NCBI GenBank assembly: GCA_002706365.1
Contig: PALM01000032.1
Location: 1-64,000 of the forward strand
Source: Flavobacteriales bacterium
Lineage (GTDB): Bacteria; Bacteroidota; Bacteroidia; Flavobacteriales_E; Vicingaceae
Reading direction: 5' to 3'
Length of the DNA: 64,000 bases
Every line of letters begins with the position of its first letter. The stretch's first letter is position 1. This document shows, piece by piece, positions 1-64,000 of the stretch. The notes under the pieces were generated by a model, which had not been told where the DNA came from, did no database searches, and worked only from the letters and a program-made list of their open reading frames with translations. The position numbers and the translations under genes are program-made.

Positions 1-629
1 ATCTCCAATTCTCTTTCTTTGATCTCATCGCTTACGCTATCAGCATCAAGAGCAACAGGAGCCATAGCAGCAACTTGCATTGCAACGTTCTTACCAGCAG
101 TAGCTACTTCTTCACCTTCTTTGTTCAAACCTACTAATGTAGCAGTTTTGTTACCTGGGTGGATGTAAGCGATTACTGTATCAGCAGAAACTGTCTCATA
201 TTCTCCCAATTCGATCTTCTCACCGATCTTTCCAACTTCTTCAGTGATCTTTTCTTCGATTGTTTGAGCATCGTTGAATTTCAATCCTTTCAACTCTTCC
301 AATGAAGCAGGCTTATTTTCGATAGCTACGTTCAAGATCTGTTTAGCAGTTCCAACGAAATCTTCGTTCTTAGCAACGAAGTCGGTCTCACAATTCAGGC
401 TGATCACAGCACCAAATTTTCCAGAAGCATCAGTAGCAGCTAGAACAGCTCCTTCATTTGCATCTCTATCACTTCTCTTTTCAGCAACTTTTTGTCCTTT
501 CTTTCTAAGGATCTCGATAGCTTTGTCGAAATCTCCCTCAGCTTCCACTAGGGCTTTCTTACAATCCATCATTCCTGCACCGGTTTGCTTTCTAAGCTTG
601 TTTACTTCAGCAGCAGTTATGTTTGCCAT
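1..629 (-). CDS. tsf: Translation elongation factor Ts (partial, 3' end outside window)
   Basis: The minus strand reads from ATG at 629 to the window edge without a stop, giving about 209 residues starting MANITAAEVNKLRKQTGAGM. The N-terminal UBA-like segment is followed by the EF-Ts signature LNCETDFVAKNEDF near residues 80-95. EF-Ts is the guanine-nucleotide exchange factor that recycles EF-Tu from GDP to GTP form in the cytoplasm. It follows rpsB by about 30 bases on the same strand, the usual rpsB-tsf pairing, so it is probably co-transcribed. Roughly the last quarter of the protein is missing only because the window begins here. Identification is certain from the motif and neighbourhood. 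Confidence 0.97.
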   Translation of the reverse strand, partial: MANITAAEVNKLRKQTGAGMMDCKKALVEAEGDFDKAIEILRKKGQKVAEKRSDRDANEGAVLAATDASGKFGAVISLNCETDFVAKNEDFVGTAKQILNVAIENKPASLEELKGLKFNDAQTIEEKITEEVGKIGEKIELGEYETVSADTVIAYIHPGNKTATLVGLNKEGEEVATAGKNVAMQVAAMAPVALDADSVSDEIKERELE

Positions 630-660
630 TTCTCTTTGAATTAAAATTTAATATTCTATC

Positions 661-1464
661 TTATTTAGCTTCAGCTTTTTCAGCCTTATCTTCTTTCTTG
701 TCTTCTTTATCTTCCTTCTTCTCGGCTTTCTCCGCTTTTACTTTGTCAGCAGCCGCTTTGTTCTTAGCCTTTTCAGCGTTTCTTGACTCTAGGCCTTCTT
801 TCACTGCAGCAGTAACATGCTCAAGGATCTTATCGATCGACTTAGCAGCATCGTCGTTTGCTGGAATTGGGAAGTCAACTTTAGTTGGATCAGAGTTGGT
901 ATCAACAATTGCGAAAGTTGGGATATTCAATTTTCTCGCCTCTGCAACTGCGATATGCTCTTTTTTGATGTCAACTACGAATAGAGCAGCTGGAAGACGG
1001 CTTAGGTCTGCAATAGAACCAAGGTCTCTTTCCAATTTAGCTCTCTGACGGGTAATTTGAAGACGCTCTCTTTTAGAAAGTACATCGAAAGTACCGTCTT
1101 TCATCATATTGTCGATAGAAGACATCTTACGAACTGCCTTTCTGATAGTAGCGAAGTTGGTTAACATTCCACCTGGCCATCTTTCAGTAACATAAGGCAT
1201 AGTAGTAGGTACTACTCGCTTTTCTACAACTTCTTTTGCTTGTTTTTTCGTAGCAACGAAGAGGATCTTCTTGCCCGACTTAGCGATCTGAGCCATCGCG
1301 TTAGAAGCTTCTTCAAGCTTAGCTGCGGTTTTGTTCAGATCGATGATGTGGATCCCGTTCTTCTCCATGAAAATGTATGGAGCCATTTTAGGATGCCACT
1401 TTCTTCTAAGGTGTCCAAAGTGTACACCTGCTTCTAGTAATTCTTTTTGGTCTGCTTTTGCCAT
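661..1464 (-). CDS. rpsB: 30S ribosomal protein S2
   Basis: A 267-residue protein with the S2 opening (KADQKELLEAGVHFGHLRRKW) and the conserved NGIHIIDLNKT and RWPGGMLTNF segments. S2 binds the 30S body near the head junction late in assembly. The last 45 residues are an unusually repetitive Lys/Glu/Asp-rich tail (KAEKAEKKEDKEDKK type), longer than the E. coli protein and likely disordered. The gene sits between rpsI and tsf. A folded leader lies directly upstream (1497-1538), which suggests autogenous control as known for S2 in other bacteria; that link is an inference. Confidence 0.98.
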   Translation of the reverse strand: MAKADQKELLEAGVHFGHLRRKWHPKMAPYIFMEKNGIHIIDLNKTAAKLEEASNAMAQIAKSGKKILFVATKKQAKEVVEKRVVPTTMPYVTERWPGGMLTNFATIRKAVRKMSSIDNMMKDGTFDVLSKRERLQITRQRAKLERDLGSIADLSRLPAALFVVDIKKEHIAVAEARKLNIPTFAIVDTNSDPTKVDFPIPANDDAAKSIDKILEHVTAAVKEGLESRNAEKAKNKAAADKVKAEKAEKKEDKEDKKEDKAEKAEAK

Positions 1465-1496
1465 TTTGTTTTGTGTTTACATTCGAATAATAAAGC

Positions 1497-1538
1497 AATG
1501 GTTCTGTAGCAGGGATTCAATCCCTAGTCAAAACCATT
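1497..1538 (-). promoter_or_regulatory. Structured leader RNA candidate upstream of rpsB
   Basis: Read on the minus strand, a 7-bp outer stem (AATGGTT with AACCATT) encloses two internal-loop strands (about 7 bases each) and a perfect 6-bp inner stem (AGGGAT with ATCCCT) capped by TGA. It ends about 33 bases before the rpsB ATG. No T-run follows, so it is not a simple terminator. The stem / internal loop / stem design resembles ribosomal-protein autoregulatory leaders. Binding by S2 is inference. Confidence 0.5.
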
Positions 1539-1645
1539 TTGATACTAAACACACCTCCTTTCGGGGATGGATAAGTATATAAAGAACGCTCTTGTATAAA
1601 TTGCCAGCGATACACCTCCGCCAAGACTTCGGTGTACAATACGTA

Positions 1646-2032
1646 TTAACGCTTGCTGAACTGGAATTTCTTTCTCGCTTTTTTCTGACCCGGCTTCTTT
1701 CTTTCCACCATTCTTGGATCTCTGGTCATCAAACCTTCTGCTTTCAAAGCTGGTTTGTGCTCAGCGTCAAGCTCAACTAAAGCTCTAGACATAGCCAAAC
1801 GCAAAGCTTCTGCCTGACCAGTAATACCACCGCCACTGATGTTTGCTTTCACATCAAACTTCTTTTCGTTCTCAGTTAGAACGAATGGCTGGTTCACTCG
1901 GTACTGCAAAGCTACCGTTGGAAAATATTCTTTAAAGTCTTTTCCGTTAACGGTTACATTACCTTTTCCTTTGCTGAGGTATACTCTAGCAATAGACTTT
2001 TTTCTTCTACCAATGCTATTGATTACGTCCAT
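1646..2032 (-). CDS. rpsI: 30S ribosomal protein S9
   Basis: A 128-residue S9 protein with the N-terminal GRRKKSIARVYL segment, the central ISGGGITGQAEALRLAMSRAL signature and the invariant C-terminal tail ending QFSKR, whose last arginine reaches the P-site tRNA. The start ATG lies only 2 bases after the rplM stop, so the two genes are translated from one mRNA, as in most bacteria. Length is normal for the family. A 181-base spacer with RNA structure separates it from rpsB. Confidence 0.98.
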   Translation of the reverse strand: MDVINSIGRRKKSIARVYLSKGKGNVTVNGKDFKEYFPTVALQYRVNQPFVLTENEKKFDVKANISGGGITGQAEALRLAMSRALVELDAEHKPALKAEGLMTRDPRMVERKKPGQKKARKKFQFSKR

Positions 2033-2034
2033 GC

Positions 2035-2493
2035 TTATTTGTTAGTTGTATTCAATTTGATTTCTTTAGGCTTCTGAGCTCCGAATTTGTGCTCAGTACC
2101 TTCTACTACATGTAGGTTATTGAACAAGGCTCTTCCCAAACGATTCTTTGGCAACATACCTCTTACAGCCTTCTCAACAAGAGCTACAGGCTTTTTCTTC
2201 AACAACTCCTCAGCAGTGATGCTTTTTTGTCCACCTGGATACTCAGAATAAGAGATATAAGTCTTCTCTTCCATCTTGTTACCAGTCAATCTGATCTTTT
2301 CTGCGTTGATCACAACAACATTGTCGCCACAATCTACGTGAGGGGTATAATTCACTTTGTGCTTACCTCTGATCATCTTGGCTACTTCAGATGCCAAACG
2401 ACCCAATGTCTGATTTTCAGCATTCACCAAAACCCACTCTTTATTCACGGTTTTGTTATTGGCCGAAACTGTTTTATAACTCAAAGTATCCAC
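2035..2493 (-). CDS. rplM: 50S ribosomal protein L13
   Basis: A 152-residue L13 protein, recognised from LGRLASEVAKMIRGKHKV, the HVDCGDNVVVINAEKI segment and the KAVRGMLPKNRLGR region. L13 is an early-assembly protein of the large subunit that binds 23S rRNA. It is the first gene of the rplM-rpsI-rpsB-tsf block on the minus strand. A promoter (2548-2578) and a small hairpin at the probable 5' end of the mRNA (2528-2546) precede it. Confidence 0.98.
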   Translation of the reverse strand: MDTLSYKTVSANNKTVNKEWVLVNAENQTLGRLASEVAKMIRGKHKVNYTPHVDCGDNVVVINAEKIRLTGNKMEEKTYISYSEYPGGQKSITAEELLKKKPVALVEKAVRGMLPKNRLGRALFNNLHVVEGTEHKFGAQKPKEIKLNTTNK

Positions 2494-2527
2494 GGTCTTC
2501 CTTTATTATCTTGATTCAATATCTATT

Positions 2528-2546
2528 AGTCCCCAAAAATGGGGCT
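2528..2546 (-). promoter_or_regulatory. Hairpin at the 5' end of the rplM mRNA
   Basis: The minus strand carries CCCCA-TTTT-TGGGG, a 5-bp GC-rich hairpin placed immediately after the expected transcription start and about 35 bases before the rplM ATG. It may stabilise the mRNA end or form part of an L13-responsive leader; both are inference. Confidence 0.35.
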
Positions 2547-2547
2547 G

Positions 2548-2578
2548 CGAAGTTAGAACTAATTTTTGTTTTGGACAA
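2548..2578 (-). promoter_or_regulatory. Promoter of the rplM operon
   Basis: On the minus strand TTGTC (2578-2574) is followed, about 20 bases later, by TAACTTCG (2555-2548), matching the Bacteroidota -33 TTTG and -7 TAnnTTTG pattern with one change. Transcription should begin near 2543, at the edge of the hairpin of 2528-2546. Confidence 0.55.
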
Positions 2579-2605
2579 GATGTCACAATAAAAATTACAC
2601 TCATT

Positions 2606-2635
2606 AAAAAGAAAGAGGAGAGCCAGAGCTCTCCT
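2606..2635 (-). terminator. Intrinsic terminator after the bacilliredoxin gene
   Basis: On the minus strand an 8-bp perfect stem (AGGAGAGC with GCTCTCCT) with a TCTG loop is followed by the pyrimidine run CTTTCTTTTT. It lies 28 bases past the stop of the gene at 2663 and insulates it from rplM. Confidence 0.8.
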
Positions 2636-2662
2636 GCAATTCCAATTTTATTTCACAATCTA

Positions 2663-3079
2663 CTATGCGCAGAATTCGTCGAATGCTGCAGTAAGGTTTT
2701 CGGCGATCATATCAGCCGGGCGACCTTCAATGTGATGTCTTTCGATAAAATGCACCAATTTGCCGTCCTTAAAAAGGGCAATTGATGGTGATGATGGAGG
2801 ATAAGGCAACATGTGTTTTCTAGCCTGAGCAACTGCTTCTACATCTACCCCTGCAAATACAGTGGTGAATTTATCTGGAGTGTTTTCATGTTTAGAAGAC
2901 ATGATCACGGCCGGACGAGCATTTGCTGCTGCACAACCACATACCGAGTTCACCATAACCAATACGGTTCCTTCGGTGCTGTTCAATACATTATCTACCT
3001 GATCCGGAGTGGTAAGCTCCTCAAATCCTACATCTGTAAGCTCCGCCTTCATTGGCGCTACCATTTCTGCTGGGTACAT
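2663..3079 (-). CDS. BrxA/BrxB family bacilliredoxin (DUF1094, YphP/YqiW)
   Basis: A 138-residue thioredoxin-fold protein starting MYPAEMVAPMKAELTDVGF, with the diagnostic VNSVCGCAAANARP segment; the active-site CGC lies at residues 47-49. In Firmicutes this family removes bacillithiol from S-thiolated proteins. Whether this organism makes bacillithiol cannot be seen here, so the exact low-molecular-weight thiol is open. The gene stands alone, with its own -7 element at 3132-3140, a heptamer repeat tract in its leader (3089-3116) and its own terminator. Confidence 0.93.
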   Translation of the reverse strand: MYPAEMVAPMKAELTDVGFEELTTPDQVDNVLNSTEGTVLVMVNSVCGCAAANARPAVIMSSKHENTPDKFTTVFAGVDVEAVAQARKHMLPYPPSSPSIALFKDGKLVHFIERHHIEGRPADMIAENLTAAFDEFCA

Positions 3080-3088
3080 ATTTATATT

Positions 3089-3116
3089 AATTACGAATTA
3101 TCAATTACGAATTACG
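3089..3116. repeat. Heptamer tandem tract, AATTACG type
   Basis: Four 7-base units: AATTACG, AATTATC, AATTACG, AATTACG. They lie between the -7 element (3132-3140) and the start codon (3079) of the bacilliredoxin gene, so they should be transcribed as part of its 5' leader. Confidence 0.85.
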
Positions 3117-3131
3117 AATGTAATTTCTGCT

Positions 3132-3140
3132 GCAAAGTTA
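3132..3140 (-). promoter_or_regulatory. -7 promoter element of the bacilliredoxin gene
   Basis: The minus strand reads TAACTTTGC, an exact match to the Bacteroidota TAnnTTTG element, about 55 bases before the ATG. No clear -33 TTTG was found. Confidence 0.55.
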
Positions 3141-3221
3141 AGATTTGAGCAGCAGATACGGTAACAGTTTGCTATCGAAATGGTTTATGGTCGTTTACCT
3201 GCCAAAAATCAGTGTTTAGCT

Positions 3222-3325
3222 CACAGGGGCCTCGACATAGTCGAGGCTGCACGGGGGAGACACTGAGTAACACAGTTCACAGTGGTTCCCAGAGCTTCCC
3301 TGTGATCCCTGTGAAACAAACTAGA
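3222..3325. repeat. Intergenic repeat region, CTGTGA type, with a TCGAGG inverted repeat
   Basis: A spacer containing the inverted pair GCCTCGAC / GTCGAGGC (about 3229-3246) and a degenerate run of CTGTGA-like words (CACAGTG, CCCTGTGATCCCTGTGAA). Similar words recur at 12280-12325 and 27414-27480. The coding frame of tadA is open through this stretch, but the tadA start is placed downstream. Confidence 0.6.
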
Positions 3326-3345
3326 ATTAACCATTATTCATCTAT

Positions 3346-3353
3346 TATCTTTG
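3346..3353 (+). promoter_or_regulatory. -7 promoter element of tadA
   Basis: TATCTTTG matches the TAnnTTTG element and lies 26 bases before the chosen tadA ATG at 3380, which supports that start over the longer frame opening at 3212. Confidence 0.5.
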
Positions 3354-3379
3354 AACTCTCATCTTTGCTCAAAAAAGAC

Positions 3380-3829
3380 ATGTCTATTTCACCCTACAAA
3401 CCCGAATACTTCATGAAGCAAGCCTTGAAAGAGGCTGAAATGGCATTGGCTAAAGATGAGATCCCTATTGGAGCTGTTGTGGTATTAAAAGATCAAATCA
3501 TTGCTAGAGCGCATAATCTGACCGAGAGTCTCAATGATGTAACCGCTCATGCAGAAATGCAGGCCATTACCTCAGCAGCTGATTTTTTGGGTGGAAAGTA
3601 TTTGGACGAGTGTACCTTATATGTCACCCTTGAACCTTGTGTAATGTGTGCCGGTGCTTTGGCTTGGGCCCAACTGGGAAGCTTGGTGTTTGGAGCAAGA
3701 GATCAGAGGAAGAGAAAAGAAGAAATTGATCGTATTGGGATCTACCATCCGAAAACGAAAATCGAAGGGGGGTTGATGGAGGAAGAGTGTGCTGGGATCT
3801 TAAAGACCTTTTTTGAGACTAAAAGGTAA
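3380..3829 (+). CDS. tadA: tRNA-specific adenosine deaminase TadA
   Basis: With the ATG at 3380 the protein has 149 residues, the normal size. It carries the zinc-deaminase motifs HAEMQAI (His ligand and catalytic Glu) and PCVMCAGAL (two Cys ligands). TadA converts A34 to inosine in tRNA-Arg(ACG), so that one tRNA can read CGU, CGC and CGA. The frame is open back to 3212, but that extra part is repeat DNA and lies upstream of a likely promoter, so it is left out. The gene stands alone between repeat-filled spacers. Confidence 0.95.
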   Translation: MSISPYKPEYFMKQALKEAEMALAKDEIPIGAVVVLKDQIIARAHNLTESLNDVTAHAEMQAITSAADFLGGKYLDECTLYVTLEPCVMCAGALAWAQLGSLVFGARDQRKRKEEIDRIGIYHPKTKIEGGLMEEECAGILKTFFETKR

Positions 3830-3837
3830 TTCAAGCT

Positions 3838-3890
3838 GTACCGCAAAGATTCGCAAAGGCGCTGCGCTCTCGCAGAGTTTCACAAAGGCT
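3838..3890. repeat. Intergenic repeat remnant (GCAAAG / CTCGCAGAG words)
   Basis: The spacer after tadA begins with the degenerate words CCGCAAAGATTCGCAAAGG, GCGCTGCGCTCTCGCAGAG and TTTCACAAAGG. It is not coding and resembles the CTGTGA/CTCTGTG class of dispersed intergenic words seen elsewhere in the window. Confidence 0.4.
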
Positions 3891-3913
3891 CAATAATAGG
3901 ACAATTATTCACG

Positions 3914-3993
3914 CTCTAACATCTAATCTCTAAAATCTAACCTCTGTCTAGGCTCTAGATTCTAGGTTCTAGCTTCTAGCTTCTAGCTTCTAG
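3914..3993. repeat. Heptamer tandem tracts, TCTAATC and TTCTAG types
   Basis: Two adjoining 7-base-period tracts. From about 3914: TCTAACA, TCTAATC, TCTAAAA, TCTAACC. From 3952 to 3993 there are six units ending in CTAG: GCTCTAG, ATTCTAG, GTTCTAG, then CTTCTAG three times. The tract ends 11 bases before the aspS stop codon. The first part is almost the same as the tract at 10978-11012. Confidence 0.9.
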
Positions 3994-4004
3994 AAAACAG
4001 ACTT

Positions 4005-5753
4005 CTATTTCTTCACTACCTTAAGATGCAACTCCTCCAACTGCTCATCATCCACCTTCGCAGGAGCATCGATCATCACATCTCTTCCTGCATTATTCTT
4101 TGGGAAGGCAATGTAGTCGCGTATAGAATCTGTGCCACCTAGGAGCGCACAAATTCTATCAAAACCGAAGGCAATTCCACCATGCGGAGGAGTGCCGTAT
4201 TCAAAGGCATCCATTAAGAATCCGAACTGAGCTTTTGCTTCTTCATCAGAAAAGCCGAGAAGGGAAAGCATCTTTTCTTGAGTTGGTCTGTCGGCAATAC
4301 GAATAGAACCTCCACCTAATTCCACTCCATTGATCACCATATCATAGGCATTGGCTCTTACTTCTAATGGAGCAGATTCCAATTTATCTAAGTCTTCAAC
4401 TTTTGGAGAGGTAAATGGATGGTGCATGGCGTGCATGGCTCCGCTTTCTTCATCGGCTTCAAGAAGTGGGAAGTCTACCACCCAAAGTGGAGCAAATTCA
4501 TCTCCTTTTCTCAAACCGAGTTCTTTACCCATATGCAATCTCAATGCATTCATGGCTGAGCGAGTAGGATTGGTATCTCCTGAAAGCACCAACAGCAAAT
4601 CGCCTTTTGAAGCCCCCATTTTGTCGGCCCAGGCTTGAAGGTCTTCTTGGGAGTAGAATTTATCGACAGACGATTTAATCGTTCCATCTTCATTCAATTT
4701 CACATAAACCAAGCCTTTGGCACCTACTTGAGGGGTTTTTACATAATTGGTAAGCGCATCAAGCTGCTTTCTGCTATATTCAGCGCAACCTTCTGCATTT
4801 ATTCCAACAACCAAATCAGACTGATCGAATACATTGAATCCTTTTCCTTGGGCAAGCTCATTTAGATTGTGGAATTCCATACCGAAACGAAGATCCGGCT
4901 TATCGGAACCGTATTTCTCCATAGCCTCTGCATAACTCATTCGAGGGAATTTAGGTAGGTCTACCCCTTTAATTTCTTTCACCACCTTCTTCATCATAGC
5001 TTCGAAGGTATCCAGAACATCTTCCTGCTCAACAAAACTCATTTCACAGTCGATCTGCGTAAACTCCGGCTGTCTATCCGCTCTCAAATCCTCATCCCTA
5101 AAACACTTCACAATTTGGAAGTATTTATCATAGCCTGAAACCATCAAGAGTTGTTTGAATGTCTGCGGCGACTGAGGAAGTGCGTAGAATTCCCCTTCGT
5201 GCATGCGAGAAGGCACTACGAAATCGCGCGCTCCTTCCGGAGTGGATTTAATCAGATAAGGAGTTTCCACCTCGATAAAGTCTTCGCCACTCAGATAGTT
5301 TCTGATCTGCATAGCCAGTTTTGAGCGAAGGATGAGTTTTTCCTGAAGAGGGGGGCGACGAAGATCCAGGTATCTGTACTTCATTCTCAACTCTTCACCA
5401 CCATCAGTTTCTGATTCAATGGTAAAGGGAGGAGTCTTGGATTTGTTAAGCACCTTGATCTCATCCACATCGATCTCGATGTTTCCGGTTGGCAATTGAT
5501 CGTTCTTGCTGCTGCGCTCGCGAACGGTGCCCTGGATCTGGATCACAAATTCTCTACCCAATTTACGCGCTTGCTCACAGAGGGCTGCATTCTCATCCAT
5601 ATTAAAGGTGAGCTGAGTGATTCCGTATCTATCGCGCAAGTCGATAAAGGTGAGTCCACCTAGATCCCTAGATTTCTGCACCCATCCTGATAAGGTTACT
5701 TTCTCTCCAATCTGCTGCTCTCTGAGCTCTCCGCAATTGTGTGTACGTAGCAT
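4005..5753 (-). CDS. aspS: Aspartate--tRNA ligase
   Basis: A 582-residue class II synthetase of the bacterial type. The N-terminal OB-fold anticodon-binding domain (about 1-110, [22 protein letters not shown]) is followed by the catalytic core with [12 protein letters not shown], motif 2 ([18 protein letters not shown]), a GAD insertion domain and motif 3 (GIAFGFDR, near 526-533). It charges tRNA-Asp with aspartate. Nothing in the sequence decides whether it also misacylates tRNA-Asn for a transamidase. A TAATTTCG promoter element precedes it and a long repeat-bearing spacer lies upstream. Confidence 0.98.
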
Positions 5754-5769
5754 ACTTTAGAATTTGCTG

Positions 5770-5777
5770 CGAAATTA
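5770..5777 (-). promoter_or_regulatory. -7 promoter element of aspS
   Basis: The minus strand reads TAATTTCG, one base from TAnnTTTG, about 17 bases before the aspS ATG, giving a very short leader. Confidence 0.4.
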
Positions 5778-5794
5778 GGAAGAAGGTTTTAAGA

Positions 5795-5896
5795 ACCTAG
5801 AGCCTAGAGTCTAGAATCTAGACAAATGTGAAATTTGAGATGTGAAATCTGAAAAGAGGAGGCTAGATGCTGGAAGCTAGATGTGAAATGTGAAAG
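5795..5896 (+). repeat. Dispersed ~100-bp intergenic repeat, copy A
   Basis: It opens with four heptamers ending in CTAG (AACCTAG, AGCCTAG, AGTCTAG, AATCTAG) and continues with a GTGAAAT/TGAGATG period-7 stretch, then GAAAAGAGGAGGCTAGATGC and GCTAGATGTGAAA. The reverse complement of 12334-12432 shows the same blocks in the same order with small indels, so these are two inverted copies of one element. Confidence 0.88.
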
Positions 5897-6280
5897 TGAT
5901 TGTCGAAGGATAGGCTATAAAGACCATTCTCTCTAACCACAGCAGATCCTTCGGATCTACACGGAGTCGCTTCGCTTCTCCTTCGTAGTGACCTACTACG
6001 GAGAAGGAGCTAGGCACAGCGGTCACAGCGGACCATAGACCAAAAACTATAGGCATTCTAGTGCCCTTTGTCTAGGCCGAGGTCGAAGACCGAGGCCGGC
6101 ATCCATTAAGTAATAACTGATTTAATGGTAAAAATATTGACGAACTGAATTCAAGTATCTAAGAGGGGAGTTCAAATTCGAAGGGACGGCCTGGGTCTTC
6201 GACCTCGATCAAACACTTTGCAATTAGATTAAAAATTTTATTGGTAGAGCAGAGTTGGCATAAAAAGGTTCTCAACTTAA
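5897..6280. other. Non-coding spacer with short inverted repeats
   Basis: No credible gene was seen here. The stretch holds GGATCC-like and CTCCTTCGTAG / CTACGGAGAAG inverted words near 5945-6010, and a pair of opposite-facing words: CCGAGGTCGAAGACCGAGG near 6077-6095 and GGGTCTTCGACCTCGA near 6192-6207. Together with copy A (5795) and the tandem tract at 6282, it makes a 565-base repeat-filled gap between aspS and the next gene. Confidence 0.6.
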
Positions 6281-6281
6281 G

Positions 6282-6320
6282 GCACTCTAGCCGCACTCTA
6301 GTGCACTCTAGTGCACTCTT
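6282..6320. repeat. 10-bp tandem repeat GCACTCTAGT
   Basis: Units GCACTCTAG(CC), GCACTCTAGT, GCACTCTAGT and GCACTCTT run directly into the stop codon (6319-6321) of the minus-strand gene that follows. They share the TCTAG word with the heptamer tracts but have a 10-base period. Confidence 0.85.
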
Positions 6321-7212
6321 AACTTTCCTCTATAACTCCATCCCCAACGTACTTGCCTGCTTTGAAGACCATGATCCTTTGGAGGATGCCATTATCGTCG
6401 TAGATGTAATACTTCCCATCTATCAATCGATAGTTTCTGAAAGTTCCATCTTTTGAGATTTGCTTATCACGATTGTAGAGTTTGCGATAGCCATTGCCGT
6501 CAAAGCCACCTTGGTTTGGATTATCTGCAGAGGTAGCTTTGATATTCATGTCCTTACCAGCTGCCATTTGCTTTTGAAGAGGATCTTGTTGTGGACTTTT
6601 AGATGCGTAAGCCTGAACAGAAGCTTTATCAAGCACTCCATTGTTGAAGTTCTTCACAGCCATTAGATCTCCATTTTCATAATACTCCTTCATCTGGCCT
6701 GTCTCTTGACCTTCCTGCCAAGTTCCAACTAGTCTTAACTGACCGTTTTCATAAAAGTACTTCTGTTCTCCAGTTCGTTTTCCTGTAGCCGTAAAATTGA
6801 AATCTTGAGCTAATTTCCCATTTGGATGATAGCGTTTGAAGCTACCGGTATTCTTAGTTCGCTCCCAATTACCTTTCTCTTCTACTTTCCCATTTTTATA
6901 ATAGAGGGTGTAAGGACCTTTAGGTCGACTATTCACATAGGTAATTTCACTTTTTAGCTTTCCGCCGGGATAATACTTCTTCCAAAGTCCTTGCTTCCGG
7001 CCGTTTTCGTATTTGCCTTCTTCAATAAGATCTCCGGTCTGATACCCATCATTGTGATTTGGACCTGCCTTAATATACCATTGGCCAACTCTTCTGCCGG
7101 CAACAACTTTATTGATCGTGTCGCCATTTTGTATATCATAATCCTGAACTTGAGCTATAAGGTTGTCGCTCAGGAAAATAAGAGAAATGAAGATGCCAAT
7201 TACGTATTTCAT
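6319..7212 (-). CDS. Exported YwqK-type MORN-variant repeat protein
   Basis: With the ATG at 7212 the protein has 297 residues and a clear signal peptide (MKYVIGIFISLIFLSDNLIA, cut before Q). The body contains about six repeats of the form YYxNGKLxxxxxYxxGKxxG, e.g. KKYYPGGKLKSEITYVNSRP and EYYENGDLMAVKNFNNG, from about residue 50 to 190. This is the MORN-variant fold also labelled 'toxin-antitoxin YwqK family antitoxin' in databases, but no toxin partner is present and an envelope role is more likely. The C-terminal third (DNPNQGGFDGNGYRKLYNRD) is unlike the repeats. A longer frame opens at 7239, but the signal peptide decides the start. Confidence 0.85.
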   Translation of the reverse strand: MKYVIGIFISLIFLSDNLIAQVQDYDIQNGDTINKVVAGRRVGQWYIKAGPNHNDGYQTGDLIEEGKYENGRKQGLWKKYYPGGKLKSEITYVNSRPKGPYTLYYKNGKVEEKGNWERTKNTGSFKRYHPNGKLAQDFNFTATGKRTGEQKYFYENGQLRLVGTWQEGQETGQMKEYYENGDLMAVKNFNNGVLDKASVQAYASKSPQQDPLQKQMAAGKDMNIKATSADNPNQGGFDGNGYRKLYNRDKQISKDGTFRNYRLIDGKYYIYDDNGILQRIMVFKAGKYVGDGVIEES

Positions 7213-7245
7213 AATTCTTTGGGGAACTAAAAATAGCAAATTTCT

Positions 7246-8184
7246 TTAGTCCATCCCTTTTTGAATTCTCAGCTGCTTCAGCATATCGGCCGACATCGCA
7301 TCAAGATCATAGGCTTCTTTCCATCCCCAATCATCTCTCGCTGCCTGATCATTTATGCTAGAAGGCCAGCTTTCAGCGATCTGCTGACGGAAGTCGGGAT
7401 TGTAGCTTATTTGAAAATCCGGTATTTCTTTTTGAATGCTTTCCGCAATCTCTTTTGGTGAGAATGAGATGCCTCCGAGATTGTATGAAGATCTAATCTT
7501 TACATCTTCAGCCTTTGCCTCCATCAATTCAATGGTTGCCCTTATTGCATCCTCCATATACATCATAGGTAGATATGCATCCTCTTTAAGGAAACACTCA
7601 TAGCTGCCTTTCTCAAGTGCCTGATGATATATATCAACTGCATAATCAGTTGTTCCACCGCCTGGCATCGTTTTATAACCGATCAATCCTGGATATCGGA
7701 TACTTCTAACATCCACACCAAATTTATTCGCATAGTATTCACACCATCTTTCCCCCGCTAGTTTGCTGATCCCATATACCGTACTTGGCTCTGTAACCGT
7801 TTCTTGTGGAGTGTCGTTCTTGGGAGTTGTTGGCCCAAAAACAGCAATTGAACTAGGCCAGAAGATCTTGTTGATCTTTCCCTCCTTAGCTAGTTCCAAG
7901 ACATGAAAGAGGCTTTGCATATTGAGCTCCCAAGCGAATTTTATCTGCTTTTCTGCATTGGCCGATAATAGGGCTGCTAGATGGTAGACTTCTTTGATCT
8001 GATACTGATCAACTATCTCTTTAAGTCTATCGCCATCCATGGCATCGAGTGTCTCGAATGGGGCTTCAAGGGCATCTACTTGTCGAATATCGCTTGCAAT
8101 TACCTTGTCTTTACCGTGCTTTTCTCTAAGGATAGCAACTAACTCCTGCCCGACTTGTCCGCCGGCTCCAATAATTAAAATCAT
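7246..8184 (-). CDS. tdh: L-threonine 3-dehydrogenase, SDR (epimerase-like) type
   Basis: A 312-residue extended short-chain dehydrogenase with the nucleotide motif GAGGQVGQEL (6-15), the catalytic YGISK, and the segments RYPGLIGYKTMPGGGTTDYAVDIYHQAL and LPMMYMEDAIRATIELM that distinguish threonine dehydrogenases from sugar epimerases. It oxidises L-threonine to 2-amino-3-ketobutyrate with NAD+, which a separate ligase (Kbl, not in this window) splits to glycine and acetyl-CoA. It is unrelated in fold to the zinc-dependent Tdh of E. coli. The next gene on the strand begins 33 bases downstream. Confidence 0.9.
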   Translation of the reverse strand: MILIIGAGGQVGQELVAILREKHGKDKVIASDIRQVDALEAPFETLDAMDGDRLKEIVDQYQIKEVYHLAALLSANAEKQIKFAWELNMQSLFHVLELAKEGKINKIFWPSSIAVFGPTTPKNDTPQETVTEPSTVYGISKLAGERWCEYYANKFGVDVRSIRYPGLIGYKTMPGGGTTDYAVDIYHQALEKGSYECFLKEDAYLPMMYMEDAIRATIELMEAKAEDVKIRSSYNLGGISFSPKEIAESIQKEIPDFQISYNPDFRQQIAESWPSSINDQAARDDWGWKEAYDLDAMSADMLKQLRIQKGMD

Positions 8185-8271
8185 GTGTAAGTATTTGCGA
8201 CAAAAATAGTGATTCTTCTATGCCATCAAATGAACTGATAAATGTCATTTTTTCGCCTCTGGGCATTTACG

Positions 8272-8280
8272 TAACTTTGC
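8272..8280 (+). promoter_or_regulatory. -7 promoter element of trhO
   Basis: TAACTTTGC, an exact TAnnTTTG match, 18 bases before the trhO ATG. The T-rich stretch around 8248-8254 is at the right distance for a weak -33 element. Confidence 0.6.
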
Positions 8281-8298
8281 ATTCCTATTGAATTAGAG

Positions 8299-9360
8299 AT
8301 GGAATTGTATAATAAATACGATAAGGAGTTTTTGCAGCAAAAGCTGATGGAGGAAGACTTCAATAGAATCACAATTTCTTTTTACAGATATGTGATCATT
8401 GAAGATCCTCATGCTTTGAGAGATGAACTCTATGAAGAGTGGTCTAGCATGCAGGTATTTGGCCGTACTTATCTTGCCAAGGAAGGCATCAATGCTCAAA
8501 TGAGTGTGCCTGAGCATCATTGGGATGAGTTTATGTTGCGTTTGCAAGCCAGAAAGATCTTTGAAAACTTGCCTATTAAAAAGGCAGTGGAAGATGATGG
8601 GAAATCGTTCTACAAGTTAAAGCTTAAAGTGCGAAGCAAGATCGTGGCTGATGGACTAGACGACGGCACTTTTGATGTGACTAATGTCGGTCGTCACCTT
8701 ACTGCAAAAGAATTCAATGAAGCACTTCAAGATCCCAATTCTATTGTGATCGACATGCGCAATCACTATGAAAGTGAAGTGGGGCATTTCGAAGGAGCAG
8801 TTTGTCCGGAAGTAGATACCTTTAGAGAGGAACTTCCAGAAGTTGAGAAGATCTTAGAAGAACACAAGGGCAAAAAGGTTCTTTTGTATTGTACTGGAGG
8901 TATCAGATGTGAAAAGGCCAGTGCTTATTTCCGACATAAAGGATACGAAGATGTGAATCAATTGCATGGAGGAATCATCGATTATATCCGTCAGGTTAAA
9001 GCCGAGGGTCTTGAGAATAAATTCAAGGGAAAGAACTTCGTCTTTGATGAGCGATTGGGTGAGCGCATTTCCGATGAGATCATTTCTGAATGTCATCAAT
9101 GTGGAAAGCCTTGCGACGATCACACCAATTGCGCGAACGATGACTGTCATCTCTTGTTCATTCAGTGTAAGGAATGTGCTGAAAAGTACAATGGATGCTG
9201 CACTCCAGAATGCAAAGAAATCGCAGCAATGTCAATAGAAGAGCAAAGAAAGCTCAGAAAAGGGAAGAAAAGAGATAAGGAAAGTGTGTTTAAGAGCAGA
9301 CTAAGACCCGATTTGAAAAAAATATACTTCGAAGAAGTAAAAGAAGAATTAGAGAGTTAA
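8299..9360 (+). CDS. trhO: Oxygen-dependent tRNA uridine(34) hydroxylase TrhO (rhodanese family)
   Basis: A 353-residue protein of the YceA/UPF0176 family. An N-terminal acylphosphatase-like domain (about 1-110) is followed by a rhodanese domain with the catalytic loop YCTGGIRCEKA (Cys198), and a cysteine-rich C-terminal segment (about 255-310; CHQCGKPC, CCTPEC) that probably binds zinc. In E. coli and B. subtilis the family makes 5-hydroxyuridine at the wobble base using O2. It stands 18 bases upstream of hmgA and may be co-transcribed with it, perhaps only because both use oxygen. Confidence 0.93.
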   Translation: MELYNKYDKEFLQQKLMEEDFNRITISFYRYVIIEDPHALRDELYEEWSSMQVFGRTYLAKEGINAQMSVPEHHWDEFMLRLQARKIFENLPIKKAVEDDGKSFYKLKLKVRSKIVADGLDDGTFDVTNVGRHLTAKEFNEALQDPNSIVIDMRNHYESEVGHFEGAVCPEVDTFREELPEVEKILEEHKGKKVLLYCTGGIRCEKASAYFRHKGYEDVNQLHGGIIDYIRQVKAEGLENKFKGKNFVFDERLGERISDEIISECHQCGKPCDDHTNCANDDCHLLFIQCKECAEKYNGCCTPECKEIAAMSIEEQRKLRKGKKRDKESVFKSRLRPDLKKIYFEEVKEELES

Positions 9361-9378
9361 AAGAAAAAAGATAGATAT

Positions 9379-10536
9379 ATGCCATTCTACAGAAAAGTAG
9401 GGAAGATCCCCCATAAGAGACATACCACCTTTAAGAAGGAAGATGGTTCGCTGCATTATGAGCAGTTGTTCGGAACCGTTGGCTTCGACGGTATGTCCTC
9501 TTTACTCTATCACCTTCATCGTCCAACTATTGTGAAAGAGATCCTGGGACAGAAAAGTGTTATGCCGGAGATTGCTGTCGAGAAGAATATGCATTCGAGA
9601 AGATTAGTTGGTTTTGATGTAAAGCCAGAAGACGATTTCCTCGATAGCCGTAAGCCAGTTTTGACAAATAGTGATGTAACCATCACTTTGGCTGCTCCAA
9701 AAGAATCACTGAAGGATTATTTCTACAAGAATGCAGATCAGGATGAAGTGATCTTCGTGCATAAAGGAAGTGGAGTATTAAGGACCTTTTTAGGGAATAT
9801 CAAATTTGGATATGGCGATTATCTGGTTATCCCAAGAGGTATGATCTATCAGATCGATTTCGATACGGAAGACAACAGACTCTTTATAGTAGAATCTAAT
9901 CATCCAATATACACGCCTAAGCGATATAGGAATTGGTTTGGGCAGTTGTTAGAGCATTCTCCATACTGCGAAAGGGATTTTAGAACTCCGGAAGATCTTG
10001 AGACTCATGATGAGAAGGGAGAATTCCTAATGAAAATCAAGAAAGAAGGCATGCTTTACGATTTCGTATATGGAACACATCCGTTCGACGTCGTAGGATG
10101 GGATGGATTCAATTATCCATATGCCATTTCAATTCACGATTTTGAGCCGATTACGGGTAGAGTGCATCAGCCACCTCCTGTGCATCAGCAATTTGAGACT
10201 AGTGCTTTTGTGATCTGTTCTTTTGTGCCTAGATTGTATGATTACCATCCGGAATCTATCCCTGCACCATATAATCACTCTAACATCGATTCAGATGAAG
10301 TGCTTTACTATGTGGACGGAGATTTTATGAGTAGAAATGATATAGATGCAGGCCATATTAGTCTGCATCCTGCTGGAATTCCTCACGGTCCGCATCCGGG
10401 AGCGTATGAAAGAAGTGTGGGACAAAAAGAAACAGAAGAATTAGCCGTAATGGTAGATACTTTCAAACCACTTATGATCACAGATGAAGCGATGAAGCTT
10501 GATGATGGGAAGTATTATAAGTCTTGGATTGAATAA
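9379..10536 (+). CDS. hmgA: Homogentisate 1,2-dioxygenase
   Basis: A 385-residue cupin-type ring-cleaving dioxygenase. The C-terminal motif HPAGIPHGPHPGAYE (330-344) and the preceding VHQQFETSAFVICSF block carry the iron ligands. It opens homogentisate to maleylacetoacetate in tyrosine and phenylalanine breakdown. The next catabolic gene, hppD, lies 490 bases downstream, with an unrelated four-helix-bundle gene in between. Maleylacetoacetate isomerase and fumarylacetoacetase are not in the window. It is slightly shorter than the human enzyme, as usual for Bacteroidota. Confidence 0.95.
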   Translation: MPFYRKVGKIPHKRHTTFKKEDGSLHYEQLFGTVGFDGMSSLLYHLHRPTIVKEILGQKSVMPEIAVEKNMHSRRLVGFDVKPEDDFLDSRKPVLTNSDVTITLAAPKESLKDYFYKNADQDEVIFVHKGSGVLRTFLGNIKFGYGDYLVIPRGMIYQIDFDTEDNRLFIVESNHPIYTPKRYRNWFGQLLEHSPYCERDFRTPEDLETHDEKGEFLMKIKKEGMLYDFVYGTHPFDVVGWDGFNYPYAISIHDFEPITGRVHQPPPVHQQFETSAFVICSFVPRLYDYHPESIPAPYNHSNIDSDEVLYYVDGDFMSRNDIDAGHISLHPAGIPHGPHPGAYERSVGQKETEELAVMVDTFKPLMITDEAMKLDDGKYYKSWIE

Positions 10537-10538
10537 AG

Positions 10539-10603
10539 ATTTTAGAGTTTAGAAGGAGTTGGGAACGAGAAATGAATGTTGTAACTTATTGTATCTAAAC
10601 TCT
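10539..10603. repeat. Heptamer words flanking the S23-type gene, left side
   Basis: The spacer after hmgA begins with ATTTTAG, AGTTTAG (10539-10552) and ends with TCTAAACTCT (10594-10603); the two parts are mutually inverted and could pair. The same word occurs in the tract immediately right of the gene (10978-11012). Confidence 0.65.
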
Positions 10604-10608
10604 GAATT

Positions 10609-10977
10609 ATGATAAATAAGAATAAAAAACACACATATAAAAGTTTAAAAATTTGGGAAATAGGAATGGATATAGCGGATGAGGTTTATGAATGTGCAGC
10701 TCAATTTCCAATTGATGAAAGATATGGATTGAGTTCACAGATCAAAAGGTCATCGGTTTCTATTCCAAGCAATGTAGCAGAAGGTTCTTCAAGAGGGAAT
10801 AGTTCGTTTTCTTATTTCCTAGATGTATCCTTAGGGTCGTCATTTGAACTTGATACCCAACTACTGATAGCACTTAGAAGAAATTTTTTAAGAATCAATG
10901 AATACGAGAATGTAGCAGATAAGATTGCAGAGTTTCAAAGGATGGCCATTGGCTTTCAAAGAAAGCTAAACCAATAG
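10609..10977 (+). CDS. Four-helix-bundle protein (S23 / 23S rRNA intervening-sequence type)
   Basis: A 122-residue helical protein with the family hallmarks YKSLKIWEIGMDIADEVY, PIDERYGLSSQIKRSSVSIPSNVAEG and an amphipathic C-terminal half (ELDTQLLIALRRNFL). Homologues were first met as ORFs inside 23S rRNA intervening sequences, and a relative (Avd) serves diversity-generating retroelements; most free-standing copies have no known function. Here it interrupts the hmgA-hppD pair on the same strand and is bracketed by heptamer repeat tracts, the right one starting at the base after its stop codon. It appears intact. Confidence 0.9.
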   Translation: MINKNKKHTYKSLKIWEIGMDIADEVYECAAQFPIDERYGLSSQIKRSSVSIPSNVAEGSSRGNSSFSYFLDVSLGSSFELDTQLLIALRRNFLRINEYENVADKIAEFQRMAIGFQRKLNQ

Positions 10978-11012
10978 TCTCTAATCTCTAAAATCTAATC
11001 TCTAAACTCTCA
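10978..11012. repeat. Heptamer tandem tract, TCTCTAA type
   Basis: Five 7-base units: TCTCTAA, TCTCTAA, AATCTAA, TCTCTAA, ACTCTCA. The tract starts at the base after the stop codon of the four-helix-bundle gene and ends 16 bases before hppD. It nearly repeats the sequence at 3914-3941. Confidence 0.9.
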
Positions 11013-11028
11013 AGAAAAACCAAACGTA

Positions 11029-12189
11029 ATGAGTAAAGAAGTAAAAAGTGTAGACTACGGTCTAGAAAAGATATTTGAAGGAGCAGAAGACTTCTTGCCC
11101 CTTTTAGGAACAGATTATGTTGAATTCTATGTGGGTAATGCTAAGCAAGCGGCTCACTTTTATAAGACTGCATTTGGATTCCAATCGAAAGCATATAGAG
11201 GTTTAGAAACTGGGAGTAAGGATTCCGTTTCTTATGTCTTGCAACAAGACAAGATCAGATTGGTGCTAACCACTCCATTGAGTTCAAAGAATCCAATCAA
11301 TGAACATATTGTGAAGCATGGTGATGGGGTGAAAGTGATTGCCCTTTGGGTGGATGATGCTCGTCAGGCATACAAAGAAACAATTTCAAGAGGAGCGAAA
11401 TCATTCATGGAGCCTACAGTTGAGAAGGATGAAGATGGAGAAGTAGTTCGTGCAGGGATCTATACTTATGGTGAAACTGTACACATGTTCGTAGAGCGTA
11501 AGAATTACAATGGGGTTTTCATGCCGGGATTCAAAGAATGGAAGTCGGATTACAATCCTACACCAACAGGTTTGAAGTATATCGACCATATGGTAGGTAA
11601 TGTAGGATGGAATGAAATGAATACCTGGGTAAAATGGTATGAAGATGTAATGGGATTCGTGAACTTCCTATCATTCGACGATAAGCAAATCCATACGGAA
11701 TACTCTGCTTTGATGTCGAAAGTGATGAGTAATGGCAACGGTCGCATCAAATTCCCGATCAACGAACCGGCAGAAGGAAAGAAAAAATCGCAGATCGAAG
11801 AATATCTCGACTTCTATGAAGGGCCTGGAGTTCAGCACATCGCGGTTGCAACTGACGATATCATAAAGACTGTGAGCGATCTAAGAAGTAGAGGTGTTGA
11901 GTTCTTATCTACTCCACCAGAAGAGTATTATAAGATGGTGCCGGAAAGATTGGCCGAACACGACCATGAATTAAGAGAGGATATTGAAACCCTAAAAGGA
12001 CTTGGTATCATGATAGATGCTGACGAAGAGGGTTACCTTCTTCAGATCTTCACCAAACCAGTAGAGGACAGACCAACATTGTTCTTCGAGATCATTCAGC
12101 GAATGGGAGCAAGAGGATTCGGTGCTGGAAACTTCAAAGCTTTGTTCGAATCGATTGAAAGAGAGCAGGAACTTAGAGGTACCCTCTAA
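11029..12189 (+). CDS. hppD: 4-hydroxyphenylpyruvate dioxygenase
   Basis: A 386-residue protein with two vicinal-oxygen-chelate (glyoxalase-like) halves. The N-terminal half (about 25-165) lacks the metal site; the C-terminal half holds the iron ligands within YIDHMVGNV, VQHIAVATDDI and LFFEIIQR. The FKALFESIEREQELRG tail is the usual gate helix. It turns 4-hydroxyphenylpyruvate into homogentisate, the substrate of HmgA encoded upstream, so the two catalyse successive steps of tyrosine breakdown. A strong terminator follows. Confidence 0.96.
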   Translation: MSKEVKSVDYGLEKIFEGAEDFLPLLGTDYVEFYVGNAKQAAHFYKTAFGFQSKAYRGLETGSKDSVSYVLQQDKIRLVLTTPLSSKNPINEHIVKHGDGVKVIALWVDDARQAYKETISRGAKSFMEPTVEKDEDGEVVRAGIYTYGETVHMFVERKNYNGVFMPGFKEWKSDYNPTPTGLKYIDHMVGNVGWNEMNTWVKWYEDVMGFVNFLSFDDKQIHTEYSALMSKVMSNGNGRIKFPINEPAEGKKKSQIEEYLDFYEGPGVQHIAVATDDIIKTVSDLRSRGVEFLSTPPEEYYKMVPERLAEHDHELREDIETLKGLGIMIDADEEGYLLQIFTKPVEDRPTLFFEIIQRMGARGFGAGNFKALFESIEREQELRGTL

Positions 12190-12231
12190 GCTCTAGTGCC
12201 TAGAGTTAGGAGTGCAACTAGAGTGCGCTAA
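12190..12231. repeat. Heptamer tandem tract after hppD
   Basis: Starting at the base after the hppD stop codon: GCTCTAG, TGCCTAG, AGTTAGG, then more degenerate units AGTGCAA, CTAGAGT, GCGCTAA. Confidence 0.7.
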
Positions 12232-12240
12232 AGTTAAATG

Positions 12241-12270
12241 TGGCTTCCTTGAGAAAGGAGGCCATTTTTA
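12241..12270 (+). terminator. Intrinsic terminator after hppD
   Basis: A 10-bp stem (TGGCTTCCTT with AAGGAGGCCA, one G-T pair) with a GAGA tetraloop, followed by TTTTTATTT. Confidence 0.9.
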
Positions 12271-12279
12271 TTTGGATTC

Positions 12280-12325
12280 ACTCTGTGGTGCTCTGTTCCT
12301 TCCCTGTGATACTCTGTGAGCTAGC
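12280..12325. repeat. CTCTGTG-type intergenic repeat
   Basis: Degenerate words CTCTGTGGTG, CTCTGTTCCT, TCCCTGTGAT, ACTCTGTGAG with a period near 10. The segment CTTCCCTGTGAT recurs at 3295-3306. Confidence 0.65.
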
Positions 12326-12333
12326 TGTCTAAA

Positions 12334-12432
12334 CTTTCACATCTAGCTTCTTGCTTCCAGCATCTAGCCTCCTCTTTTCAGATTTCTGATCTCAGATTTC
12401 ACATTTGTTTAGACTCTAGGCTCTAGACTCTT
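12334..12432 (-). repeat. Dispersed ~100-bp intergenic repeat, copy B (inverted)
   Basis: Its reverse complement matches 5795-5896: heptamers AGTCTAG, AGCCTAG, AGTCTAA, then ACAAATGTGAAAT, a period-7 TGAGATC/TGAAAAG stretch, GAGGAGGCTAGATGCTGGAA and AGCTAGATGTGAAAG. The copies differ by small insertions of about 7 bases, which fits gain and loss of single units. Confidence 0.88.
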
Positions 12433-12472
12433 CTTCGCTTTTCGTTTCTTTGCAATCAGAAAATCTAGATGA

Positions 12473-13951
12473 ATGAAATCTAAGCTCACTGTATACAACA
12501 CCCTTAGCAGAAAGAAGGAGGAATTTACTCCTATTGACGATCAGGTAATAGGGATGTATGTCTGTGGACCTACAGTCTACGGTGATGCGCATTTAGGTCA
12601 TGCGAAATCCTACGTTTCTTTCGACTTGATCTATCGCTATCTGCTGCATATTTATCCCAGGGTAAAGTATGTGCAAAACATCACAGATGTAGGGCATCTT
12701 ACCGATGATGCGGATGAAGGTGATGATAAGATCGCCAAGCAGTCGCGCCTTGAAAAGGTAGACCCAATGGCTGTTGTAGAGAAGTATATGCACAACTACT
12801 TTAGAGATATGGATGCACTAAATGTGAAGCGTGCAGATATCTATCCTCGTCCTTCAGGACATATCCAAGAACAAGTAGAGAGCATTCAAACACTCATCGA
12901 TAAAGGTTTTGCCTATGAAGCCAATGGCTCAGTTTACTTCGATGTGAGCAAATACGATGAGTCATTCGATTATGGGAAGCTATCGGGAAGAACTATAGAG
13001 CAATTATTGGAAGGCGCAGCGAATAGGGAGTTGAGCGGACAAAGCGACAAGAAGAATCCATTCGACTTTGCCCTTTGGAAAAAGGCTGAACCTTCGCATT
13101 TGATGCAGTGGAATTCTCCTTGGGGCAAGGGCTATCCTGGCTGGCATATCGAGTGTACCGTAATGAGCCAAAAATATCTCGGTGAGAATTTCGATATTCA
13201 TGGAGGTGGATTGGAAAATGCTTTCCCTCATCATGAATGTGAGATTGCCCAAGCTGAAGCCTTAACTTCAAAGTCGTTCGCCAATTACTGGCTGCATAAT
13301 AATATGGTGACCATCAACGGTCAGAAAATGGGCAAATCGCTGGGGAATGGCATCTTCTGTCATGAACTTTTCACCGGCGACAATTTCCAATTGGACCGGG
13401 CTTATTCACCAATGACCGTTCGTTTCTTCATTCTGCAGTCGCACTACAGATCTACTTTGGACTTTTCTAATGAAGCTTTGGATGCTGCTAGCAAAGGTCT
13501 AGGCCGACTGCAAGATGCGGTGCTTAAATTGGATGAGCTTGTGGCTGTGGCCGATGGCAAGGAAGAGGTCGCCGAATGGATAGAGAGTTTATACTCCGCC
13601 ATGAACGACGATTTCAATTCACCAATTGCAATTGCCCAACTCTTCGAAGGTGCTAAATTGATCAATAGTGTTGCCGATGGAAAGAAGCAGATCAATCAGG
13701 AGAATCTAGATAAGCTCAAAAAGGCATTCAAAGACTTCTATTTCGATATTCTCGGATTGGAGATCGAAGGAAAAGCTGAAGTCGATAATGAAGTGACTGA
13801 TGAATTGATGCAATTGATCATTCAATTTAGACAGGCTGCCAAAGAAGAACGCGACTACGCTACAGCGGATAAGATTCGCGATAAATTAAAAGAAATGAAG
13901 ATCGTGATCAAGGATCACAAAGACGGAGCCAGCTGGGAATATGAAGATTAA
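12473..13951 (+). CDS. cysS: Cysteine--tRNA ligase
   Basis: A 492-residue class I synthetase. The zinc-site cysteine C31 lies in MYVCGPTVYGDAHLGHAKSY, which also carries the HIGH-type HLGH (40-43). The other probable zinc ligands are C228 (WHIECTVMS), H253 and E257. The KMSKS loop is KMGKS (285-289). The C-terminal DALR-like helical domain occupies about 340-492. The gene overlaps the following lipoprotein gene by 11 bases, so the two are probably translated together. Confidence 0.97.
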   Translation: MKSKLTVYNTLSRKKEEFTPIDDQVIGMYVCGPTVYGDAHLGHAKSYVSFDLIYRYLLHIYPRVKYVQNITDVGHLTDDADEGDDKIAKQSRLEKVDPMAVVEKYMHNYFRDMDALNVKRADIYPRPSGHIQEQVESIQTLIDKGFAYEANGSVYFDVSKYDESFDYGKLSGRTIEQLLEGAANRELSGQSDKKNPFDFALWKKAEPSHLMQWNSPWGKGYPGWHIECTVMSQKYLGENFDIHGGGLENAFPHHECEIAQAEALTSKSFANYWLHNNMVTINGQKMGKSLGNGIFCHELFTGDNFQLDRAYSPMTVRFFILQSHYRSTLDFSNEALDAASKGLGRLQDAVLKLDELVAVADGKEEVAEWIESLYSAMNDDFNSPIAIAQLFEGAKLINSVADGKKQINQENLDKLKKAFKDFYFDILGLEIEGKAEVDNEVTDELMQLIIQFRQAAKEERDYATADKIRDKLKEMKIVIKDHKDGASWEYED

Positions 13952-14945
13952 TAGATTACTGCCCATACTGGGATTCGTCGCTATTTTAGCGGCCTGTGAA
14001 AGCGAGCCAAAAGAGCAAAAGCAAACAAAGAAACAAGCAGCTCCAAAGGAAAAGAAAAGCATTGCTAAGCCTACTTTCAATGCCGATTCTGCATATCACT
14101 TCGTTGAGAAGCAAGTAAGTTTTGGTCCGCGAGTTCCAAACACCGAAGCACACAAAAAAACAGCAGTATACCTCGGATCCAAATTGGAAGATTTTGGATT
14201 AAAAGTCTACCGGCAGAAAGGCGTGGTAACCGCCTTCGATGATACCAAACTGAATATTGTAAACATCATTGGAGAATATCGTCCCGAACTAAAGAACAGG
14301 ATCATGCTATTCGCCCATTGGGATAGTCGTCCGTTCGCCGATAACGGCAAGAAAGATCGATACAAACCCATTGATGGAGCTAATGATGGAGCTAGTGGTG
14401 TTGGAGTGCTTTTAGAAGTGGCTCGCCAGCTTCAGGCACAGCAACCTGAAATTGGTGTTGACATTATGTTCTTCGATGCAGAAGATTACGGACAGCCATC
14501 CGGAGGAATGATGAAACGCAAAGCTGGAACTTGGTGTTTGGGCAGTCAGTTTTGGGCTCGTCAAACTCATCGCGCAAATTACACTGCCAATTTTGGGATT
14601 CTTCTGGATATGGTAGGCGCGGCAAATGCCAAGTTCACTAAGGAAGCCATATCAATGTACTACGCTCCACATATTGTAGATAAAGTTTGGAATGTTGCCG
14701 CAGCCATCGGACATAGCGATCATTTCGTCTTTCAACAAACTACGCATGTTGGGGAGGACGACCATTTGTACATCAATAAGATCCGCAGAATTCCAAGTAT
14801 AGATATTATCCAATACGATGCCTCCACGGGTGCATTTGCACCACATTGGCATACCCATGATGATAATCTTTCCGTGATCGACAAAGAGACTTTAGCTGCA
14901 GTTGGAGAAACTGTGCTTGCAGTAGTCTTGGAAGAGGCAAAATAA
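13941..14945 (+). CDS. M28-family zinc peptidase / glutaminyl-cyclase-like lipoprotein
   Basis: A 334-residue protein with a lipoprotein signal (lipobox LAAC, Cys19) and then a Lys/Gln-rich linker. The catalytic domain (about 50-334) has the M28 metal motifs FAHWDSRPFADN, GANDGASGVGVLLEVAR, MFFDAEDYG and HTHDDN, with the characteristic order of bacterial glutaminyl cyclases and M28 aminopeptidases. It should act in the periplasm or on the outer membrane. The start overlaps cysS by 11 bases in another frame. Peptidase versus pyroglutamate-forming cyclase cannot be settled from the motifs alone. Confidence 0.9.
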   Translation: MKINRLLPILGFVAILAACESEPKEQKQTKKQAAPKEKKSIAKPTFNADSAYHFVEKQVSFGPRVPNTEAHKKTAVYLGSKLEDFGLKVYRQKGVVTAFDDTKLNIVNIIGEYRPELKNRIMLFAHWDSRPFADNGKKDRYKPIDGANDGASGVGVLLEVARQLQAQQPEIGVDIMFFDAEDYGQPSGGMMKRKAGTWCLGSQFWARQTHRANYTANFGILLDMVGAANAKFTKEAISMYYAPHIVDKVWNVAAAIGHSDHFVFQQTTHVGEDDHLYINKIRRIPSIDIIQYDASTGAFAPHWHTHDDNLSVIDKETLAAVGETVLAVVLEEAK

Positions 14946-14978
14946 GCCTCAAAGCCCTTCGCAGTAGGAGGCTTTTTT
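14944..14978 (+). terminator. Intrinsic terminator after the M28 lipoprotein
   Basis: Stem AAGCCTC with GAGGCTT, a 17-base loop, then TTTTTT. The stem begins within the TAA stop codon. Confidence 0.85.
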
Positions 14979-15015
14979 CATAAATTACATGCTCATTTTA
15001 GCAGAGCGAAATCCC

Positions 15016-17811
15016 ATGTCAGAAGATAAGAAAACCCTTTGGCTACTTGATGCCTATGCATTGATCTATAGAGCCTATTTTGCCTTCAGTCAGAACCAAA
15101 TGATCAATTCAAAAGGTTTGAACACCTCGGCAATCTATGGTTTCACCACCACACTTTACGATGTGCTTAGCAATCAAAATCCAACACATATTGCAGTGGT
15201 ATTTGACACTAGTGAGCCAACAGAACGACATGTGGAATATGCTGAGTACAAAGCCAACAGGGAAGAAATGCCGGATGATATTCGACTGGCGATTCCCTAT
15301 ATCAAAAGAATCATTGAAGGTTTTAATATTCCCATCATCTTCGCCCATGGATATGAGGCAGATGACCTTATTGGGACCTTAGCAGTAAAGGCTGAAAAGG
15401 AAGGGTATACCACCTATATGATGACTCCAGATAAAGATTTTGGGCAGTTGATCACTGATAAGATATTGATGTACAAACCTCCTAGAATGGGGAATAAGGC
15501 CGAGATCTGGGGAGTGAAGGAAGTCTGTGAGAAGTTCGAGATCGAAGATCCAAAGCAAGTGATCGATTATCTGGGAATGCGCGGAGATGCGGTGGATAAC
15601 ATCCCAGGTATACCCGGAGTGGGCGACAAAACAGCTAAGAAATTCATTCAACAGTACGGAAGTGTTGAAGGTTTGTTGGATCATGTGGATGAGCTCAAAG
15701 GCAAAATGAAAGAAAAGGTAGATGCCAATCGCGAACAGGCCCTGCTATCGAAGAAATTAGCCACCATTATCACGGATGCACCCATAGAGTTTGAGCCAGA
15801 GAAACTTCAAAAGGATCCAATGGATAAGAAGGCATTGGAAGAGGTATTTGCAGAAGTAGAATTCCGCACATTGAGCAAGCGTATTCTGGGAGAAGAAGTG
15901 AGTATCACTACGAATAATACGAGCGGACAAATGGATCTCTTTAGCGGTGGTGAAAGTTCTCCAGAGCCGGAAGGTGAAGCTGTTGAATTGGGTGAATTCA
16001 AGACTATAGAGAATGCCGAGCATGACTATCATTTTCTTGAATCGGATAAGGAGATCGACGACTTGATCAAAAAGCTTGAAAGTGCAGATAGTTTTTGCTT
16101 TGATACTGAGACCAGCGGCTTAGATGCCCTCGACTGTGAATTGGTGGGTCTGGCATTCTCCTTCAAGGAGAAAGTAGGCTATTACATCCCCGTTCCTTCA
16201 GACCAGGCAAAAGCCAAAGCTCTGGTAGCAAAATTCCAAGCTGTCTTTGCCGATGAGAAAAAAGAGATCATTGCTCAAAACCTGAAGTTTGATATGCAAG
16301 TCATGCATCGATATGGGATCAAGCTAAAAGGTAAACTCTTCGACACCATGATCGCTCATTATCTGCTTCAACCGGATATGAAGCACAGCATGGATGTCTT
16401 GGCAGAAAATTATCTGAATTACCGTCCGGTTTCCATCGAAACATTGATCGGTAAAAAGGGCAAGAATCAGAAAAGCATGAAAGATCTGGATCCAAAAGAG
16501 ATCTCAGATTATGCAGCAGAAGATGCCGATATCACATTTAGATTAAAGAATCTCTTTGAGAAAGGCCTTGAAGAAAATGAGCTAATGAAGCTATTCAGAG
16601 AGATTGAAATGCCATTGGTTGAAGTATTGGCAAGAATGGAAGAGGAAGGCATTAAGCTCGATAAAGAAGCGCTAGCCGATTTCTCTGTGGAATTGGGGAA
16701 AGAGATCGCCGTGCTGGAAAAAGCGATAATCGAACTGGCGGGAATGGAATTCAATGTAGATTCTCCAAAGCAATTGGGAGAAGTACTCTTCGATAAGCTG
16801 CAGATCGACGAGAAAGCCAAGAAGACCAAAAGTGGTCAGTATTCTACATCAGAAGATGTATTAAGTAAGCTTGAGAATAAGCATGAGATCATTCCAAAAG
16901 TTTTGGAATATAGATCACTCAAGAAACTAAAAAGCACTTATGTAGACAGTTTACCGGAGCTGATCAATCCAAATACCCAAAGGATTCATACGCACTACAT
17001 GCAAGCGGTTGCTGCAACAGGTAGATTGAGCTCAAACAACCCCAATTTGCAGAATATTCCGATCAGAACTCCAAAAGGAAGAGAGATTAGGAAGGCCTTC
17101 ATCCCAAGAAGTGAAGACTTTCAACTACTAGCAGCAGATTACTCTCAAATTGAATTGAGGATCATTGCAGCTTTGAGTGGTGATGAAAGTATGATCCAAG
17201 CCTTTAAAGACGGACAGGACATTCACGCAGCTACTGCATCAAAGGTATTTGAAGTTGAATTGGACAAAGTAGATCGCGAAATGCGTAGTCAGGCCAAGAT
17301 GGTAAACTTTGGGATCATCTACGGTATTTCAGCTTTTGGTTTATCTCAGCGATTGAACATCGCCAGAAAAGAGGCAAAATCCATCATCGATAGTTATTTT
17401 GAGAAATACCCGAAGATCAAGGCTTATATGGACGACAGTATTGCCTTTGCCAAAGAGCATGGTTATGTGGAAACCATTATGAAGCGCAGAAGGTATTTGA
17501 AAGACATCAACGGAAGGAATGCAGTAGTTAGGGGTTATGCAGAACGAAATGCCATCAATGCCCCTATTCAAGGATCAGCAGCGGATATCATCAAAAAAGC
17601 AATGATCGATATACATCAGAGCTTCAAAACAAAAGACTTTAAATCGAAGTTACTCTTGCAAGTCCATGATGAATTGGTCTTTGATGCACATCGATCTGAG
17701 ATCGACATTATAAAGCCCTTAGTAAAGGAAAAAATGGAAAAAGCTGTCGAACTAAAAGTTCCCCTTACCGTAGAAATGGAGGTGGCAAGCAATTGGTTAG
17801 ACGCACATTAG
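15016..17811 (+). CDS. polA: DNA polymerase I
   Basis: From the ATG at 15016 the protein has 931 residues with all three Pol I domains. The 5'-3' exonuclease (about 1-290) begins LWLLDAYALIYRAYFAF. The 3'-5' exonuclease carries an intact DTETSGLD motif near residue 361, so proofreading should be active, unlike the Bacillus enzyme. The polymerase domain contains DYSQIELRIIAALSG (motif A), the RSQAKMVNFGIIYGISAFGL O-helix and LLQVHDELVFD (motif C). It fills gaps and removes RNA primers. An alternative start at 14989 would add nine residues not expected in the family. Confidence 0.97.
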   Translation: MSEDKKTLWLLDAYALIYRAYFAFSQNQMINSKGLNTSAIYGFTTTLYDVLSNQNPTHIAVVFDTSEPTERHVEYAEYKANREEMPDDIRLAIPYIKRIIEGFNIPIIFAHGYEADDLIGTLAVKAEKEGYTTYMMTPDKDFGQLITDKILMYKPPRMGNKAEIWGVKEVCEKFEIEDPKQVIDYLGMRGDAVDNIPGIPGVGDKTAKKFIQQYGSVEGLLDHVDELKGKMKEKVDANREQALLSKKLATIITDAPIEFEPEKLQKDPMDKKALEEVFAEVEFRTLSKRILGEEVSITTNNTSGQMDLFSGGESSPEPEGEAVELGEFKTIENAEHDYHFLESDKEIDDLIKKLESADSFCFDTETSGLDALDCELVGLAFSFKEKVGYYIPVPSDQAKAKALVAKFQAVFADEKKEIIAQNLKFDMQVMHRYGIKLKGKLFDTMIAHYLLQPDMKHSMDVLAENYLNYRPVSIETLIGKKGKNQKSMKDLDPKEISDYAAEDADITFRLKNLFEKGLEENELMKLFREIEMPLVEVLARMEEEGIKLDKEALADFSVELGKEIAVLEKAIIELAGMEFNVDSPKQLGEVLFDKLQIDEKAKKTKSGQYSTSEDVLSKLENKHEIIPKVLEYRSLKKLKSTYVDSLPELINPNTQRIHTHYMQAVAATGRLSSNNPNLQNIPIRTPKGREIRKAFIPRSEDFQLLAADYSQIELRIIAALSGDESMIQAFKDGQDIHAATASKVFEVELDKVDREMRSQAKMVNFGIIYGISAFGLSQRLNIARKEAKSIIDSYFEKYPKIKAYMDDSIAFAKEHGYVETIMKRRRYLKDINGRNAVVRGYAERNAINAPIQGSAADIIKKAMIDIHQSFKTKDFKSKLLLQVHDELVFDAHRSEIDIIKPLVKEKMEKAVELKVPLTVEMEVASNWLDAH

Positions 17812-17833
17812 TACAATTGATTAACTTAGTATC

Positions 17834-18763
17834 ATGAAGAAGAGCAAGACATCAGCTATTCTCAGCGCAGTTATTTTGGCATCCGCCCTTTCTGCGTGCG
17901 TAAGTGAAGAAGGTTCAGAAAGCGCTCGCAATCGTCAGAAAAAGAAGGAAGTTGAGTTGATCGACATGACGGATAGCGAAAAGAAGGAGAAAATTGAAAA
18001 GGTCCAAAAGGTCTTTTACACTCTGCCTTCTCCCTTAGAGCTTTCCCTACTTTTCAAAAGTGAAGGAATTCAATATATCCCTTCAGTAATGCACAATCTA
18101 ACCGAGAGAGATAGATATCTACTCAGCAAGAAAAAAGCATTGAATCTAGGAGTTTACGGAGCAGATCTCAGTTATGCAGGCTTGTTTTCAAAGCATGAAG
18201 ACGCCATTGCCTACTTGAAGGTTTGTCAGGTTATTGGAGATGAGATTGGCATCGGGGAAACTTTTGAGCAAGAACTGATCAGTAGATTGGAGAAGAGTCC
18301 GAACAGTAGAGACACCCTACTTCAAGTAATCAGCGACTTCTTTTTGAACAATCAGGAGTTCTTGAGAAATTCTGAGCAACAGAATATATCTACTTATGTA
18401 ATTGCCGGTGGATGGGTAGAAGCGCTTTATTTAGGAAGCTTTATGACTGATGAGAATTCTGATGCTGAAGGAGTGAAGAATATCGTTGCCAGTCAGAAAT
18501 TCTCTTTGGAAAATCTTATAGAATTATTGAATTCAACTGAAGACAAAGGTTCATTCAATAACATCAATCAACATTTACAGGAGCTTTATGACCTTTACGC
18601 CAAGGTGATCTATCCTGAATTCTTACAATCACCTGAAGCATTCAAAGACAGCGATTTCATTTACTATGATACTTCGCAAGGGAAAATAGAAATCACTCAA
18701 GCTACCTTTTTAAAGATCAAACTAAAGGTGAAAGAAATAAGAGACATTATAGTTTCTTATTAG
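17834..18763 (+). CDS. Predicted lipoprotein of unknown function
   Basis: A 309-residue protein with a lipoprotein signal peptide (lipobox LSAC, Cys22) and a charged linker (SARNRQKKKEVELIDMTDSEKKEK). The rest is predicted helical, with YTLPSPLELSLLFKSEGIQYIP and KKALNLGVYGADLSYAGLFSK, a pattern met in uncharacterised Bacteroidota lipoproteins. I do not recognise a named function. It begins 22 bases after polA on the same strand and ends before a two-way terminator, so it may share the polA transcript. Confidence 0.75.
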   Translation: MKKSKTSAILSAVILASALSACVSEEGSESARNRQKKKEVELIDMTDSEKKEKIEKVQKVFYTLPSPLELSLLFKSEGIQYIPSVMHNLTERDRYLLSKKKALNLGVYGADLSYAGLFSKHEDAIAYLKVCQVIGDEIGIGETFEQELISRLEKSPNSRDTLLQVISDFFLNNQEFLRNSEQQNISTYVIAGGWVEALYLGSFMTDENSDAEGVKNIVASQKFSLENLIELLNSTEDKGSFNNINQHLQELYDLYAKVIYPEFLQSPEAFKDSDFIYYDTSQGKIEITQATFLKIKLKVKEIRDIIVSY

Positions 18764-18783
18764 CTTGATAGCAGAGCATAAAA

Positions 18784-18815
18784 AAAAGGGCGATGAAATT
18801 TCATCGCGCTTTTTG
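18784..18815. terminator. Bidirectional terminator
   Basis: A perfect 18-base palindrome, GCGATGAAATTTCATCGC (18790-18807), flanked by A-run on the left and T-run on the right. It can end both the plus-strand lipoprotein transcript and the minus-strand M43 protease transcript that converge here. Confidence 0.9.
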
Positions 18816-18832
18816 TTTTATCTAAACTGATC

Positions 18833-21001
18833 TTATCTGATCACAACTTTCTGAGTAATTCTATCATTTCCGCCTTCAACACTCAAGAAGTATACTCCTT
18901 TACTCAATTGAGTACCGTCGATGCTAAAACGATATTCTTTCGCTTGCATACTGCCGTTGAATACTTCAAGCACTCTTTCACCAAGCATATTTCTTAAATA
19001 GATATGATGCTGACCCCCAGTCTTGGCTGCATAAACTACATTGATTCTATCTTCAGCTGGATTAGGATAGATCAGCAATTCAACTTTTTCTGCCACTTTA
19101 TTCTTATCGATAGAAGTTGGCAGACCCAATATTTGGAAATCATCGATGAACATATTGTTTCCATCGCCATTCTCCAATTCAAACATGAATCTCACTCTAT
19201 CTGAGCTCTTCACTGCAGCAGGTAAGAACTGACTTGGAATAGTCACCGTTCTCCATTGAGTTCCCTGTGTTGGGAAGAAGTTTGTAGTCTGAGTATTATT
19301 ATCATATGCAAAGAATGCAGGAGTTGTACTCAAAATGTTCAACCAAGTATTTCCACAATCCAAAGAAGCCAAAATGTTCAACTTATCGTTGCTGTTGGTA
19401 TTCTTTCTGCGGTAAGCAACCTCAACAGAAATAGATGGATTAAGTACATCATTCATATCTAGAGAAGGAGAGATCAAGCGCTCTTTACCACCTTCATAGA
19501 CTTTGTTCAAGTTGTTATTCCAAACACTAGCAGAACCAGTTTTACCTGCAAAAGAAGCTCTAGTCCAATCTGGATTTGGAGAAGAATTGATAATGATCCA
19601 CTCATTTGTGAAAGTAGTGGCATTTTCAAAGCTTTCAATATAATTGAATCCAGATCTGCCGGCAATAGTTCCATCTACATGCACATAGTCTTGCAATACA
19701 ATACTATCTGTACCAGAAGCATTTGAAACACGAAGTACTACATCGTATGTTCCTTTGGTGTTATATGTGATTGTAGGTTGTGCTTGCGTTGATGAGCTTG
19801 GCGTTCCTCCAGGGAATGACCATGAATGTGAAGTAATCGGTCCACCATAACTATCATCAGAGAAAGTCAGTGAACTACCTTCACAAACAAAGCGATCGAA
19901 TGCGATTATTTCTGCAGTTGGAACACAAGGAGCTGCACTATAATTATCATTTGTACCAGTACTAGCAAGATTGGTGGCACTCGTCATATTGCTCAACTGT
20001 GAATAAAGCGCAATGGCCGCATCCATTCTGGCTTTTTGTCCACCGCTAAGCATTACCATGCAACCTCCACCAATACCATAGCCCATGATATTCTCCAATT
20101 GATCAGGAACATTTCCTGAGTATGGATTAGGATTATTGGTAGTGCCGCCATTTGCATCATTCGAACATGAATTGATTGCCGAACTACAAGCATTATTGTG
20201 AGAGCTCGCTTGAGGAGGAGTATCACATACCTGGTCGCCACCAATCTGACAATTGAATGAAGCATCACAACCTCTCTCAAAAGGATGATCAAGGTTAAGG
20301 CAATGTCCAATTTCATGACCGCCTACTCTACCGTTAAATGTTGTGCTTGAAGCTGAACCAATTGAACCCCATGAATCAGATCTAAGGATCAATCCATAAC
20401 GCTGAAAAAGGGTTGGGTTACTCACCACAGAAGGTGGATAGGCATAACCGTAAACCGTAGGTGCGATAGGAGGCCCAAAATTCACAACCAACCACACATT
20501 CAGGTATCTATTTGGATCCCAAGTCGACAGTGATTTAATGTTATCATTCGCAGTAAAAGTTCGATGTGTATTTGTTCTTGTGATCCCGTTTGTACAATTG
20601 TTGTTAGGATCAATTTGTGCCAATCTGAACTCAATATCCATACTTTCAGAAACACCTTGGAATACAGGGCGAATAGTATTGGTATCAGAGTTCAACTTAT
20701 TGAAATCCTCATTCAGGATTCTTATTCCATCCAAGATCTGTGCATCAGAGATATTACCCTGACCATTATAATGGAAAACGTGAACTACTAATGGAATAAT
20801 GGTCTTATGATTAGACTTCTGATTAACTGGTCTGAAGTTTCTAATCTCTTCATCCTTTTGCTGCTTGAATGCCTTAACCTCAGGATATGTATCGTAAATA
20901 TTTTGTTTCACATCATCAGTACCACACCACACTTCTTGAGCCTGTGTAGTAAATGCAAATGCGATCAAAAGGAAAAAAGTAAGTATTCTTTTCATTGTCA
21001 T
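18833..21001 (-). CDS. Secreted M43-family (pappalysin) metalloprotease with PKD and T9SS sorting domains
   Basis: A 722-residue protein with a signal peptide (KRILTFFLLIAFAFTTQA). The catalytic domain (about 60-330) has the extended zinc motif HEIGHCLNLDH near residue 230 and a Met-turn in ENIMGYG, typical of cytophagalysin-like M43 proteases. A PKD domain (about 375-450, FSDDSYGG..HSWSFPGG) follows, then a beta-sandwich region and a C-terminal Por sorting domain (YPNPAEDRINV ... KGVYFLSVEGG) that directs export by the type IX system. An internal ATG at 20995 fits the signal peptide equally well. The start shares a base with the stop of the upstream SDR gene (TAATG). Confidence 0.93.
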   Translation of the reverse strand: MTMKRILTFFLLIAFAFTTQAQEVWCGTDDVKQNIYDTYPEVKAFKQQKDEEIRNFRPVNQKSNHKTIIPLVVHVFHYNGQGNISDAQILDGIRILNEDFNKLNSDTNTIRPVFQGVSESMDIEFRLAQIDPNNNCTNGITRTNTHRTFTANDNIKSLSTWDPNRYLNVWLVVNFGPPIAPTVYGYAYPPSVVSNPTLFQRYGLILRSDSWGSIGSASSTTFNGRVGGHEIGHCLNLDHPFERGCDASFNCQIGGDQVCDTPPQASSHNNACSSAINSCSNDANGGTTNNPNPYSGNVPDQLENIMGYGIGGGCMVMLSGGQKARMDAAIALYSQLSNMTSATNLASTGTNDNYSAAPCVPTAEIIAFDRFVCEGSSLTFSDDSYGGPITSHSWSFPGGTPSSSTQAQPTITYNTKGTYDVVLRVSNASGTDSIVLQDYVHVDGTIAGRSGFNYIESFENATTFTNEWIIINSSPNPDWTRASFAGKTGSASVWNNNLNKVYEGGKERLISPSLDMNDVLNPSISVEVAYRRKNTNSNDKLNILASLDCGNTWLNILSTTPAFFAYDNNTQTTNFFPTQGTQWRTVTIPSQFLPAAVKSSDRVRFMFELENGDGNNMFIDDFQILGLPTSIDKNKVAEKVELLIYPNPAEDRINVVYAAKTGGQHHIYLRNMLGERVLEVFNGSMQAKEYRFSIDGTQLSKGVYFLSVEGGNDRITQKVVIR

Positions 21002-21726
21002 TATTTATAATTTCTCAGCGAGTCTTTACCATCGCTATTTTTAAAGAGGCTCCCAAAATTACTGATAATTAAGTCCGCAGTTTGAATCGCAGATTGCAGT
21101 TCGCCATTTTGATGATATTCCACAAAGCGCTTTGCTTCGGAAAACTCATCAACACTGGCCTTCCTGATTTCAGCCTGCATATCGGTATCAATGATCCCGG
21201 GAGAAAGATCCACCACATTCAAGTTGAAATTATGAATGTCGCTTTCCTCTTTTACTACCCTAGTAAACATCGAAAGTGCCGATTTGGTTGAGCAATACAT
21301 ACTCCACCCATCAATGGGCTGATATGCAGCACCAGAGCCTATATTAATAACGTAAAAAGTGCCCTTTTCGTTGCGTTTGAATCGATTAAATTTCTTTATA
21401 AGTATAATAGGACTCAGGTAGTTAAGTTGAGTAGTCTGCACGATATCATCTACTTCTATCTCATCGAAAGTATTCACCTTCCCCAATCTGCCCGCATTGT
21501 TGATGAGGATGTATTTTTCAAATCCACTTTGAAATGGAATATCGAGAGATTTCACATCCTCTAGCTTGGATAAATCTGCTTCAATGTGACTGTAATTCTC
21601 ATGCTCTATAGAACTAGACCGACTAATACCTATCACTTTAGCGCCCTTGTTTAGAAAAGCCTCTGCTATTGCTTTGCCCAATCCTCTGCTGCTTCCGGTG
21701 ACAATTACTTGTGAATTCTCAAACAT
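21001..21726 (-). CDS. Short-chain dehydrogenase/reductase
   Basis: A 241-residue classical SDR with the cofactor motif TGSSRGLGKAIAEAF (about 10-24), NNAG (LINNAGRLG) and the catalytic YCSTK. The opening GSSRGLG and arginine/serine pattern of ISRSSS suggest NADPH preference, like sepiapterin reductases, but the substrate cannot be told. It is wedged between the cystathionine synthase gene (1-base gap) and the M43 protease gene (TAATG overlap), so the three appear to form one operon. Confidence 0.88.
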   Translation of the reverse strand: MFENSQVIVTGSSRGLGKAIAEAFLNKGAKVIGISRSSSIEHENYSHIEADLSKLEDVKSLDIPFQSGFEKYILINNAGRLGKVNTFDEIEVDDIVQTTQLNYLSPIILIKKFNRFKRNEKGTFYVINIGSGAAYQPIDGWSMYCSTKSALSMFTRVVKEESDIHNFNLNVVDLSPGIIDTDMQAEIRKASVDEFSEAKRFVEYHQNGELQSAIQTADLIISNFGSLFKNSDGKDSLRNYK

Positions 21727-21727
21727 C

Positions 21728-22888
21728 TTAAACCTTATTTAGTGCCTGTTCTAGATCTTCAATAAGATCATTTACATCTTCTACTCCAACACTCAATCTT
21801 ATGAGAGAGTCTGGGATACCGGCCTTTTCACGATCTTCTTTCGACAAAGAGGCATGGGTCATGCTGGCTGGATGGCATATCAAGCTCTCTACACCACCCA
21901 ATGATTCAGCCAAGGAAAAAAGTTCAAAAGAAGACATCAACTTAAATGCATCCTCTTTGCTATTCCCCTTCAAACTAAATGAGAGCATCCCACCAAAATC
22001 TCTCATCTGAGCTTTGGCGATCCTATGATTAGGATGCTCTTCAAAACCAGGCCAATTCACAAAGCCTACTTTAGGGTGTGCTTTGAGCCATTTTGCTATT
22101 GCCGCTCCATTCTCGCAATGACGTTCCATTCTCAAATGCAATGTTTTTATTCCTCTCAATACCAAAAAACAATCTTGTGGTCCCGGAACTGCCCCACTTG
22201 ATTTCTGCACAAAACCAATATCCTCTGCAAGCTTATCATCATTACAGATCAAGGCTCCCATTAGCACATCTGAATGACCGCCCAAATACTTTGTGATGGA
22301 ATGCATGACCACATCTGCTCCAAGATCCAAAGGGTTTTGTAAATACGGACTGGCAAAAGTGTTATCTACCACCAAGATCAAATTGTGCTTCTTTGCCAAT
22401 TTAGCTGCAGCCTCAATATCGATGATATTCAAAGTTGGATTGGTTGGACTTTCCACCCACAGCATTTTAGTTTGCTCGCTAATGGCATCCTCAACTTTCT
22501 CCATCTCGGCCATTGAGACGAATTTGAAATTAATATTGAACTTGGAGTAGAGCTTTGTAAACAATCGATAAGAACCTCCATACAGGTCGTTAGTTGAAAC
22601 AAGCTCATCGCCGGATTTCAAGATCCTTAAAATCGCATCCGTTGCCGCCATTCCACTGCCAAAAGTGAAAGCGTGCTTTCCATTCTCCAAAGCCGCCAAA
22701 TTATCTTCCAGCACTTTTCTAGTGGGATTTGATGAGCGAGAATATTCAAAGCCCTTATTTACCCCTGGAGCTTCTTGATGATAGGTGGATGTCTGATAGA
22801 TTGGCGTCATCACTGCACCAGTTGCAGGATCTGGCTCAATACCTGCGTGAATGACCTTGGTGTTGAATCTCATTTTCTTGGAAGCCAT
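21728..22888 (-). CDS. metB: Cystathionine gamma-synthase / gamma-lyase family PLP enzyme
   Basis: A 386-residue Cys/Met-metabolism PLP enzyme. The phosphate-binding FGSGMAATDAIL, the DNTFASPYLQNPL segment and the Schiff-base lysine in SITKYLGGHSDV (near residue 200) are all present. Such enzymes join O-acyl-homoserine and cysteine, or split cystathionine; the choice is hard from sequence, and close relatives are usually annotated as synthase. It is the first gene of a run with the SDR and the M43 protease and has a TAACTTTG element upstream (22915-22922). Confidence 0.9.
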   Translation of the reverse strand: MASKKMRFNTKVIHAGIEPDPATGAVMTPIYQTSTYHQEAPGVNKGFEYSRSSNPTRKVLEDNLAALENGKHAFTFGSGMAATDAILRILKSGDELVSTNDLYGGSYRLFTKLYSKFNINFKFVSMAEMEKVEDAISEQTKMLWVESPTNPTLNIIDIEAAAKLAKKHNLILVVDNTFASPYLQNPLDLGADVVMHSITKYLGGHSDVLMGALICNDDKLAEDIGFVQKSSGAVPGPQDCFLVLRGIKTLHLRMERHCENGAAIAKWLKAHPKVGFVNWPGFEEHPNHRIAKAQMRDFGGMLSFSLKGNSKEDAFKLMSSFELFSLAESLGGVESLICHPASMTHASLSKEDREKAGIPDSLIRLSVGVEDVNDLIEDLEQALNKV

Positions 22889-22914
22889 AAATCAAACTGA
22901 ATTTTGATGGATCC

Positions 22915-22922
22915 CAAAGTTA
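22915..22922 (-). promoter_or_regulatory. -7 promoter element of the metB-like gene
   Basis: Minus-strand TAACTTTG, 27 bases before the ATG. Confidence 0.5.
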
Positions 22923-22937
22923 ACCATTCAGCAAAGG

Positions 22938-24017
22938 CTAATCATTCTTCTCTTCTGTTTTGGGAGCATGCGTTCTTCTGATCCATCTTGGAAGGATAAT
23001 GGCACCGATGAAGAGATAAGGGTAGTAGCTCACTAAGCGCCAAAGTGCAACTAAAGTGGCCGTAAATCCAACTATAATGAACTCATCAAGGAAGCTAGTA
23101 AAAGCATATTCTGCTACCCCTGAGCTGCCGGGTGTTGGACTGATCAGCATGATTACCCACATCACTAACTGCCGCGCATAAACCATAAAGTGATCAAAAA
23201 GACTGAGGTTGTTAAAGGCAAGTATGAGAAAGTTAACAACCCAAAAGCGCGCTGTCCATGAAGCTAGTGTAGCTCCGAAAGCCTTTAGCCAAAAGCTGAT
23301 TGGCTTCCCTTTAAGCTCCTTTGAAGTATGCATGATATCGTCTCCGGTTGAGCTGGCATCATGTCGCCATTTACGCAAGAATGGCAAGCGAAAGACCTGA
23401 AGTAGAATCCATTTGAAGGTTCTAGGACGATAAAATACTGCTAGCGAAATAATAGTGGTGAGTATAACAATGAAGAAGTATCCGGCCAGAAAAACAGCCT
23501 TTAGCCCATATTCCCCAACGGCCCCTTCGAGAAAATCAGAAGGAAGCTCAATGTCAAAGAGAGTGGAATAACCAACAATAAGAAGAATGATCGGAACCGT
23601 GATGATGTAGAATAACTCATCCAAGAGGGCAGAAGTCATTACAACAGCGGTGCTTCTCCCAATCTTTACTCCCTCTTTGTTTACAATGTAGATGGCAGCC
23701 CCAGATCCCCCAACAACAGAAGGACTAATAGCAGAGGCAAACTCCCAAAGCATAATGGTATCAAAACTGTTTCGCCAGCTTATTTCATTATCGGTTAGCA
23801 CGCGAATCCTGTACATATAAGCCACATCTCTGGTGGCCATCATTAAGACTGCAACGAAGATCCAAAGAGAAGTTTGCCATGTCCATTCAAAATTGGCGAA
23901 CTGTTCTGGATCGAAATCTTTCACAAATAGATAGGTAGCCACCGACAATCCAATAATAATTGTAATTGCTATCCGTCTCTTAGAAAAAAGCTTTAAGGCT
24001 CTGGGCTTTTGCGACAT
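22938..24017 (-). CDS. Flippase-like integral membrane protein (LPG-synthase TM region / UPF0104)
   Basis: A 359-residue protein with about eight hydrophobic segments and the family features SISPSVVGGSGAAIYIVNKEG and MLISPTPGSSGVAEYAF, the glycine/proline-rich loops of the lysylphosphatidylglycerol-synthase membrane domain family. The N-terminus is basic (MSQKPRALKLFSKRR) and the C-terminus is polar and cytoplasmic. Members without the catalytic domain are thought to move lipids across the inner membrane, or are unassigned. The neighbours give no substrate hint. Confidence 0.85.
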   Translation of the reverse strand: MSQKPRALKLFSKRRIAITIIIGLSVATYLFVKDFDPEQFANFEWTWQTSLWIFVAVLMMATRDVAYMYRIRVLTDNEISWRNSFDTIMLWEFASAISPSVVGGSGAAIYIVNKEGVKIGRSTAVVMTSALLDELFYIITVPIILLIVGYSTLFDIELPSDFLEGAVGEYGLKAVFLAGYFFIVILTTIISLAVFYRPRTFKWILLQVFRLPFLRKWRHDASSTGDDIMHTSKELKGKPISFWLKAFGATLASWTARFWVVNFLILAFNNLSLFDHFMVYARQLVMWVIMLISPTPGSSGVAEYAFTSFLDEFIIVGFTATLVALWRLVSYYPYLFIGAIILPRWIRRTHAPKTEEKND

Positions 24018-24035
24018 TGGCTGCTAAATCTATCC

Positions 24036-24043
24036 TATTTTTG
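24036..24043 (+). promoter_or_regulatory. -7 promoter element of the ArsC-like gene
   Basis: TATTTTTG, 17 bases before the ATG at 24061; TTGG at 24017-24020 is a possible -33 partner at a short distance. Confidence 0.4.
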
Positions 24044-24060
24044 ATTCCTTATTCCCTATT

Positions 24061-24408
24061 ATGAAGAAAGCATATTACCTCTCTACTTGTTCAACTTGTA
24101 AGAAGATCCTGAATGAGATCAATGCTCCTAACGACTTGATTTTACAGGACATCAAAACTAATAAAATTAGCACTGAGCAAATAGATGAAATGAAATCGCT
24201 AAGCGGCAGTTACGAATCATTGTTCAGTAGACGAGCAATGAAATACCGAGAAATGGGATTACAAGACAAGGATCTTACAGAAACTGACTATAGAAAGTTG
24301 ATCCTTGAAGAATACACCTTTCTAAAACGACCGGTCTTCATTATCGACAATGAGATCTTTATTGGATCGGCTAAAAAGACAATTGAGCAGCTTAAAATGG
24401 CTCTTTAA
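24061..24408 (+). CDS. ArsC/Spx-family thioredoxin-fold protein
   Basis: A 115-residue protein starting MKKAYYLSTCSTCKKIL, with a CxxC pair at Cys10 and Cys13 and the family's SRRAMKYREMGL and RPVFIIDNEIFIG segments. The CxxC arrangement fits Spx/MgsR-like proteins better than classical arsenate reductases, which have a single N-terminal active-site Cys. The conserved arginine of ArsC active sites is replaced in the DNE..IG context. There is no ars operon nearby, so arsenate reduction is doubtful. The gene is followed 9 bases later by an EamA transporter. Confidence 0.85.
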   Translation: MKKAYYLSTCSTCKKILNEINAPNDLILQDIKTNKISTEQIDEMKSLSGSYESLFSRRAMKYREMGLQDKDLTETDYRKLILEEYTFLKRPVFIIDNEIFIGSAKKTIEQLKMAL

Positions 24409-24417
24409 TCACAAAAG

Positions 24418-25320
24418 ATGGCAGATAAAAAGAGAGTTTTAGCCCATCTGGCCATTTTTGGGGCCAATTTGATCTACGGGATCAACTACAGTGTTGCCAA
24501 AGGCCTCATGCCCGAGCACCTTACTCCTTTCGCTTTTATCTTTTGTCGCGTATTTGGCGCCTTGATCCTCTTTCTTCTCTTCGCAAGCATGCGAAAAACA
24601 GACAAGATCGAGCGTAATGATTTCTGGAGATTGGCGCTATGCGGATTGTTTGGTGTGGCCGGCAATCAGTTGATGTTCTTCTATGGTCTAAACCTCACCT
24701 CTCCAATCAATGCGGCTATCATAATGACAAGCAATCCTATTCTTGTTATGATCTTCGCAGCCTTGATCATAAAGGCAAAGATCACAGCTACAAAGTTAGC
24801 AGGTGTTTTCCTAGGTCTTGCTGGAGCAGCAGCTCTCATCTTACACGGCAATCAATTGAGTGTGGAGAGCGATGGTTTGATTGGCGATCTATTCATTTTC
24901 TTGAATGGCACTTCTTATGCACTTTATCTGGTTTTGGTTAAGCCTTTGATGTCGAAATACAGTCCGCTAACAGTAATCAAATGGGTATTTCTCTTTGGTG
25001 CATTCTACGTCTTCCCATTCGGTTTTCAAGAAGTACAGCAAGTGGAATGGAGCAGCTTTACGCCTACTATTTGGTATTCCTTCATTTTTGTTGTTGTAGG
25101 CACTACATTCCTAGCCTATTTGTTCAATATATACGGCTTAAAAAGGCTCAATCCCACCACGGTGAGCACTTATATCTATTCTCAACCTTTGATCGCTTCC
25201 ATTATTGCAATTCTATTCTATGATGGTGAGCTTACTTTCGTTAAAGTGCTTTCAGCATTATTGATCTTTAGTGGGGTTTATCTAGTTAGCATTCGGAAGT
25301 CGGCCCAAACTAAGGCTTAA
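24418..25320 (+). CDS. EamA-family (DMT) transporter
   Basis: A 300-residue membrane protein made of two EamA repeats (about 10-145 and 155-292), predicted to span the membrane ten times. The first repeat has IYGINYSVAKGLMPEHLTPF and the second GTSYALYLVLVKPLMSKYSP, typical of drug/metabolite exporters. Substrate unknown. It directly follows the ArsC/Spx-like gene, and the promoter of yicC begins right after its stop codon. Confidence 0.9.
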   Translation: MADKKRVLAHLAIFGANLIYGINYSVAKGLMPEHLTPFAFIFCRVFGALILFLLFASMRKTDKIERNDFWRLALCGLFGVAGNQLMFFYGLNLTSPINAAIIMTSNPILVMIFAALIIKAKITATKLAGVFLGLAGAAALILHGNQLSVESDGLIGDLFIFLNGTSYALYLVLVKPLMSKYSPLTVIKWVFLFGAFYVFPFGFQEVQQVEWSSFTPTIWYSFIFVVVGTTFLAYLFNIYGLKRLNPTTVSTYIYSQPLIASIIAILFYDGELTFVKVLSALLIFSGVYLVSIRKSAQTKA

Positions 25321-25324
25321 TGCC

Positions 25325-25333
25325 TACCTTTGC
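25325..25333 (+). promoter_or_regulatory. -7 promoter element of yicC
   Basis: TACCTTTGC, matching TAnnTTTG, just after the EamA stop. It lies upstream of the ATG at 25354 and overlaps the other candidate start codon at 25330, which argues for 25354. Confidence 0.55.
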
Positions 25334-25353
25334 CGCCTGAATTAAAAGCCTTT

Positions 25354-26226
25354 ATGATTCATTCAATGACAGGCTTCGGCAAGGCCGAAGGAAATGTGGG
25401 CGATCGAAAAGTCAACTTTCAGATCCGTTCGCTCAATTCAAAGAATCTCGATCTTAATTTGAGATTACCAGGTATCTTTAGAGAGCTGGAAGGTGATATG
25501 CGCAAATTGATCGGCGATTACCTCTATCGAGGCAAAGTTGAGCTCAATCTTAATATCGAACAACAATCTAGCAGCAATGCGCCAAAACTGAATCGAGAGC
25601 TTTTCAAGAAATATTTTGAAGAGATGCAAGCGCTTAGTGAGGAACTGAATACCAAAAGCGATGACCTCATTGCTACTGTAAGTCGTTTCCCCGAAGTTTT
25701 CAGTGCAGAGGAAGAAGATCTTTCGGATGATGATAAGAGTGCGTGTCTGTCTATTCTCAAAGAAGCTATAGAAGCACTAAATGAGTTTAGAGTTGCAGAA
25801 GGTGAGCAATTGATGAATGACTTAAAGCAACAGATCAAAGACATTTTAAACTTCCTTGAAGAAGCTTTGAAATTTGAGGATGCGAGAATAGATGCTTTTC
25901 GCGAGCGAGTTCAACAAAGATTGAATGAGCATATAGATTCAGCCAATATCGATAAGGATAGATTTGAGCAAGAAATGATCTATTATATGGAGAAATTCGA
26001 CATCTCGGAAGAGAAAGTGAGATTGAGATCTCATTGCCAGTACTTCCTAGAAGTACTAGATGGAGAAGGACAACAGGGTAAGAAATTGAATTTCATTGCA
26101 CAGGAGATCGGTAGAGAGATCAATACCTTAGGTTCAAAAGCAAATCACGCTGAAATGCAAAAACAGGTGGTACTAATGAAAGAATCACTTGAAAAGATCA
26201 AAGAACAAATCCTAAACGTGCTCTAG
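25354..26226 (+). CDS. yicC: YicC/YloC-family endoribonuclease
   Basis: From the ATG at 25354 the protein starts MIHSMTGFGKAE, the near-invariant N-terminus of the family, and has 290 residues. The YicC-like N-terminal domain (RSLNSKNLDLNLRLPG) and the C-terminal DUF1732 (GKKLNFIAQEIGREINTLGSKANHAEMQ) are both complete. The E. coli member cleaves small RNAs. It is commonly linked to gmk, as here, and gmk starts 5 bases after its stop codon. Confidence 0.95.
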   Translation: MIHSMTGFGKAEGNVGDRKVNFQIRSLNSKNLDLNLRLPGIFRELEGDMRKLIGDYLYRGKVELNLNIEQQSSSNAPKLNRELFKKYFEEMQALSEELNTKSDDLIATVSRFPEVFSAEEEDLSDDDKSACLSILKEAIEALNEFRVAEGEQLMNDLKQQIKDILNFLEEALKFEDARIDAFRERVQQRLNEHIDSANIDKDRFEQEMIYYMEKFDISEEKVRLRSHCQYFLEVLDGEGQQGKKLNFIAQEIGREINTLGSKANHAEMQKQVVLMKESLEKIKEQILNVL

Positions 26227-26231
26227 TATCT

Positions 26232-26801
26232 ATGTCTGAAGGAAAATGCATTATTCTATCAGCGCCCTCCGGAGCCGGAAAAACCACTTTGGTAAAGCAC
26301 CTCTTGGCCGAAGACTTAAAGCTCTCCTTTTCAATATCGGCAAGTACCAGAAAGCCAAGGGGCAAGGAAAAGCATGGAGTAGATTACTATTTTTTATCTC
26401 CAGAAGAATTCAAGCAAAAAGTAGAAGAAGGACATTTTGTAGAATGGGAAGAGGTGTATACCGATCATTGCTACGGTACACTTAAGTCGGAAGTCGATCG
26501 AATATGGGCTGATGAAAAACATCTCATCTTCGATGTGGATGTGGTAGGGGGTCTGAATCTCAAAAAATATTTTGGCGATAAGGCTTTAGCCATCTTTGTA
26601 ATGCCTCCTGATATGGCTAGTTTAGAATCAAGACTGAGATCAAGAGGCACAGACTCAGAAGATAGGATCCTTCAACGCTTGGAGAAGGCCAAAACAGAAT
26701 TGATCACTGCAGATCAATTTGACCACATCATACTGAACGACGACCTTGAGAAGGCCAAGAAAGAAGTAAAGAATGTGGTAAAAGCATTTTTAGCACAATG
26801 A
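26232..26801 (+). CDS. gmk: Guanylate kinase
   Basis: A 189-residue kinase with the P-loop SAPSGAGKTT (10-19), the GMP-binding SISASTRKPRGKEKHGVDYYF and the WEEVYTDHCYGT lid segment. It phosphorylates GMP to GDP and is essential for GTP supply. It lies in the yicC-gmk-nadD run, and its stop overlaps the nadD start by four bases (ATGA), so translation is coupled. Confidence 0.97.
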   Translation: MSEGKCIILSAPSGAGKTTLVKHLLAEDLKLSFSISASTRKPRGKEKHGVDYYFLSPEEFKQKVEEGHFVEWEEVYTDHCYGTLKSEVDRIWADEKHLIFDVDVVGGLNLKKYFGDKALAIFVMPPDMASLESRLRSRGTDSEDRILQRLEKAKTELITADQFDHIILNDDLEKAKKEVKNVVKAFLAQ

Positions 26802-27373
26802 AAGTAGGCTTGTTTTTTGGGACATATAATCCAGTTCATGTAGGGCATATGGTCATTGCGAATTATATGTTGGAGTTTACTGATCTGGATCAATTGTGGA
26901 TGGTAGTAACACCACAGAATCCTTTCAAACAGAAGGAGTCCATGTTGAAGGATTACGATCGCTTGCATTTGGTGAAGCTAGCCATTGGCGATAACCTCAA
27001 AATGAAGGCTTCAGATATAGAATTTGGACTACCTCAGCCCAATTATACTTCCAATACACTTGCTTATTTAGAGGAGAAGTTCCCGGATAACCAATTTGTG
27101 TTGATCATGGGTGCCGACAACCTACAACACTTTCCAAAATGGAAGAACCATGAGCATATTCTAAATGCACATGAGCTTTATGTTTACCCAAGACTGGATT
27201 CTGATGGAGGTGGCGACCTCAGCTTTCACAAGAAAGTGAAAATGGTAGATGCACCAATCATGAAGATCTCTTCTTCATTTATTCGAAAGGCAATTTCTCA
27301 AGGAAAAGATGTAAGTCATTATATGCCGGATGCAGTGGCTGCTTATATCAAGGAGATGAATCTTTATAGGTAA
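26798..27373 (+). CDS. nadD: Nicotinate-nucleotide adenylyltransferase
   Basis: A 191-residue nucleotidyltransferase with the GTYNPVHVGH motif (8-17) and the ISSSFIRKAI signature near residue 160. It adenylates nicotinate mononucleotide to deamido-NAD in NAD synthesis. It overlaps gmk by four bases. Heptamer units begin at the base after its stop codon (27374). Confidence 0.96.
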   Translation: MKVGLFFGTYNPVHVGHMVIANYMLEFTDLDQLWMVVTPQNPFKQKESMLKDYDRLHLVKLAIGDNLKMKASDIEFGLPQPNYTSNTLAYLEEKFPDNQFVLIMGADNLQHFPKWKNHEHILNAHELYVYPRLDSDGGGDLSFHKKVKMVDAPIMKISSSFIRKAISQGKDVSHYMPDAVAAYIKEMNLYR

Positions 27374-27394
27374 GACGAAGATTGAGGATTGAGG
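27374..27394. repeat. Heptamer tandem tract after nadD
   Basis: GACGAAG, ATTGAGG, ATTGAGG start at the base after the nadD stop. This is the only clear heptamer tract I found outside the first 12.5 kb. Confidence 0.6.
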
Positions 27395-27660
27395 ACGGCA
27401 ATTATCACCAAAATCTCTCAGTGCTCTCCGAGCCTTCTCAGTGAAACTAAGAGCGTAGCGATTAGTCTCTGTGTAGAAACAAAAATACTTGTCTCGATAC
27501 ATTTTTGAATAGCTAAACTAGACTTCCTTCGGAAACGATCATTCCAAGCCAAAAACACTCGACAAGCGGTTAATCATTAAAGCCCTAATGAAATTTTTAA
27601 GCTAAAAAGCCGGACTCGGACCCTGCCTGCCGGCAGGCAGGTTCGGCCTCGACCTAAAAA
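27395..27660. repeat. Non-coding spacer with CTCTCAGTG words and a 20-bp palindrome
   Basis: The region 27414-27480 has CTCTCAGTGCTCTCCGAG and CTTCTCAGTGAAACTAAGAG, then TCTCTGTGTAGAAAC, of the same dispersed class as 12280-12325. A perfect 20-base palindrome, CCTGCCTGCCGGCAGGCAGG, lies at 27622-27641, between TCGG and TTCGG words. No gene was seen. The palindrome sits 20 bases from the purQ stop and might also act in transcription end, but it has no T-run. Confidence 0.75.
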
Positions 27661-28353
27661 CTAAGCCGGTACCGCCGCCAGAATCGACTTCAAGATGGTA
27701 AGCCCATCCGTATTCCCCAATTCAGGATCTGCTGCTCTTTCTGGGTGTGGCATCATACCAAAGACATTGCCCGCTTTATTGCAAACACCGGCAATATTCT
27801 CCAAAGAGCCATTAGGGTTGGAATCTGCAGTTACATTGCCATCAGCATCACAATAGCGATAGATCACTTGATTGTTGGCATTGATCTCTTTCAATGTCTC
27901 TTCAGAAGCGTAATATCTTCCTTCTGCATGAGCAATAGGAATATTGAGTACTTCATCTAAAGGCACTTCTCTATTGATCAAAGATGAATTGTTATCCGCC
28001 TTCAAGAACACATTCTTGCAAGTGAATTTCTGATGATCGTTATGAAGAAGGGTTCCAGGCAATAATCCAGACTCACAAAGAATTTGAAAACCATTGCAAA
28101 TTCCCAAAACGAATCCGCCTTTTTCGGCAAACTCTCTTACCTCTTTCATCAAAGGCGAATAGTTGGCAATCGCGCCGGAGCGCAAATAATCACCGTAAGA
28201 AAAACCTCCGGGTAGCACTACAAAATCAACTCCCTTAAGGTCGTGATCCTTATGCCAAAGTTGTACTACTTCTTGTTCTAAAATGGTTTCCAGGACATAG
28301 ACCATATCTTGGTCACAATTGGATCCCGGGAAGGTTATAACGCCAAACTTCAT
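27661..28353 (-). CDS. purQ: Phosphoribosylformylglycinamidine synthase, glutaminase subunit PurQ
   Basis: A 230-residue class I glutamine amidotransferase. The nucleophile is Cys86 in FVLGICNGFQIL, and the His203/Glu205 pair lies in MMPHPERAADPELG. With PurS and the small-type PurL (not in this window) it makes formylglycinamidine ribonucleotide in purine synthesis. A separate PurQ implies this organism uses the three-subunit enzyme rather than the large fused PurL. purD lies 1.3 kb away on the same strand. A TAACTTTG element is at 28372-28379. Confidence 0.96.
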   Translation of the reverse strand: MKFGVITFPGSNCDQDMVYVLETILEQEVVQLWHKDHDLKGVDFVVLPGGFSYGDYLRSGAIANYSPLMKEVREFAEKGGFVLGICNGFQILCESGLLPGTLLHNDHQKFTCKNVFLKADNNSSLINREVPLDEVLNIPIAHAEGRYYASEETLKEINANNQVIYRYCDADGNVTADSNPNGSLENIAGVCNKAGNVFGMMPHPERAADPELGNTDGLTILKSILAAVPA

Positions 28354-28371
28354 CTGCTAAATTTGAAGCTA

Positions 28372-28379
28372 CAAAGTTA
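28372..28379 (-). promoter_or_regulatory. -7 promoter element of purQ
   Basis: Minus-strand TAACTTTG, 18 bases before the purQ ATG. Confidence 0.5.
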
Positions 28380-28393
28380 GGAAAAGCCAGTGA

Positions 28394-29362
28394 TTAGGCA
28401 CTATAATAAGTCAATAATTGAAAGATAAGTGCCAATAAAAAGATCAGCAATAGAGCTGCCTCTATAATCCACTTCTTTCTAAGTCGAGGATAGCTTTGAA
28501 CATATATAGCGAGAGCAGGTACCAGAGCTATGCCTATGCCCTCTTCCACTTTGATCACCAACATCCAGATCATGGAAAAGTAGAAGAGGTAATAGAAATT
28601 CCTGAACTGTGCTTTAGAGCGCAAAACCTCCTTGCTATTGTAGCTAAAGCTGAAGAACATCAACACTGAGAGTAGGATCAATAACGCTAGCTTAAGGTAA
28701 AAGATATTTTTCAGTGGCTTTAGATCTATTCCTTGAAAGACCAGAGAAAAGTCGTAGACCATTGGCAAATCAAAGAGGAAAAGTATCGCATAGAGAAAAT
28801 AGAATGGCAATGCGAACACCACTAAAAAAAGTACAAGCTCTTTAAAGTAGAATCCCCTTTGCAAAAGCACTCCAATATAAATCAGCAATGCTAAGAAGGC
28901 TGCAGGAGGGAAAAGCATGCTGCAGATCGACATGTAAAATGCCATTAGAGCTAGCTCTCTACTAATCCTTATCTGAGTATGAACCAAAAAGAGAAAACGA
29001 AAAGATCGAAGCAGCAGGAAGCAAGTAAAGAGTAAGGGTAGATTATAAAAGGTCTCAGGAAAAAGTAGCACAAAAGGAGCTGCAAACAGTATTTGCTCCA
29101 TCTTGCTTTCTCCAGCAAAGTGATGATTGCGCAGTAAGCTACTTAGCTCAAATATGATCACCATTAAGAGCAATAGATTAAGACTCAAAATAGTGACCTT
29201 AAACCAGCTTTTCTCTGCTAGCTCCCCAAGATCGAAAAGTGGTGAGAAGTCGGTAAGTGGCATCTCCCACAACAATGAGCTAGAGACCCAATAGGCCAGC
29301 AATAACATTCCAAAAAGAAGGAATTGTAGAGCTGGATATCGCTTTATTGATTCAATAATCAT
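28394..29362 (-). CDS. Polytopic membrane protein, DUF6427-like
   Basis: A 322-residue, very hydrophobic protein with about nine or ten membrane segments and no polar domain. The pattern (start MIIESIKRYPALQFLLFGMLLLAYW, a LFPETFYNLPLLFTCFLLLRSFR segment) and the position between purQ and purD, near a small membrane protein, match DUF6427 proteins of Flavobacteria. Its function is unknown. It diverges from the small gene at 29443. Confidence 0.7.
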   Translation of the reverse strand: MIIESIKRYPALQFLLFGMLLLAYWVSSSLLWEMPLTDFSPLFDLGELAEKSWFKVTILSLNLLLLMVIIFELSSLLRNHHFAGESKMEQILFAAPFVLLFPETFYNLPLLFTCFLLLRSFRFLFLVHTQIRISRELALMAFYMSICSMLFPPAAFLALLIYIGVLLQRGFYFKELVLFLVVFALPFYFLYAILFLFDLPMVYDFSLVFQGIDLKPLKNIFYLKLALLILLSVLMFFSFSYNSKEVLRSKAQFRNFYYLFYFSMIWMLVIKVEEGIGIALVPALAIYVQSYPRLRKKWIIEAALLLIFLLALIFQLLTYYSA

Positions 29363-29442
29363 TCGCTCCTAAATTAAAGACTTAGGTAGAATGGTTTCAC
29401 TTGCTTTTACTTATTTTTGCTCTGAATTTTTAACAAGGACAC

Positions 29443-29625
29443 ATGAACTCTGAGTTTGTATACGCCATAGGAGCATTTTTAGAAGCAACTTTTCAAATTC
29501 TTCCTATCCTCGGAAATCTTCCAAATATCCTTTTCACCTTGACAATTGGAGGTGGCTTCGTATACTGGATGATGGAACTAAAGAAGTACAAAGAAGAAGC
29601 TAGACACTCTGGCGGAATCGAGTAA
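29443..29625 (+). CDS. Small membrane protein, DUF6341-like
   Basis: A 60-residue protein with an amphipathic N-terminal half and one membrane segment (NILFTLTIGGGFVYWMMELKKY). The YWxxELxxY end after the membrane helix and the location beside the DUF6427-like gene and purD resemble the small DUF6341 proteins of Flavobacteria. A TATTTTTGC element lies at 29412-29420, about 22 bases before the ATG. Function unknown. Confidence 0.65.
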   Translation: MNSEFVYAIGAFLEATFQILPILGNLPNILFTLTIGGGFVYWMMELKKYKEEARHSGGIE

Positions 29626-29652
29626 TTCAAACTCCTCCAAGTACTACGACCT

Positions 29653-30921
29653 CTACATTAGGTCGAAACCTATATCCTTTCTAAAGTATTTTCCTTCAAA
29701 TAGAATGCGATCTGCATTTCTATAACTCTTTGCCAATGCATCTTTAAAATTGATGCCGGTAGCAGTAATTGCAATTACTCTACCTCCATTGGTGACCAAT
29801 TTATCACCATCCATTTTCGTTCCCGCATGGAACAATATGCAATCCCCCGTTTCATCTAATCCAGTGATCTCTTTACCCTTTTCATAGGCTTCTGGATAAC
29901 CTCCAGAGACTAACATCACCGTAGTTGCAGCATCTTGAGAAAGACTCATCTCATTATTGGCCAACTCTCCTTTTGCACAAGCTATTAAACTTTTGAGAAA
30001 GTCAGATTCAATTCTAGGCATTACCACTTCTGTCTCCGGATCGCCCATACGCACATTATACTCAATTACGTATGGCTCTTGATTCACAATCATCAAGCCA
30101 ATAAAGAGAAATCCCTTATAGTCGATCTCGTCTTTTGCCAATCCTCTAACACTAGGCTCAACTACCTTCTCTTTGATCTTCTTTTGCAATGCTTCATCGC
30201 AAAATGGCACTGGAGAAACTGCTCCCATACCTCCGGTATTCAATCCTCTGTCGCCCTCGCCAATTCGCTTATAATCTTTTGCAGAAGGCAGCATTTTGTA
30301 GTCTTTACCATCTGTAAGCACAAAGACCGACATTTCAATTCCATCTAGAAACTCTTCTATAACTAAACGCTCCCCGGCTTCGCCAAACTTATTTCCGCTA
30401 AGCATAGCATTCACCTCTTTCTTAGCTTCTTCCAGATCATCTAGGATCAAGACTCCTTTACCTGCAGCAAGGCCATCTGCCTTTAACACATAAGGAGGGT
30501 TCAAATTATTCAGGAAATCACTGGCTTCTTTGACCTCAGAACGATCAAAAGAACGGTATGCTGCAGTGGGAACATCATGGCGATTCATGAACTTCTTAGC
30601 CGCGGCCTTACTACCTTCTAGCTCAGCTCCGGCCTTTGAGGGGCCAATTACCATTAGTTTGGGCAGCTTTTCGCGAAAGTAATCGCATACTCCTTCTACT
30701 AGTGGAGCTTCCGGACCGACAAGCAAAAGAGAAATATCATTCTTCTTGATAAAATCCTCCTGAGCTTTGAAATCGCTAACTCCAATAGCCACATTCTCTG
30801 CAATGTCAGCTGTACCAGCATTACCGGGTGCAATGAATAGCTTTTCTAGAGAATTTGATTGCTTGATCTTCCAGGCAAGTGCATGTTCCCTGCCTCCAGA
30901 ACCCAAAATGAGTACGTTCAT
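29653..30921 (-). CDS. purD: Phosphoribosylamine--glycine ligase
   Basis: Starting at the ATG at 30921 (MNVLILGSGGREHALAWKI) the protein has 422 residues. The order is N-domain, ATP-grasp domain (KADGLAAGKGVLI, about 140-152) and the GD.G.NTGGMGAVSP signature, then the C-terminal domain with NVRMGDPETEVVMPR. It joins phosphoribosylamine and glycine in purine synthesis. An upstream in-frame TTG (30936) would add five residues but overlaps promoter-like CTTTGC and is less likely. Confidence 0.97.
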   Translation of the reverse strand: MNVLILGSGGREHALAWKIKQSNSLEKLFIAPGNAGTADIAENVAIGVSDFKAQEDFIKKNDISLLLVGPEAPLVEGVCDYFREKLPKLMVIGPSKAGAELEGSKAAAKKFMNRHDVPTAAYRSFDRSEVKEASDFLNNLNPPYVLKADGLAAGKGVLILDDLEEAKKEVNAMLSGNKFGEAGERLVIEEFLDGIEMSVFVLTDGKDYKMLPSAKDYKRIGEGDRGLNTGGMGAVSPVPFCDEALQKKIKEKVVEPSVRGLAKDEIDYKGFLFIGLMIVNQEPYVIEYNVRMGDPETEVVMPRIESDFLKSLIACAKGELANNEMSLSQDAATTVMLVSGGYPEAYEKGKEITGLDETGDCILFHAGTKMDGDKLVTNGGRVIAITATGINFKDALAKSYRNADRILFEGKYFRKDIGFDLM

Positions 30922-30973
30922 TCCTTTTTTTTGCAAAGGAAAGAAAAGCTGATGGGTTCAGGAAATAATTTGG

Positions 30974-31447
30974 CTAGTCGTTAGACTGAACTCCTTGGAA
31001 TTCAGTTGCAACCCATTTCACATACTTTTTATCGTATGTGAACCCCTTATTAACATCTTTGATATAAAGCTTGGCTACAGGAGGCAACATCGTATCATCT
31101 GGAGTATCAGAATCTTCTTCGAAAAGTTCTAAATCAAGCTGAAAAGCATAGTTTTTGGTAAGCTCAGCTTCTGGATGAATAGCAATTACTCCAACTTGTT
31201 TAGTGACATATCCATCTTTAATAAAAGCGATATTATACACTGAACCCAGCTCAAGGTCGAGTTTGTAATTTCCCTTTTCATCCGTTTTCCCTTCGTATAT
31301 GATCTGATTGTCCTTGATCACTTCGATGGAAACACCCGGAATCATTTTTCCATTGCTTTCCATACGACCATGAAGTCTCAATGTCCCTTCCTGGGAAGAC
31401 ACATTCAGGCATAGGAGCATACTTACTCCTAAAATTAAAAGTTTCAT
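30974..31447 (-). CDS. Exported protein with a carboxypeptidase-regulatory-like domain
   Basis: A 157-residue protein with a signal peptide (MKLLILGVSMLLCLNVSS) and one beta-sandwich domain (about 22-110; LHGRMESNGKMIPGVSIEVIKDNQIIYEGKTDEKGNYKLDL) of the carboxypeptidase-regulatory/peptidase-associated type. The rest has an acidic stretch (EEDSDTPDD) and a short C-terminal end. No catalytic part is present. Its role is unknown; such domains in Bacteroidota often sit in envelope proteins. It stands 46 bases downstream of sucB on the same strand. Confidence 0.75.
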   Translation of the reverse strand: MKLLILGVSMLLCLNVSSQEGTLRLHGRMESNGKMIPGVSIEVIKDNQIIYEGKTDEKGNYKLDLELGSVYNIAFIKDGYVTKQVGVIAIHPEAELTKNYAFQLDLELFEEDSDTPDDTMLPPVAKLYIKDVNKGFTYDKKYVKWVATEFQGVQSND

Positions 31448-31493
31448 TTTGGTGTTTTAGGCAAGTATACTGATTGTAAGCCAGAAGGTTACG

Positions 31494-32762
31494 CTACAAT
31501 CCCAATAAAATTTCTTCAGGATCCTTTCCGCCAAAAATGATGCGATTTGGATTCTCGATCATTTCTTTTACTTGCTTCAGGAATGAAACTGATTCCTTAC
31601 CATCAATGATTCTGTGGTCGTAAGAAAGTGCTACATACATCACAGGACGAATTACTACCTCTCCATTCACAGCTATAGGGCGCTCAACGATATTGTGCAT
31701 TCCCAAAATCGCCGATTGAGGAGGGTTGATAATAGGCGTACTCATCATAGAACCAAACACTCCACCATTGGTGATCGTGAATGTTCCACCAGTCATTTCA
31801 TCAATGGAAATCTTGCCATCTCTAGCCTTTACCGCTAGTCTCTTGATATCCGCTTCGATCTCTGCCAAACTCATCTGCTCGGCATTTCTCACCACTGGAA
31901 CCATAAGACCTTTCGGACTACTTACTGCAATTCCAATATCTGCATAATCATGATATACGATCTCGTTCCCATCGATCATTGCATTAACTGCAGGGAAGTT
32001 GTTGAGTGCTTCAGTAACAGCCTTAGTGAAGAACGACATGAAACCTAGGTTCACATCATGATGCTCTCTAAACTTCTCTTTGTATTTGGATCTCACCTCC
32101 ATCACAAAACTCATATCGATCTCGTTGAAGGTAGTGAGCATGGCTGTTTCATTCTTCACAGAAACTAAACGCTCGGCAACTTTTCTACGAAGTGATGACA
32201 TCTTTTCTCTGCGCTGCTCTCTTCCACCTCCCCAACCTTGGGCTGCAGAACCGTCTAGACCGCCGGCCATGGCGTTCAATACATCTTGCTTGGTGATTCT
32301 TCCACCTCTTCCACTTCCATTCACTTGACTAGCAGAAATGTTATTCTCGCTCATGATCTTGCGAGCAACCGGTGATGGATGACCTTTGGCATGTGAAGAA
32401 CTGTCTGAAGCAGCTGCCGCGACTTTCGTCTCAGTCTTCTCCTCAGCCTTAGGCGCCTCTTGCTCTTTAGTTTCTTCACTCTTGGCCTCTGGCTGGCCAG
32501 CCGAAGCTTTAGCGGAGGCTGGTGCTTCAGCAGAAGTATCAATTGCTGCAACAACATCTCCTACAGAAACGGTATCTCCTTCTTCTGCTTTAATACTAAT
32601 TGTTCCACTTGCAGGAGCAGTAAGCTCTAAGGTGGCTTTGTCGGAATCGATCTCGGCAATTACATCATCGATGTTCACATAATCGCCGTCTTCAACTGTC
32701 CAACTAGCAATATCTACTTCGGTAATGGATTCTCCCGGACTGGGAACTTTAACTTCTTCCAT
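31494..32762 (-). CDS. sucB: 2-oxoglutarate dehydrogenase E2, dihydrolipoyllysine succinyltransferase
   Basis: A 422-residue E2 protein: lipoyl domain (1-76, lipoyl Lys42 in [11 protein letters not shown]), an Ala/Glu/Lys/Pro linker (77-125), E3-binding domain (about 128-162, [14 protein letters not shown]), and the catalytic domain ending with [11 protein letters not shown] (380-390, His383, Asp387). It passes succinyl groups to CoA. The linker contains the odd segment [13 protein letters not shown], encoded by an imperfect palindrome (32491-32522) of the intergenic-repeat kind. It follows sucA by 21 bases. Confidence 0.97.
32491..32522 (-). repeat. Palindromic repeat in frame within the sucB linker
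   Basis: On the minus strand, CCAGCC and GGCTGG pair around TCC-GCTAAAGC-TTC, with GCTAAAGC itself self-complementary at its ends, followed by the 12-base palindrome GGCTGGCCAGCC. It is read as [11 protein letters not shown] and keeps the frame. Confidence 0.75.
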
Positions 32763-32783
32763 TTTTATTTTTCTATAATCAAT

Positions 32784-35540
32784 TTAGGATTCAACCATAC
32801 TGTATTTGAAAGCAGCGTTCAAAATTTGCTGCTGACGTCTTTCGAAAACTTTTGATGATCCGGATGCCGGACTTGCTGACGGTGGTCTAGCTACAACTTC
32901 CCACTGAGGACCTTGCTCTGTAGTGGTCTTGATGTATCTCCATCCACCCATATTCTCTGGTTCTTCTTGCACCCAAAGCAGCTTCTCCAATGATTTGTAC
33001 CCCTTTAACAATTCGTTGAATTGCTTTTGTGGGAAAGGATATAGCTGTTCAAACCTTACAATTGCCACATCATCTATATTCTCATCTCTGCGCTTCTTGT
33101 TAAGTTCATAATATAACTTACCCGAGCAACAGATCAAAGTCTTTACCTTCTTCTTATCTGCAATATCATCTGCAATGATCTCTTTGAATCCACCTTTTAC
33201 GAACTCATCTACTTTAGACACCACTTCAGGATGTCTCAATAGACTCTTAGGTGTGAATACAATTAGAGGCAGTCTAATATCTCTGTGCAATTGTCTTCTC
33301 AATGCATGATAGAAGTTGGCCGGTGTAGTACAATTCACAATTTGCATATTGTGATCTGCTGAAAGAGTGAGGTATCTCTCCAAGCGTGCACTTGAGTGTT
33401 CAGCCCCCTGACCTTCATACCCATGTGGCAAGAACATCACTAATCCGTTCTTACTTCTCCATTTATCTTCCGCCGAACTCAAGAATTGATCGATTATAAT
33501 CTGAGCTCCGTTATTGAAGTCGCCGAACTGTGCTTCCCAAATGGTTAGTCCATTTGGAGTAGCCATGGCATAACCATATTCAAATCCTAGCACTGCATAT
33601 TCACTTAGAAGTGAATTGTAGATCTCAAGCTTTGGATAGCTATCATCAATATTATTTAATGGGATGTATTCTTCCTCAGAATCTTCCACCTTAAGCACTG
33701 CATGGCGGTGAGAGAATGTACCTCTTTCGCAATCCTGGCCCGACATACGCACCGGATGGCCCTCACTTAACAAGGTAGCATAAGCCATAAGCTCGCCCAT
33801 GCCCCAATCGAGTTCACCTTTTTCCGTCACCATCTTCTTGCGCTCATCCATGAGCTTGCGTGACTTCTTGAAGAATGACTTGTCTTCCGACAATGTGGTA
33901 ATTGACTCTCCAATTTCCAGGAATTTCTTTTTATCAAAACCGCTATCGGGTGACTTATCGAAATCTTCAGGCTTGGAAGCTCTAATTCCCTCCCAACTCT
34001 TTTCAAGGAAGTCGGTGATATAGGCTTTTTCTATTTCTTTAGAATCTTGAAGACGTTCTTGAAGCATGTCGTTGAACTTCTGCTTCATCTCAGTGACATC
34101 CTCTTTGGTGATCACCCCTTCCTTCAAGAGTTGCTGGATGTAAATCTCACGTGGATTGTCGTGCTTAGAGATTGCCTTATAAAGGATTGGCTGAGTAAAT
34201 CTCGGCTCATCACCTTCGTTATGCCCGTATTTTCGGTAGCAAAGAAGATCTACAAAAACATCCTTTTTATACTTCTGACGGTACTCCAAAGCTGTTTTGA
34301 TGGTGTGGACCACTGCCTCAACATCATCTCCATTCACATGAAAAACCGGACTTAAGGTCACTTTTCCTACATCAGTACAATAAGTGGATGAACGTGCATC
34401 CAAATAATTTGTAGTAAAACCAATCTGGTTATTGATCACAATGTGGATGGTACCTCCGGTTCTGTATGCATCTAGATTGGCCATTTGAACCAATTCATAC
34501 ACCACACCTTGTCCGGCAATACTCGCATCTCCGTGGATCAATATCGGAGCGATCTTATCTTCTGAGTGGAGGTATTCATCTAGCTTAGCTCTTGAAATCC
34601 CCTCAACCACTGGGTCAACTGCTTCAAGGTGAGATGGATTTGGTGATAGCGTAAGCTTGATATCCTTTCCGTTGTCGGATTTGATATCGCATGAATAGCC
34701 AAGATGGTACTTAACATCACCATCAAACAAATTGTCTTCGTACTCTTTACCTTCAAACTCGCTAAAGATCGAATCGTAAGTCTTGTTGAAAATATTGGCC
34801 AACACATTCAGTCGACCTCTATGCGCCATTCCCATCACAAACTCCTGAATACCCATATTGGCACCCATCTCTATCACGGCATCAAGTGCAGGAATCAATG
34901 ATTCGCCACCTTCAAGGGAGAAGCGCTTCTGCCCAACGAATTTCTTGTGTAAGAACTGCTCAAAAACAACCGCCTGATTGAGCTTATGCAGCATGTGTTT
35001 TTTCTCATCATTAGAGAAGGTAGGTCTATTGCGATTCCCCTCGAGCTTTTCTTGGAGCCACTGAACTTTATCCGGCTTTCTGATGTAGCGATACTCTACT
35101 CCAATTGAATTGCAGTAAGTTTCTTTTAGGTGGTCTACGATATCAGCTAGGGTAGCTTCCTCAAGACCGATCTCATTTCCAGCCTTGAACTTTTTATTGA
35201 GGTCTCCTTCTGTAAGACCAAAATTCTCTATATCTAGAGTTGGACTGTATTTTCTTCTATCTCGAACAGGATTGGTCTTGGTAAAAAGATGTCCTCTGGT
35301 ACGGTAGCCATTGATAAGACTTAAAACCTTGAATTCCTTGTCGAAGTCCAAGCCCGCCTCAAATACGGCTGGTGAAGTATTTACTTTTACCGCTTCTTCG
35401 AAATTTTCTCGGGCGAATTCAAAGCCTTCAAAGAATCTGGCCCAACCTTCCTCAACAGACGAGGGATCCTCAAGATATTTTTGATAAAGTTCTTCAACCG
35501 CGGAGACATCCGCATTGCTCAGGTAGGAAAATTTATCCAT
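32784..35540 (-). CDS. sucA: 2-oxoglutarate dehydrogenase E1
   Basis: A 918-residue E1 of the actinobacteria/proteobacteria OdhA/SucA type without an extra acyltransferase domain. It starts MDKFSYLSNADVSAVEELYQ, the E1-E2 docking peptide, and has GMAHRGRLNVLANIF, the thiamine-diphosphate HGDASIAGQGVVYE region, and the transketolase-like domain with QDCERGTFSHRHAVL and HGYEGQGAEHSSARLERYL. It decarboxylates 2-oxoglutarate and acylates the lipoyl group of SucB. A TAACTTTG element is at 35567-35574. Confidence 0.97.
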   Translation of the reverse strand: MDKFSYLSNADVSAVEELYQKYLEDPSSVEEGWARFFEGFEFARENFEEAVKVNTSPAVFEAGLDFDKEFKVLSLINGYRTRGHLFTKTNPVRDRRKYSPTLDIENFGLTEGDLNKKFKAGNEIGLEEATLADIVDHLKETYCNSIGVEYRYIRKPDKVQWLQEKLEGNRNRPTFSNDEKKHMLHKLNQAVVFEQFLHKKFVGQKRFSLEGGESLIPALDAVIEMGANMGIQEFVMGMAHRGRLNVLANIFNKTYDSIFSEFEGKEYEDNLFDGDVKYHLGYSCDIKSDNGKDIKLTLSPNPSHLEAVDPVVEGISRAKLDEYLHSEDKIAPILIHGDASIAGQGVVYELVQMANLDAYRTGGTIHIVINNQIGFTTNYLDARSSTYCTDVGKVTLSPVFHVNGDDVEAVVHTIKTALEYRQKYKKDVFVDLLCYRKYGHNEGDEPRFTQPILYKAISKHDNPREIYIQQLLKEGVITKEDVTEMKQKFNDMLQERLQDSKEIEKAYITDFLEKSWEGIRASKPEDFDKSPDSGFDKKKFLEIGESITTLSEDKSFFKKSRKLMDERKKMVTEKGELDWGMGELMAYATLLSEGHPVRMSGQDCERGTFSHRHAVLKVEDSEEEYIPLNNIDDSYPKLEIYNSLLSEYAVLGFEYGYAMATPNGLTIWEAQFGDFNNGAQIIIDQFLSSAEDKWRSKNGLVMFLPHGYEGQGAEHSSARLERYLTLSADHNMQIVNCTTPANFYHALRRQLHRDIRLPLIVFTPKSLLRHPEVVSKVDEFVKGGFKEIIADDIADKKKVKTLICCSGKLYYELNKKRRDENIDDVAIVRFEQLYPFPQKQFNELLKGYKSLEKLLWVQEEPENMGGWRYIKTTTEQGPQWEVVARPPSASPASGSSKVFERRQQQILNAAFKYSMVES

Positions 35541-35566
35541 GTCGCATTTATACGCTTATAATCCCA

Positions 35567-35574
35567 CAAAGTTA
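35567..35574 (-). promoter_or_regulatory. -7 promoter element of sucAB
   Basis: Minus-strand TAACTTTG, 26 bases before the sucA ATG. Confidence 0.5.
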
Positions 35575-35612
35575 AACAAAAGCAACAGACCGATTAAGGG
35601 AATTGAAGGCTT

Positions 35613-35972
35613 TTAGGAAGCTGAAAAATGTTGACGTAGAATGACTTTCTGCCATTCTCTGATCATTATAATTCTACTTAGCTCCTCAATACCTGCTTCA
35701 CTTTGCTCAATTCTGCTTAAAAATGCTTCGGGAAGATCAACCACATACAATAATTGCCAGAAGCTTTCCTCCCTATTCTTTGAAAGATCCAATAAGACCG
35801 TTTTTACCCTTGTAAATACATTATTGACATCAAATTGTTCCCCAAAAACTTCAGTATCTACTATTCCTATCTTATTTAAATCCCTTTGAAACTGAGACCA
35901 TAGCTTCCTCGTATGCTCTTTAGGTATCTCTGTGATTGAGGCATTGAGTTTTGGAAGAAATGGCTTTTTCAT
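35613..35972 (-). CDS. Hypothetical protein, 119 residues
   Basis: A small soluble, helical protein (MKKPFLPKLNASITEIPKEH...) with a YVVDLPEAFLSRIEQ..REWQKVILRQ end. No signal peptide, membrane helix or known catalytic motif. I do not recognise the family; the acidic/aromatic VDLPE and final R-W-K-V-R pattern suggest a conserved rather than a chance frame. It stands alone between sucA and the divergent epimerase gene. Confidence 0.65.
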   Translation of the reverse strand: MKKPFLPKLNASITEIPKEHTRKLWSQFQRDLNKIGIVDTEVFGEQFDVNNVFTRVKTVLLDLSKNREESFWQLLYVVDLPEAFLSRIEQSEAGIEELSRIIMIREWQKVILRQHFSAS

Positions 35973-36021
35973 AAATTCTTTACAAACTTAAGTGCGTATA
36001 AGTTGTTCAGCTAATGAAGAT

Positions 36022-36933
36022 ATGACGAAAAAAGTACTGATAGGAGGCGGAAGTGGATTGGTTGGGAGCAGACTTACCGATCTACTCATGAACAAAGGCT
36101 ATAGTGTATCACATCTCAGTCGTTCAAAAGAATCGAAGAGTTGGGTTGATGCCATTCATTGGGATGTAGAGAAACATAAACTCAATCCAAAGGATATTGA
36201 AGGCTTTGATATTGTGATCAATTTGGCTGGAGCCGGGATAGCAGATGAGCCATGGTCTGATAAGCGCAAGAAAGTGATTCGCGATAGTCGTGTCAATTCC
36301 AATCTACTCTTAAGGGACACCCTAGAACAGCTTAGAGTTAAGCCGAGTTTTTTCGTCTCCGCTTCTGCTATAGGATTCTATGGACTTCAAACCACAAATC
36401 ACCTTTTTTCAGAAGATGATCCTGCGGGAAGTGATTTCTTAGCTAAGACATGCATTGAATGGGAGAGCTCTGCAGATGAAATGACCAAATTGGGAATTCC
36501 AACTGCCAAAGTGCGAATTGGCCTTGTGCTTTCCGATGAAGGAGGAGCTTTAGCTGAAATGGAAAAACCATTTCGTTGGGGTGTAGGTGCGCCACTTGGC
36601 AATGGCAAACAGGGAATGCCTTGGATACATATAGATGACCTCTGTGGAATCTTCATTCACCTAATTGAAAATAAAATGACAGGTGTATACAATGGAGTCT
36701 CACCAAATGGTGTGAATAACAGGCATTTTTCAAGGGAATTTGCCGAAGTATTGAATCGCAAGATGATTCTTCCTGCTGTCCCTGGATTTATGATAAAGTT
36801 AATGATGGGAGATCGGGCAGATCTGGTATTAAAAGGAAGTTTGATCTCTTCTAGAAAGATCCAAGAGGCCAATTATGAATTTGAATATCCCGTGCTTAAA
36901 GAAGCCCTATATGATCTATATGATTATAGCTAG
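36022..36933 (+). CDS. TIGR01777-family NAD(P)-dependent epimerase-like protein
   Basis: From the ATG at 36022 the protein has 303 residues, starts MTKKVLIGGGSGLVGSRL (Rossmann motif), and has the family segments VINLAGAGIADEPWSDKRKK and FVSASAIGFYG, with a C-terminal DUF1731 region (NRKMILPAVPGFMIKLMMGDRADLVLKGS). E. coli YfcH is a relative; the substrate is unknown. A frame opening with GTG at 35992 overlaps a likely promoter and is not used. The gene converges on and overlaps the polyprenyl synthase gene by four bases. Confidence 0.92.
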   Translation: MTKKVLIGGGSGLVGSRLTDLLMNKGYSVSHLSRSKESKSWVDAIHWDVEKHKLNPKDIEGFDIVINLAGAGIADEPWSDKRKKVIRDSRVNSNLLLRDTLEQLRVKPSFFVSASAIGFYGLQTTNHLFSEDDPAGSDFLAKTCIEWESSADEMTKLGIPTAKVRIGLVLSDEGGALAEMEKPFRWGVGAPLGNGKQGMPWIHIDDLCGIFIHLIENKMTGVYNGVSPNGVNNRHFSREFAEVLNRKMILPAVPGFMIKLMMGDRADLVLKGSLISSRKIQEANYEFEYPVLKEALYDLYDYS

Positions 36934-37895
36934 TGGTCTCTCTTCATGACCTTGGCCGCAAGATTTTTTAGAGGTGCCTTCAATTGAGCATCAACACTAA
37001 TTGCCTCTAATTCCTCCAATGCTTTTTGATAATGCTTATCGATAGCTTTCTCACAATCTTGATCCACGCCTAGTTCGCGATACAAATCAAGTACAGCACT
37101 TACTTTATCCTCTCCATTTAGCTTCATAGCAGCCTGCAGTCTCTCCGACTGCTCTGAAGATGCATTCTCTTTTGCTTTAAGCAGTAAATAGGTCTTTTTA
37201 TTGGCCAGGATATCACCGCCTACCTGCTTCCCAAATTTAGACGCATCTGCAAAGGAATCTAGATAATCATCTTGGATCTGGAACGACAAGCCCAAATTGA
37301 TCCCAAATCTATAGAGTGCTTCTGCATCAGTTTCCGAAGCATTGGCAAGCATGGCACCCATCTTTAAACTACAAGCCAATAGCTCGGCGGTCTTTAGTTG
37401 TATCATATTGAGATACTCTTCAAGGCTTACGTCCTCGATGGTCTCAAAATTCATATCAAACTGCTGCCCTTCACAAACCAGTATTGCAGAACGATTGAAT
37501 TGATCGATAAGCGATTTCAAGTCCTCGCTTTCACTTTGGATGAGTTCTTGATATGCTTGAACCAACATCACATCTCCCGATAGAATAGCGATATCGCGAT
37601 TCCATTTTTCATGAACAGTGGCTTTTCCTCTTCTCAATGGAGCTTCATCCATGATATCATCGTGAACCAAAGAAAAGTTGTGAAAGATCTCAAGGCCCTT
37701 TGCCAAATGCAAAACCGATTTGCTATCAGCTGGAAGTCCGAACATCTCAGCCGCCATCATGCAAACGAGCGGACGAATTCGCTTGCCTCCCAGACTTAAG
37801 ATATAGCGTATTGGTTCGTATAGTTCCTTTGGATTTGAAGGATAAGACTTTGAGTTCAACTCCTTCTCAATAATTTCAATCAGCTTAGGATCCAT
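36930..37895 (-). CDS. Polyprenyl (geranylgeranyl/farnesyl-type) diphosphate synthase
   Basis: A 321-residue trans-prenyl synthase. The first aspartate-rich motif is DDIMD (79-83) in SLVHDDIMDEAPLRRGKATVHEKW, the second lies in FQIQDDYLDSF near residue 213. GGKRIRP (36-42) binds isopentenyl diphosphate. Short-chain product length cannot be fixed, but the residues before DDIMD (FHNFSL) are small to aromatic, as in farnesyl/geranylgeranyl enzymes. It is the last gene of the minus-strand operon with the epimerase, rfbA and MMPL genes. Confidence 0.93.
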   Translation of the reverse strand: MDPKLIEIIEKELNSKSYPSNPKELYEPIRYILSLGGKRIRPLVCMMAAEMFGLPADSKSVLHLAKGLEIFHNFSLVHDDIMDEAPLRRGKATVHEKWNRDIAILSGDVMLVQAYQELIQSESEDLKSLIDQFNRSAILVCEGQQFDMNFETIEDVSLEEYLNMIQLKTAELLACSLKMGAMLANASETDAEALYRFGINLGLSFQIQDDYLDSFADASKFGKQVGGDILANKKTYLLLKAKENASSEQSERLQAAMKLNGEDKVSAVLDLYRELGVDQDCEKAIDKHYQKALEELEAISVDAQLKAPLKNLAAKVMKRDH

Positions 37896-37898
37896 TAG

Positions 37899-38837
37899 CT
37901 AGGATAGGATATATTCTTTGTTCTCAATTAATTTCTTCAAACCTTCTTTAAGTCCAATTGGTTCATAGCCGATCAACTCTTTCATTTTGCTGGTATCCGG
38001 TAACCTTCTGCTCATATCTCCTTCTTCGAGGGCTGGCAAATGAACGATCTTAGATTCTGATCCACTAACTTCTTTTATCATCTCAGCAAGCTCCACCACT
38101 TTGAATTCCTTATCAGAGCCAATATTGATGACTTCGTTGATGTACTTGTCCTCTTCAAATGCCTTTATACAGGCATTGATATTATCATCCACATAGCAAA
38201 AGGTGCGACTCTGTTTTCCATCTCCATAAATTGTAAAGTCTTCATTCTTCAATGCAGCTGAAATGAATTTACTCACTACAAAGTCCTTGCTCTGCAATGG
38301 CCCATAAGTATTGAAGAACCTAAATATGGTATAGTCAAGGTCGAACTCCTGTTTGTACGATTTCAAAAAGGCCTCACCCACATTCTTTACAATGGCATAG
38401 GGCAATCTTGAATTAAGTGGCGTAGTATCCTCATTCTGAGGTAGTTCTACAGGCTCACCATACACTTCTGAAGATGATGAAAAGAAAACACGTTTCACTC
38501 CTGTGTTCTTAGATAGGTCTAAGATATTTCGCATTCCACTAATATCTTCAAGCACCAGAACTGGATTATTCAGGGTTCGATTCACACCAACTACAGCTGC
38601 ATAATGGAATACATAATCGAAGTGATGGCTGAAGAAAATAGTGGAGATATCGTTGAGCTTATTGACATCAGCATGAATGAACTTGAGGTTCTTATTCTTA
38701 TTCAACCTTTTCAGATCACCAGTAAGTAGGTTGTCGACAACCACAACGAAATACTTTCCAGACTCGCATAGTCTATTTACGAGAGAGCTGCCAATGAATC
38801 CGGCACCTCCAGTTACCAGCACATTGATCTGGCTCAT
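37899..38837 (-). CDS. NAD-dependent nucleotide-sugar epimerase/dehydratase
   Basis: A 312-residue extended SDR with [16 protein letters not shown] (8-23), the [17 protein letters not shown] segment and catalytic YAIVK. It resembles UDP-glucuronate decarboxylases and UDP-glucose 4-epimerases. The start overlaps the rfbA stop by four bases, pointing to surface-sugar synthesis. The exact sugar is not determined. Confidence 0.9.
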
Positions 38838-39694
38838 TGGATCAGATTTAAGAGATATTCTCCATAACCACTCTTAAGCAATGGCTGGGCGAGCTCCTTA
38901 AGTTGAGCCTTATCGATAAAGCCTTGTCGGAATGCGATCTCTTCTAAACAACCGATCTTCAAGCCTTGTCGCTCTTCGATCACTTCTACAAACTGAGAAG
39001 CTTGCATCAAAGAAGAGAAGGTACCTGTATCTAGCCAAGCAGTTCCTCTATCTAAGATGGCAACTTGCAATTCACCTCTTCTCAAATATTCTCGATTCAC
39101 ATCCGTGATCTCATACTCTCCTCTTGCAGATGGCTTTAAGCTCTTAGCGATTTCCACTACTTGATTATCGTAGAAATAAAGGCCGGGGACTGCAAATTTA
39201 GATTTTGGCTTAGCGGGTTTTTCTTCAATTGAAATTGCCACTTGATTCTCGTCGAACTCAACTACACCGTAACGCTCTGGGTCAGATACATGATATGCGA
39301 ATACCACTCCGCCATTTGGATTCACATTATCGCGAAGAAGTGAACCCATGCCAGTACCATAGAATATATTATCTCCAAGGATCAAGGCCACTTTATCATC
39401 GCCAATAAAGTCTTCTCCAATTACAAATGCTTGAGCTAATCCATTTGGCACTTCCTGAATAGCGTACTGAAAATCACAGCCAAACTGTGAGCCATCACCC
39501 AACAGCTTTTTAAAGCTTGGATTGTCGTGAGGGGTAGTAATGATCAATATCTCTCGAATACCGGCATTCATTAAAACCGATAAAGGATAATAGATCATTG
39601 GTTTATCATAGACCGGCATGAGTTGCTTACTCACTGCCAGTGTGAGAGGATGTAATCTTGTCCCGGATCCACCGGCTAGTACTATTCCTTTCAT
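38834..39694 (-). CDS. rfbA: Glucose-1-phosphate thymidylyltransferase
   Basis: A 286-residue nucleotidyltransferase with [27 protein letters not shown] at the N-terminus and the [11 protein letters not shown] and LDTGTF motifs. It makes dTDP-glucose, the start of dTDP-rhamnose and related sugars. rfbB, rfbC and rfbD are not adjacent. It overlaps both neighbours by four bases. Confidence 0.96.
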
Positions 39695-42108
39695 AAATTC
39701 TCTTCCGTTTTTTCTGTTTTCGAATTCAGCTCCTTTACCGTGAGGTTTTCTATTTCAATATCCTCTTCTTCATCGAGAATTTCAATGAGCGCCTCTTCTT
39801 TGAAGACTTTGGTAGTAAGCCATTTGTCAAATGAGAGTATGAGTGATGGCAACAAGATCAGATTTGAAGCCATGGCTACCAATAAGGTTACAGAAACCAG
39901 TAAGCCCAAGGCTACTGTTCCTCCAAATTCAGAGGCTGTAAATACTCCAAATCCAAAGAATAGTACGATTGAAGTATAGATCATACTTACTCCGGTTTCT
40001 CTCAAAGCCAGTATTGCTGCTTCTCTCAAATTAAGGCTATGGCGATGTAATTCTTGCCTGTATTTTGCCAGATAGTGGATGGTGTCATCAACAGAAATTC
40101 CAAAGGCAATACTAAAGATCAATATAGTAGATGGCTTTATCGAAATACCAAAATAGCCCATGATCGCCGCAGTGAAGAGAAGTGGGATCAAATTGGGTAT
40201 CAAGCTCACAAAGACCATTCTCAATGAAGAGAAAAGCACAGCCATAATTATGGCAATAAGCACGATGGCAATGCTAAGACTGAGGAATAAATTCTTCACC
40301 AAATAATCGGTACCCTTCAACCATACCACACTGCTTCCGGTGAACTGTACATCATACTTATCAGCCGGAAAGATCGAATCTACTTTTGGTTGCAGATCGG
40401 CTAGGATCTCTTCCATTCTATTCGAACCCACATCGGCCATCTGCGCAGTAAGCCTGGTTACTTGTCGGCCAGTATCTAAATAAGATTCCAACAATTCAGA
40501 TTCTTGATCTGAACCTAAAAGATATGGCGCAATAAAACTTCTCTCTTGAGGATTGTACAGACTGTACTTTGATGGATTACCTCCATAATATCCCTGCTTG
40601 GCGAATTTGAGCCCCTCAACAATTGATAAAGGCTTAGAGAACTCGGGATATTCTTCGATCAGATCTTGCAATCTGTCGATGCGACGAAGAGTTGAATACT
40701 TTGTAGCTCCTCCTTTCTTTTTGGCATCTATGGTTACCTCTAAAGGCAGCACTCCTTTGAAGTTATCTTCGAAATAAAGTAGGTCTTGATACACCAATCC
40801 ATCTCTAGGAAGATCATCTGCAATATTTCCTGTTGTCTTCATTAGCGTGATCCCATAAAAAGATAGGATCAAGATCACTATTGTGGTCACATAAACAAGA
40901 CGTCTATGATTAGTGACCATGTGTACCAATTGGTCTACCACTATTTGCACCCATTTTCTTTCGAGGTGTTTGGTATGTCTTTCTCTAGGAGGCGCGAGGA
41001 AACTCTGAATAATTGGCAAGAGCGTGATTGAAACAATGAAAACTGAGGCTATTCCGCAGACTGCCACGATTCCAAACTCGATCAATATCTCACTATCTGT
41101 AAATACGAAAGTTCCAAATCCTAAAGAGGTGGTCATATTGGTGAGGAAGATGGCATTGCCGATCTTCATGATCACCCTTCTTAATGCGAGGATCTGATTA
41201 CCGTGCTTCTTATATTCCTGATGGTATTTATTGAGAATGAAAATACAGTTGGGTATTCCAATCACAATGATCAGTGGAGGAATAAGAGCAGTGAGGATGG
41301 TGATCTTATATTCGAAGATTCCCTGTATTCCCAAAGACCAAACCACACCGATCAACACAACGATCATAGAGAAGAACATGGCCTTGAAGGAACGGAAGAA
41401 GAGCAGTAGGATCGTTGCTGTAACCAATACTGCCAATAGGATAAAGAGTTGGATCTCCTGACTAACCTTAGTGGTATTATTGGTTCGAATGAAAGGAAGT
41501 CCGGATTTATAGACTCTCATTCCGGTCTCCTCTTCAAATCGAGTGATCTCATTGAGGAGGTCGCCCATCAATACTCCGCGGTCTTTGGAATCTAACAATT
41601 CGCGATCTACCGTAATCGCCATTAGTGTAGCCTCATGATCCTCGCTATAGATAAAACCTTCGTAAAAAGGAAGATCGAATGCTTCTTCAAGCAAACTATC
41701 TAGCTCTACTTGATCTTTTGGCAATTGCTTGAAGATCTTATATGTATCAAAACTCTTCTTCTCCCTGTTTCTCTCGAGGCCGAAAATATCTGCGATCGAC
41801 ATCACATTATCGATGCCCTCTACCTTCTGAAGACGTTGAGATAAGCTCATCCAAGCATTAAAATGTGCCAAATCTGTAAGTGAGTCGGTAGGCAACCCTA
41901 TTACCATCACACTCCCATCTTGTCCGAACTTCTCAGTAAAATCCACAAAGGACATCATTGTGCTATCAGTAGCTGGAAGCACTTGCGACATCTCATAACT
42001 CATCTGGATCTTTCGCGATTGGATATAAAGGAATCCGGTAATCACCGCCAAGACCAGCAAGATAAGGTATCGTTGCCTAAGAATGAAAGAGGAAAATACT
42101 TCCCACAT
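39691..42108 (-). CDS. MMPL/RND-family membrane transporter
   Basis: An 805-residue protein with the two-fold RND plan: a membrane helix (about 14-30), a periplasmic domain (to about 205), a five- or six-helix block (about 210-400), a second periplasmic domain (about 420-600) and a final helix block with the signature [20 protein letters not shown] (near 690). The C-terminus is an acidic cytoplasmic tail ([18 protein letters not shown]). Such proteins export hydrophobic or lipid substrates, driven by protons. It is the first gene of the operon with rfbA, an epimerase and a prenyl synthase, which hints at envelope lipid or glycolipid traffic; this is inference. Confidence 0.9.
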
Positions 42109-42235
42109 ATATTTAAGTCGTCATGCTCTAGCTGAGCAGCTCAAATGAATAGCTTGCAAATATCGAAATTATAAGGCAGCCTGAAAAGGAATGCTGTTAG
42201 CAACCTTAAACTAAGTGAAGCTATGCAATTCCTTT

Positions 42236-42243
42236 TATATTTG
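42236..42243 (+). promoter_or_regulatory. -7 promoter element of the TRIC-family gene
   Basis: TATATTTG ends only 4 bases before the ATG at 42248, so the mRNA would be leaderless or nearly so. Confidence 0.45.
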
Positions 42244-42247
42244 AAGC

Positions 42248-42910
42248 ATGCAAATTGATATCCCAAATAGCATAAGCACATTGCTTTTCAGTCTAGATCT
42301 AATTGGGACTTTGGTATTTGCCATTTCCGGCTCTATGGCAGCGGCAAGTAAGAAGCTCGACCTCTTTGGTGCCGCTTTTATTGCCTTTGTAACTGCGGTT
42401 GGTGGAGGTACGGTTCGCGACCTTTTGATTGGCTCCACTCCTGTGGGATGGATGCGCGATGTGAACTATATTTTCATCATTTTGGCTGGAGTAGGCATTA
42501 CTTTTCTCTTCAAAAAGTATGTGCGAAAACTTCGTCGCACCCTCTTTTTATTCGATACCATTGGTATTTCAGTCTTTACTGTTTTGGGATTACAAAAAGC
42601 TCTTTTAATAGAAATTCACCCTTTGATCGCGGTAATGATGGGAATGTTCTCAGCAGTGCTTGGAGGAGTGATTCGCGATATTTTGATCAATGAGATTCCG
42701 CTGATCTTTCGCAAAGAGATCTATGCAATGGCCTGCATTGCAGGAGGAGCTCTTTTTGTAATGCTAGAGCCAAGCGGTATAAGCTTTGAAATGCGTACCG
42801 TCTATACCATTGCGTTAATAATAACTATCCGAATCCTCGCCATTCGATTTAAGATCGGATTACCCGGAATTCAAGATGAAATTCCGATTAAGAGAAAGCC
42901 GAGAAAGTAA
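42248..42910 (+). CDS. Trimeric intracellular cation (TRIC) channel family protein
   Basis: A 220-residue membrane protein made of two three-helix repeats. Each has the family's glycine-arginine-aspartate motif: GGGTVRDLLIG in the first and GGVIRDILINEIP in the second. Bacterial TRIC (YadS-like) proteins form potassium-permeable trimers. It begins close to a -7 element and ends just before the alpha-2-macroglobulin gene. Confidence 0.93.
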   Translation: MQIDIPNSISTLLFSLDLIGTLVFAISGSMAAASKKLDLFGAAFIAFVTAVGGGTVRDLLIGSTPVGWMRDVNYIFIILAGVGITFLFKKYVRKLRRTLFLFDTIGISVFTVLGLQKALLIEIHPLIAVMMGMFSAVLGGVIRDILINEIPLIFRKEIYAMACIAGGALFVMLEPSGISFEMRTVYTIALIITIRILAIRFKIGLPGIQDEIPIKRKPRK

Positions 42911-42929
42911 TGGTATCAATTTTGCTTTT

Positions 42930-45900
42930 ATGCGTCTCATGAATATCAGACTCCAACTCCTAAGCTTTGGCTTAGTCATTCTTATTGCTTGCGGACAAGA
43001 AAAATCTGCACAACAATCCGAGAAGATAGAACTCACGAATTATGAAGCTGCCTGGCAAAAGATAAAATCCCTAGAGCAAAAAGGTTTACAGGGCACAGCT
43101 GTCCAAGAGCTTAATCAGTTGCTCAATGATGCCATAGCACAAAAGCAGTATGCTCAAATATTCAAAGTGCTGGCTGTTCGATCAAAATATCTGCAGCAGA
43201 TCGAAGAAGATTCAGAGGAGAAGATCATTAATAGTTTTCATGAGGCTATAAGTCAAAGTGAGATTGAAGGTAAAAGATTATTGCAATCGGCATTGGCAGA
43301 GCTCTACCGACAGTATTACGATCAAAATCAGTGGAGGATCAGTGAGCGCAGTAATTTGAATGACAGTAGCCGAAAAACAATCACCCAAATGAGTGGTGAG
43401 GAATTACTGGAAAGAACAAATGAACTATATCTGCTCTCCAGCAGCTTTGATGCTAGACTGCATGGAATTCCGCTTAGCGACTATATTGAAATTGTCAGTT
43501 TTTGGAATGGGGATAGCAGCTATCTAAAGCAATTTACATTAGCCGATTTTTTAGCGAATCGAGCTCTAATGCATTTTGAGCAACAGTTCAAGCAATCCCA
43601 ACTTTCTGAATCTATTCTTGCTTCCAAAAAGCTTTTCAGCTCTAAGGAAGACTTTGTGAAACATGAACTTGCCAAGCAATGCCTTCAAGCTGAGCTCAAA
43701 AACTGGATGAAAATTCTCACAGATCGTTTAGAAGCAAATGAAAATGAATTCAGCAGTCTACATTTTGATCTGTATCGATTGAATGTCCTAAAATCCTGGT
43801 CGACTAATGATTCAACGCTAGATTTTTACGAGAACGCCCTAAATGACTTGATTGCTAATCTTAATACTCCTTCATCAAGAGATAAGGTTCGCGCAGAAAA
43901 AGCTCGCTTTCTTCATCTTAGTCGGGAAGATTCAAAGGCTGCAATTCAAAGTTGTGATCAATGTGAAGACCCCAATAGTGTAGGTAGCTATCTATGCGAG
44001 GAACTTATAACTAATATAAAGCGAAAACACCATCAACTTCAAGTGGAAGCTGTCTATCCAACAAATCAAAACCTACTTTTCTCATATACCTATAAGAATA
44101 TTGACAGAGCTCACTTTAGAATCTATCAATTGGAGCCTACTCTTGAGTATGATGACCGTTCTTTTTACGACCAACTCAAAGACCTCTTAAAAGAGAAAAC
44201 CATTGCAGATTGGCAGCAGGACTTAAAAGATTGGGGCGACTATAGACCACATATCACCGATCTTAAAATGAATGCATTGCAAAATGGATCATACACCCTT
44301 ATTGTTTCTGATAGAGCCGATTTCCATCCCGACTCATCTCATTTTTCTACTGTTGAATTTTGGGTATCTGATATCTCATACATTATTAGAAAGGATGAAG
44401 CAGAAGGTAAGGTCAAATTGTATTTGAAAGACCGCATCAGTGGAAATGCATTAGAAGGGGTAAAGCTTAGCCTCTATAAATTCGAGTACAACAATAGTGC
44501 AGCTAAGGATCGCTGGTTTTTTGATAGAGAAGTGTTTTCCGACAATGAGGGAGTAGCCATCATACAGAATGATGAACATACTTATGGTCAGTATCGAATA
44601 AAATTAGAGTATAAAGACCAAGTATTGATCAGCGCTCAAAGTCATGGTATGTATCACTATTCCAATCAGAAAAATGAGCGGAGATATTTACAGTTCTTTA
44701 GCGATCGAAAGATCTATCAGCCTGGACAATTCGTGAGATTTAAAGCCATTCTAAGTAAAGCCACGGAATATGAAGAAGAGGTTATTCCGAATTCCAAGCA
44801 ATCCATCAAGCTAATGGACCCCAGAGGAGAGGAATTAGCCAAACTAAACCTCACTACAAATGAGTTTGGTAGTATCTCAGGCACTTTCAAGCTGCCAAAG
44901 CATGCTTTGAATGGGAAATACAGGCTTGTTTCACAAAGTGGAAGTTATTTCTTCAGGGTAGAAGAATATCGACGACCTTCCTTTGAAGTCAAGTTTGATA
45001 AAGAAGAAGAACTCCATCGATTGGGCGACTCAGTAAGCATCTCTGGAAAACTTTTGAGCTACACAGGACTGGCAGTGAATCAAGCTAAGCTGGAATATCG
45101 CATTATACAAGAGGAAATAATCCCCGGACCTTATCCCTATCGATCCTTCTGGCCTCAAGCAAAAAAGGTGCTTATTGCCAATGGAGAGATCCAACTGAGC
45201 GATAATGAATTCAATATCGATTTCAAATCAGATAAAGGCAGAAGAGATAGAAGAAGTATGAACTATCGAATAGAGTTAAATGTGACTAGTCCGTTGGGTG
45301 AGAACATCTCTGCAGAAAAGAACATACGACTACATCAACTTCCTTATTCACTAGCGGCGAGATTGGATCAACATATCGACTTAAAAACGCTCAATAATTT
45401 AAAAGTAGAAGCCTATAGCAGCAATGGGGAAGATCTTTCAACAGACGGACAAGTAGAGCTGTGGTCTTTGGAAACTCCAGATAAAGTATACATAGATAAA
45501 TACTGGGGAGGTATCGATCATCAGTTGATGACTGAAGCTGAATATGTAAAAAGCTTCCCTTTCTACGACTACAAAGATTCAAGTAGTCTGGGGGATTTTG
45601 GGATCCAGCAATTGCTTTCAAAACAAGCCTTCAAAAGTGGAAAAGCACTCAATGCCTATAAGGATATTGCTCCAGGGGCATATTTACTTAAAGCATATTC
45701 CATTACAAATGAAGGTGATACAGTGAAGTGGGAAAGCCGATTTGTGCTCTATGATGAATCTACAAGCAAGCTACCCTACCCTGCTGATCTTTGGACACAT
45801 CTACCACAGAATAGCATGAAAGAAGGTGAGCAAATTCAATTATTGCTAGGGTCTGGATTCAAGGACTTCGAGCTATTAGCTGAAGTTGAATATAGAGGTA

Positions 45901-48815
45901 AAGTGAGTAGCAGGAGAAAGATCATGCTGAATGGAGAACAAAAGAATATTCAGTTCGAAAGTAAAGGCATGTTGGGCACCATTGTGATCCACCTAAGTGG
46001 AATGAAAGAAGGAAGGCAGTTTGTGAAGACTCACAGCTTGGAGATCCATCCAAAAGAAAAACCTTTTGAAGTATATCTAAAAACCAAACGCGATATTACT
46101 CAGCCGGGCAGTAGTGAAAAATGGAGTTTGGGGGTTAAAAACCTCAGCGCTGGTAAAACAATAGAAGTCTTGGCTTCCATGTATGATAAATCGCTGGATC
46201 AATTGGAAGATCAAGATTGGGGCCCTTATTCATCAAAACATTTTCGTCGGAAGATCTATTGGATGCCGGGATATGGTTCTCATGTTGGGGTAAGCAGACA
46301 ACTAAATCCATCAATTTCACCTTCTGTGAAAAAATTGATCCCCTACCCCCCAAATCTGAATTGGTTTGGATTCAGGATTGGTTGGGCGCATTATGGTCGA
46401 ATTGCATTATCGGCAGTTGATATGGATGCTGATGGGGTGATGTTGAATGAAGCAGCAGTTGAATACAAAGGATCTGAAGATCTTAAAGTAAAGTCTCCTA
46501 CTGAGCAGAAAAAAGATCCAATTCGAAAAGACTTTAGTGAAACTGTCTTTTTCGAGCCTCATCTAAAACTCAGTTCTTCAAAAGATGCCAGCTTCAGTTT
46601 TAAAATGCCGGATGCGCTTACCACTTATAAGTTCCGAGCATTGGCACATAATAAGGGTCTGGAATTCAGTCAGATCACTCATGAGGTCATCAGCAAGAAA
46701 GAATTGATGGTAAGCAGTTATTTACCTCGCTTCTTTAGAACTGGAGATAAGGGCACATTAAAAGTGAAGGTGCAGAATGCATCAGATAAGAATCAGGAGG
46801 GAATGCTCAGCTTGCGCTTCTATGATGCACAGAGCGGAAGGGCAGTTGATATTTTGGAAATCGGTGCCGATCAAAGCTTTGCTTTGGTTCCTGAGGAAGA
46901 AAAGATCAGCATTTTTCAGTTTGAGATTCCTAAGAAAGTAGGGTTGTTGAAGTACGAGATTGCAGCAAAAGGAAATCAACACAGCGATATTGAAGTGGGT
47001 TATATTCAAGTATTGCCAACCACCTTGCTTTTGGCTGAATCATTCCCTTTTGAAGTGCAAGCTGGTCAAAGCAGAGAGTTGCTCTATAAGCAATTTGCCA
47101 AAAAAGTAGATAATGTTCCAGAGAACAGACTATATAAGGTGGAATATAGTCAAGACCCACGTTGGATGGCTGTTTATGCCCTACCGGCCATGCTGAGCGA
47201 CAGAGATGATTGTCCGGAAGCAGTATTTTCAAATCTATACACCAGAGCATTGGGAAGCTTCACCGCCAATAAGATCGAAGGCTTGGAAGACTTTTTAAAC
47301 AAGCTAAAACAGCAAGAAGCGCCCCCATCTCAATTTGAGATAAATAAGGATGTGAATCTGACCGATTTTGAATCTACTTCTTGGTTAAAAGTCGGTAGAG
47401 AAGAAGCCATACAAAGGAGTGCATTAAAAGGGTTGTTTGAAGACGATCAGATTGAAAATAGAATTCGCAACGACCTCAAGCTATTGGAGCAACTTCAATT
47501 GCCAAATGGAGCATGGCCATGGTTTAAGGGCATGTCGGCGAATAGATATTTGAGTCAGTATATCCTCGGAGGTTTAGAAAAGTTGGACCAATTACAGATC
47601 ATTAAAGATCAGAATGAGATTGCCCGATTACAAAGAATAAAAACCAATGTGAAGCGCTATTTAGATGCTGAATTGAAAAGGGATTATGATCACCTTAAAG
47701 CCAATGAAATTGATGAAGAGACTGATTATCTAAGTCCGACTTACATTCACTTCTTATACAGTAGAAGTTTTGATAAGAAGTGGAAGCAAGATGATGCAGA
47801 GGCATTCTTCTTAGAGGAAGCAAGAGCACATTGGCAAAGCAAGAATCCAATGTTGAGAGCATTAATCGGAATCACTTTTTTTAATTCAAATCCAAATGAC
47901 CGCTTAGTCGGTGAAATTGCAGCATCATTAAAAGACATCGCTATTCGAGATAGTCTAGGTGTACATTGGAAGTTCAAAGGGAATAGGCCGTATTGGTATA
48001 ATTCAGCCATAGAGTCTCAGGCCTATATGATAGAGTACTTTCAGTCTTTGAGTGCCCAAGATCCGGATCTAGCCGGCATGAAGAAATGGCTACTGCATCA
48101 GAAAAAGCAACAGTATTGGCCAGGTTCTAAAGCAAGTATGCAAGCCTGTTATGCACTATTGGCTGAAGACAAGCGATTGAGCTATGAAACGAAAAACAGC
48201 GATGTAAAGGTTGGGGAGCAGCCATTGAACTACGACCAATCGAATATGCCTGCATTGCTTTCTAAAAGCTGGGAGGCTAATGAAATAAGCAGGGATTTAG
48301 CTACGATCAAAGTGAAGCAAAGTAAACAGAGCTTTGGCTGGGGTGCAGCCCACTGGCAGTATTATGAAGAAAGTGACAAAGTGAAGAGCCATTCAAAAGA
48401 AGGACTCAGCATTCGATCGAACTACTACACTTATGACCCAAAAACGAAAGAACTGAAAGAAGTTGATAATAAGATCGAAGTGGGAGAATTGATCAAGCAC
48501 AGATTGATCATAGAAGTAGATTATGATATGGATTATGTCTATATCAATGATCAGCCACCAGCTTGTCTACAAGCTGCAGAAACTAGATCTGGAATGCATT
48601 ACTCAGACGGATTGAGTTACTATGCCAATGTGAAAGCCACAGAAAGAGAATGGTTCATTGAGAGATTGAATAGAGGAACCTATGTGCTGGAGATCGATTA
48701 TAGAGTGAGTCATAGTGGAACATTCACAGGAGGTGTTAGCAGATTGCAGTGTATGTATGCTCCTGAATTTGTGGCATATGACAATGCAGGCAGCTTGGAA
48801 ATAGTGAAGCCATAA
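42930..48815 (+). CDS. Giant alpha-2-macroglobulin-family lipoprotein with a degenerate thioester motif
   Basis: A protein of about 1960 residues with a lipoprotein signal (MNIRLQLLSFGLVILIACG, lipobox LIAC). An ATG at 42939 is an equally good start. A helical region (to about 400) is followed by macroglobulin domains (FFSDRKIYQPGQFVRFKAIL near 600), the A2M domain (FFEPHLKLSSSKDASFSFKMPDALTTYKF) and a toroid-like helical domain (LQLPNGAWPWFKGMSANRYL). At the place of the thioester CxEQ the sequence is DDCPEAVFSNLY (47211-47222 codes CPEA), so Cys is kept but Gln is lost. Bacterial homologues guard the periplasm against proteases by covalent trapping; this one probably cannot form the bond. 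Confidence 0.9.
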   Translation: MRLMNIRLQLLSFGLVILIACGQEKSAQQSEKIELTNYEAAWQKIKSLEQKGLQGTAVQELNQLLNDAIAQKQYAQIFKVLAVRSKYLQQIEEDSEEKIINSFHEAISQSEIEGKRLLQSALAELYRQYYDQNQWRISERSNLNDSSRKTITQMSGEELLERTNELYLLSSSFDARLHGIPLSDYIEIVSFWNGDSSYLKQFTLADFLANRALMHFEQQFKQSQLSESILASKKLFSSKEDFVKHELAKQCLQAELKNWMKILTDRLEANENEFSSLHFDLYRLNVLKSWSTNDSTLDFYENALNDLIANLNTPSSRDKVRAEKARFLHLSREDSKAAIQSCDQCEDPNSVGSYLCEELITNIKRKHHQLQVEAVYPTNQNLLFSYTYKNIDRAHFRIYQLEPTLEYDDRSFYDQLKDLLKEKTIADWQQDLKDWGDYRPHITDLKMNALQNGSYTLIVSDRADFHPDSSHFSTVEFWVSDISYIIRKDEAEGKVKLYLKDRISGNALEGVKLSLYKFEYNNSAAKDRWFFDREVFSDNEGVAIIQNDEHTYGQYRIKLEYKDQVLISAQSHGMYHYSNQKNERRYLQFFSDRKIYQPGQFVRFKAILSKATEYEEEVIPNSKQSIKLMDPRGEELAKLNLTTNEFGSISGTFKLPKHALNGKYRLVSQSGSYFFRVEEYRRPSFEVKFDKEEELHRLGDSVSISGKLLSYTGLAVNQAKLEYRIIQEEIIPGPYPYRSFWPQAKKVLIANGEIQLSDNEFNIDFKSDKGRRDRRSMNYRIELNVTSPLGENISAEKNIRLHQLPYSLAARLDQHIDLKTLNNLKVEAYSSNGEDLSTDGQVELWSLETPDKVYIDKYWGGIDHQLMTEAEYVKSFPFYDYKDSSSLGDFGIQQLLSKQAFKSGKALNAYKDIAPGAYLLKAYSITNEGDTVKWESRFVLYDESTSKLPYPADLWTHLPQNSMKEGEQIQLLLGSGFKDFELLAEVEYRGKVSSRRKIMLNGEQKNIQFESKGMLGTIVIHLSGMKEGRQFVKTHSLEIHPKEKPFEVYLKTKRDITQPGSSEKWSLGVKNLSAGKTIEVLASMYDKSLDQLEDQDWGPYSSKHFRRKIYWMPGYGSHVGVSRQLNPSISPSVKKLIPYPPNLNWFGFRIGWAHYGRIALSAVDMDADGVMLNEAAVEYKGSEDLKVKSPTEQKKDPIRKDFSETVFFEPHLKLSSSKDASFSFKMPDALTTYKFRALAHNKGLEFSQITHEVISKKELMVSSYLPRFFRTGDKGTLKVKVQNASDKNQEGMLSLRFYDAQSGRAVDILEIGADQSFALVPEEEKISIFQFEIPKKVGLLKYEIAAKGNQHSDIEVGYIQVLPTTLLLAESFPFEVQAGQSRELLYKQFAKKVDNVPENRLYKVEYSQDPRWMAVYALPAMLSDRDDCPEAVFSNLYTRALGSFTANKIEGLEDFLNKLKQQEAPPSQFEINKDVNLTDFESTSWLKVGREEAIQRSALKGLFEDDQIENRIRNDLKLLEQLQLPNGAWPWFKGMSANRYLSQYILGGLEKLDQLQIIKDQNEIARLQRIKTNVKRYLDAELKRDYDHLKANEIDEETDYLSPTYIHFLYSRSFDKKWKQDDAEAFFLEEARAHWQSKNPMLRALIGITFFNSNPNDRLVGEIAASLKDIAIRDSLGVHWKFKGNRPYWYNSAIESQAYMIEYFQSLSAQDPDLAGMKKWLLHQKKQQYWPGSKASMQACYALLAEDKRLSYETKNSDVKVGEQPLNYDQSNMPALLSKSWEANEISRDLATIKVKQSKQSFGWGAAHWQYYEESDKVKSHSKEGLSIRSNYYTYDPKTKELKEVDNKIEVGELIKHRLIIEVDYDMDYVYINDQPPACLQAAETRSGMHYSDGLSYYANVKATEREWFIERLNRGTYVLEIDYRVSHSGTFTGGVSRLQCMYAPEFVAYDNAGSLEIVKP

Positions 48816-48816
48816 T

Positions 48817-48845
48817 TGGATTTAGAAGCTCAAAGTCTATATTTG
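48817..48845 (+). promoter_or_regulatory. Promoter of the small lipoprotein gene
   Basis: TTGG at 48817 and TATATTTG at 48838-48845, about 18 bases apart, fit the -33/-7 pattern. They begin just after the alpha-2-macroglobulin stop and 22 bases before the ATG at 48867. Confidence 0.6.
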
Positions 48846-48866
48846 TTCAAAGCAAAAAAAGAGAAG

Positions 48867-49412
48867 ATGAAAATCAAACATATTATACTTTCCACAATTG
48901 CATTTAGTCTAATTGCATGTGGATCAGGAGGCGGAAATTCAGATAGTGATGCTACAGATTCAACTGCGGTAGAAAGCAATGAAATGCAAGAAGACTATAG
49001 TCAGATGCAAGAAGTAGACCTCAGCGAATATGGTGTAATGGCCAGCATGTATGTCCCTAATGGAAACTTGATGATCGAAGAAAGCGGATATGGAAGTATA
49101 GTCTTAAGAGTTGGAGATCGCTTTGGTATTGAAGTAGTACCATTTGGGATGGAGATCGTAGAAAAGCGAAATGAACTGGAAGCGGGAACAGTGTTTCAAG
49201 TAGAGGTTCTAGAAGAACGCACCGACTATATGTTCTTTAAAAAGTTTATTCCCGGATCGGAAGTCTTGCAAGAATTCCATGTCTATCTCACCAGAGACAT
49301 CAATGGAGAATTGGTGGCAGTAAAGAGCTTAGACGATATGGAAATGAAAGAAGCTCAAGCCAGAGAAGTGCTGAAGTCAGCTAAGAGTATCAAAGCAAAA
49401 GAAGCCGCTTAA
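48867..49412 (+). CDS. Predicted lipoprotein of unknown function
   Basis: From the ATG at 48867 the protein has 181 residues with a lipoprotein signal (MKIKHIILSTIAFSLIAC, Cys18), an acidic/serine linker (SDSDATDSTAVESNEMQED), and a compact domain (LMIEESGYGSIVLRVGDRFGIEVVPFGMEIVEKRNELE). No known family was recognised. The promoter placement and signal decide the start; an open frame extends upstream to 48816 but lacks both. A terminator follows. Confidence 0.8.
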   Translation: MKIKHIILSTIAFSLIACGSGGGNSDSDATDSTAVESNEMQEDYSQMQEVDLSEYGVMASMYVPNGNLMIEESGYGSIVLRVGDRFGIEVVPFGMEIVEKRNELEAGTVFQVEVLEERTDYMFFKKFIPGSEVLQEFHVYLTRDINGELVAVKSLDDMEMKEAQAREVLKSAKSIKAKEAA

Positions 49413-49432
49413 AGAGACATACATATAAAATG

Positions 49433-49467
49433 AAAAAAGGAGCTTCCAAAACGGAGCTCCTTTTATT
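49433..49467. terminator. Bidirectional terminator between lipoprotein and USP genes
   Basis: AAAAGGAGCT and AGCTCCTTTT form a 10-bp stem around TCCAAAACGG. An A-run on the left and TTTTATTTT on the right allow use from both sides; the two flanking genes converge. Confidence 0.9.
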
Positions 49468-49495
49468 TTGCGGTAGATTTCGTGCCTTAAATCTA

Positions 49496-50323
49496 TTAAC
49501 CGAAATGTTCCGGTACGAAGATCTGACTTGGATTCATCACGATCACCGGAATTTGATATTTATTGCTGATCACTTCAATTTCCCCACTTCCTTTGAAAAG
49601 GTCTGGCAAAAAGCCACCTTCACCTGAAGAGTTTACGATTGCGATCATATCTGCGTCAATTTCATTTGCATAGTCTAGCATCTGAGGAATGAAATTCCCT
49701 TTTTCAGCTGCCATTTCCACTTCGTATTTCACACCTCTCTCTTCAAAGTAGTGCTTGGCAAATGTAAGTTCGCGACTAACCTTGGTGCGGATGAATTCAT
49801 CCGACTCATTAGCTGTATAAATGTGCACAATTGCACCAAAGTGTTTAGCAATACTCGAAGTAATCGAAAGTTTCGATTTTGTTTCCTGAGAGAACTTGAT
49901 TGGAAGTACAAGGTCTTTAACCTTACCTGTAGACTTCTTATGCTGTACGGTAATGAAAGGAACTTTAGAGTTACCAATAACCTTTAATGCATAACTACCT
50001 GTAAGTTTTTGGATCCCTTTTACACCATGCGTTCCCATTACAATTAGCATTACATCCAGCTCCTTTGCTACCTCAGGGATCCTATCGAATATACTTCCCT
50101 TTCTTATCTCATAGCTAATGGACACTCCATAAGTGCTTGATGCACTATTGGAAATTTCTTTTAGCTTTTGTTCAGCCATTTCTTCTGCTTTAGACGAAGA
50201 AATTACGTGAAGTAGTACAACTTCACCATCGAAACTTTTTGCTACCATAGCAGCATGAGAGATGGCGGTTTCAGCTACTTCCGAAAAATCCGTCGGAACT
50301 AGAACTTTATAGATATTGCTCAT
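49496..50323 (-). CDS. Tandem universal stress protein
   Basis: From the ATG at 50323 (MSNIYKVLVPTDFSE) the protein has 275 residues with two USP domains. The first (about 1-140) has PTDFSEVAETAISHA and the nucleotide-binding loop GTHGVKGIQKLTGSYALKVI. The second (about 145-275) has VLPIKFSQETKSKLSI and is more divergent, with no clear glycine loop. USPs bind ATP or AMP and help survival under stress. An ATG at 50350 lies inside the -7 element and is rejected as the start. Confidence 0.93.
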   Translation of the reverse strand: MSNIYKVLVPTDFSEVAETAISHAAMVAKSFDGEVVLLHVISSSKAEEMAEQKLKEISNSASSTYGVSISYEIRKGSIFDRIPEVAKELDVMLIVMGTHGVKGIQKLTGSYALKVIGNSKVPFITVQHKKSTGKVKDLVLPIKFSQETKSKLSITSSIAKHFGAIVHIYTANESDEFIRTKVSRELTFAKHYFEERGVKYEVEMAAEKGNFIPQMLDYANEIDADMIAIVNSSGEGGFLPDLFKGSGEIEVISNKYQIPVIVMNPSQIFVPEHFG

Positions 50324-50347
50324 TGTAGTGGTTTTAGCTTGTTCATT

Positions 50348-50377
50348 CAAATATAGAGAATCTGTTAAAATATCAAA
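50348..50377 (-). promoter_or_regulatory. Promoter of the universal stress protein gene
   Basis: The best promoter in the window: minus-strand TTTG (50377-50374), 18 bases, TATATTTG (50355-50348), an exact consensus. It places the transcription start near 50343, about 20 bases before the ATG. Confidence 0.75.
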
Positions 50378-50417
50378 GTATCATACGCCTATGATGACAT
50401 TTCGGTTGCGAAATTGA

Positions 50418-52379
50418 TTATTGTTTCTCTAATATGAGCACAATTTTATTGAAATCTGCAGCTGCATTGATCACTTCTGCATATACTTCATACTCATCAA
50501 GCGGAACTTTGATCTTATCGTAGAACTCCTCGCAATATACTGTATAAACCCCATCTTTTTCGGTAACCTTAGACTCAAAATACATAGTGGCATTTTCGCG
50601 GTCTCCATCACCTTTCACAAAATTCAATTTTTCGATGTTCTTAACCGTATACCCTTCTGGAGCTTTAAATGTGATGGTTCTGATGTAAGAACGGTTATTA
50701 TCTGCCTCAATAGGGAACTGCCTTTCACTCTCCTGATACATTTCCGCTTGTGGACCGATCAATTCACCAATCTTGAATAGGTAATCTTCACCGGCCTGCT
50801 CCACAAATGGATGATCTGTGGTTGTGAAATGCATCACTAATGGATTCACACCATAATCTTCGCTCTCGGTATTGGTAAATTCCACATCATCCGACTTCAC
50901 ATCTTCATGTACCATATAAGTGATTTCAGATTTTAGATTGCCAATAGCCTCTTCATCCATTAGATGATAAAAAGGCTGAAGGAATTTCGCCGTATAACCC
51001 ATCATTTCTTTGGTGATCTCCACTTTTGCGTCTGTAATGCTTTTAGAAAAATCAACATCAATAGTCATCTTATCATAGTTATCTGCAGAAGTAAGAGGAG
51101 CAATATATTTTATCTCACCCACAACAGTTGAGATATCTCCTACAGTAATGGTGCGGATAAATAGACCGTAATTATCTGACCAGGTCATTGGAATGTACTT
51201 CTTGCGACCGAATTGATTCGTAGGTGCAATGAATAGCTCATGATCGGGGAAGTAGATCAAATACTTATCTAAGAATAGATAGGCCTCAAACTCAGGATCG
51301 AATCTCAACTCCGATCGCTTTGTAGTGATTACCAACTGATTCTCTATATCTTTCAAACCCAATAGACTTTCGATCAGCATTGTTACACCGGTTGGTCCGC
51401 AAGCATTATTCTCAAGTATGAAATCCAGATCTGAAAGCTGATCAGCGTTGTTATCTACGATCTGGAAATTATCTTTCACATAACTTTCAATAGCATAGAT
51501 CTGCTCTAACTCAGATTTATCATCAATATCCATTTCCTTCAACATCTTGTTAAGTGCTTTCTCTTGCTTTTTGGTTAGCTCGGGATTCACACTCTTATGC
51601 ATAAAAGGAGCGGCATTCGAGTAGGTGGTAATATCTGAGCGGTTCTGAGCAGTATTCCTATCTAATTTGTACAATACTGCCTGTTTAACCACATTTGGAT
51701 AAAAGCCACTTTGGTCTTTCATTTTCTCTGTTGAGTCGATCTCAACAAACCAGCGATTCACCTCAGTTTCATTGGTGTCCTTTTGTATCTCAAAATCCCC
51801 ATTTAGTGTTTTGAAATCAAAATACAAATGGTAAGGTGCAATAAGTTCAAACTCTTGTTTAAGACGGAATTCATTACCCTGTAAGTACACCTTATCACCA
51901 TAATAAGAAGGACGCTTCATCTGATAGGTGGCCTGTTGAACAATACTTCCTCTTTCTAATCCTTCTAGTGCATAGTAATAGTACTTGATCTCATTTCCCT
52001 CTTCATTCTCATAAGTTCCCTCTTTGATATCATCTTGATCCAACACTTTAATACTCCCATCTGTGTTGATCACTCTCGCTTTCTGGAAAAGGTAATCGGA
52101 ATTATTCGCTGAGAGATACATCTTGTTATTGGCTTCAATAGCATCATCTGAGTTTACTAGAGTGGTATACATATTAAAGTTGTATAGCACTTCTGAGTTT
52201 TCATCGATCTTGAATTCCAGAGAGTAGTAATATTCGATAACCGCTTCTTCATATTGCTTCAAAGAAGTATCATAGACTGGCACCTCTTCTGGAAATTCAT
52301 AGTCCTTGTACTTTTGGGCAGTAGCCAAGATTGTAAAAAGACAAAGTGTAGCAGTAAGTGTAGTTTTTAAGAGATTCAT
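50418..52379 (-). CDS. DUF3857 protein with a degenerate transglutaminase-like domain
   Basis: A 653-residue exported protein (signal MNLLKTTLTATLCLFTILATA). A DUF3857-like N-terminal domain (about 30-260) is followed by a transglutaminase-like domain in which the cysteine segment reads ENNACGPTGVTMLIESLLGL (Cys near 324) but the later parts, KYLIYFPDHELFIAPTN, lack the expected His and Asp. A C-terminal DUF2569-like beta domain follows. Its neighbour upstream (52384-54339) is a paralogue with a full triad. The two genes lie 5 bases apart, so they are co-expressed; this one may be a non-catalytic partner. Confidence 0.82.
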   Translation of the reverse strand: MNLLKTTLTATLCLFTILATAQKYKDYEFPEEVPVYDTSLKQYEEAVIEYYYSLEFKIDENSEVLYNFNMYTTLVNSDDAIEANNKMYLSANNSDYLFQKARVINTDGSIKVLDQDDIKEGTYENEEGNEIKYYYYALEGLERGSIVQQATYQMKRPSYYGDKVYLQGNEFRLKQEFELIAPYHLYFDFKTLNGDFEIQKDTNETEVNRWFVEIDSTEKMKDQSGFYPNVVKQAVLYKLDRNTAQNRSDITTYSNAAPFMHKSVNPELTKKQEKALNKMLKEMDIDDKSELEQIYAIESYVKDNFQIVDNNADQLSDLDFILENNACGPTGVTMLIESLLGLKDIENQLVITTKRSELRFDPEFEAYLFLDKYLIYFPDHELFIAPTNQFGRKKYIPMTWSDNYGLFIRTITVGDISTVVGEIKYIAPLTSADNYDKMTIDVDFSKSITDAKVEITKEMMGYTAKFLQPFYHLMDEEAIGNLKSEITYMVHEDVKSDDVEFTNTESEDYGVNPLVMHFTTTDHPFVEQAGEDYLFKIGELIGPQAEMYQESERQFPIEADNNRSYIRTITFKAPEGYTVKNIEKLNFVKGDGDRENATMYFESKVTEKDGVYTVYCEEFYDKIKVPLDEYEVYAEVINAAADFNKIVLILEKQ

Positions 52380-52383
52380 GTGC

Positions 52384-54339
52384 TTATTTACTGATTAATT
52401 TAATTGTTCTGTTTAGCTCGGAGATCAACTCATCTACCTGATCATTCCAATCTTTGATTCTATCCCTTTCTATTCGAATAGCTTTCACCTTAAGTGTGAG
52501 ATGATAAGTGATATGATGTTCGCTCTTTTGATATGTGATCTCATATTCCAACAGGTCTGTAGAAGATTTCACATCTTCAGGAACGTAGTCTATAACATAT
52601 CCCTCTTGCAGATCTAGTTCGAAGATGTTTTCAACCGTATGCTTGTAGTCCATGAAATAGGGAGTATTCTGTTTCTCACGGATCTTCAATTGATTTAGTT
52701 CTTCGCTGAGATTCAGATTCACATATACTTTGTCGTCTACACGATTCACATAATCCTCAATACTGAAGTCGTATTTCAATTTGATGGTGTCTTTGCTCTC
52801 CTCATCCCATTTGTATTCATAGTCGCCAACTTGGAATTTATTCGACCCTTTAGCCAATACGCCATTCACGAATTCATCCTTGGCATCCTGATCAGAGATT
52901 CCCTCATGATTTGCATGCAGATCTTCTGCAAAATATCCACAATACCAATTCTCACCTACTCCTTTCAAGGTATTCCCATCCAATTCCAGATCGATCTTTT
53001 CATAAGCCAGATTGACCTCTGCAGGGATAATTTCCGCTGTATCCAATCTAAAATTTGACTCATCCAGAGCAATTAGTACCTCTCTGCCTTGAATTGAATA
53101 GGCTGGTCTACCAAACTTGAGGTTTGGATCTGTAGCATCCATATAATACAGCTTTCCCTTATCATCGTAATATGTGACGATCATGTGGTTGTCGACTGCC
53201 GGACTAGGCACATCGGTGTAATTCAGAGCAATTGAATTGGTTCCCACCCAAGTAAAGTGACTTTCGATCCCAAGAGAGGCCAAAAGATTTACAGTTAGAC
53301 AGCTCATGTCTTTACAATCGCCAAATTTTCTATCGTAGATCACATCTGGATCTCTTGGAATAAACCCACCATATCCATCGCCAAAGGCAATGTATTTTAT
53401 ATTGCTTTGCACCCACTCATAGACTGCCTTTACCTTTTCTGTCTCTTCATCAATTCCATCGGTAATTGAAGCTGCTAAAGCTTTAATGCTACTATCTTTC
53501 TCAGTATTTACCTGGGAGATCAAACTAGAATACCAATTGTATAGTCCGTCTAGATCCTTGAAATATTCCTTTTCGCCATCTTCATTCTTCACGCTTCTTA
53601 GGTAGGGTACTACTTGTGGAACAAAATGGTCTTCGTATTTGTCTTGCCCATAAATTGTTTTGATCTCTGCCTTATCCAAGCGCCATTCGTAGATCTTATA
53701 ATCTCCATCTTCATAGACCCTCTTTACTACATCAGATGAGTCCATATTGTACTCAAAAAAGCCCATATCAATATCTTTATGCACTCTGGCTCTATAGACT
53801 TCCTTTTCAATAAAAAGGTCTCTGCTAAATGTTCTTGAAGAGAGAAGGTGTTCATCAGTCACTTTGCGTCTTACATTCAATTCAACAACTGCTCCTTCAC
53901 GTATATTCTCATACTTGAATTGTTTCTCGCGGTAGTTATCGTAGAAGCTTATTTCATTCTTGATCACTGCTTGATCAATGAAATCCTTCACCTTTTCTTT
54001 TTTGTATTTCCCCTTTACAGGATAATAAAGCGTTGCATCAATATCTGTAATGGGAAAGAACTCATCATAACCAACGCTTCTCTTCTTTAGTCCGATTGCC
54101 CTCTTATTCAAACAGAGGATCTTATGGCTGAACTGATAATAAAAGTCAAGTCCATCTTTGCCTATATCAAAGACATCTTCACTCACTAGTTCAATTTGGA
54201 CAAAGGCTTCTTTGGGAAGTTTCTCCTTATAATCCAGATACCCATAATCATTTGGAATCTGAGCTAAAGCTACAAATGATAGTATTAAGGAAAGACCTAA
54301 AGAAAGGCTGCTCTTATAGATTTGTGTATTTCTCACCAT
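52384..54339 (-). CDS. DUF3857 protein with an intact transglutaminase core
   Basis: From the ATG at 54339 (MVRNTQIYKSSLSLGLSLIL) the protein has 651 residues with a signal peptide. After a DUF3857 domain (about 45-270) comes the transglutaminase-like core with RKFGDCKDMSCLTVNLLASLGIE (Cys342), DNHMIVTYYDD and YMDATDPN, giving a complete Cys-His-Asp triad. Such proteins cut or cross-link peptides outside the cytoplasm; substrate unknown. The start lies inside the end of the MORN gene (26-base overlap), which ties translation of the two. An earlier ATG at 54411 would spoil the signal peptide. Confidence 0.87.
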   Translation of the reverse strand: MVRNTQIYKSSLSLGLSLILSFVALAQIPNDYGYLDYKEKLPKEAFVQIELVSEDVFDIGKDGLDFYYQFSHKILCLNKRAIGLKKRSVGYDEFFPITDIDATLYYPVKGKYKKEKVKDFIDQAVIKNEISFYDNYREKQFKYENIREGAVVELNVRRKVTDEHLLSSRTFSRDLFIEKEVYRARVHKDIDMGFFEYNMDSSDVVKRVYEDGDYKIYEWRLDKAEIKTIYGQDKYEDHFVPQVVPYLRSVKNEDGEKEYFKDLDGLYNWYSSLISQVNTEKDSSIKALAASITDGIDEETEKVKAVYEWVQSNIKYIAFGDGYGGFIPRDPDVIYDRKFGDCKDMSCLTVNLLASLGIESHFTWVGTNSIALNYTDVPSPAVDNHMIVTYYDDKGKLYYMDATDPNLKFGRPAYSIQGREVLIALDESNFRLDTAEIIPAEVNLAYEKIDLELDGNTLKGVGENWYCGYFAEDLHANHEGISDQDAKDEFVNGVLAKGSNKFQVGDYEYKWDEESKDTIKLKYDFSIEDYVNRVDDKVYVNLNLSEELNQLKIREKQNTPYFMDYKHTVENIFELDLQEGYVIDYVPEDVKSSTDLLEYEITYQKSEHHITYHLTLKVKAIRIERDRIKDWNDQVDELISELNRTIKLISK

Positions 54340-57300
54340 CGTAGAATAATTCTTTAGAAAGCATTTTGCCATTTTCATCATACTTTGTGCAAACACCATG
54401 TTGCTCCCCATTTCTATAATAACTTAACTCTTTTAGTTGGCCATTCGTATGGAAGAGACGATATTCTCCTTCCAATACTCCATAGACATAGTTCTTTTTA
54501 GAGCTTGCATTGCCGTTATCATAATAGCTTGTAAACAAGCCATGTCTCTCGTCGCCCTTTAATTCGTAATCTATCTCCAATTTGCCGTTCTCGTAGTACG
54601 ACTTGTATTCTCCAACGAACAAGCCCTTATCTAGATTAAAAGTTCTGGAAACCTTACCATTTTGATAATATGCTTTGACCTCTCCACTTCCATTCTCAAG
54701 CTCTATTCTAATGGTATCTCCTTCAGGACTTAAATAATAGTAGCCTGTGATTTCTCCATGCACGTAAGTTCTACCCATTTGGAACACTCCATTTCCATCA
54801 TAGAAAAGGTAGTTGCCGTGAATTTCCCCCATGGAATAATCGATCATACGACTGAGTGAGCCATCTGGATTGTATGAAGGATTTTTGCCTTCTCGCTCAT
54901 CGTAGACATATTTATATTCCTCTTCTAAATTCCCATCGTAGTCGTACTCTACCCACTTTCCATCTTTCTGGCCATTTATGTAGTTTCCAACCATAGACAA
55001 TTGTCCATTATCATAATACCACTTCCACTCACCGTGGCGACTATCGTCTTTGTAATCACCTTCAGTTTCTACATTACCATCAGCATCATACCAAATATAT
55101 TTGCCAGTAGACTTCCCTAATTCAAATCTTCCGCTAAACTCTAGCTCTCCATTGAAATGCTTGCGCGTATAAAGTCCAGTACCTTCAGGAAGGTCCATTC
55201 TTCTTACCATTACTCCGGTAGTATCATAATAATCTACACGCACTAACATATTCTTTTTATAATACTCCGTGTATGTCAGTTTTCCTTCAACGGAGTAATT
55301 CTTTGAAGAACCCGAACGTTCATCAGCTAAATAGAAGCTTTCCTTTCTAAGAGTACCATCAGGATGATAGAAAGTCCAAACTCCTTCTGAATTTCCATCG
55401 ATATAATAACCCTTAGAACTTAAATTCCCATTGATATAAAACTCCTGATATGGCCCATGAAGATTGCCGGCCTTATATTCATAGCGCTTCTTTACAGTGC
55501 CATCTCTGAAATATTCGATGAACTCTCCTTCAAGTTCTCCATCAGAATAGTTGTATTCTTTTTCTAGATTACCATACTCATCATATTCCTTCCACTTGCC
55601 CTCTTTTCCATAGCCGTTCTTATAGACCCCACTAACAGCAAGTTGCCCATTAGGGAAATAGATGTCTAGCATAAACTCCCCTTTTTTCTTTCCACCAGAA
55701 GAAAGCACATTACCATCAACATCATAATAAGTATAGCTGATCAACCAATCGTCTTTGAATTCCTTATCAGAGTACAATACGCCATCCGGAGAGTAATTCT
55801 TATAGATTCCTTCGAGCTTCCCATCTTCATAATTCATGTCGTCACTAAGTTGCCCGTTTGAAAAGTATTCTTTCCAATTTCCTTCTTGTTTGCCATCTTT
55901 ATACTGCCCTTCAGTGTATAGATTGCCATTATAGTGATAACGCTGATAGAGGCCATTAAACTCACCTTCAGACTTCTTCGCTACAACTTGTTTTCCCCCA
56001 TTCGGATAGAAGAGCAAATAATCTCCTTCTGATATGCCTTCTTTGTACATTTCCTTCCTGTATACTTCGCCATTGGCATAGTATTCTACCAGCATGCCTT
56101 CGATGTTCCCCTCTTTATAGTTTACATCATACTCCAAATCACCGTCTGCGAAAAAGTACTTGAACTCTCCATTGAACTGACCGTCTTTATTTTGACCGCT
56201 TCTGTATGGCTTACCGTTGGTATAATTTTCAAGAAAGATGCCATTTCTTTTTCCATCTTTAAAGAACATGACTTCGTCGAGATTTCCATTCTCATGATAG
56301 AGCTTTGCAGTATCCACTATCTCTCCATCCTTATAATTGATCTTTTGATAGATGTTCCCATTCTCGTAGTAAAGCTCCCAGTATCCTTGACGGTCGCCTT
56401 GGGAATTATCTCCCTTAGCAGAAATTCTACCGTTTCTGCTAAATGAAAGCTGTGGACCATCTAAGAGTTCCGTTTTTTCATCATATCCTGCAATTACATT
56501 CATAAAGGCATCATTGTAGTAGAATCCGGAATATGTGCCTTTGAGTCCTTCATAGTCTACAGTAAGTTCGCGATGAAGTTCATGCCATGTGTCTTTAAAC
56601 CAGCCGTTGAATTCTTTTAGGTCGTCGAAGTTCTTCTGCACCAATTCCTGATGACCCTCATACTCCGAAGGGATCAATAAGAAGATATGCATGGTTTCGA
56701 AGTAATCTTTCTCCAATAGTGCTTTGTAAAAAGGAACATAGTAGCTGCTGTAGAAGTAATCTGTAGTCTTCTTTTTACTCAGCTGATTGAAGATCAAATG
56801 ATTCTGCTTTGTAACGTAAAGACCATTCTTGCTCTTTACTTTATAATTGTCTTTTAAGGCTACATAGTTCTCGATCAATAGGTCTAGATCCTTGAATTCA
56901 TCAGACTCCAATTCAAAGCCTTCTTTTGGCTCCATATCGAGCTTGGTATTATTCGATAATTCATTTAGTAGACCCAGTACCGAAAGAGCTGTGCTAGAAT
57001 ATGGTTCCAATAACACCACCATGTTCAAGGCCAAGAAAGCTTCAGTTAGATTACCTTCATTGAGGGCAATGATCCCAAGATTAAAATGCGCATTGGAATA
57101 GAAAGGGTAAGTCATTGCCAATTCTTTGTATGCCATATAAGCAGAATCATACTGTTCCAATTGGCGGTATTCGTAAGCGATATAATTCTGCGCATTCAAA
57201 TAGTAGGGCACATGAGCTTTAATGGCTTTGTATTCTTTCAAGGCCTCCTTATAATCACCTGCCAGATCCATTGAATATGCTTTATTCAACCAAAAGGTCT

Positions 57301-57595
57301 CATAATCTCCCTCTTTATCTACTTCCATACCCAGTTCACACACTTCAATTGCTTCATCGTGGCGTTCTAAAAGGTTGTAGCATGATATTTTCATTAATAG
57401 AGCCCTGCTGTAGGAGGTATCTCCATCATGCACCATATTCGCATATTTCAAGGCTTCTTCATATTCCTCTAGGTTTGATAATGAGTCGGCTCGATCCAAC
57501 AATATTCCCGAAGGAATAGGTCTTTCGGGTAGCTCTTGAGAGAAAATTTGAAATGGAATTAGCAGTAGGAGAGAGAGAAAAGATGGGAATTTCAT
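54314..57595 (-). CDS. Exported TPR + MORN-repeat giant protein
   Basis: A 1093-residue protein with a signal peptide (MKFPSFLSLLLLIPFQIFS). Residues about 30-215 form TPR repeats (EEYEEALKYANMVHDGDTSYSRAL, YDSAYMAYKEL, ALNEGNLTEAFLALNM). After a divergent region (215-380), residues about 380-1085 are an array of some 28 MORN-variant repeats of 22-24 residues built on YYENGNLxxxxxYKDGKxEG. No membrane anchor or T9SS domain is visible. It is the first gene of a three-gene operon with two DUF3857 proteins. The MORN array resembles the single-gene YwqK protein at 6319 but is much longer. Confidence 0.88.
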   Translation of the reverse strand: MKFPSFLSLLLLIPFQIFSQELPERPIPSGILLDRADSLSNLEEYEEALKYANMVHDGDTSYSRALLMKISCYNLLERHDEAIEVCELGMEVDKEGDYETFWLNKAYSMDLAGDYKEALKEYKAIKAHVPYYLNAQNYIAYEYRQLEQYDSAYMAYKELAMTYPFYSNAHFNLGIIALNEGNLTEAFLALNMVVLLEPYSSTALSVLGLLNELSNNTKLDMEPKEGFELESDEFKDLDLLIENYVALKDNYKVKSKNGLYVTKQNHLIFNQLSKKKTTDYFYSSYYVPFYKALLEKDYFETMHIFLLIPSEYEGHQELVQKNFDDLKEFNGWFKDTWHELHRELTVDYEGLKGTYSGFYYNDAFMNVIAGYDEKTELLDGPQLSFSRNGRISAKGDNSQGDRQGYWELYYENGNIYQKINYKDGEIVDTAKLYHENGNLDEVMFFKDGKRNGIFLENYTNGKPYRSGQNKDGQFNGEFKYFFADGDLEYDVNYKEGNIEGMLVEYYANGEVYRKEMYKEGISEGDYLLFYPNGGKQVVAKKSEGEFNGLYQRYHYNGNLYTEGQYKDGKQEGNWKEYFSNGQLSDDMNYEDGKLEGIYKNYSPDGVLYSDKEFKDDWLISYTYYDVDGNVLSSGGKKKGEFMLDIYFPNGQLAVSGVYKNGYGKEGKWKEYDEYGNLEKEYNYSDGELEGEFIEYFRDGTVKKRYEYKAGNLHGPYQEFYINGNLSSKGYYIDGNSEGVWTFYHPDGTLRKESFYLADERSGSSKNYSVEGKLTYTEYYKKNMLVRVDYYDTTGVMVRRMDLPEGTGLYTRKHFNGELEFSGRFELGKSTGKYIWYDADGNVETEGDYKDDSRHGEWKWYYDNGQLSMVGNYINGQKDGKWVEYDYDGNLEEEYKYVYDEREGKNPSYNPDGSLSRMIDYSMGEIHGNYLFYDGNGVFQMGRTYVHGEITGYYYLSPEGDTIRIELENGSGEVKAYYQNGKVSRTFNLDKGLFVGEYKSYYENGKLEIDYELKGDERHGLFTSYYDNGNASSKKNYVYGVLEGEYRLFHTNGQLKELSYYRNGEQHGVCTKYDENGKMLSKELFYDGEKYTNL

Positions 57596-57660
57596 TAGTT
57601 AGGTGTTTTGTAGCAATTTGAAAGCATGCAATATAATCACAAGACGCCCTATTATAAAGA

Positions 57661-57705
57661 AAAAATCAAAAAAAAACAGTGAAGTAGAGCAAGCTCCATT
57701 CACTG
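57661..57705 (-). terminator. Intrinsic terminator after the first TM2 gene
   Basis: On the minus strand a 7-bp stem (CAGTGAA with TTCACTG), with an inner GAGC/GCTC pairing, is followed by a long T-run. It separates the TM2 genes from the MORN operon. Confidence 0.85.
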
Positions 57706-57735
57706 ATTCTAAAATGCTGTTTAACAAGTAAATCG

Positions 57736-57984
57736 TTAGCCTGCTTTCACATAAATGCCCTTGCTGTCTTTAAAATTCCCGGTTGCTATCATAATAAAAT
57801 CGATGATGGTCCATATACCAAAAGCCCCTAGGGTTAAAAGCATTAGAATTCCTGTTCCAATCTTGCCGGCATAAAAGCGATGCACACCAAAGGTTCCAAG
57901 AAAATAACAAAGCAAGATTAAGGGTACAAAATCAACATTACTTTTAGCTTGATCCTGACCTTCGGTAGGAGAAATTTTTTCCAT
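57736..57984 (-). CDS. TM2-domain membrane protein
   Basis: An 82-residue protein with a short polar N-terminus (MEKISPTEGQDQAKSN) and the canonical TM2 domain: LGTFGVHRFYAGKIGTGILMLLTLGAFGIWTIIDFIMI, two membrane helices joined by a tight turn. TM2 proteins are common small inner-membrane proteins of unclear role. A second TM2-like gene lies 41 bases upstream. Confidence 0.93.
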   Translation of the reverse strand: MEKISPTEGQDQAKSNVDFVPLILLCYFLGTFGVHRFYAGKIGTGILMLLTLGAFGIWTIIDFIMIATGNFKDSKGIYVKAG

Positions 57985-58025
57985 TTGAATCGGTTAAAGG
58001 GTTAATAAGTTTTCCCGAATATAAT

Positions 58026-58343
58026 CTAAATTTTTTGCCCAGGATAGGTGATCAACTTACCGCTACCGTCTCTGTACTTGCCAACCAAGAGCAAATAGGT
58101 CACAATTACCGTATGAACGACATCGATAATTAGCAAGGGAATAGCAATGAGATAGTCTTGCTGCAACCAATAGACTGCGAAGATCAAAAAGAGTCCCAGA
58201 TCGAAAATTCCCATTCCCCATCTTTCCACATAGAAGTGATGGATGCCAATTACACCGAAAATCCCAGATAGCATTACTGCAGTGGTGTATTTTTTTGAAG
58301 ATGCTTCTTCTTTTGGCTGATTGTCTTGGGATTGAGATTCCAT
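58026..58343 (-). CDS. TM2-like membrane protein, divergent
   Basis: From the ATG at 58343 (MESQSQDNQPKEE) the protein has 105 residues. Its first part, LSGIFGVIGIHHFYVERWGMG, is the TM2 motif with YVE in place of YAG, and it is followed by a longer hydrophobic region (LFLIFAVYWLQQDYLIAIPLLIIDVVHTVIVTYLLLV) than in a classic TM2 domain. It lies upstream of the canonical TM2 gene on the same strand, probably a diverged duplicate. An open frame extends to 58388 without support. Confidence 0.85.
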   Translation of the reverse strand: MESQSQDNQPKEEASSKKYTTAVMLSGIFGVIGIHHFYVERWGMGIFDLGLFLIFAVYWLQQDYLIAIPLLIIDVVHTVIVTYLLLVGKYRDGSGKLITYPGQKI

Positions 58344-58401
58344 AACACCCAATATCGGAAAAAAGTGGGAGAGGTGAAGCTCTCTCAAATATCAAATTCC
58401 T

Positions 58402-59334
58402 CTATAGGGAGTTTTCCAAGGTGATATCGAACTGAACTAGATCGATGAAATCTTGAATTCTCTCATCGATTTCTTCAGATTTCAATCCAACAAGTCTTTC
58501 AGTTCCAAACTTCTCAACACAAAAGGAAGCTAAAGCACTTCCGTGGATCAAAGCTCGCTTCATATTCTCAAAAGAGATATCATCAGTTTGAGCAAGATAG
58601 CCTATAAACCCACCTGCGAAGGTATCACCAGCTCCAGTCGGGTCAAATACATCTTCTAAAGGCAAAGCAGGAGCGAAGAAAACTTCATTGCCATGGAAAA
58701 GCAATGCGCCATGTTCTCCCTTTTTTATGACTAGGTACTTTGGCCCCATTGTCAAGATCTTCTGAGCGGCCTTAACCAATGAATACTCACCTGAAAGTTG
58801 TCTTGCCTCTTCATCATTAATTGATAGTACGTCGATCAACTTAAGAGTTTCTTTCAACTCATCCATAGCTATATCCATCCAAAAGTTCATCGTATCCATA
58901 ACGATCAATTTTGGACGATTGGTCATTCTTTCGATTACAGTTTTCTGTACTGCAGGAGCTAGATTACCAAGCATTAAATACTTGCAATCCTGATAGGATT
59001 CGGGAATGATAGGATCAAAATTTTCAAGTACATTAAGTTGGGTATCCAAGGTGTCTCTTGAATTCATATCGTTGTGATACTTCCCTGACCAGAAGAATGT
59101 TTTTTCACCTTGCTTCACTTGAAGGCCATTCGTGTTTACACCATGAGATTGAAGCATTTTAATATAATCTTCGGGGAAGTCGTCACCAACTACTGATACT
59201 ATATTAATGTCTTTATAAAAGTTTGAAGCTGCTAATCCAATAAATGTAGCTGCTCCTCCTAAAATCTTATCTGTCTTCCCAAATGGTGTTTCAATTGCAT
59301 CGAATGCAACAGTACCTATGGCCAATAAACTCAT
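58402..59334 (-). CDS. PfkB-family carbohydrate/nucleoside kinase
   Basis: A 310-residue ribokinase-family kinase with GGAATFIGLAAS (about 25-36), KYLVIKKGEHGALLF and the catalytic DPTGAGDTFAGGFIGYL (about 235-251), whose GAGD aspartate is the base. It starts MSLLAIGTVAFDAIETPFG, a start shared with adenosine- and sugar-kinase-like Bacteroidota proteins annotated only as PfkB. Substrate unknown. A TATCTTTG element lies at 59357-59364. Confidence 0.92.
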   Translation of the reverse strand: MSLLAIGTVAFDAIETPFGKTDKILGGAATFIGLAASNFYKDINIVSVVGDDFPEDYIKMLQSHGVNTNGLQVKQGEKTFFWSGKYHNDMNSRDTLDTQLNVLENFDPIIPESYQDCKYLMLGNLAPAVQKTVIERMTNRPKLIVMDTMNFWMDIAMDELKETLKLIDVLSINDEEARQLSGEYSLVKAAQKILTMGPKYLVIKKGEHGALLFHGNEVFFAPALPLEDVFDPTGAGDTFAGGFIGYLAQTDDISFENMKRALIHGSALASFCVEKFGTERLVGLKSEEIDERIQDFIDLVQFDITLENSL

Positions 59335-59356
59335 AAATCTTGCTTTAAATTTTGCG

Positions 59357-59364
59357 CAAAGATA
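59357..59364 (-). promoter_or_regulatory. -7 promoter element of the PfkB gene
   Basis: Minus-strand TATCTTTG, 22 bases before the ATG. Confidence 0.5.
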
Positions 59365-59422
59365 TTGTTTAATCCAAAACTTTGGGCTAATATTGCAGGC
59401 CCATTCTCGAAGATGGTAATAT

Positions 59423-59496
59423 TCCTCCTTAGCTCAGCTGGTTAGAGCATCTGACTGTTAATCAGAGGGTCCTTGGTTCGAGCCCAAGAGGAGGAG
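59423..59496 (+). tRNA. tRNA-Asn (anticodon GTT)
   Basis: A 74-base cloverleaf. The acceptor stem TCCTCCT (59423-59429) pairs with AGGAGGA (59489-59495), with discriminator G at 59496. The D-stem is GCTC/GAGC; the anticodon stem TCTGA/TCAGA has loop CTGTTAA, giving anticodon GTT. The T-stem CTTGG/CCAAG has loop TTCGAGC. CCA is not encoded. The integrated element begins right after it, so this gene is the probable integration site. Confidence 0.97.
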
Positions 59497-59584
59497 CTTT
59501 ATTAGATAAGCCACGCAGCAATGTGTGGCTTTTTTTGTTTTCTATGGGTCACATTTTTGTCACACTTTTTTATAAGTTTGACTT
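59472..59584. other. Candidate left attachment region (attL) of the integrated element
   Basis: Tyrosine integrases often use the T-arm and 3' acceptor stem of a tRNA as the core site. Here the tRNA 3' end (59472-59496) is followed by two direct GTCACA words at 59549-59554 and 59560-59565, 11 bases apart, in an A+T-rich setting. These look like arm-type sites. The matching right end is outside the window. Confidence 0.5.
59508..59537 (+). terminator. Terminator after tRNA-Asn
   Basis: Stem AAGCCAC with GTGGCTT, 10-base loop, then a T-run. It would end the tRNA transcript and shield the element. Confidence 0.85.
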
Positions 59585-60505
59585 ATGTGGAACTTGCAAA
59601 ACACACCTTTTGTTGAGTGGCTTGGCTATTTAGATAATCTTCATGATAATGACTTTGAGGAATTTAAAAGGTGGGTATATAGACAGAGAAACCTTTCTTA
59701 TAAGTGGCTAGAAGAAATGGGACTCAATTACAAAGATTTCTCGATTGCAGATGATGATGGTCTAATTATCTGGTATCCTGATACAGAGAATGAGCCTAAA
59801 AAAGGGAAAAAAATAACAGCTGATAAGTATCTCTATGAAAACTATCTCAAGCAGAAGCATTCAAGACTGCTAGCAGCATCACGAGTTTTCCTTAATAATT
59901 TAAAGAACGAAGAAAAGTATTATGAGCAAAATTTTCAGTTGTACCTTCAGAAGCTAAAAGAGCAAATAAAAGCACTACTTAATCATACGAACTGTAAATC
60001 AAAATTTCTAAAGAAACTATTTAGTAGTTATTCACAAGCGATAGACTCAATCCCACAAAAGAATCTCACTCAAGATTCTTTCAATCTAAAGGATCTGCCA
60101 TCCAAAAAGCCTGATCAAATCCTAAAAGAATTATATACAGGATTGAGAAACAGCCCTCCCTTAATCGATTGTACTGAAAAAGAATTTATCAATGCATTTA
60201 CTGGCAAATCAGTAAAAGAAGGAATTAAGTGGCTAGCAAAGACAAAGAAAGGAGACCCCAATATTCACCTCATAATATTTTTACTTGACTGTTTATATAA
60301 TAAATCCCTACTATCCTTAACAGAAGCTGATTTAGAATCTAATTCAAAAATCCTCTATACTTTCAAAAGACCAACTGGACTTTTCTTTAAAAGAAATGAT
60401 ATCAAAAGTAGCAAGTGGAGATTTAGAGATAGAATGAAGCAGGGACTAAGTAATGAAACAACACATACTCATACGAGAATAAAGTTGCTAATAGCCTCTC
60501 TATAA
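59585..60505 (+). CDS. Orphan protein of the integrated element, 306 residues
   Basis: The first gene after the tRNA. It is rich in Lys, Asn and Leu with a charged helical middle (KNEEKYYEQNFQLYLQKLKEQIKALL). The C-terminal third (ELYTGLRNSPPLIDCTEKEFINAFTG..IKWLAK..IHLIIFLLDCLYNKSLL) recalls a module found at the end of many regulatory proteins of Bacteroidota mobile elements, such as RteC relatives; the likeness is weak. No enzyme motif was found. It may be element cargo or a regulator. Upstream GTCACA repeats lie close to its start. Confidence 0.7.
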   Translation: MWNLQNTPFVEWLGYLDNLHDNDFEEFKRWVYRQRNLSYKWLEEMGLNYKDFSIADDDGLIIWYPDTENEPKKGKKITADKYLYENYLKQKHSRLLAASRVFLNNLKNEEKYYEQNFQLYLQKLKEQIKALLNHTNCKSKFLKKLFSSYSQAIDSIPQKNLTQDSFNLKDLPSKKPDQILKELYTGLRNSPPLIDCTEKEFINAFTGKSVKEGIKWLAKTKKGDPNIHLIIFLLDCLYNKSLLSLTEADLESNSKILYTFKRPTGLFFKRNDIKSSKWRFRDRMKQGLSNETTHTHTRIKLLIASL

Positions 60506-60648
60506 CACCTTAAAAAAGCGTTACTGCGTCTTACCAGTAAGGCTACGACTCCCATAAACACTGTTCTTCAAGTCTAATTTTACCGATTGTAGGCCAGAAT
60601 GAACTGGCGCCTCGGAAGATTTTCCGTGTAATTCTAATCATATAAATC
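60506..60648. other. Hairpin-rich non-coding block of the element
   Basis: 143 bases without a gene, carrying three hairpins. H1: TTACTG (60521-60526) with CAGTAA (60535-60540). H2: GCCAG (60593-60597) with CTGGC (60604-60608), overlapping the palindrome GGCGCC (60606-60611). H3: CGGAA (60613-60617) with TTCCG (60622-60626), loop GATT. It sits directly before the excisionase/replication-protein genes. A double-strand origin or a structured RNA is possible; both are inference. Confidence 0.5.
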
Positions 60649-60837
60649 ATGAAATATGACAAAGGATTCATGAGTGTAAAGGAGGCTGCTTACTATTTAA
60701 GCATGTCCATCTCTGCACTCTATAAACTAACAGCTAGTGGGGCAATACCTCACTACAAACCAAATGGTAAGAAGATATTCTTCGATAAAGAAGAATTAGA
60801 TGCCTGGATCAAAAGAGGAGGTAGATATGATCGATAA
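60649..60837 (+). CDS. Excisionase-family helix-turn-helix protein
   Basis: A 62-residue winged-helix protein: FMSVKEAAYYLSMSISALYKLTASGAIPHYKPNGKKIFFDKEELDAWIK covers the whole excisionase/MerR-like DNA-binding domain. Such proteins bias integrase towards excision or act as repressors of element genes. The replication-protein gene starts 11 bases before its end, and a GAGGAGG sequence in its last codons can serve as ribosome-binding site for that gene. Confidence 0.93.
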   Translation: MKYDKGFMSVKEAAYYLSMSISALYKLTASGAIPHYKPNGKKIFFDKEELDAWIKRGGRYDR

Positions 60838-61789
60838 TATCCGCCTTTTTATAAAGGACCCCTCAATAGCTAAAGAACTTGCTGAACAGCTTTTGGCTGA
60901 CTTACTGATAGAGGATCCAAAGCAGGGACTAGATGCCAGGACAAAAAAACATGAGTTGCCAATAAGGGGAAAAATAAGAAACCTTGAAGCTAGAGCTTTT
61001 TACAAATCGGCATTGGTTAAGGGATCCCTTCATAAATTCCATAATGTGCTTACTGGTTCTGGTGATCATAATTATAATGATTTCAGCTCAGCACATTTAA
61101 TTGATGCTTTAAATCAATTAATGAAGGATTGTCCGCTCATCCAAGCACTCAATTTAACCCAACTGGAATTTGGTTTAAACATAGAGGTTGATGAACCAGC
61201 GGAGAATATCATAGAACGTAGTGTGCTAATGCACAAATTTTCAAAGCAACCAATCATCGAAACATTTAACGGAGAAGGTTACATGAAAAAGTTTGTCTAT
61301 GGTCCATATACTGTCAAAATCTACGATAAAGCTAAACAGTACCGAAATGAAGTTGGCGACAAACAGATTTTAAGGTTCGAGATCAAATTTAAAGATCGAA
61401 GGCTATTTAAAGTGAAGAAGGTATCAGAATTACTGGAGCCAAGTTTCATCGAGTTCCTCATGACAATACTCCTAGATCACTTCGATAAACTAATGATCGT
61501 TGATCCTCCTGATGAAGGAGCATTAAGCAAGGATGAAGCACTGCTTTATCAGCAGTACACTAATCCAAACTATTGGAATAGCCTGAAGGGAAGAAAAAAC
61601 AGAACCAAAAAATATCGTGAGAAACGAAAAGCACAAGCTTTTTTTAAGAAACACGAACTGCTTTCTACAAAAAACAAACTGAGGAAAGCACTTGAAGAAA
61701 AATATAAGTCATTAACAAAGAGCATGTTGACTAATTCAGATATATATAAATCGGTAAAAGGTCAACATCCAAAAAATAAAGCAGCATGA
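60827..61789 (+). CDS. RstA/Rep_trans-like replication initiation protein
   Basis: From the ATG at 60827 (MIDNIRLFIKDPS) the protein has 320 residues. The segments GSLHKFHNVLTGSG, YNDFSSAHLIDALNQL and especially YTVKIYDKAKQYRNEV..ILRFEIKF match the pattern of rolling-circle initiators of filamentous phages and plasmids (RIYDK...R.E motif, active-site Tyr candidates Y and Y of the IYDK region). The C-terminus is basic (GRKNRTKKYREKRKAQAFFKK). A clear AGAGGAGG precedes the start. Overlap with the integrase by four bases (ATGA) couples the two. Confirmation needs a profile search. Confidence 0.65.
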   Translation: MIDNIRLFIKDPSIAKELAEQLLADLLIEDPKQGLDARTKKHELPIRGKIRNLEARAFYKSALVKGSLHKFHNVLTGSGDHNYNDFSSAHLIDALNQLMKDCPLIQALNLTQLEFGLNIEVDEPAENIIERSVLMHKFSKQPIIETFNGEGYMKKFVYGPYTVKIYDKAKQYRNEVGDKQILRFEIKFKDRRLFKVKKVSELLEPSFIEFLMTILLDHFDKLMIVDPPDEGALSKDEALLYQQYTNPNYWNSLKGRKNRTKKYREKRKAQAFFKKHELLSTKNKLRKALEEKYKSLTKSMLTNSDIYKSVKGQHPKNKAA

Positions 61790-62988
61790 AAGCAACAATT
61801 GTAATGCGAAAAAAGGCAAGATCAAATGGGAAATATCCTTTAGTACTTCGAGTAAGCCATAAAGGAAAAGCTAGGATAATTACGTTACAACTAGAAGGAA
61901 AGAAGTCAGAATGGGATTCTAAGGCATCCAGATTTACCCCAAATCATAAATTCAAAGATCAAAACTTTAGTATCAATCGAATAGAAGCAAAAGCAAAGGA
62001 TATTATACTAAAAGCTGAGGTAGATGGAGAACAGCTGACACTAGATGATTTTGTAGCATCTTTCTCAAATAAAGTAAGTTCCAATTCTTATGAATTAGTT
62101 CACTTTATAGAGCAACTCATTATTGATCAAAAGGCAATAGGAAAGCTTGGAAATGCAAAAGCATATAAAGACACCTTAAATAGCTTAGTTTCTTTTGCAG
62201 GAGATCGAATCCCATTTAAAGAAGTAACCCCATTATTTCTCAATAATTGGGAGTTATACCTTAGAAAAAGGGGAAATAATAATGGTGGAATTGCTTTTAA
62301 GATGCGTGAGTTACGATCAATTCTAAACAAGGCTATTGAAAGAGGTTATTTGCAGCAGACATCTTATCCATTTAAAAAGTATAAGATCGCTAAACTCAAG
62401 CATGTCCCTGACAAAAAGGCATTAACATCTGATGAAATGAGAAGAATAATGGAATTAGACCTTAGTAATCATCCAAAACTGGTAGAAGCTAGAGACTATT
62501 TTCTTTTCTCCTTCTACACAAGGGGAATGAATTTCGTTGACATGATGTTACTTAAGTGGACAGATATCAAGGATAATAAGATCATTTATAAAAGATCTAA
62601 AACGGGTACTCCATTTGAAATAGAGATTCTACCTCCAGTAAGTAAACTATTGGATAAGCAAAAGAAGAATAAGAAAACGGAGTATGTCTTCCCTATTCTT
62701 TTAAAAGATGGAATGAGTCCAATGCAAATCCAGAATAGAAGGCACAAGGTGCTTGGGAGATACAATAAAAAGCTAAGTAAGATTGCTCTTTTAGCTGGTA
62801 TTGATGGAAAAATTACTTCTTATGCAGCTAGGCACTCATTTGCAACGATTCTTAAAAATAAAGGCGAATCCGTAGAGATGATCTCTGAACTTATGGGTCA
62901 TCAATCACCTGTTATCACTCAAGCTTATCTTAAGAGTTTCCCTCAAAAGGAACTTGATAAAGCAGCAAAGGCTTTACTAGATATTTAG
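61786..62988 (+). CDS. Tyrosine recombinase / integrase
   Basis: A 400-residue Bacteroidota-type integrase. The N-terminal arm-binding domain (1-85; MKATIVMRKKARSNGKYPLVLRVSHKGKARIITLQLEGKK) is followed by a core-binding SAM-like domain (about 100-195) and the catalytic domain: Arg in FYTRGMNFVDMMLLKW, a Lys in the RSKTGTPFEIEIL hairpin, the R of SYAARHSFATILKNKG, H in MGHQSPVITQAY, and the nucleophilic Tyr in TQAYLKSF. The H of the usual HxxR is Tyr, as is common in this phylum. It probably recombines at the tRNA-Asn 3' end. A terminator follows. Confidence 0.95.
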   Translation: MKATIVMRKKARSNGKYPLVLRVSHKGKARIITLQLEGKKSEWDSKASRFTPNHKFKDQNFSINRIEAKAKDIILKAEVDGEQLTLDDFVASFSNKVSSNSYELVHFIEQLIIDQKAIGKLGNAKAYKDTLNSLVSFAGDRIPFKEVTPLFLNNWELYLRKRGNNNGGIAFKMRELRSILNKAIERGYLQQTSYPFKKYKIAKLKHVPDKKALTSDEMRRIMELDLSNHPKLVEARDYFLFSFYTRGMNFVDMMLLKWTDIKDNKIIYKRSKTGTPFEIEILPPVSKLLDKQKKNKKTEYVFPILLKDGMSPMQIQNRRHKVLGRYNKKLSKIALLAGIDGKITSYAARHSFATILKNKGESVEMISELMGHQSPVITQAYLKSFPQKELDKAAKALLDI

Positions 62989-63014
62989 GCAAAAATAAAT
63001 ACAATCATTTCACA

Positions 63015-63046
63015 AAGGGTTAGCATTCAGCTAGCCCTTTTTTATT
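63015..63046 (+). terminator. Terminator after the integrase
   Basis: Stem AAGGGTTAGC with GCTAGCCCTT (one G-T pair), loop ATTCA, then TTTTATTT. Confidence 0.88.
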
Positions 63047-63085
63047 TCTCAAAATCAATTAATTATTCATTTAAAACCAATTCTT

Positions 63086-63931
63086 ATGCAGTTAAGAAAA
63101 TCACAACGTAAACAGGCTAAGATCAAATTAGCCATTCAAGGATCAGCGGGCGCTGGTAAAACGTATAGTTCTCTTTTATTAGCAAAAGGTCTTTTAGGAG
63201 ACTTGAGCAAAGTAGCTGTCATTGATACAGAGAATGGCTCAGCAGATCTATATGCGCATCTAGGAAGCTATAATGTCTTGAACTTAAAGCCTCCCTTTAG
63301 TCCTGAGAGATACATAGAGGCCATTGATACTTGCCTTAAAGCAGGCATGGAAGTGATCATAATTGATTCTATATCTCAATGCTGGGATTATTTGATTGAC
63401 TTCCATTCTTCCCTTCAGGGAAACTCATTCACCAACTGGGCTAAAGTAACACCACGCCAAAAGGCTTTCATAGATAAGATCTTACAAGCCTCTGCTCATG
63501 TGATAGCTACTATGCGTACTAAGCAAGATTACGTTCTCAATCAGAAGGATGGCAAATATGTGCCTGAGAAGGTAGGTTTGAAGGCTATTCAAAGGGATGG
63601 AGTGGATTATGAATTTACCATAGTCTTTGATGTAGATTCAAAACATTTTGCTAGATCAAGTAAGGATAGAACAAACCTCTTTGCTAGTGCTCCAGAGTTT
63701 CAGATTACAGAGGGAACAGGAAAAAAGATCCTCAATTGGTGTGAGTCAGGAATCTCAAATGATGAGATCCTGGAGCAAATTCAATTATGCAAATCTGAAG
63801 AAGAATTGAAAACCCTCTACAGGAACTATCCTGATGTAAGAGAAGAACTGATCATCGCTTTTAAGCAGAAGAAAAACGATTTACTAAACCACAAAAACTA
63901 TCAAGAAAATGGAACTGATATTGAAAAATAG
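63086..63931 (+). CDS. Phage AAA_24 / Sak4-like RecA-fold ATPase
   Basis: A 281-residue protein with Walker A GSAGAGKTYSSLLLAKG (18-34) and Walker B VIIIDS (near 90-95), DTENGSADLYAHLG (magnesium/sugar region) and a C-terminal part VKLEDLYK-like. These features belong to phage-encoded ATPases, some of which (Sak4) stimulate single-strand annealing in homologous recombination. This one has no DNA-binding insertion that I can name. It follows the integrase and would support replication or recombination of the element. Confidence 0.85.
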   Translation: MQLRKSQRKQAKIKLAIQGSAGAGKTYSSLLLAKGLLGDLSKVAVIDTENGSADLYAHLGSYNVLNLKPPFSPERYIEAIDTCLKAGMEVIIIDSISQCWDYLIDFHSSLQGNSFTNWAKVTPRQKAFIDKILQASAHVIATMRTKQDYVLNQKDGKYVPEKVGLKAIQRDGVDYEFTIVFDVDSKHFARSSKDRTNLFASAPEFQITEGTGKKILNWCESGISNDEILEQIQLCKSEEELKTLYRNYPDVREELIIAFKQKKNDLLNHKNYQENGTDIEK

Positions 63932-64000
63932 CTCACAAAATGGAGCAGAAGGAAATCAAAATCCTGAAGTACAACTTAAAGATCAACAGGAAACTAAAGT
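63909..64000 (+). CDS. Start of a downstream element gene (partial)
   Basis: An ATG at 63909, inside the last 23 bases of the Sak4-like gene, opens a frame with no stop to the window edge: MELILKNSSQNGAEG, Gln/Asn/Glu-rich and probably disordered at its start. The overlap suggests translational coupling. The family cannot be judged from 30 codons. Confidence 0.5.
   Translation, partial: MELILKNSSQNGAEGNQNPEVQLKDQQETK

Follow-up and report, generated by a model that had tools for sequence, protein, structure and literature searches.

A four-helix-bundle gene and its two inverted heptamer arms form one genetic unit between bacterial protein genes

The hmgA-hppD element and its protein

The window analyzed in this work, a stretch of 64,000 nucleotides from a Flavobacteriales genome, contains a gene for a four-helix-bundle (4HB) protein of the S23 type between an hmgA-like gene and hppD (Table 1). 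A previous sequence-only reading had recognized this gene and its position from the letters, and the gene coordinates and family profiles confirm it, with matches above the cut-offs to PF05635 (102.7 bits, cut-off 33.8) and TIGR02436 (92.4 bits, cut-off 24). Among its neighbors, hppD is clear, with 455 bits against a cut-off of 277. The hmgA-like protein is a divergent member, far under the hmgA equivalog cut-off (TIGR01015, 70 bits vs. 511), that still adjoins hppD in much of the family. The same reading had described heptamer brackets around the 4HB gene, and these are indeed found: tandem repeats finder (TRF) arrays of period 7 and period 14 occupy positions 10978-11010, starting with TCTCTAATCTCTAAAATCTAATCTCTAAACTCT right after the 4HB stop codon, and AGATTTTAGAGTTTAGA and TCTAAACTCT lie to the left of the gene. 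What had been missed is that the left tract is the reverse complement of the right one; the right tract scores 29 with its own left flank and ranks first among the 102 right flanks compared below.

Table 1. Features of the hmgA-hppD element and nearby gene-less tracts (positions within the window).
Feature	Position	Strand	Remarks
hmgA-like gene	9379-10536	+	upstream same-direction host gene; stop codon 10534-10536
Left arm AGATTTTAGAGTTTAGA, heptamers AGANNNN	10537-10553	+	starts at the first base past the hmgA stop codon
TTGTAACTT, promoter-like word	10579-10587	+	between left arm and start codon; promoter role inferred
TCTAAACTCT, inverted local copy of left-arm words	10594-10603	+	directly before the start codon
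4HB gene, 23S_rRNA_IVP / S23 family, Avd-like fold, 122 aa	10609-10977	+	
Right arm TCTCTAATCTCTAAAATCTAATCTCTAAACTCTC, heptamers inverted and complementary to those of the left arm	10978-11011	+	starts at the first base past the 4HB stop codon
hppD (4-hydroxyphenylpyruvate dioxygenase), downstream host gene	11029-12189	+	TIGR01263, 454.7 bits
Gene-less inverted pair CGAGGTCGAAGACCGAGGCCG / reverse complement, loop of 88 nt	6078-6207		95% match over 21 nt
Gene-less CTAGANY heptamer tract, from the family with a burst in this genome	5792-5822		

Two further words lie between the left arm and the start codon. TTGTAACTT, as judged by eye, is common to most elements of two congeneric genomes in this interval. 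TCTAAACTCT offers the left arm a pairing partner alternative to the right arm, and the RNA fold in which both pair has a z-score of -3.27; local inverted copies of this kind were found in only 12 of 138 armed elements. The search of positions 9000-13000 with known RNA families returned no Rfam match at E<=1, and the element gave no PADLOC match, so that membership of a known RNA family within that range and of a defence system were both rejected.

The 4HB gene is the only gene between the arms of this element, which therefore lacks the known transposase by which an IS or a MITE would be recognized; neither a nuclease nor a recombinase nor a reverse transcriptase is encoded inside it, and no other gene was seen between the arms in the copies inspected. 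The element sits between two protein genes, outside any rRNA gene, and hence does not meet the location criterion of an rRNA intervening sequence (IVS). The AlphaFold2 model of the protein is a confident four-helix bundle (pLDDT 94.6), whose nearest fold is XCC0516 (2GSC; Z 20.7, rmsd 1.1 over 114), followed by BT_0352 (2RLD; Z 17.4). The DGR accessory protein Avd (8UBE, Z 15.3; 4DWL, Z 14.8) scores above the best unrelated bundle (12.9); matches of the 4HB protein to Avd profiles are weak. The similarity of Avd to PF05635 had already been noted (PMC10053308), and a homopentameric state is known for XCC0516 (Lin 2006, cited by PMC4990558). The genome, which is 95.7% complete, gave no match to PF00078, and a partner reverse transcriptase in it was thus rejected. 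Among relatives the gene evolves under purifying selection, with dN/dS of about 0.1 in most pairs, which indicates that the protein matters to something, be it the element or the host.

Inverted heptamer arms and their link to the protein

This genome (3.02 Mb) carries 12 4HB genes, and their flanks show a second point that had been missed, namely that nearly all are bracketed by short tandem arrays, inverted between left and right and varying in sequence from copy to copy: CTAGANY in L001 and L002, CAGAAAT-like words in L011 and L012, GGTCGAG-like words in L005, GAGGAC in L007 and AAGGATT in L003. We quantified the pairing in a main set of 102 4HB genes, drawn from about 40 genomes of Bacteroidota, by reverse-complementing the 220 bases downstream of each gene and aligning them to the 220 bases upstream. 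The own pair was the best among all 102 flanks for 64 of the 102 genes (1 expected by chance), and the mean score was 33.4 for own pairs, 17.7 for mismatched pairs and 19.9 for own pairs in direct orientation. Scores of at least 30 were reached by only 6 of 332 control genes of this genome, two of the six being themselves 4HB genes. The top inverted flank score among these controls (53) belongs to a non-4HB gene, that of an FKBP-type isomerase (L149:15591-16019).

Clear arms are absent from about a third of the 102 copies. Complementarity between the arms is 83% in the 67 armed elements, whose left arm is C-poor (0.08) and whose autocorrelation, approximately 0.28 at most other lags, reaches 0.56 at lag 7, 0.535 at lag 14 and 0.487 at lag 21. 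Left and right arms alike mostly hold 4-5 units, and neighboring repeat lengths other than 7 are hardly present. Heptamer repeats without a known role do occur in other bacteria according to two reports (PMC4692102, PMC4679880), and arrays left by passive slippage might come to lie beside a gene by chance. The inverted, element-specific pairing, rare around control genes, contradicts this explanation, as does the near absence of other periods; it was rejected on the mismatched-pair, control-gene and other-period controls, and we give it practically no credence.

The order of the heptamers also matches between the arms beyond that of shuffled arrays (Fisher p 2e-7, 0.001 and 0.03 in three sets), the similarity of the arms coming mostly from the shared unit and less from this order. 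The matched order, together with the Coxiella 23S IVS, whose ends are inverted repeats, whose S23p gene is preceded by GACAGAT heptamers and which is cut by RNase III (PMC4990558), would suit an explanation in which complementarity is kept for an RNA stem and RNase III cuts the cassette out of the operon mRNA. Against it, G.U-compatible mismatches are as frequent in sense as in antisense (98:94 and 76:79 in two sets), and thus give no sign of selection for pairing of the sense-strand RNA. Besides, such a stem leaves both the 7-base period and the protein-specific heptamers unexplained. Selection on a sense-RNA stem as the sole cause of the complementarity was rejected on the wobble parity, and we hold the excision explanation as a whole to be rather improbable.

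The heptamer sequence follows the protein. For pairs of elements from different genomes without a shared flanking gene (shared sites were filtered by flanking proteins in place of a nucleotide filter, and the result held), the correlation of the heptamer profiles was 0.75 at protein identities of at least 55% (78 pairs) vs. 0.44 after permutation (p 0.0005), 0.51 at 45-55% identity and 0.40-0.42 under 45%. Pairs occupying the same site with 35-55% identity correlate at only about 0.51. It is thus the protein, not the place, that predicts the heptamer. An example is the pair Chryseobacterium L157 and Flavobacterium L158, with 89% identical proteins and near-identical heptamers at different sites. 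These results also bear on the idea that the 4HB gene is a passenger and that an unrelated transposase recognizes the heptamer ends. Although the lack of a catalytic domain in the protein and the abundance of gene-less copies would agree with it, the heptamer goes with the 4HB protein from genus to genus and from site to site, and no second gene accompanies it in the copies inspected, so that this idea appears very improbable.

Period and pairing were reproduced in a second set of 79 loci, mainly from other Bacteroidota (own 31.9 vs. 18.4). Among loci from Gammaproteobacteria and a few from other phyla, the own pair came first in 18 of 34; in this Gammaproteobacteria-dominated set period and pairing are stronger (0.66 at lag 7) and the units include GGGAGTA/GGGAATA and GTGAGGC. 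The own pair also came first in 9 of 12 plasmid loci, 11 of the 12 being cyanobacterial, with arms including GGGAGTA, GGTGTAG, GGGAACA and AAAAGCT. As the groups are related by descent, counts across them are not independent events. On plasmids of Anabaena sp. 90 and Pseudanabaena, 4HB genes with heptamer arms lie between cas6 and cas4 (L236 and L237).

Placement, empty sites and gene-less tracts

Placement of the elements is directional. The upstream gene is co-directional in 198 of 211 elements, vs. a baseline of 203 of 302 (0.67) in this genome, and the median distance of the left-arm start from the upstream stop codon is 0, -2 and +1 nt in three sets. Some sites recur throughout the phylum, with gene names read by eye from the flanking protein sequences: fadA-acyl-CoA dehydrogenase (27), 3-hydroxyacyl-CoA dehydrogenase-thiolase (17), hmgA-hppD (9), sdhA-sdhB (8), sufB-sufC (4) and mutA-mutB (4). 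When the six main site labels are mapped on a tree of 178 proteins, 19 changes are required (minimum 5, shuffled 36), which indicates that sites are partly inherited and partly re-inserted or replaced; some copies at the same site have proteins only 36% or 26% identical, which fits replacement.

Sites can also be empty. The sequence-only reading had suggested that the gene moves, or is kept, together with its tracts, and had proposed a search for an empty site in related genomes. Within the family, 11 genomes carry a 4HB gene at hmgA-hppD and 11 lack one, their gaps of 12-69 bases retaining no tract or arm; in several other relatives hppD lies away from hmgA. With these empty sites, the armed copies and the protein-tied heptamers (0.75 vs. 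0.44), the suggestion is supported. Conservation at this place across the family, which would have refuted it, is only half fulfilled, in that the copies at the site cluster in the tree. The other check proposed, whether further 4HB copies carry the same flanking tracts, showed that they do carry tracts, but with a sequence that is element-specific and tied to the protein. In the congener, hmgA-hppD is filled by a 4HB gene approximately 50% identical, whose arms are quite different, yet match each other.

The clustering of the hmgA-hppD 4HB genes in the tree, with L001, L002, L044 and L065 from other sites nested among them, indicates that the copy is probably old at this place, with losses, rather than a fresh arrival, and that much of the 4HB distribution is vertical; a fresh insertion at hmgA-hppD was on this ground partly rejected. 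We recognized no target-site duplication; the filled hmgA-hppD sites have diverged too far from the empty ones to display it. In a congeneric pair (L054 in G004 and L084 in G035) the element is 95-100% identical and the flanks mostly 72-97%, which we read as recent transfer or conversion of the unit. Pseudogene 4HB copies occur in this genome and in relatives. Movement is accordingly an inference from presence and absence, from spread to other sites and from the gene-less burst described next; no transposition was observed.

Overlapping matches to CTAGANYCTAGANYCTAGA number 256 in this genome, 19 in the congener and 0 in six relatives, with 0 for the reversed control, and the CTAGANY matches of this genome are mostly without a 4HB gene. 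A 464-kb sample holds 23 separate CTAGANY tracts, whose standard left-type form has about four heptamers and several of which lie 3-11 bases past a co-directional stop codon. A gene-less hairpin (L151:9782-9859) has the same 19 bases as the left arm of the hmgA-hppD element, and the arm words of the gene-less pair in Table 1 resemble those of the L005 and L008 elements. In samples of other genomes, six tracts were found in 400 kb where there are 9-12 4HB genes and none in 299 kb where there are 0-2; that tract density tracks 4HB gene number is suggested by these samples, which are too few to conclude.

Within the window, two long mosaic tracts (5792-5899 and 12335-12431) lie on either side of the hmgA-hppD element, at a distance of about 6.5 kb from each other; they are near reverse complements and contain CTAGANY heptamers and the words CACATTTG and GCTTCCAGCATCTAG in the same order. 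The gene aspS (4005-5753, minus strand) is flanked by inverted CTAGANY tracts (3929-3984 and 5792-5840) of a polarity opposite to that of 4HB elements. A tandem word CTCTGTG/CACAGGG with a unit of about 9 occupies intergenic DNA at 3240-3314 and 12280-12330, and similar words lie downstream of L006.

A host-useful, self-regulating cassette has to be weighed here. In it, the ring would bind the single-stranded RNA of the left arm before its own start codon, much as TRAP (trp RNA-binding attenuation protein) rings bind their triplets, the right arm or the local copy would compete by pairing, and movement would be rare. The strong purifying selection on the 4HB gene, the conserved places in metabolic operons, the C-poor left arm and the inverted local copy that folds with it before the ATG speak for such a cassette, and so do the conserved heptamer positions, which are contiguous in 32 of 94 cases vs. 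18.8 by chance (p 0.001). The empty half of the family's hmgA-hppD sites, the pseudogene copies, the burst of gene-less tracts and the absence of a strand-specific wobble signal speak against it, and we consider it unlikely, without dismissing it.

A proposed selfish element and its relation to known systems

Altogether, our results show that a 4HB gene and two inverted heptamer arms make up one genetic unit, that heptamer sequences are 4HB lineage-specific, that placement is directional, that sites can be empty and that gene-less families can burst. The reading we lean towards is that of a selfish, IVS-like element residing in mRNA operons, whose Avd-like ring reads the heptamer arrays; both the binding and the mechanism of movement are inferred. 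Its anatomy comprises a left arm of about 4-5 heptamers starting at the stop codon of a co-directional host gene, the 4HB gene, and a right arm, the reverse complement of the left, that stops a few bases short of the next gene. The protein may assemble into an Avd-like homopentameric ring that reads the array, perhaps with one heptamer per subunit, a possibility raised by the 4-5 units per arm and the pentamer. The ring would mark the ends of the element, and movement would be left to host or unknown enzymes; the same machinery could also spread gene-less arm pairs, as MITEs rely on an autonomous relative. By inserting in sense past stop codons the element would ride on host transcription without breaking a gene, and the read-through RNA may fold into a stem open to trimming by RNase III, by analogy with rRNA IVSs.

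We further entertain, only tentatively and as no more than a possibility, a wider version, in which Avd-like pentameric rings without a nuclease of their own and with lineage-specific heptamer ends occur in several phyla, and the heptamer SSRs of cyanobacteria, Xanthomonas and Bacteroidota largely derive from such elements. The loci compared include no chromosomal arrays of Xanthomonas or Nostoc; a search with XCC0516 led to no Xanthomonas genome (best match, 57% identity), which leaves GGGAATC arms there outside the comparison.

Two old puzzles come together in these elements, the function of S23/IVP four-helix bundles and the origin of the heptamer repeats in cyanobacteria, Xanthomonas and others, and the elements may explain these long-puzzling repeats. 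If the protein reads its own heptamers, both puzzles become testable by one binding assay. If true, this would be a compact type of element that spreads without an obvious transposase and has a tendency to settle past stop codons in metabolic operons, with consequences for operon annotation and for the question of how bacterial repeats arise. The structural kinship with Avd hints at an older, reverse transcriptase-free role of the fold. A link of heptamer repeats to S23/4HB genes was not found in the open-access literature.

TRAP rings bind spaced GAG/UAG triplets. With TRAP the elements share only the idea of a ring reading evenly spaced short motifs, since the protein is unrelated and no binding has been shown for 4HB. 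With DGR Avd the 4HB protein shares its fold, and no reverse transcriptase was found in this genome. REP/RAYT and MITE/IS systems, as here, combine gene-bearing elements with many gene-less copies that have the same ends; in contrast to them, there is no Y1 or DDE transposase here, and the ends are tandem heptamers of varying sequence.

The arrays also meet the definition of bacterial heptamer SSRs, namely tandem 7-base units in intergenic DNA, and share the 7-base unit with Xanthomonas GGGAATC, Nostoc GGGGA(C/T)T, Calothrix heptanucleotides and TAACTGA. The GGGAATC repeats prefer four units, form inverted pairs, have a G-rich sense strand near stop codons and are of unknown role (PMC4692102), TAACTGA occurs in Beggiatoaceae, Cyanobacteria and Bacteroidetes (PMC4679880), and no associated gene is named in these reports as far as read, whereas here the arrays are the ends of a 4HB gene. 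The rRNA IVSs with an S23p ORF of Leptospira and Coxiella share the protein family and the complementary ends, and that of Coxiella also the tandem heptamers before the ORF (PMC4990558). Those IVSs differ from the elements described here, which are found between protein genes in metabolic operons, are present many times in a genome, bear lineage-specific heptamer arrays on either arm and have relatives without a gene.
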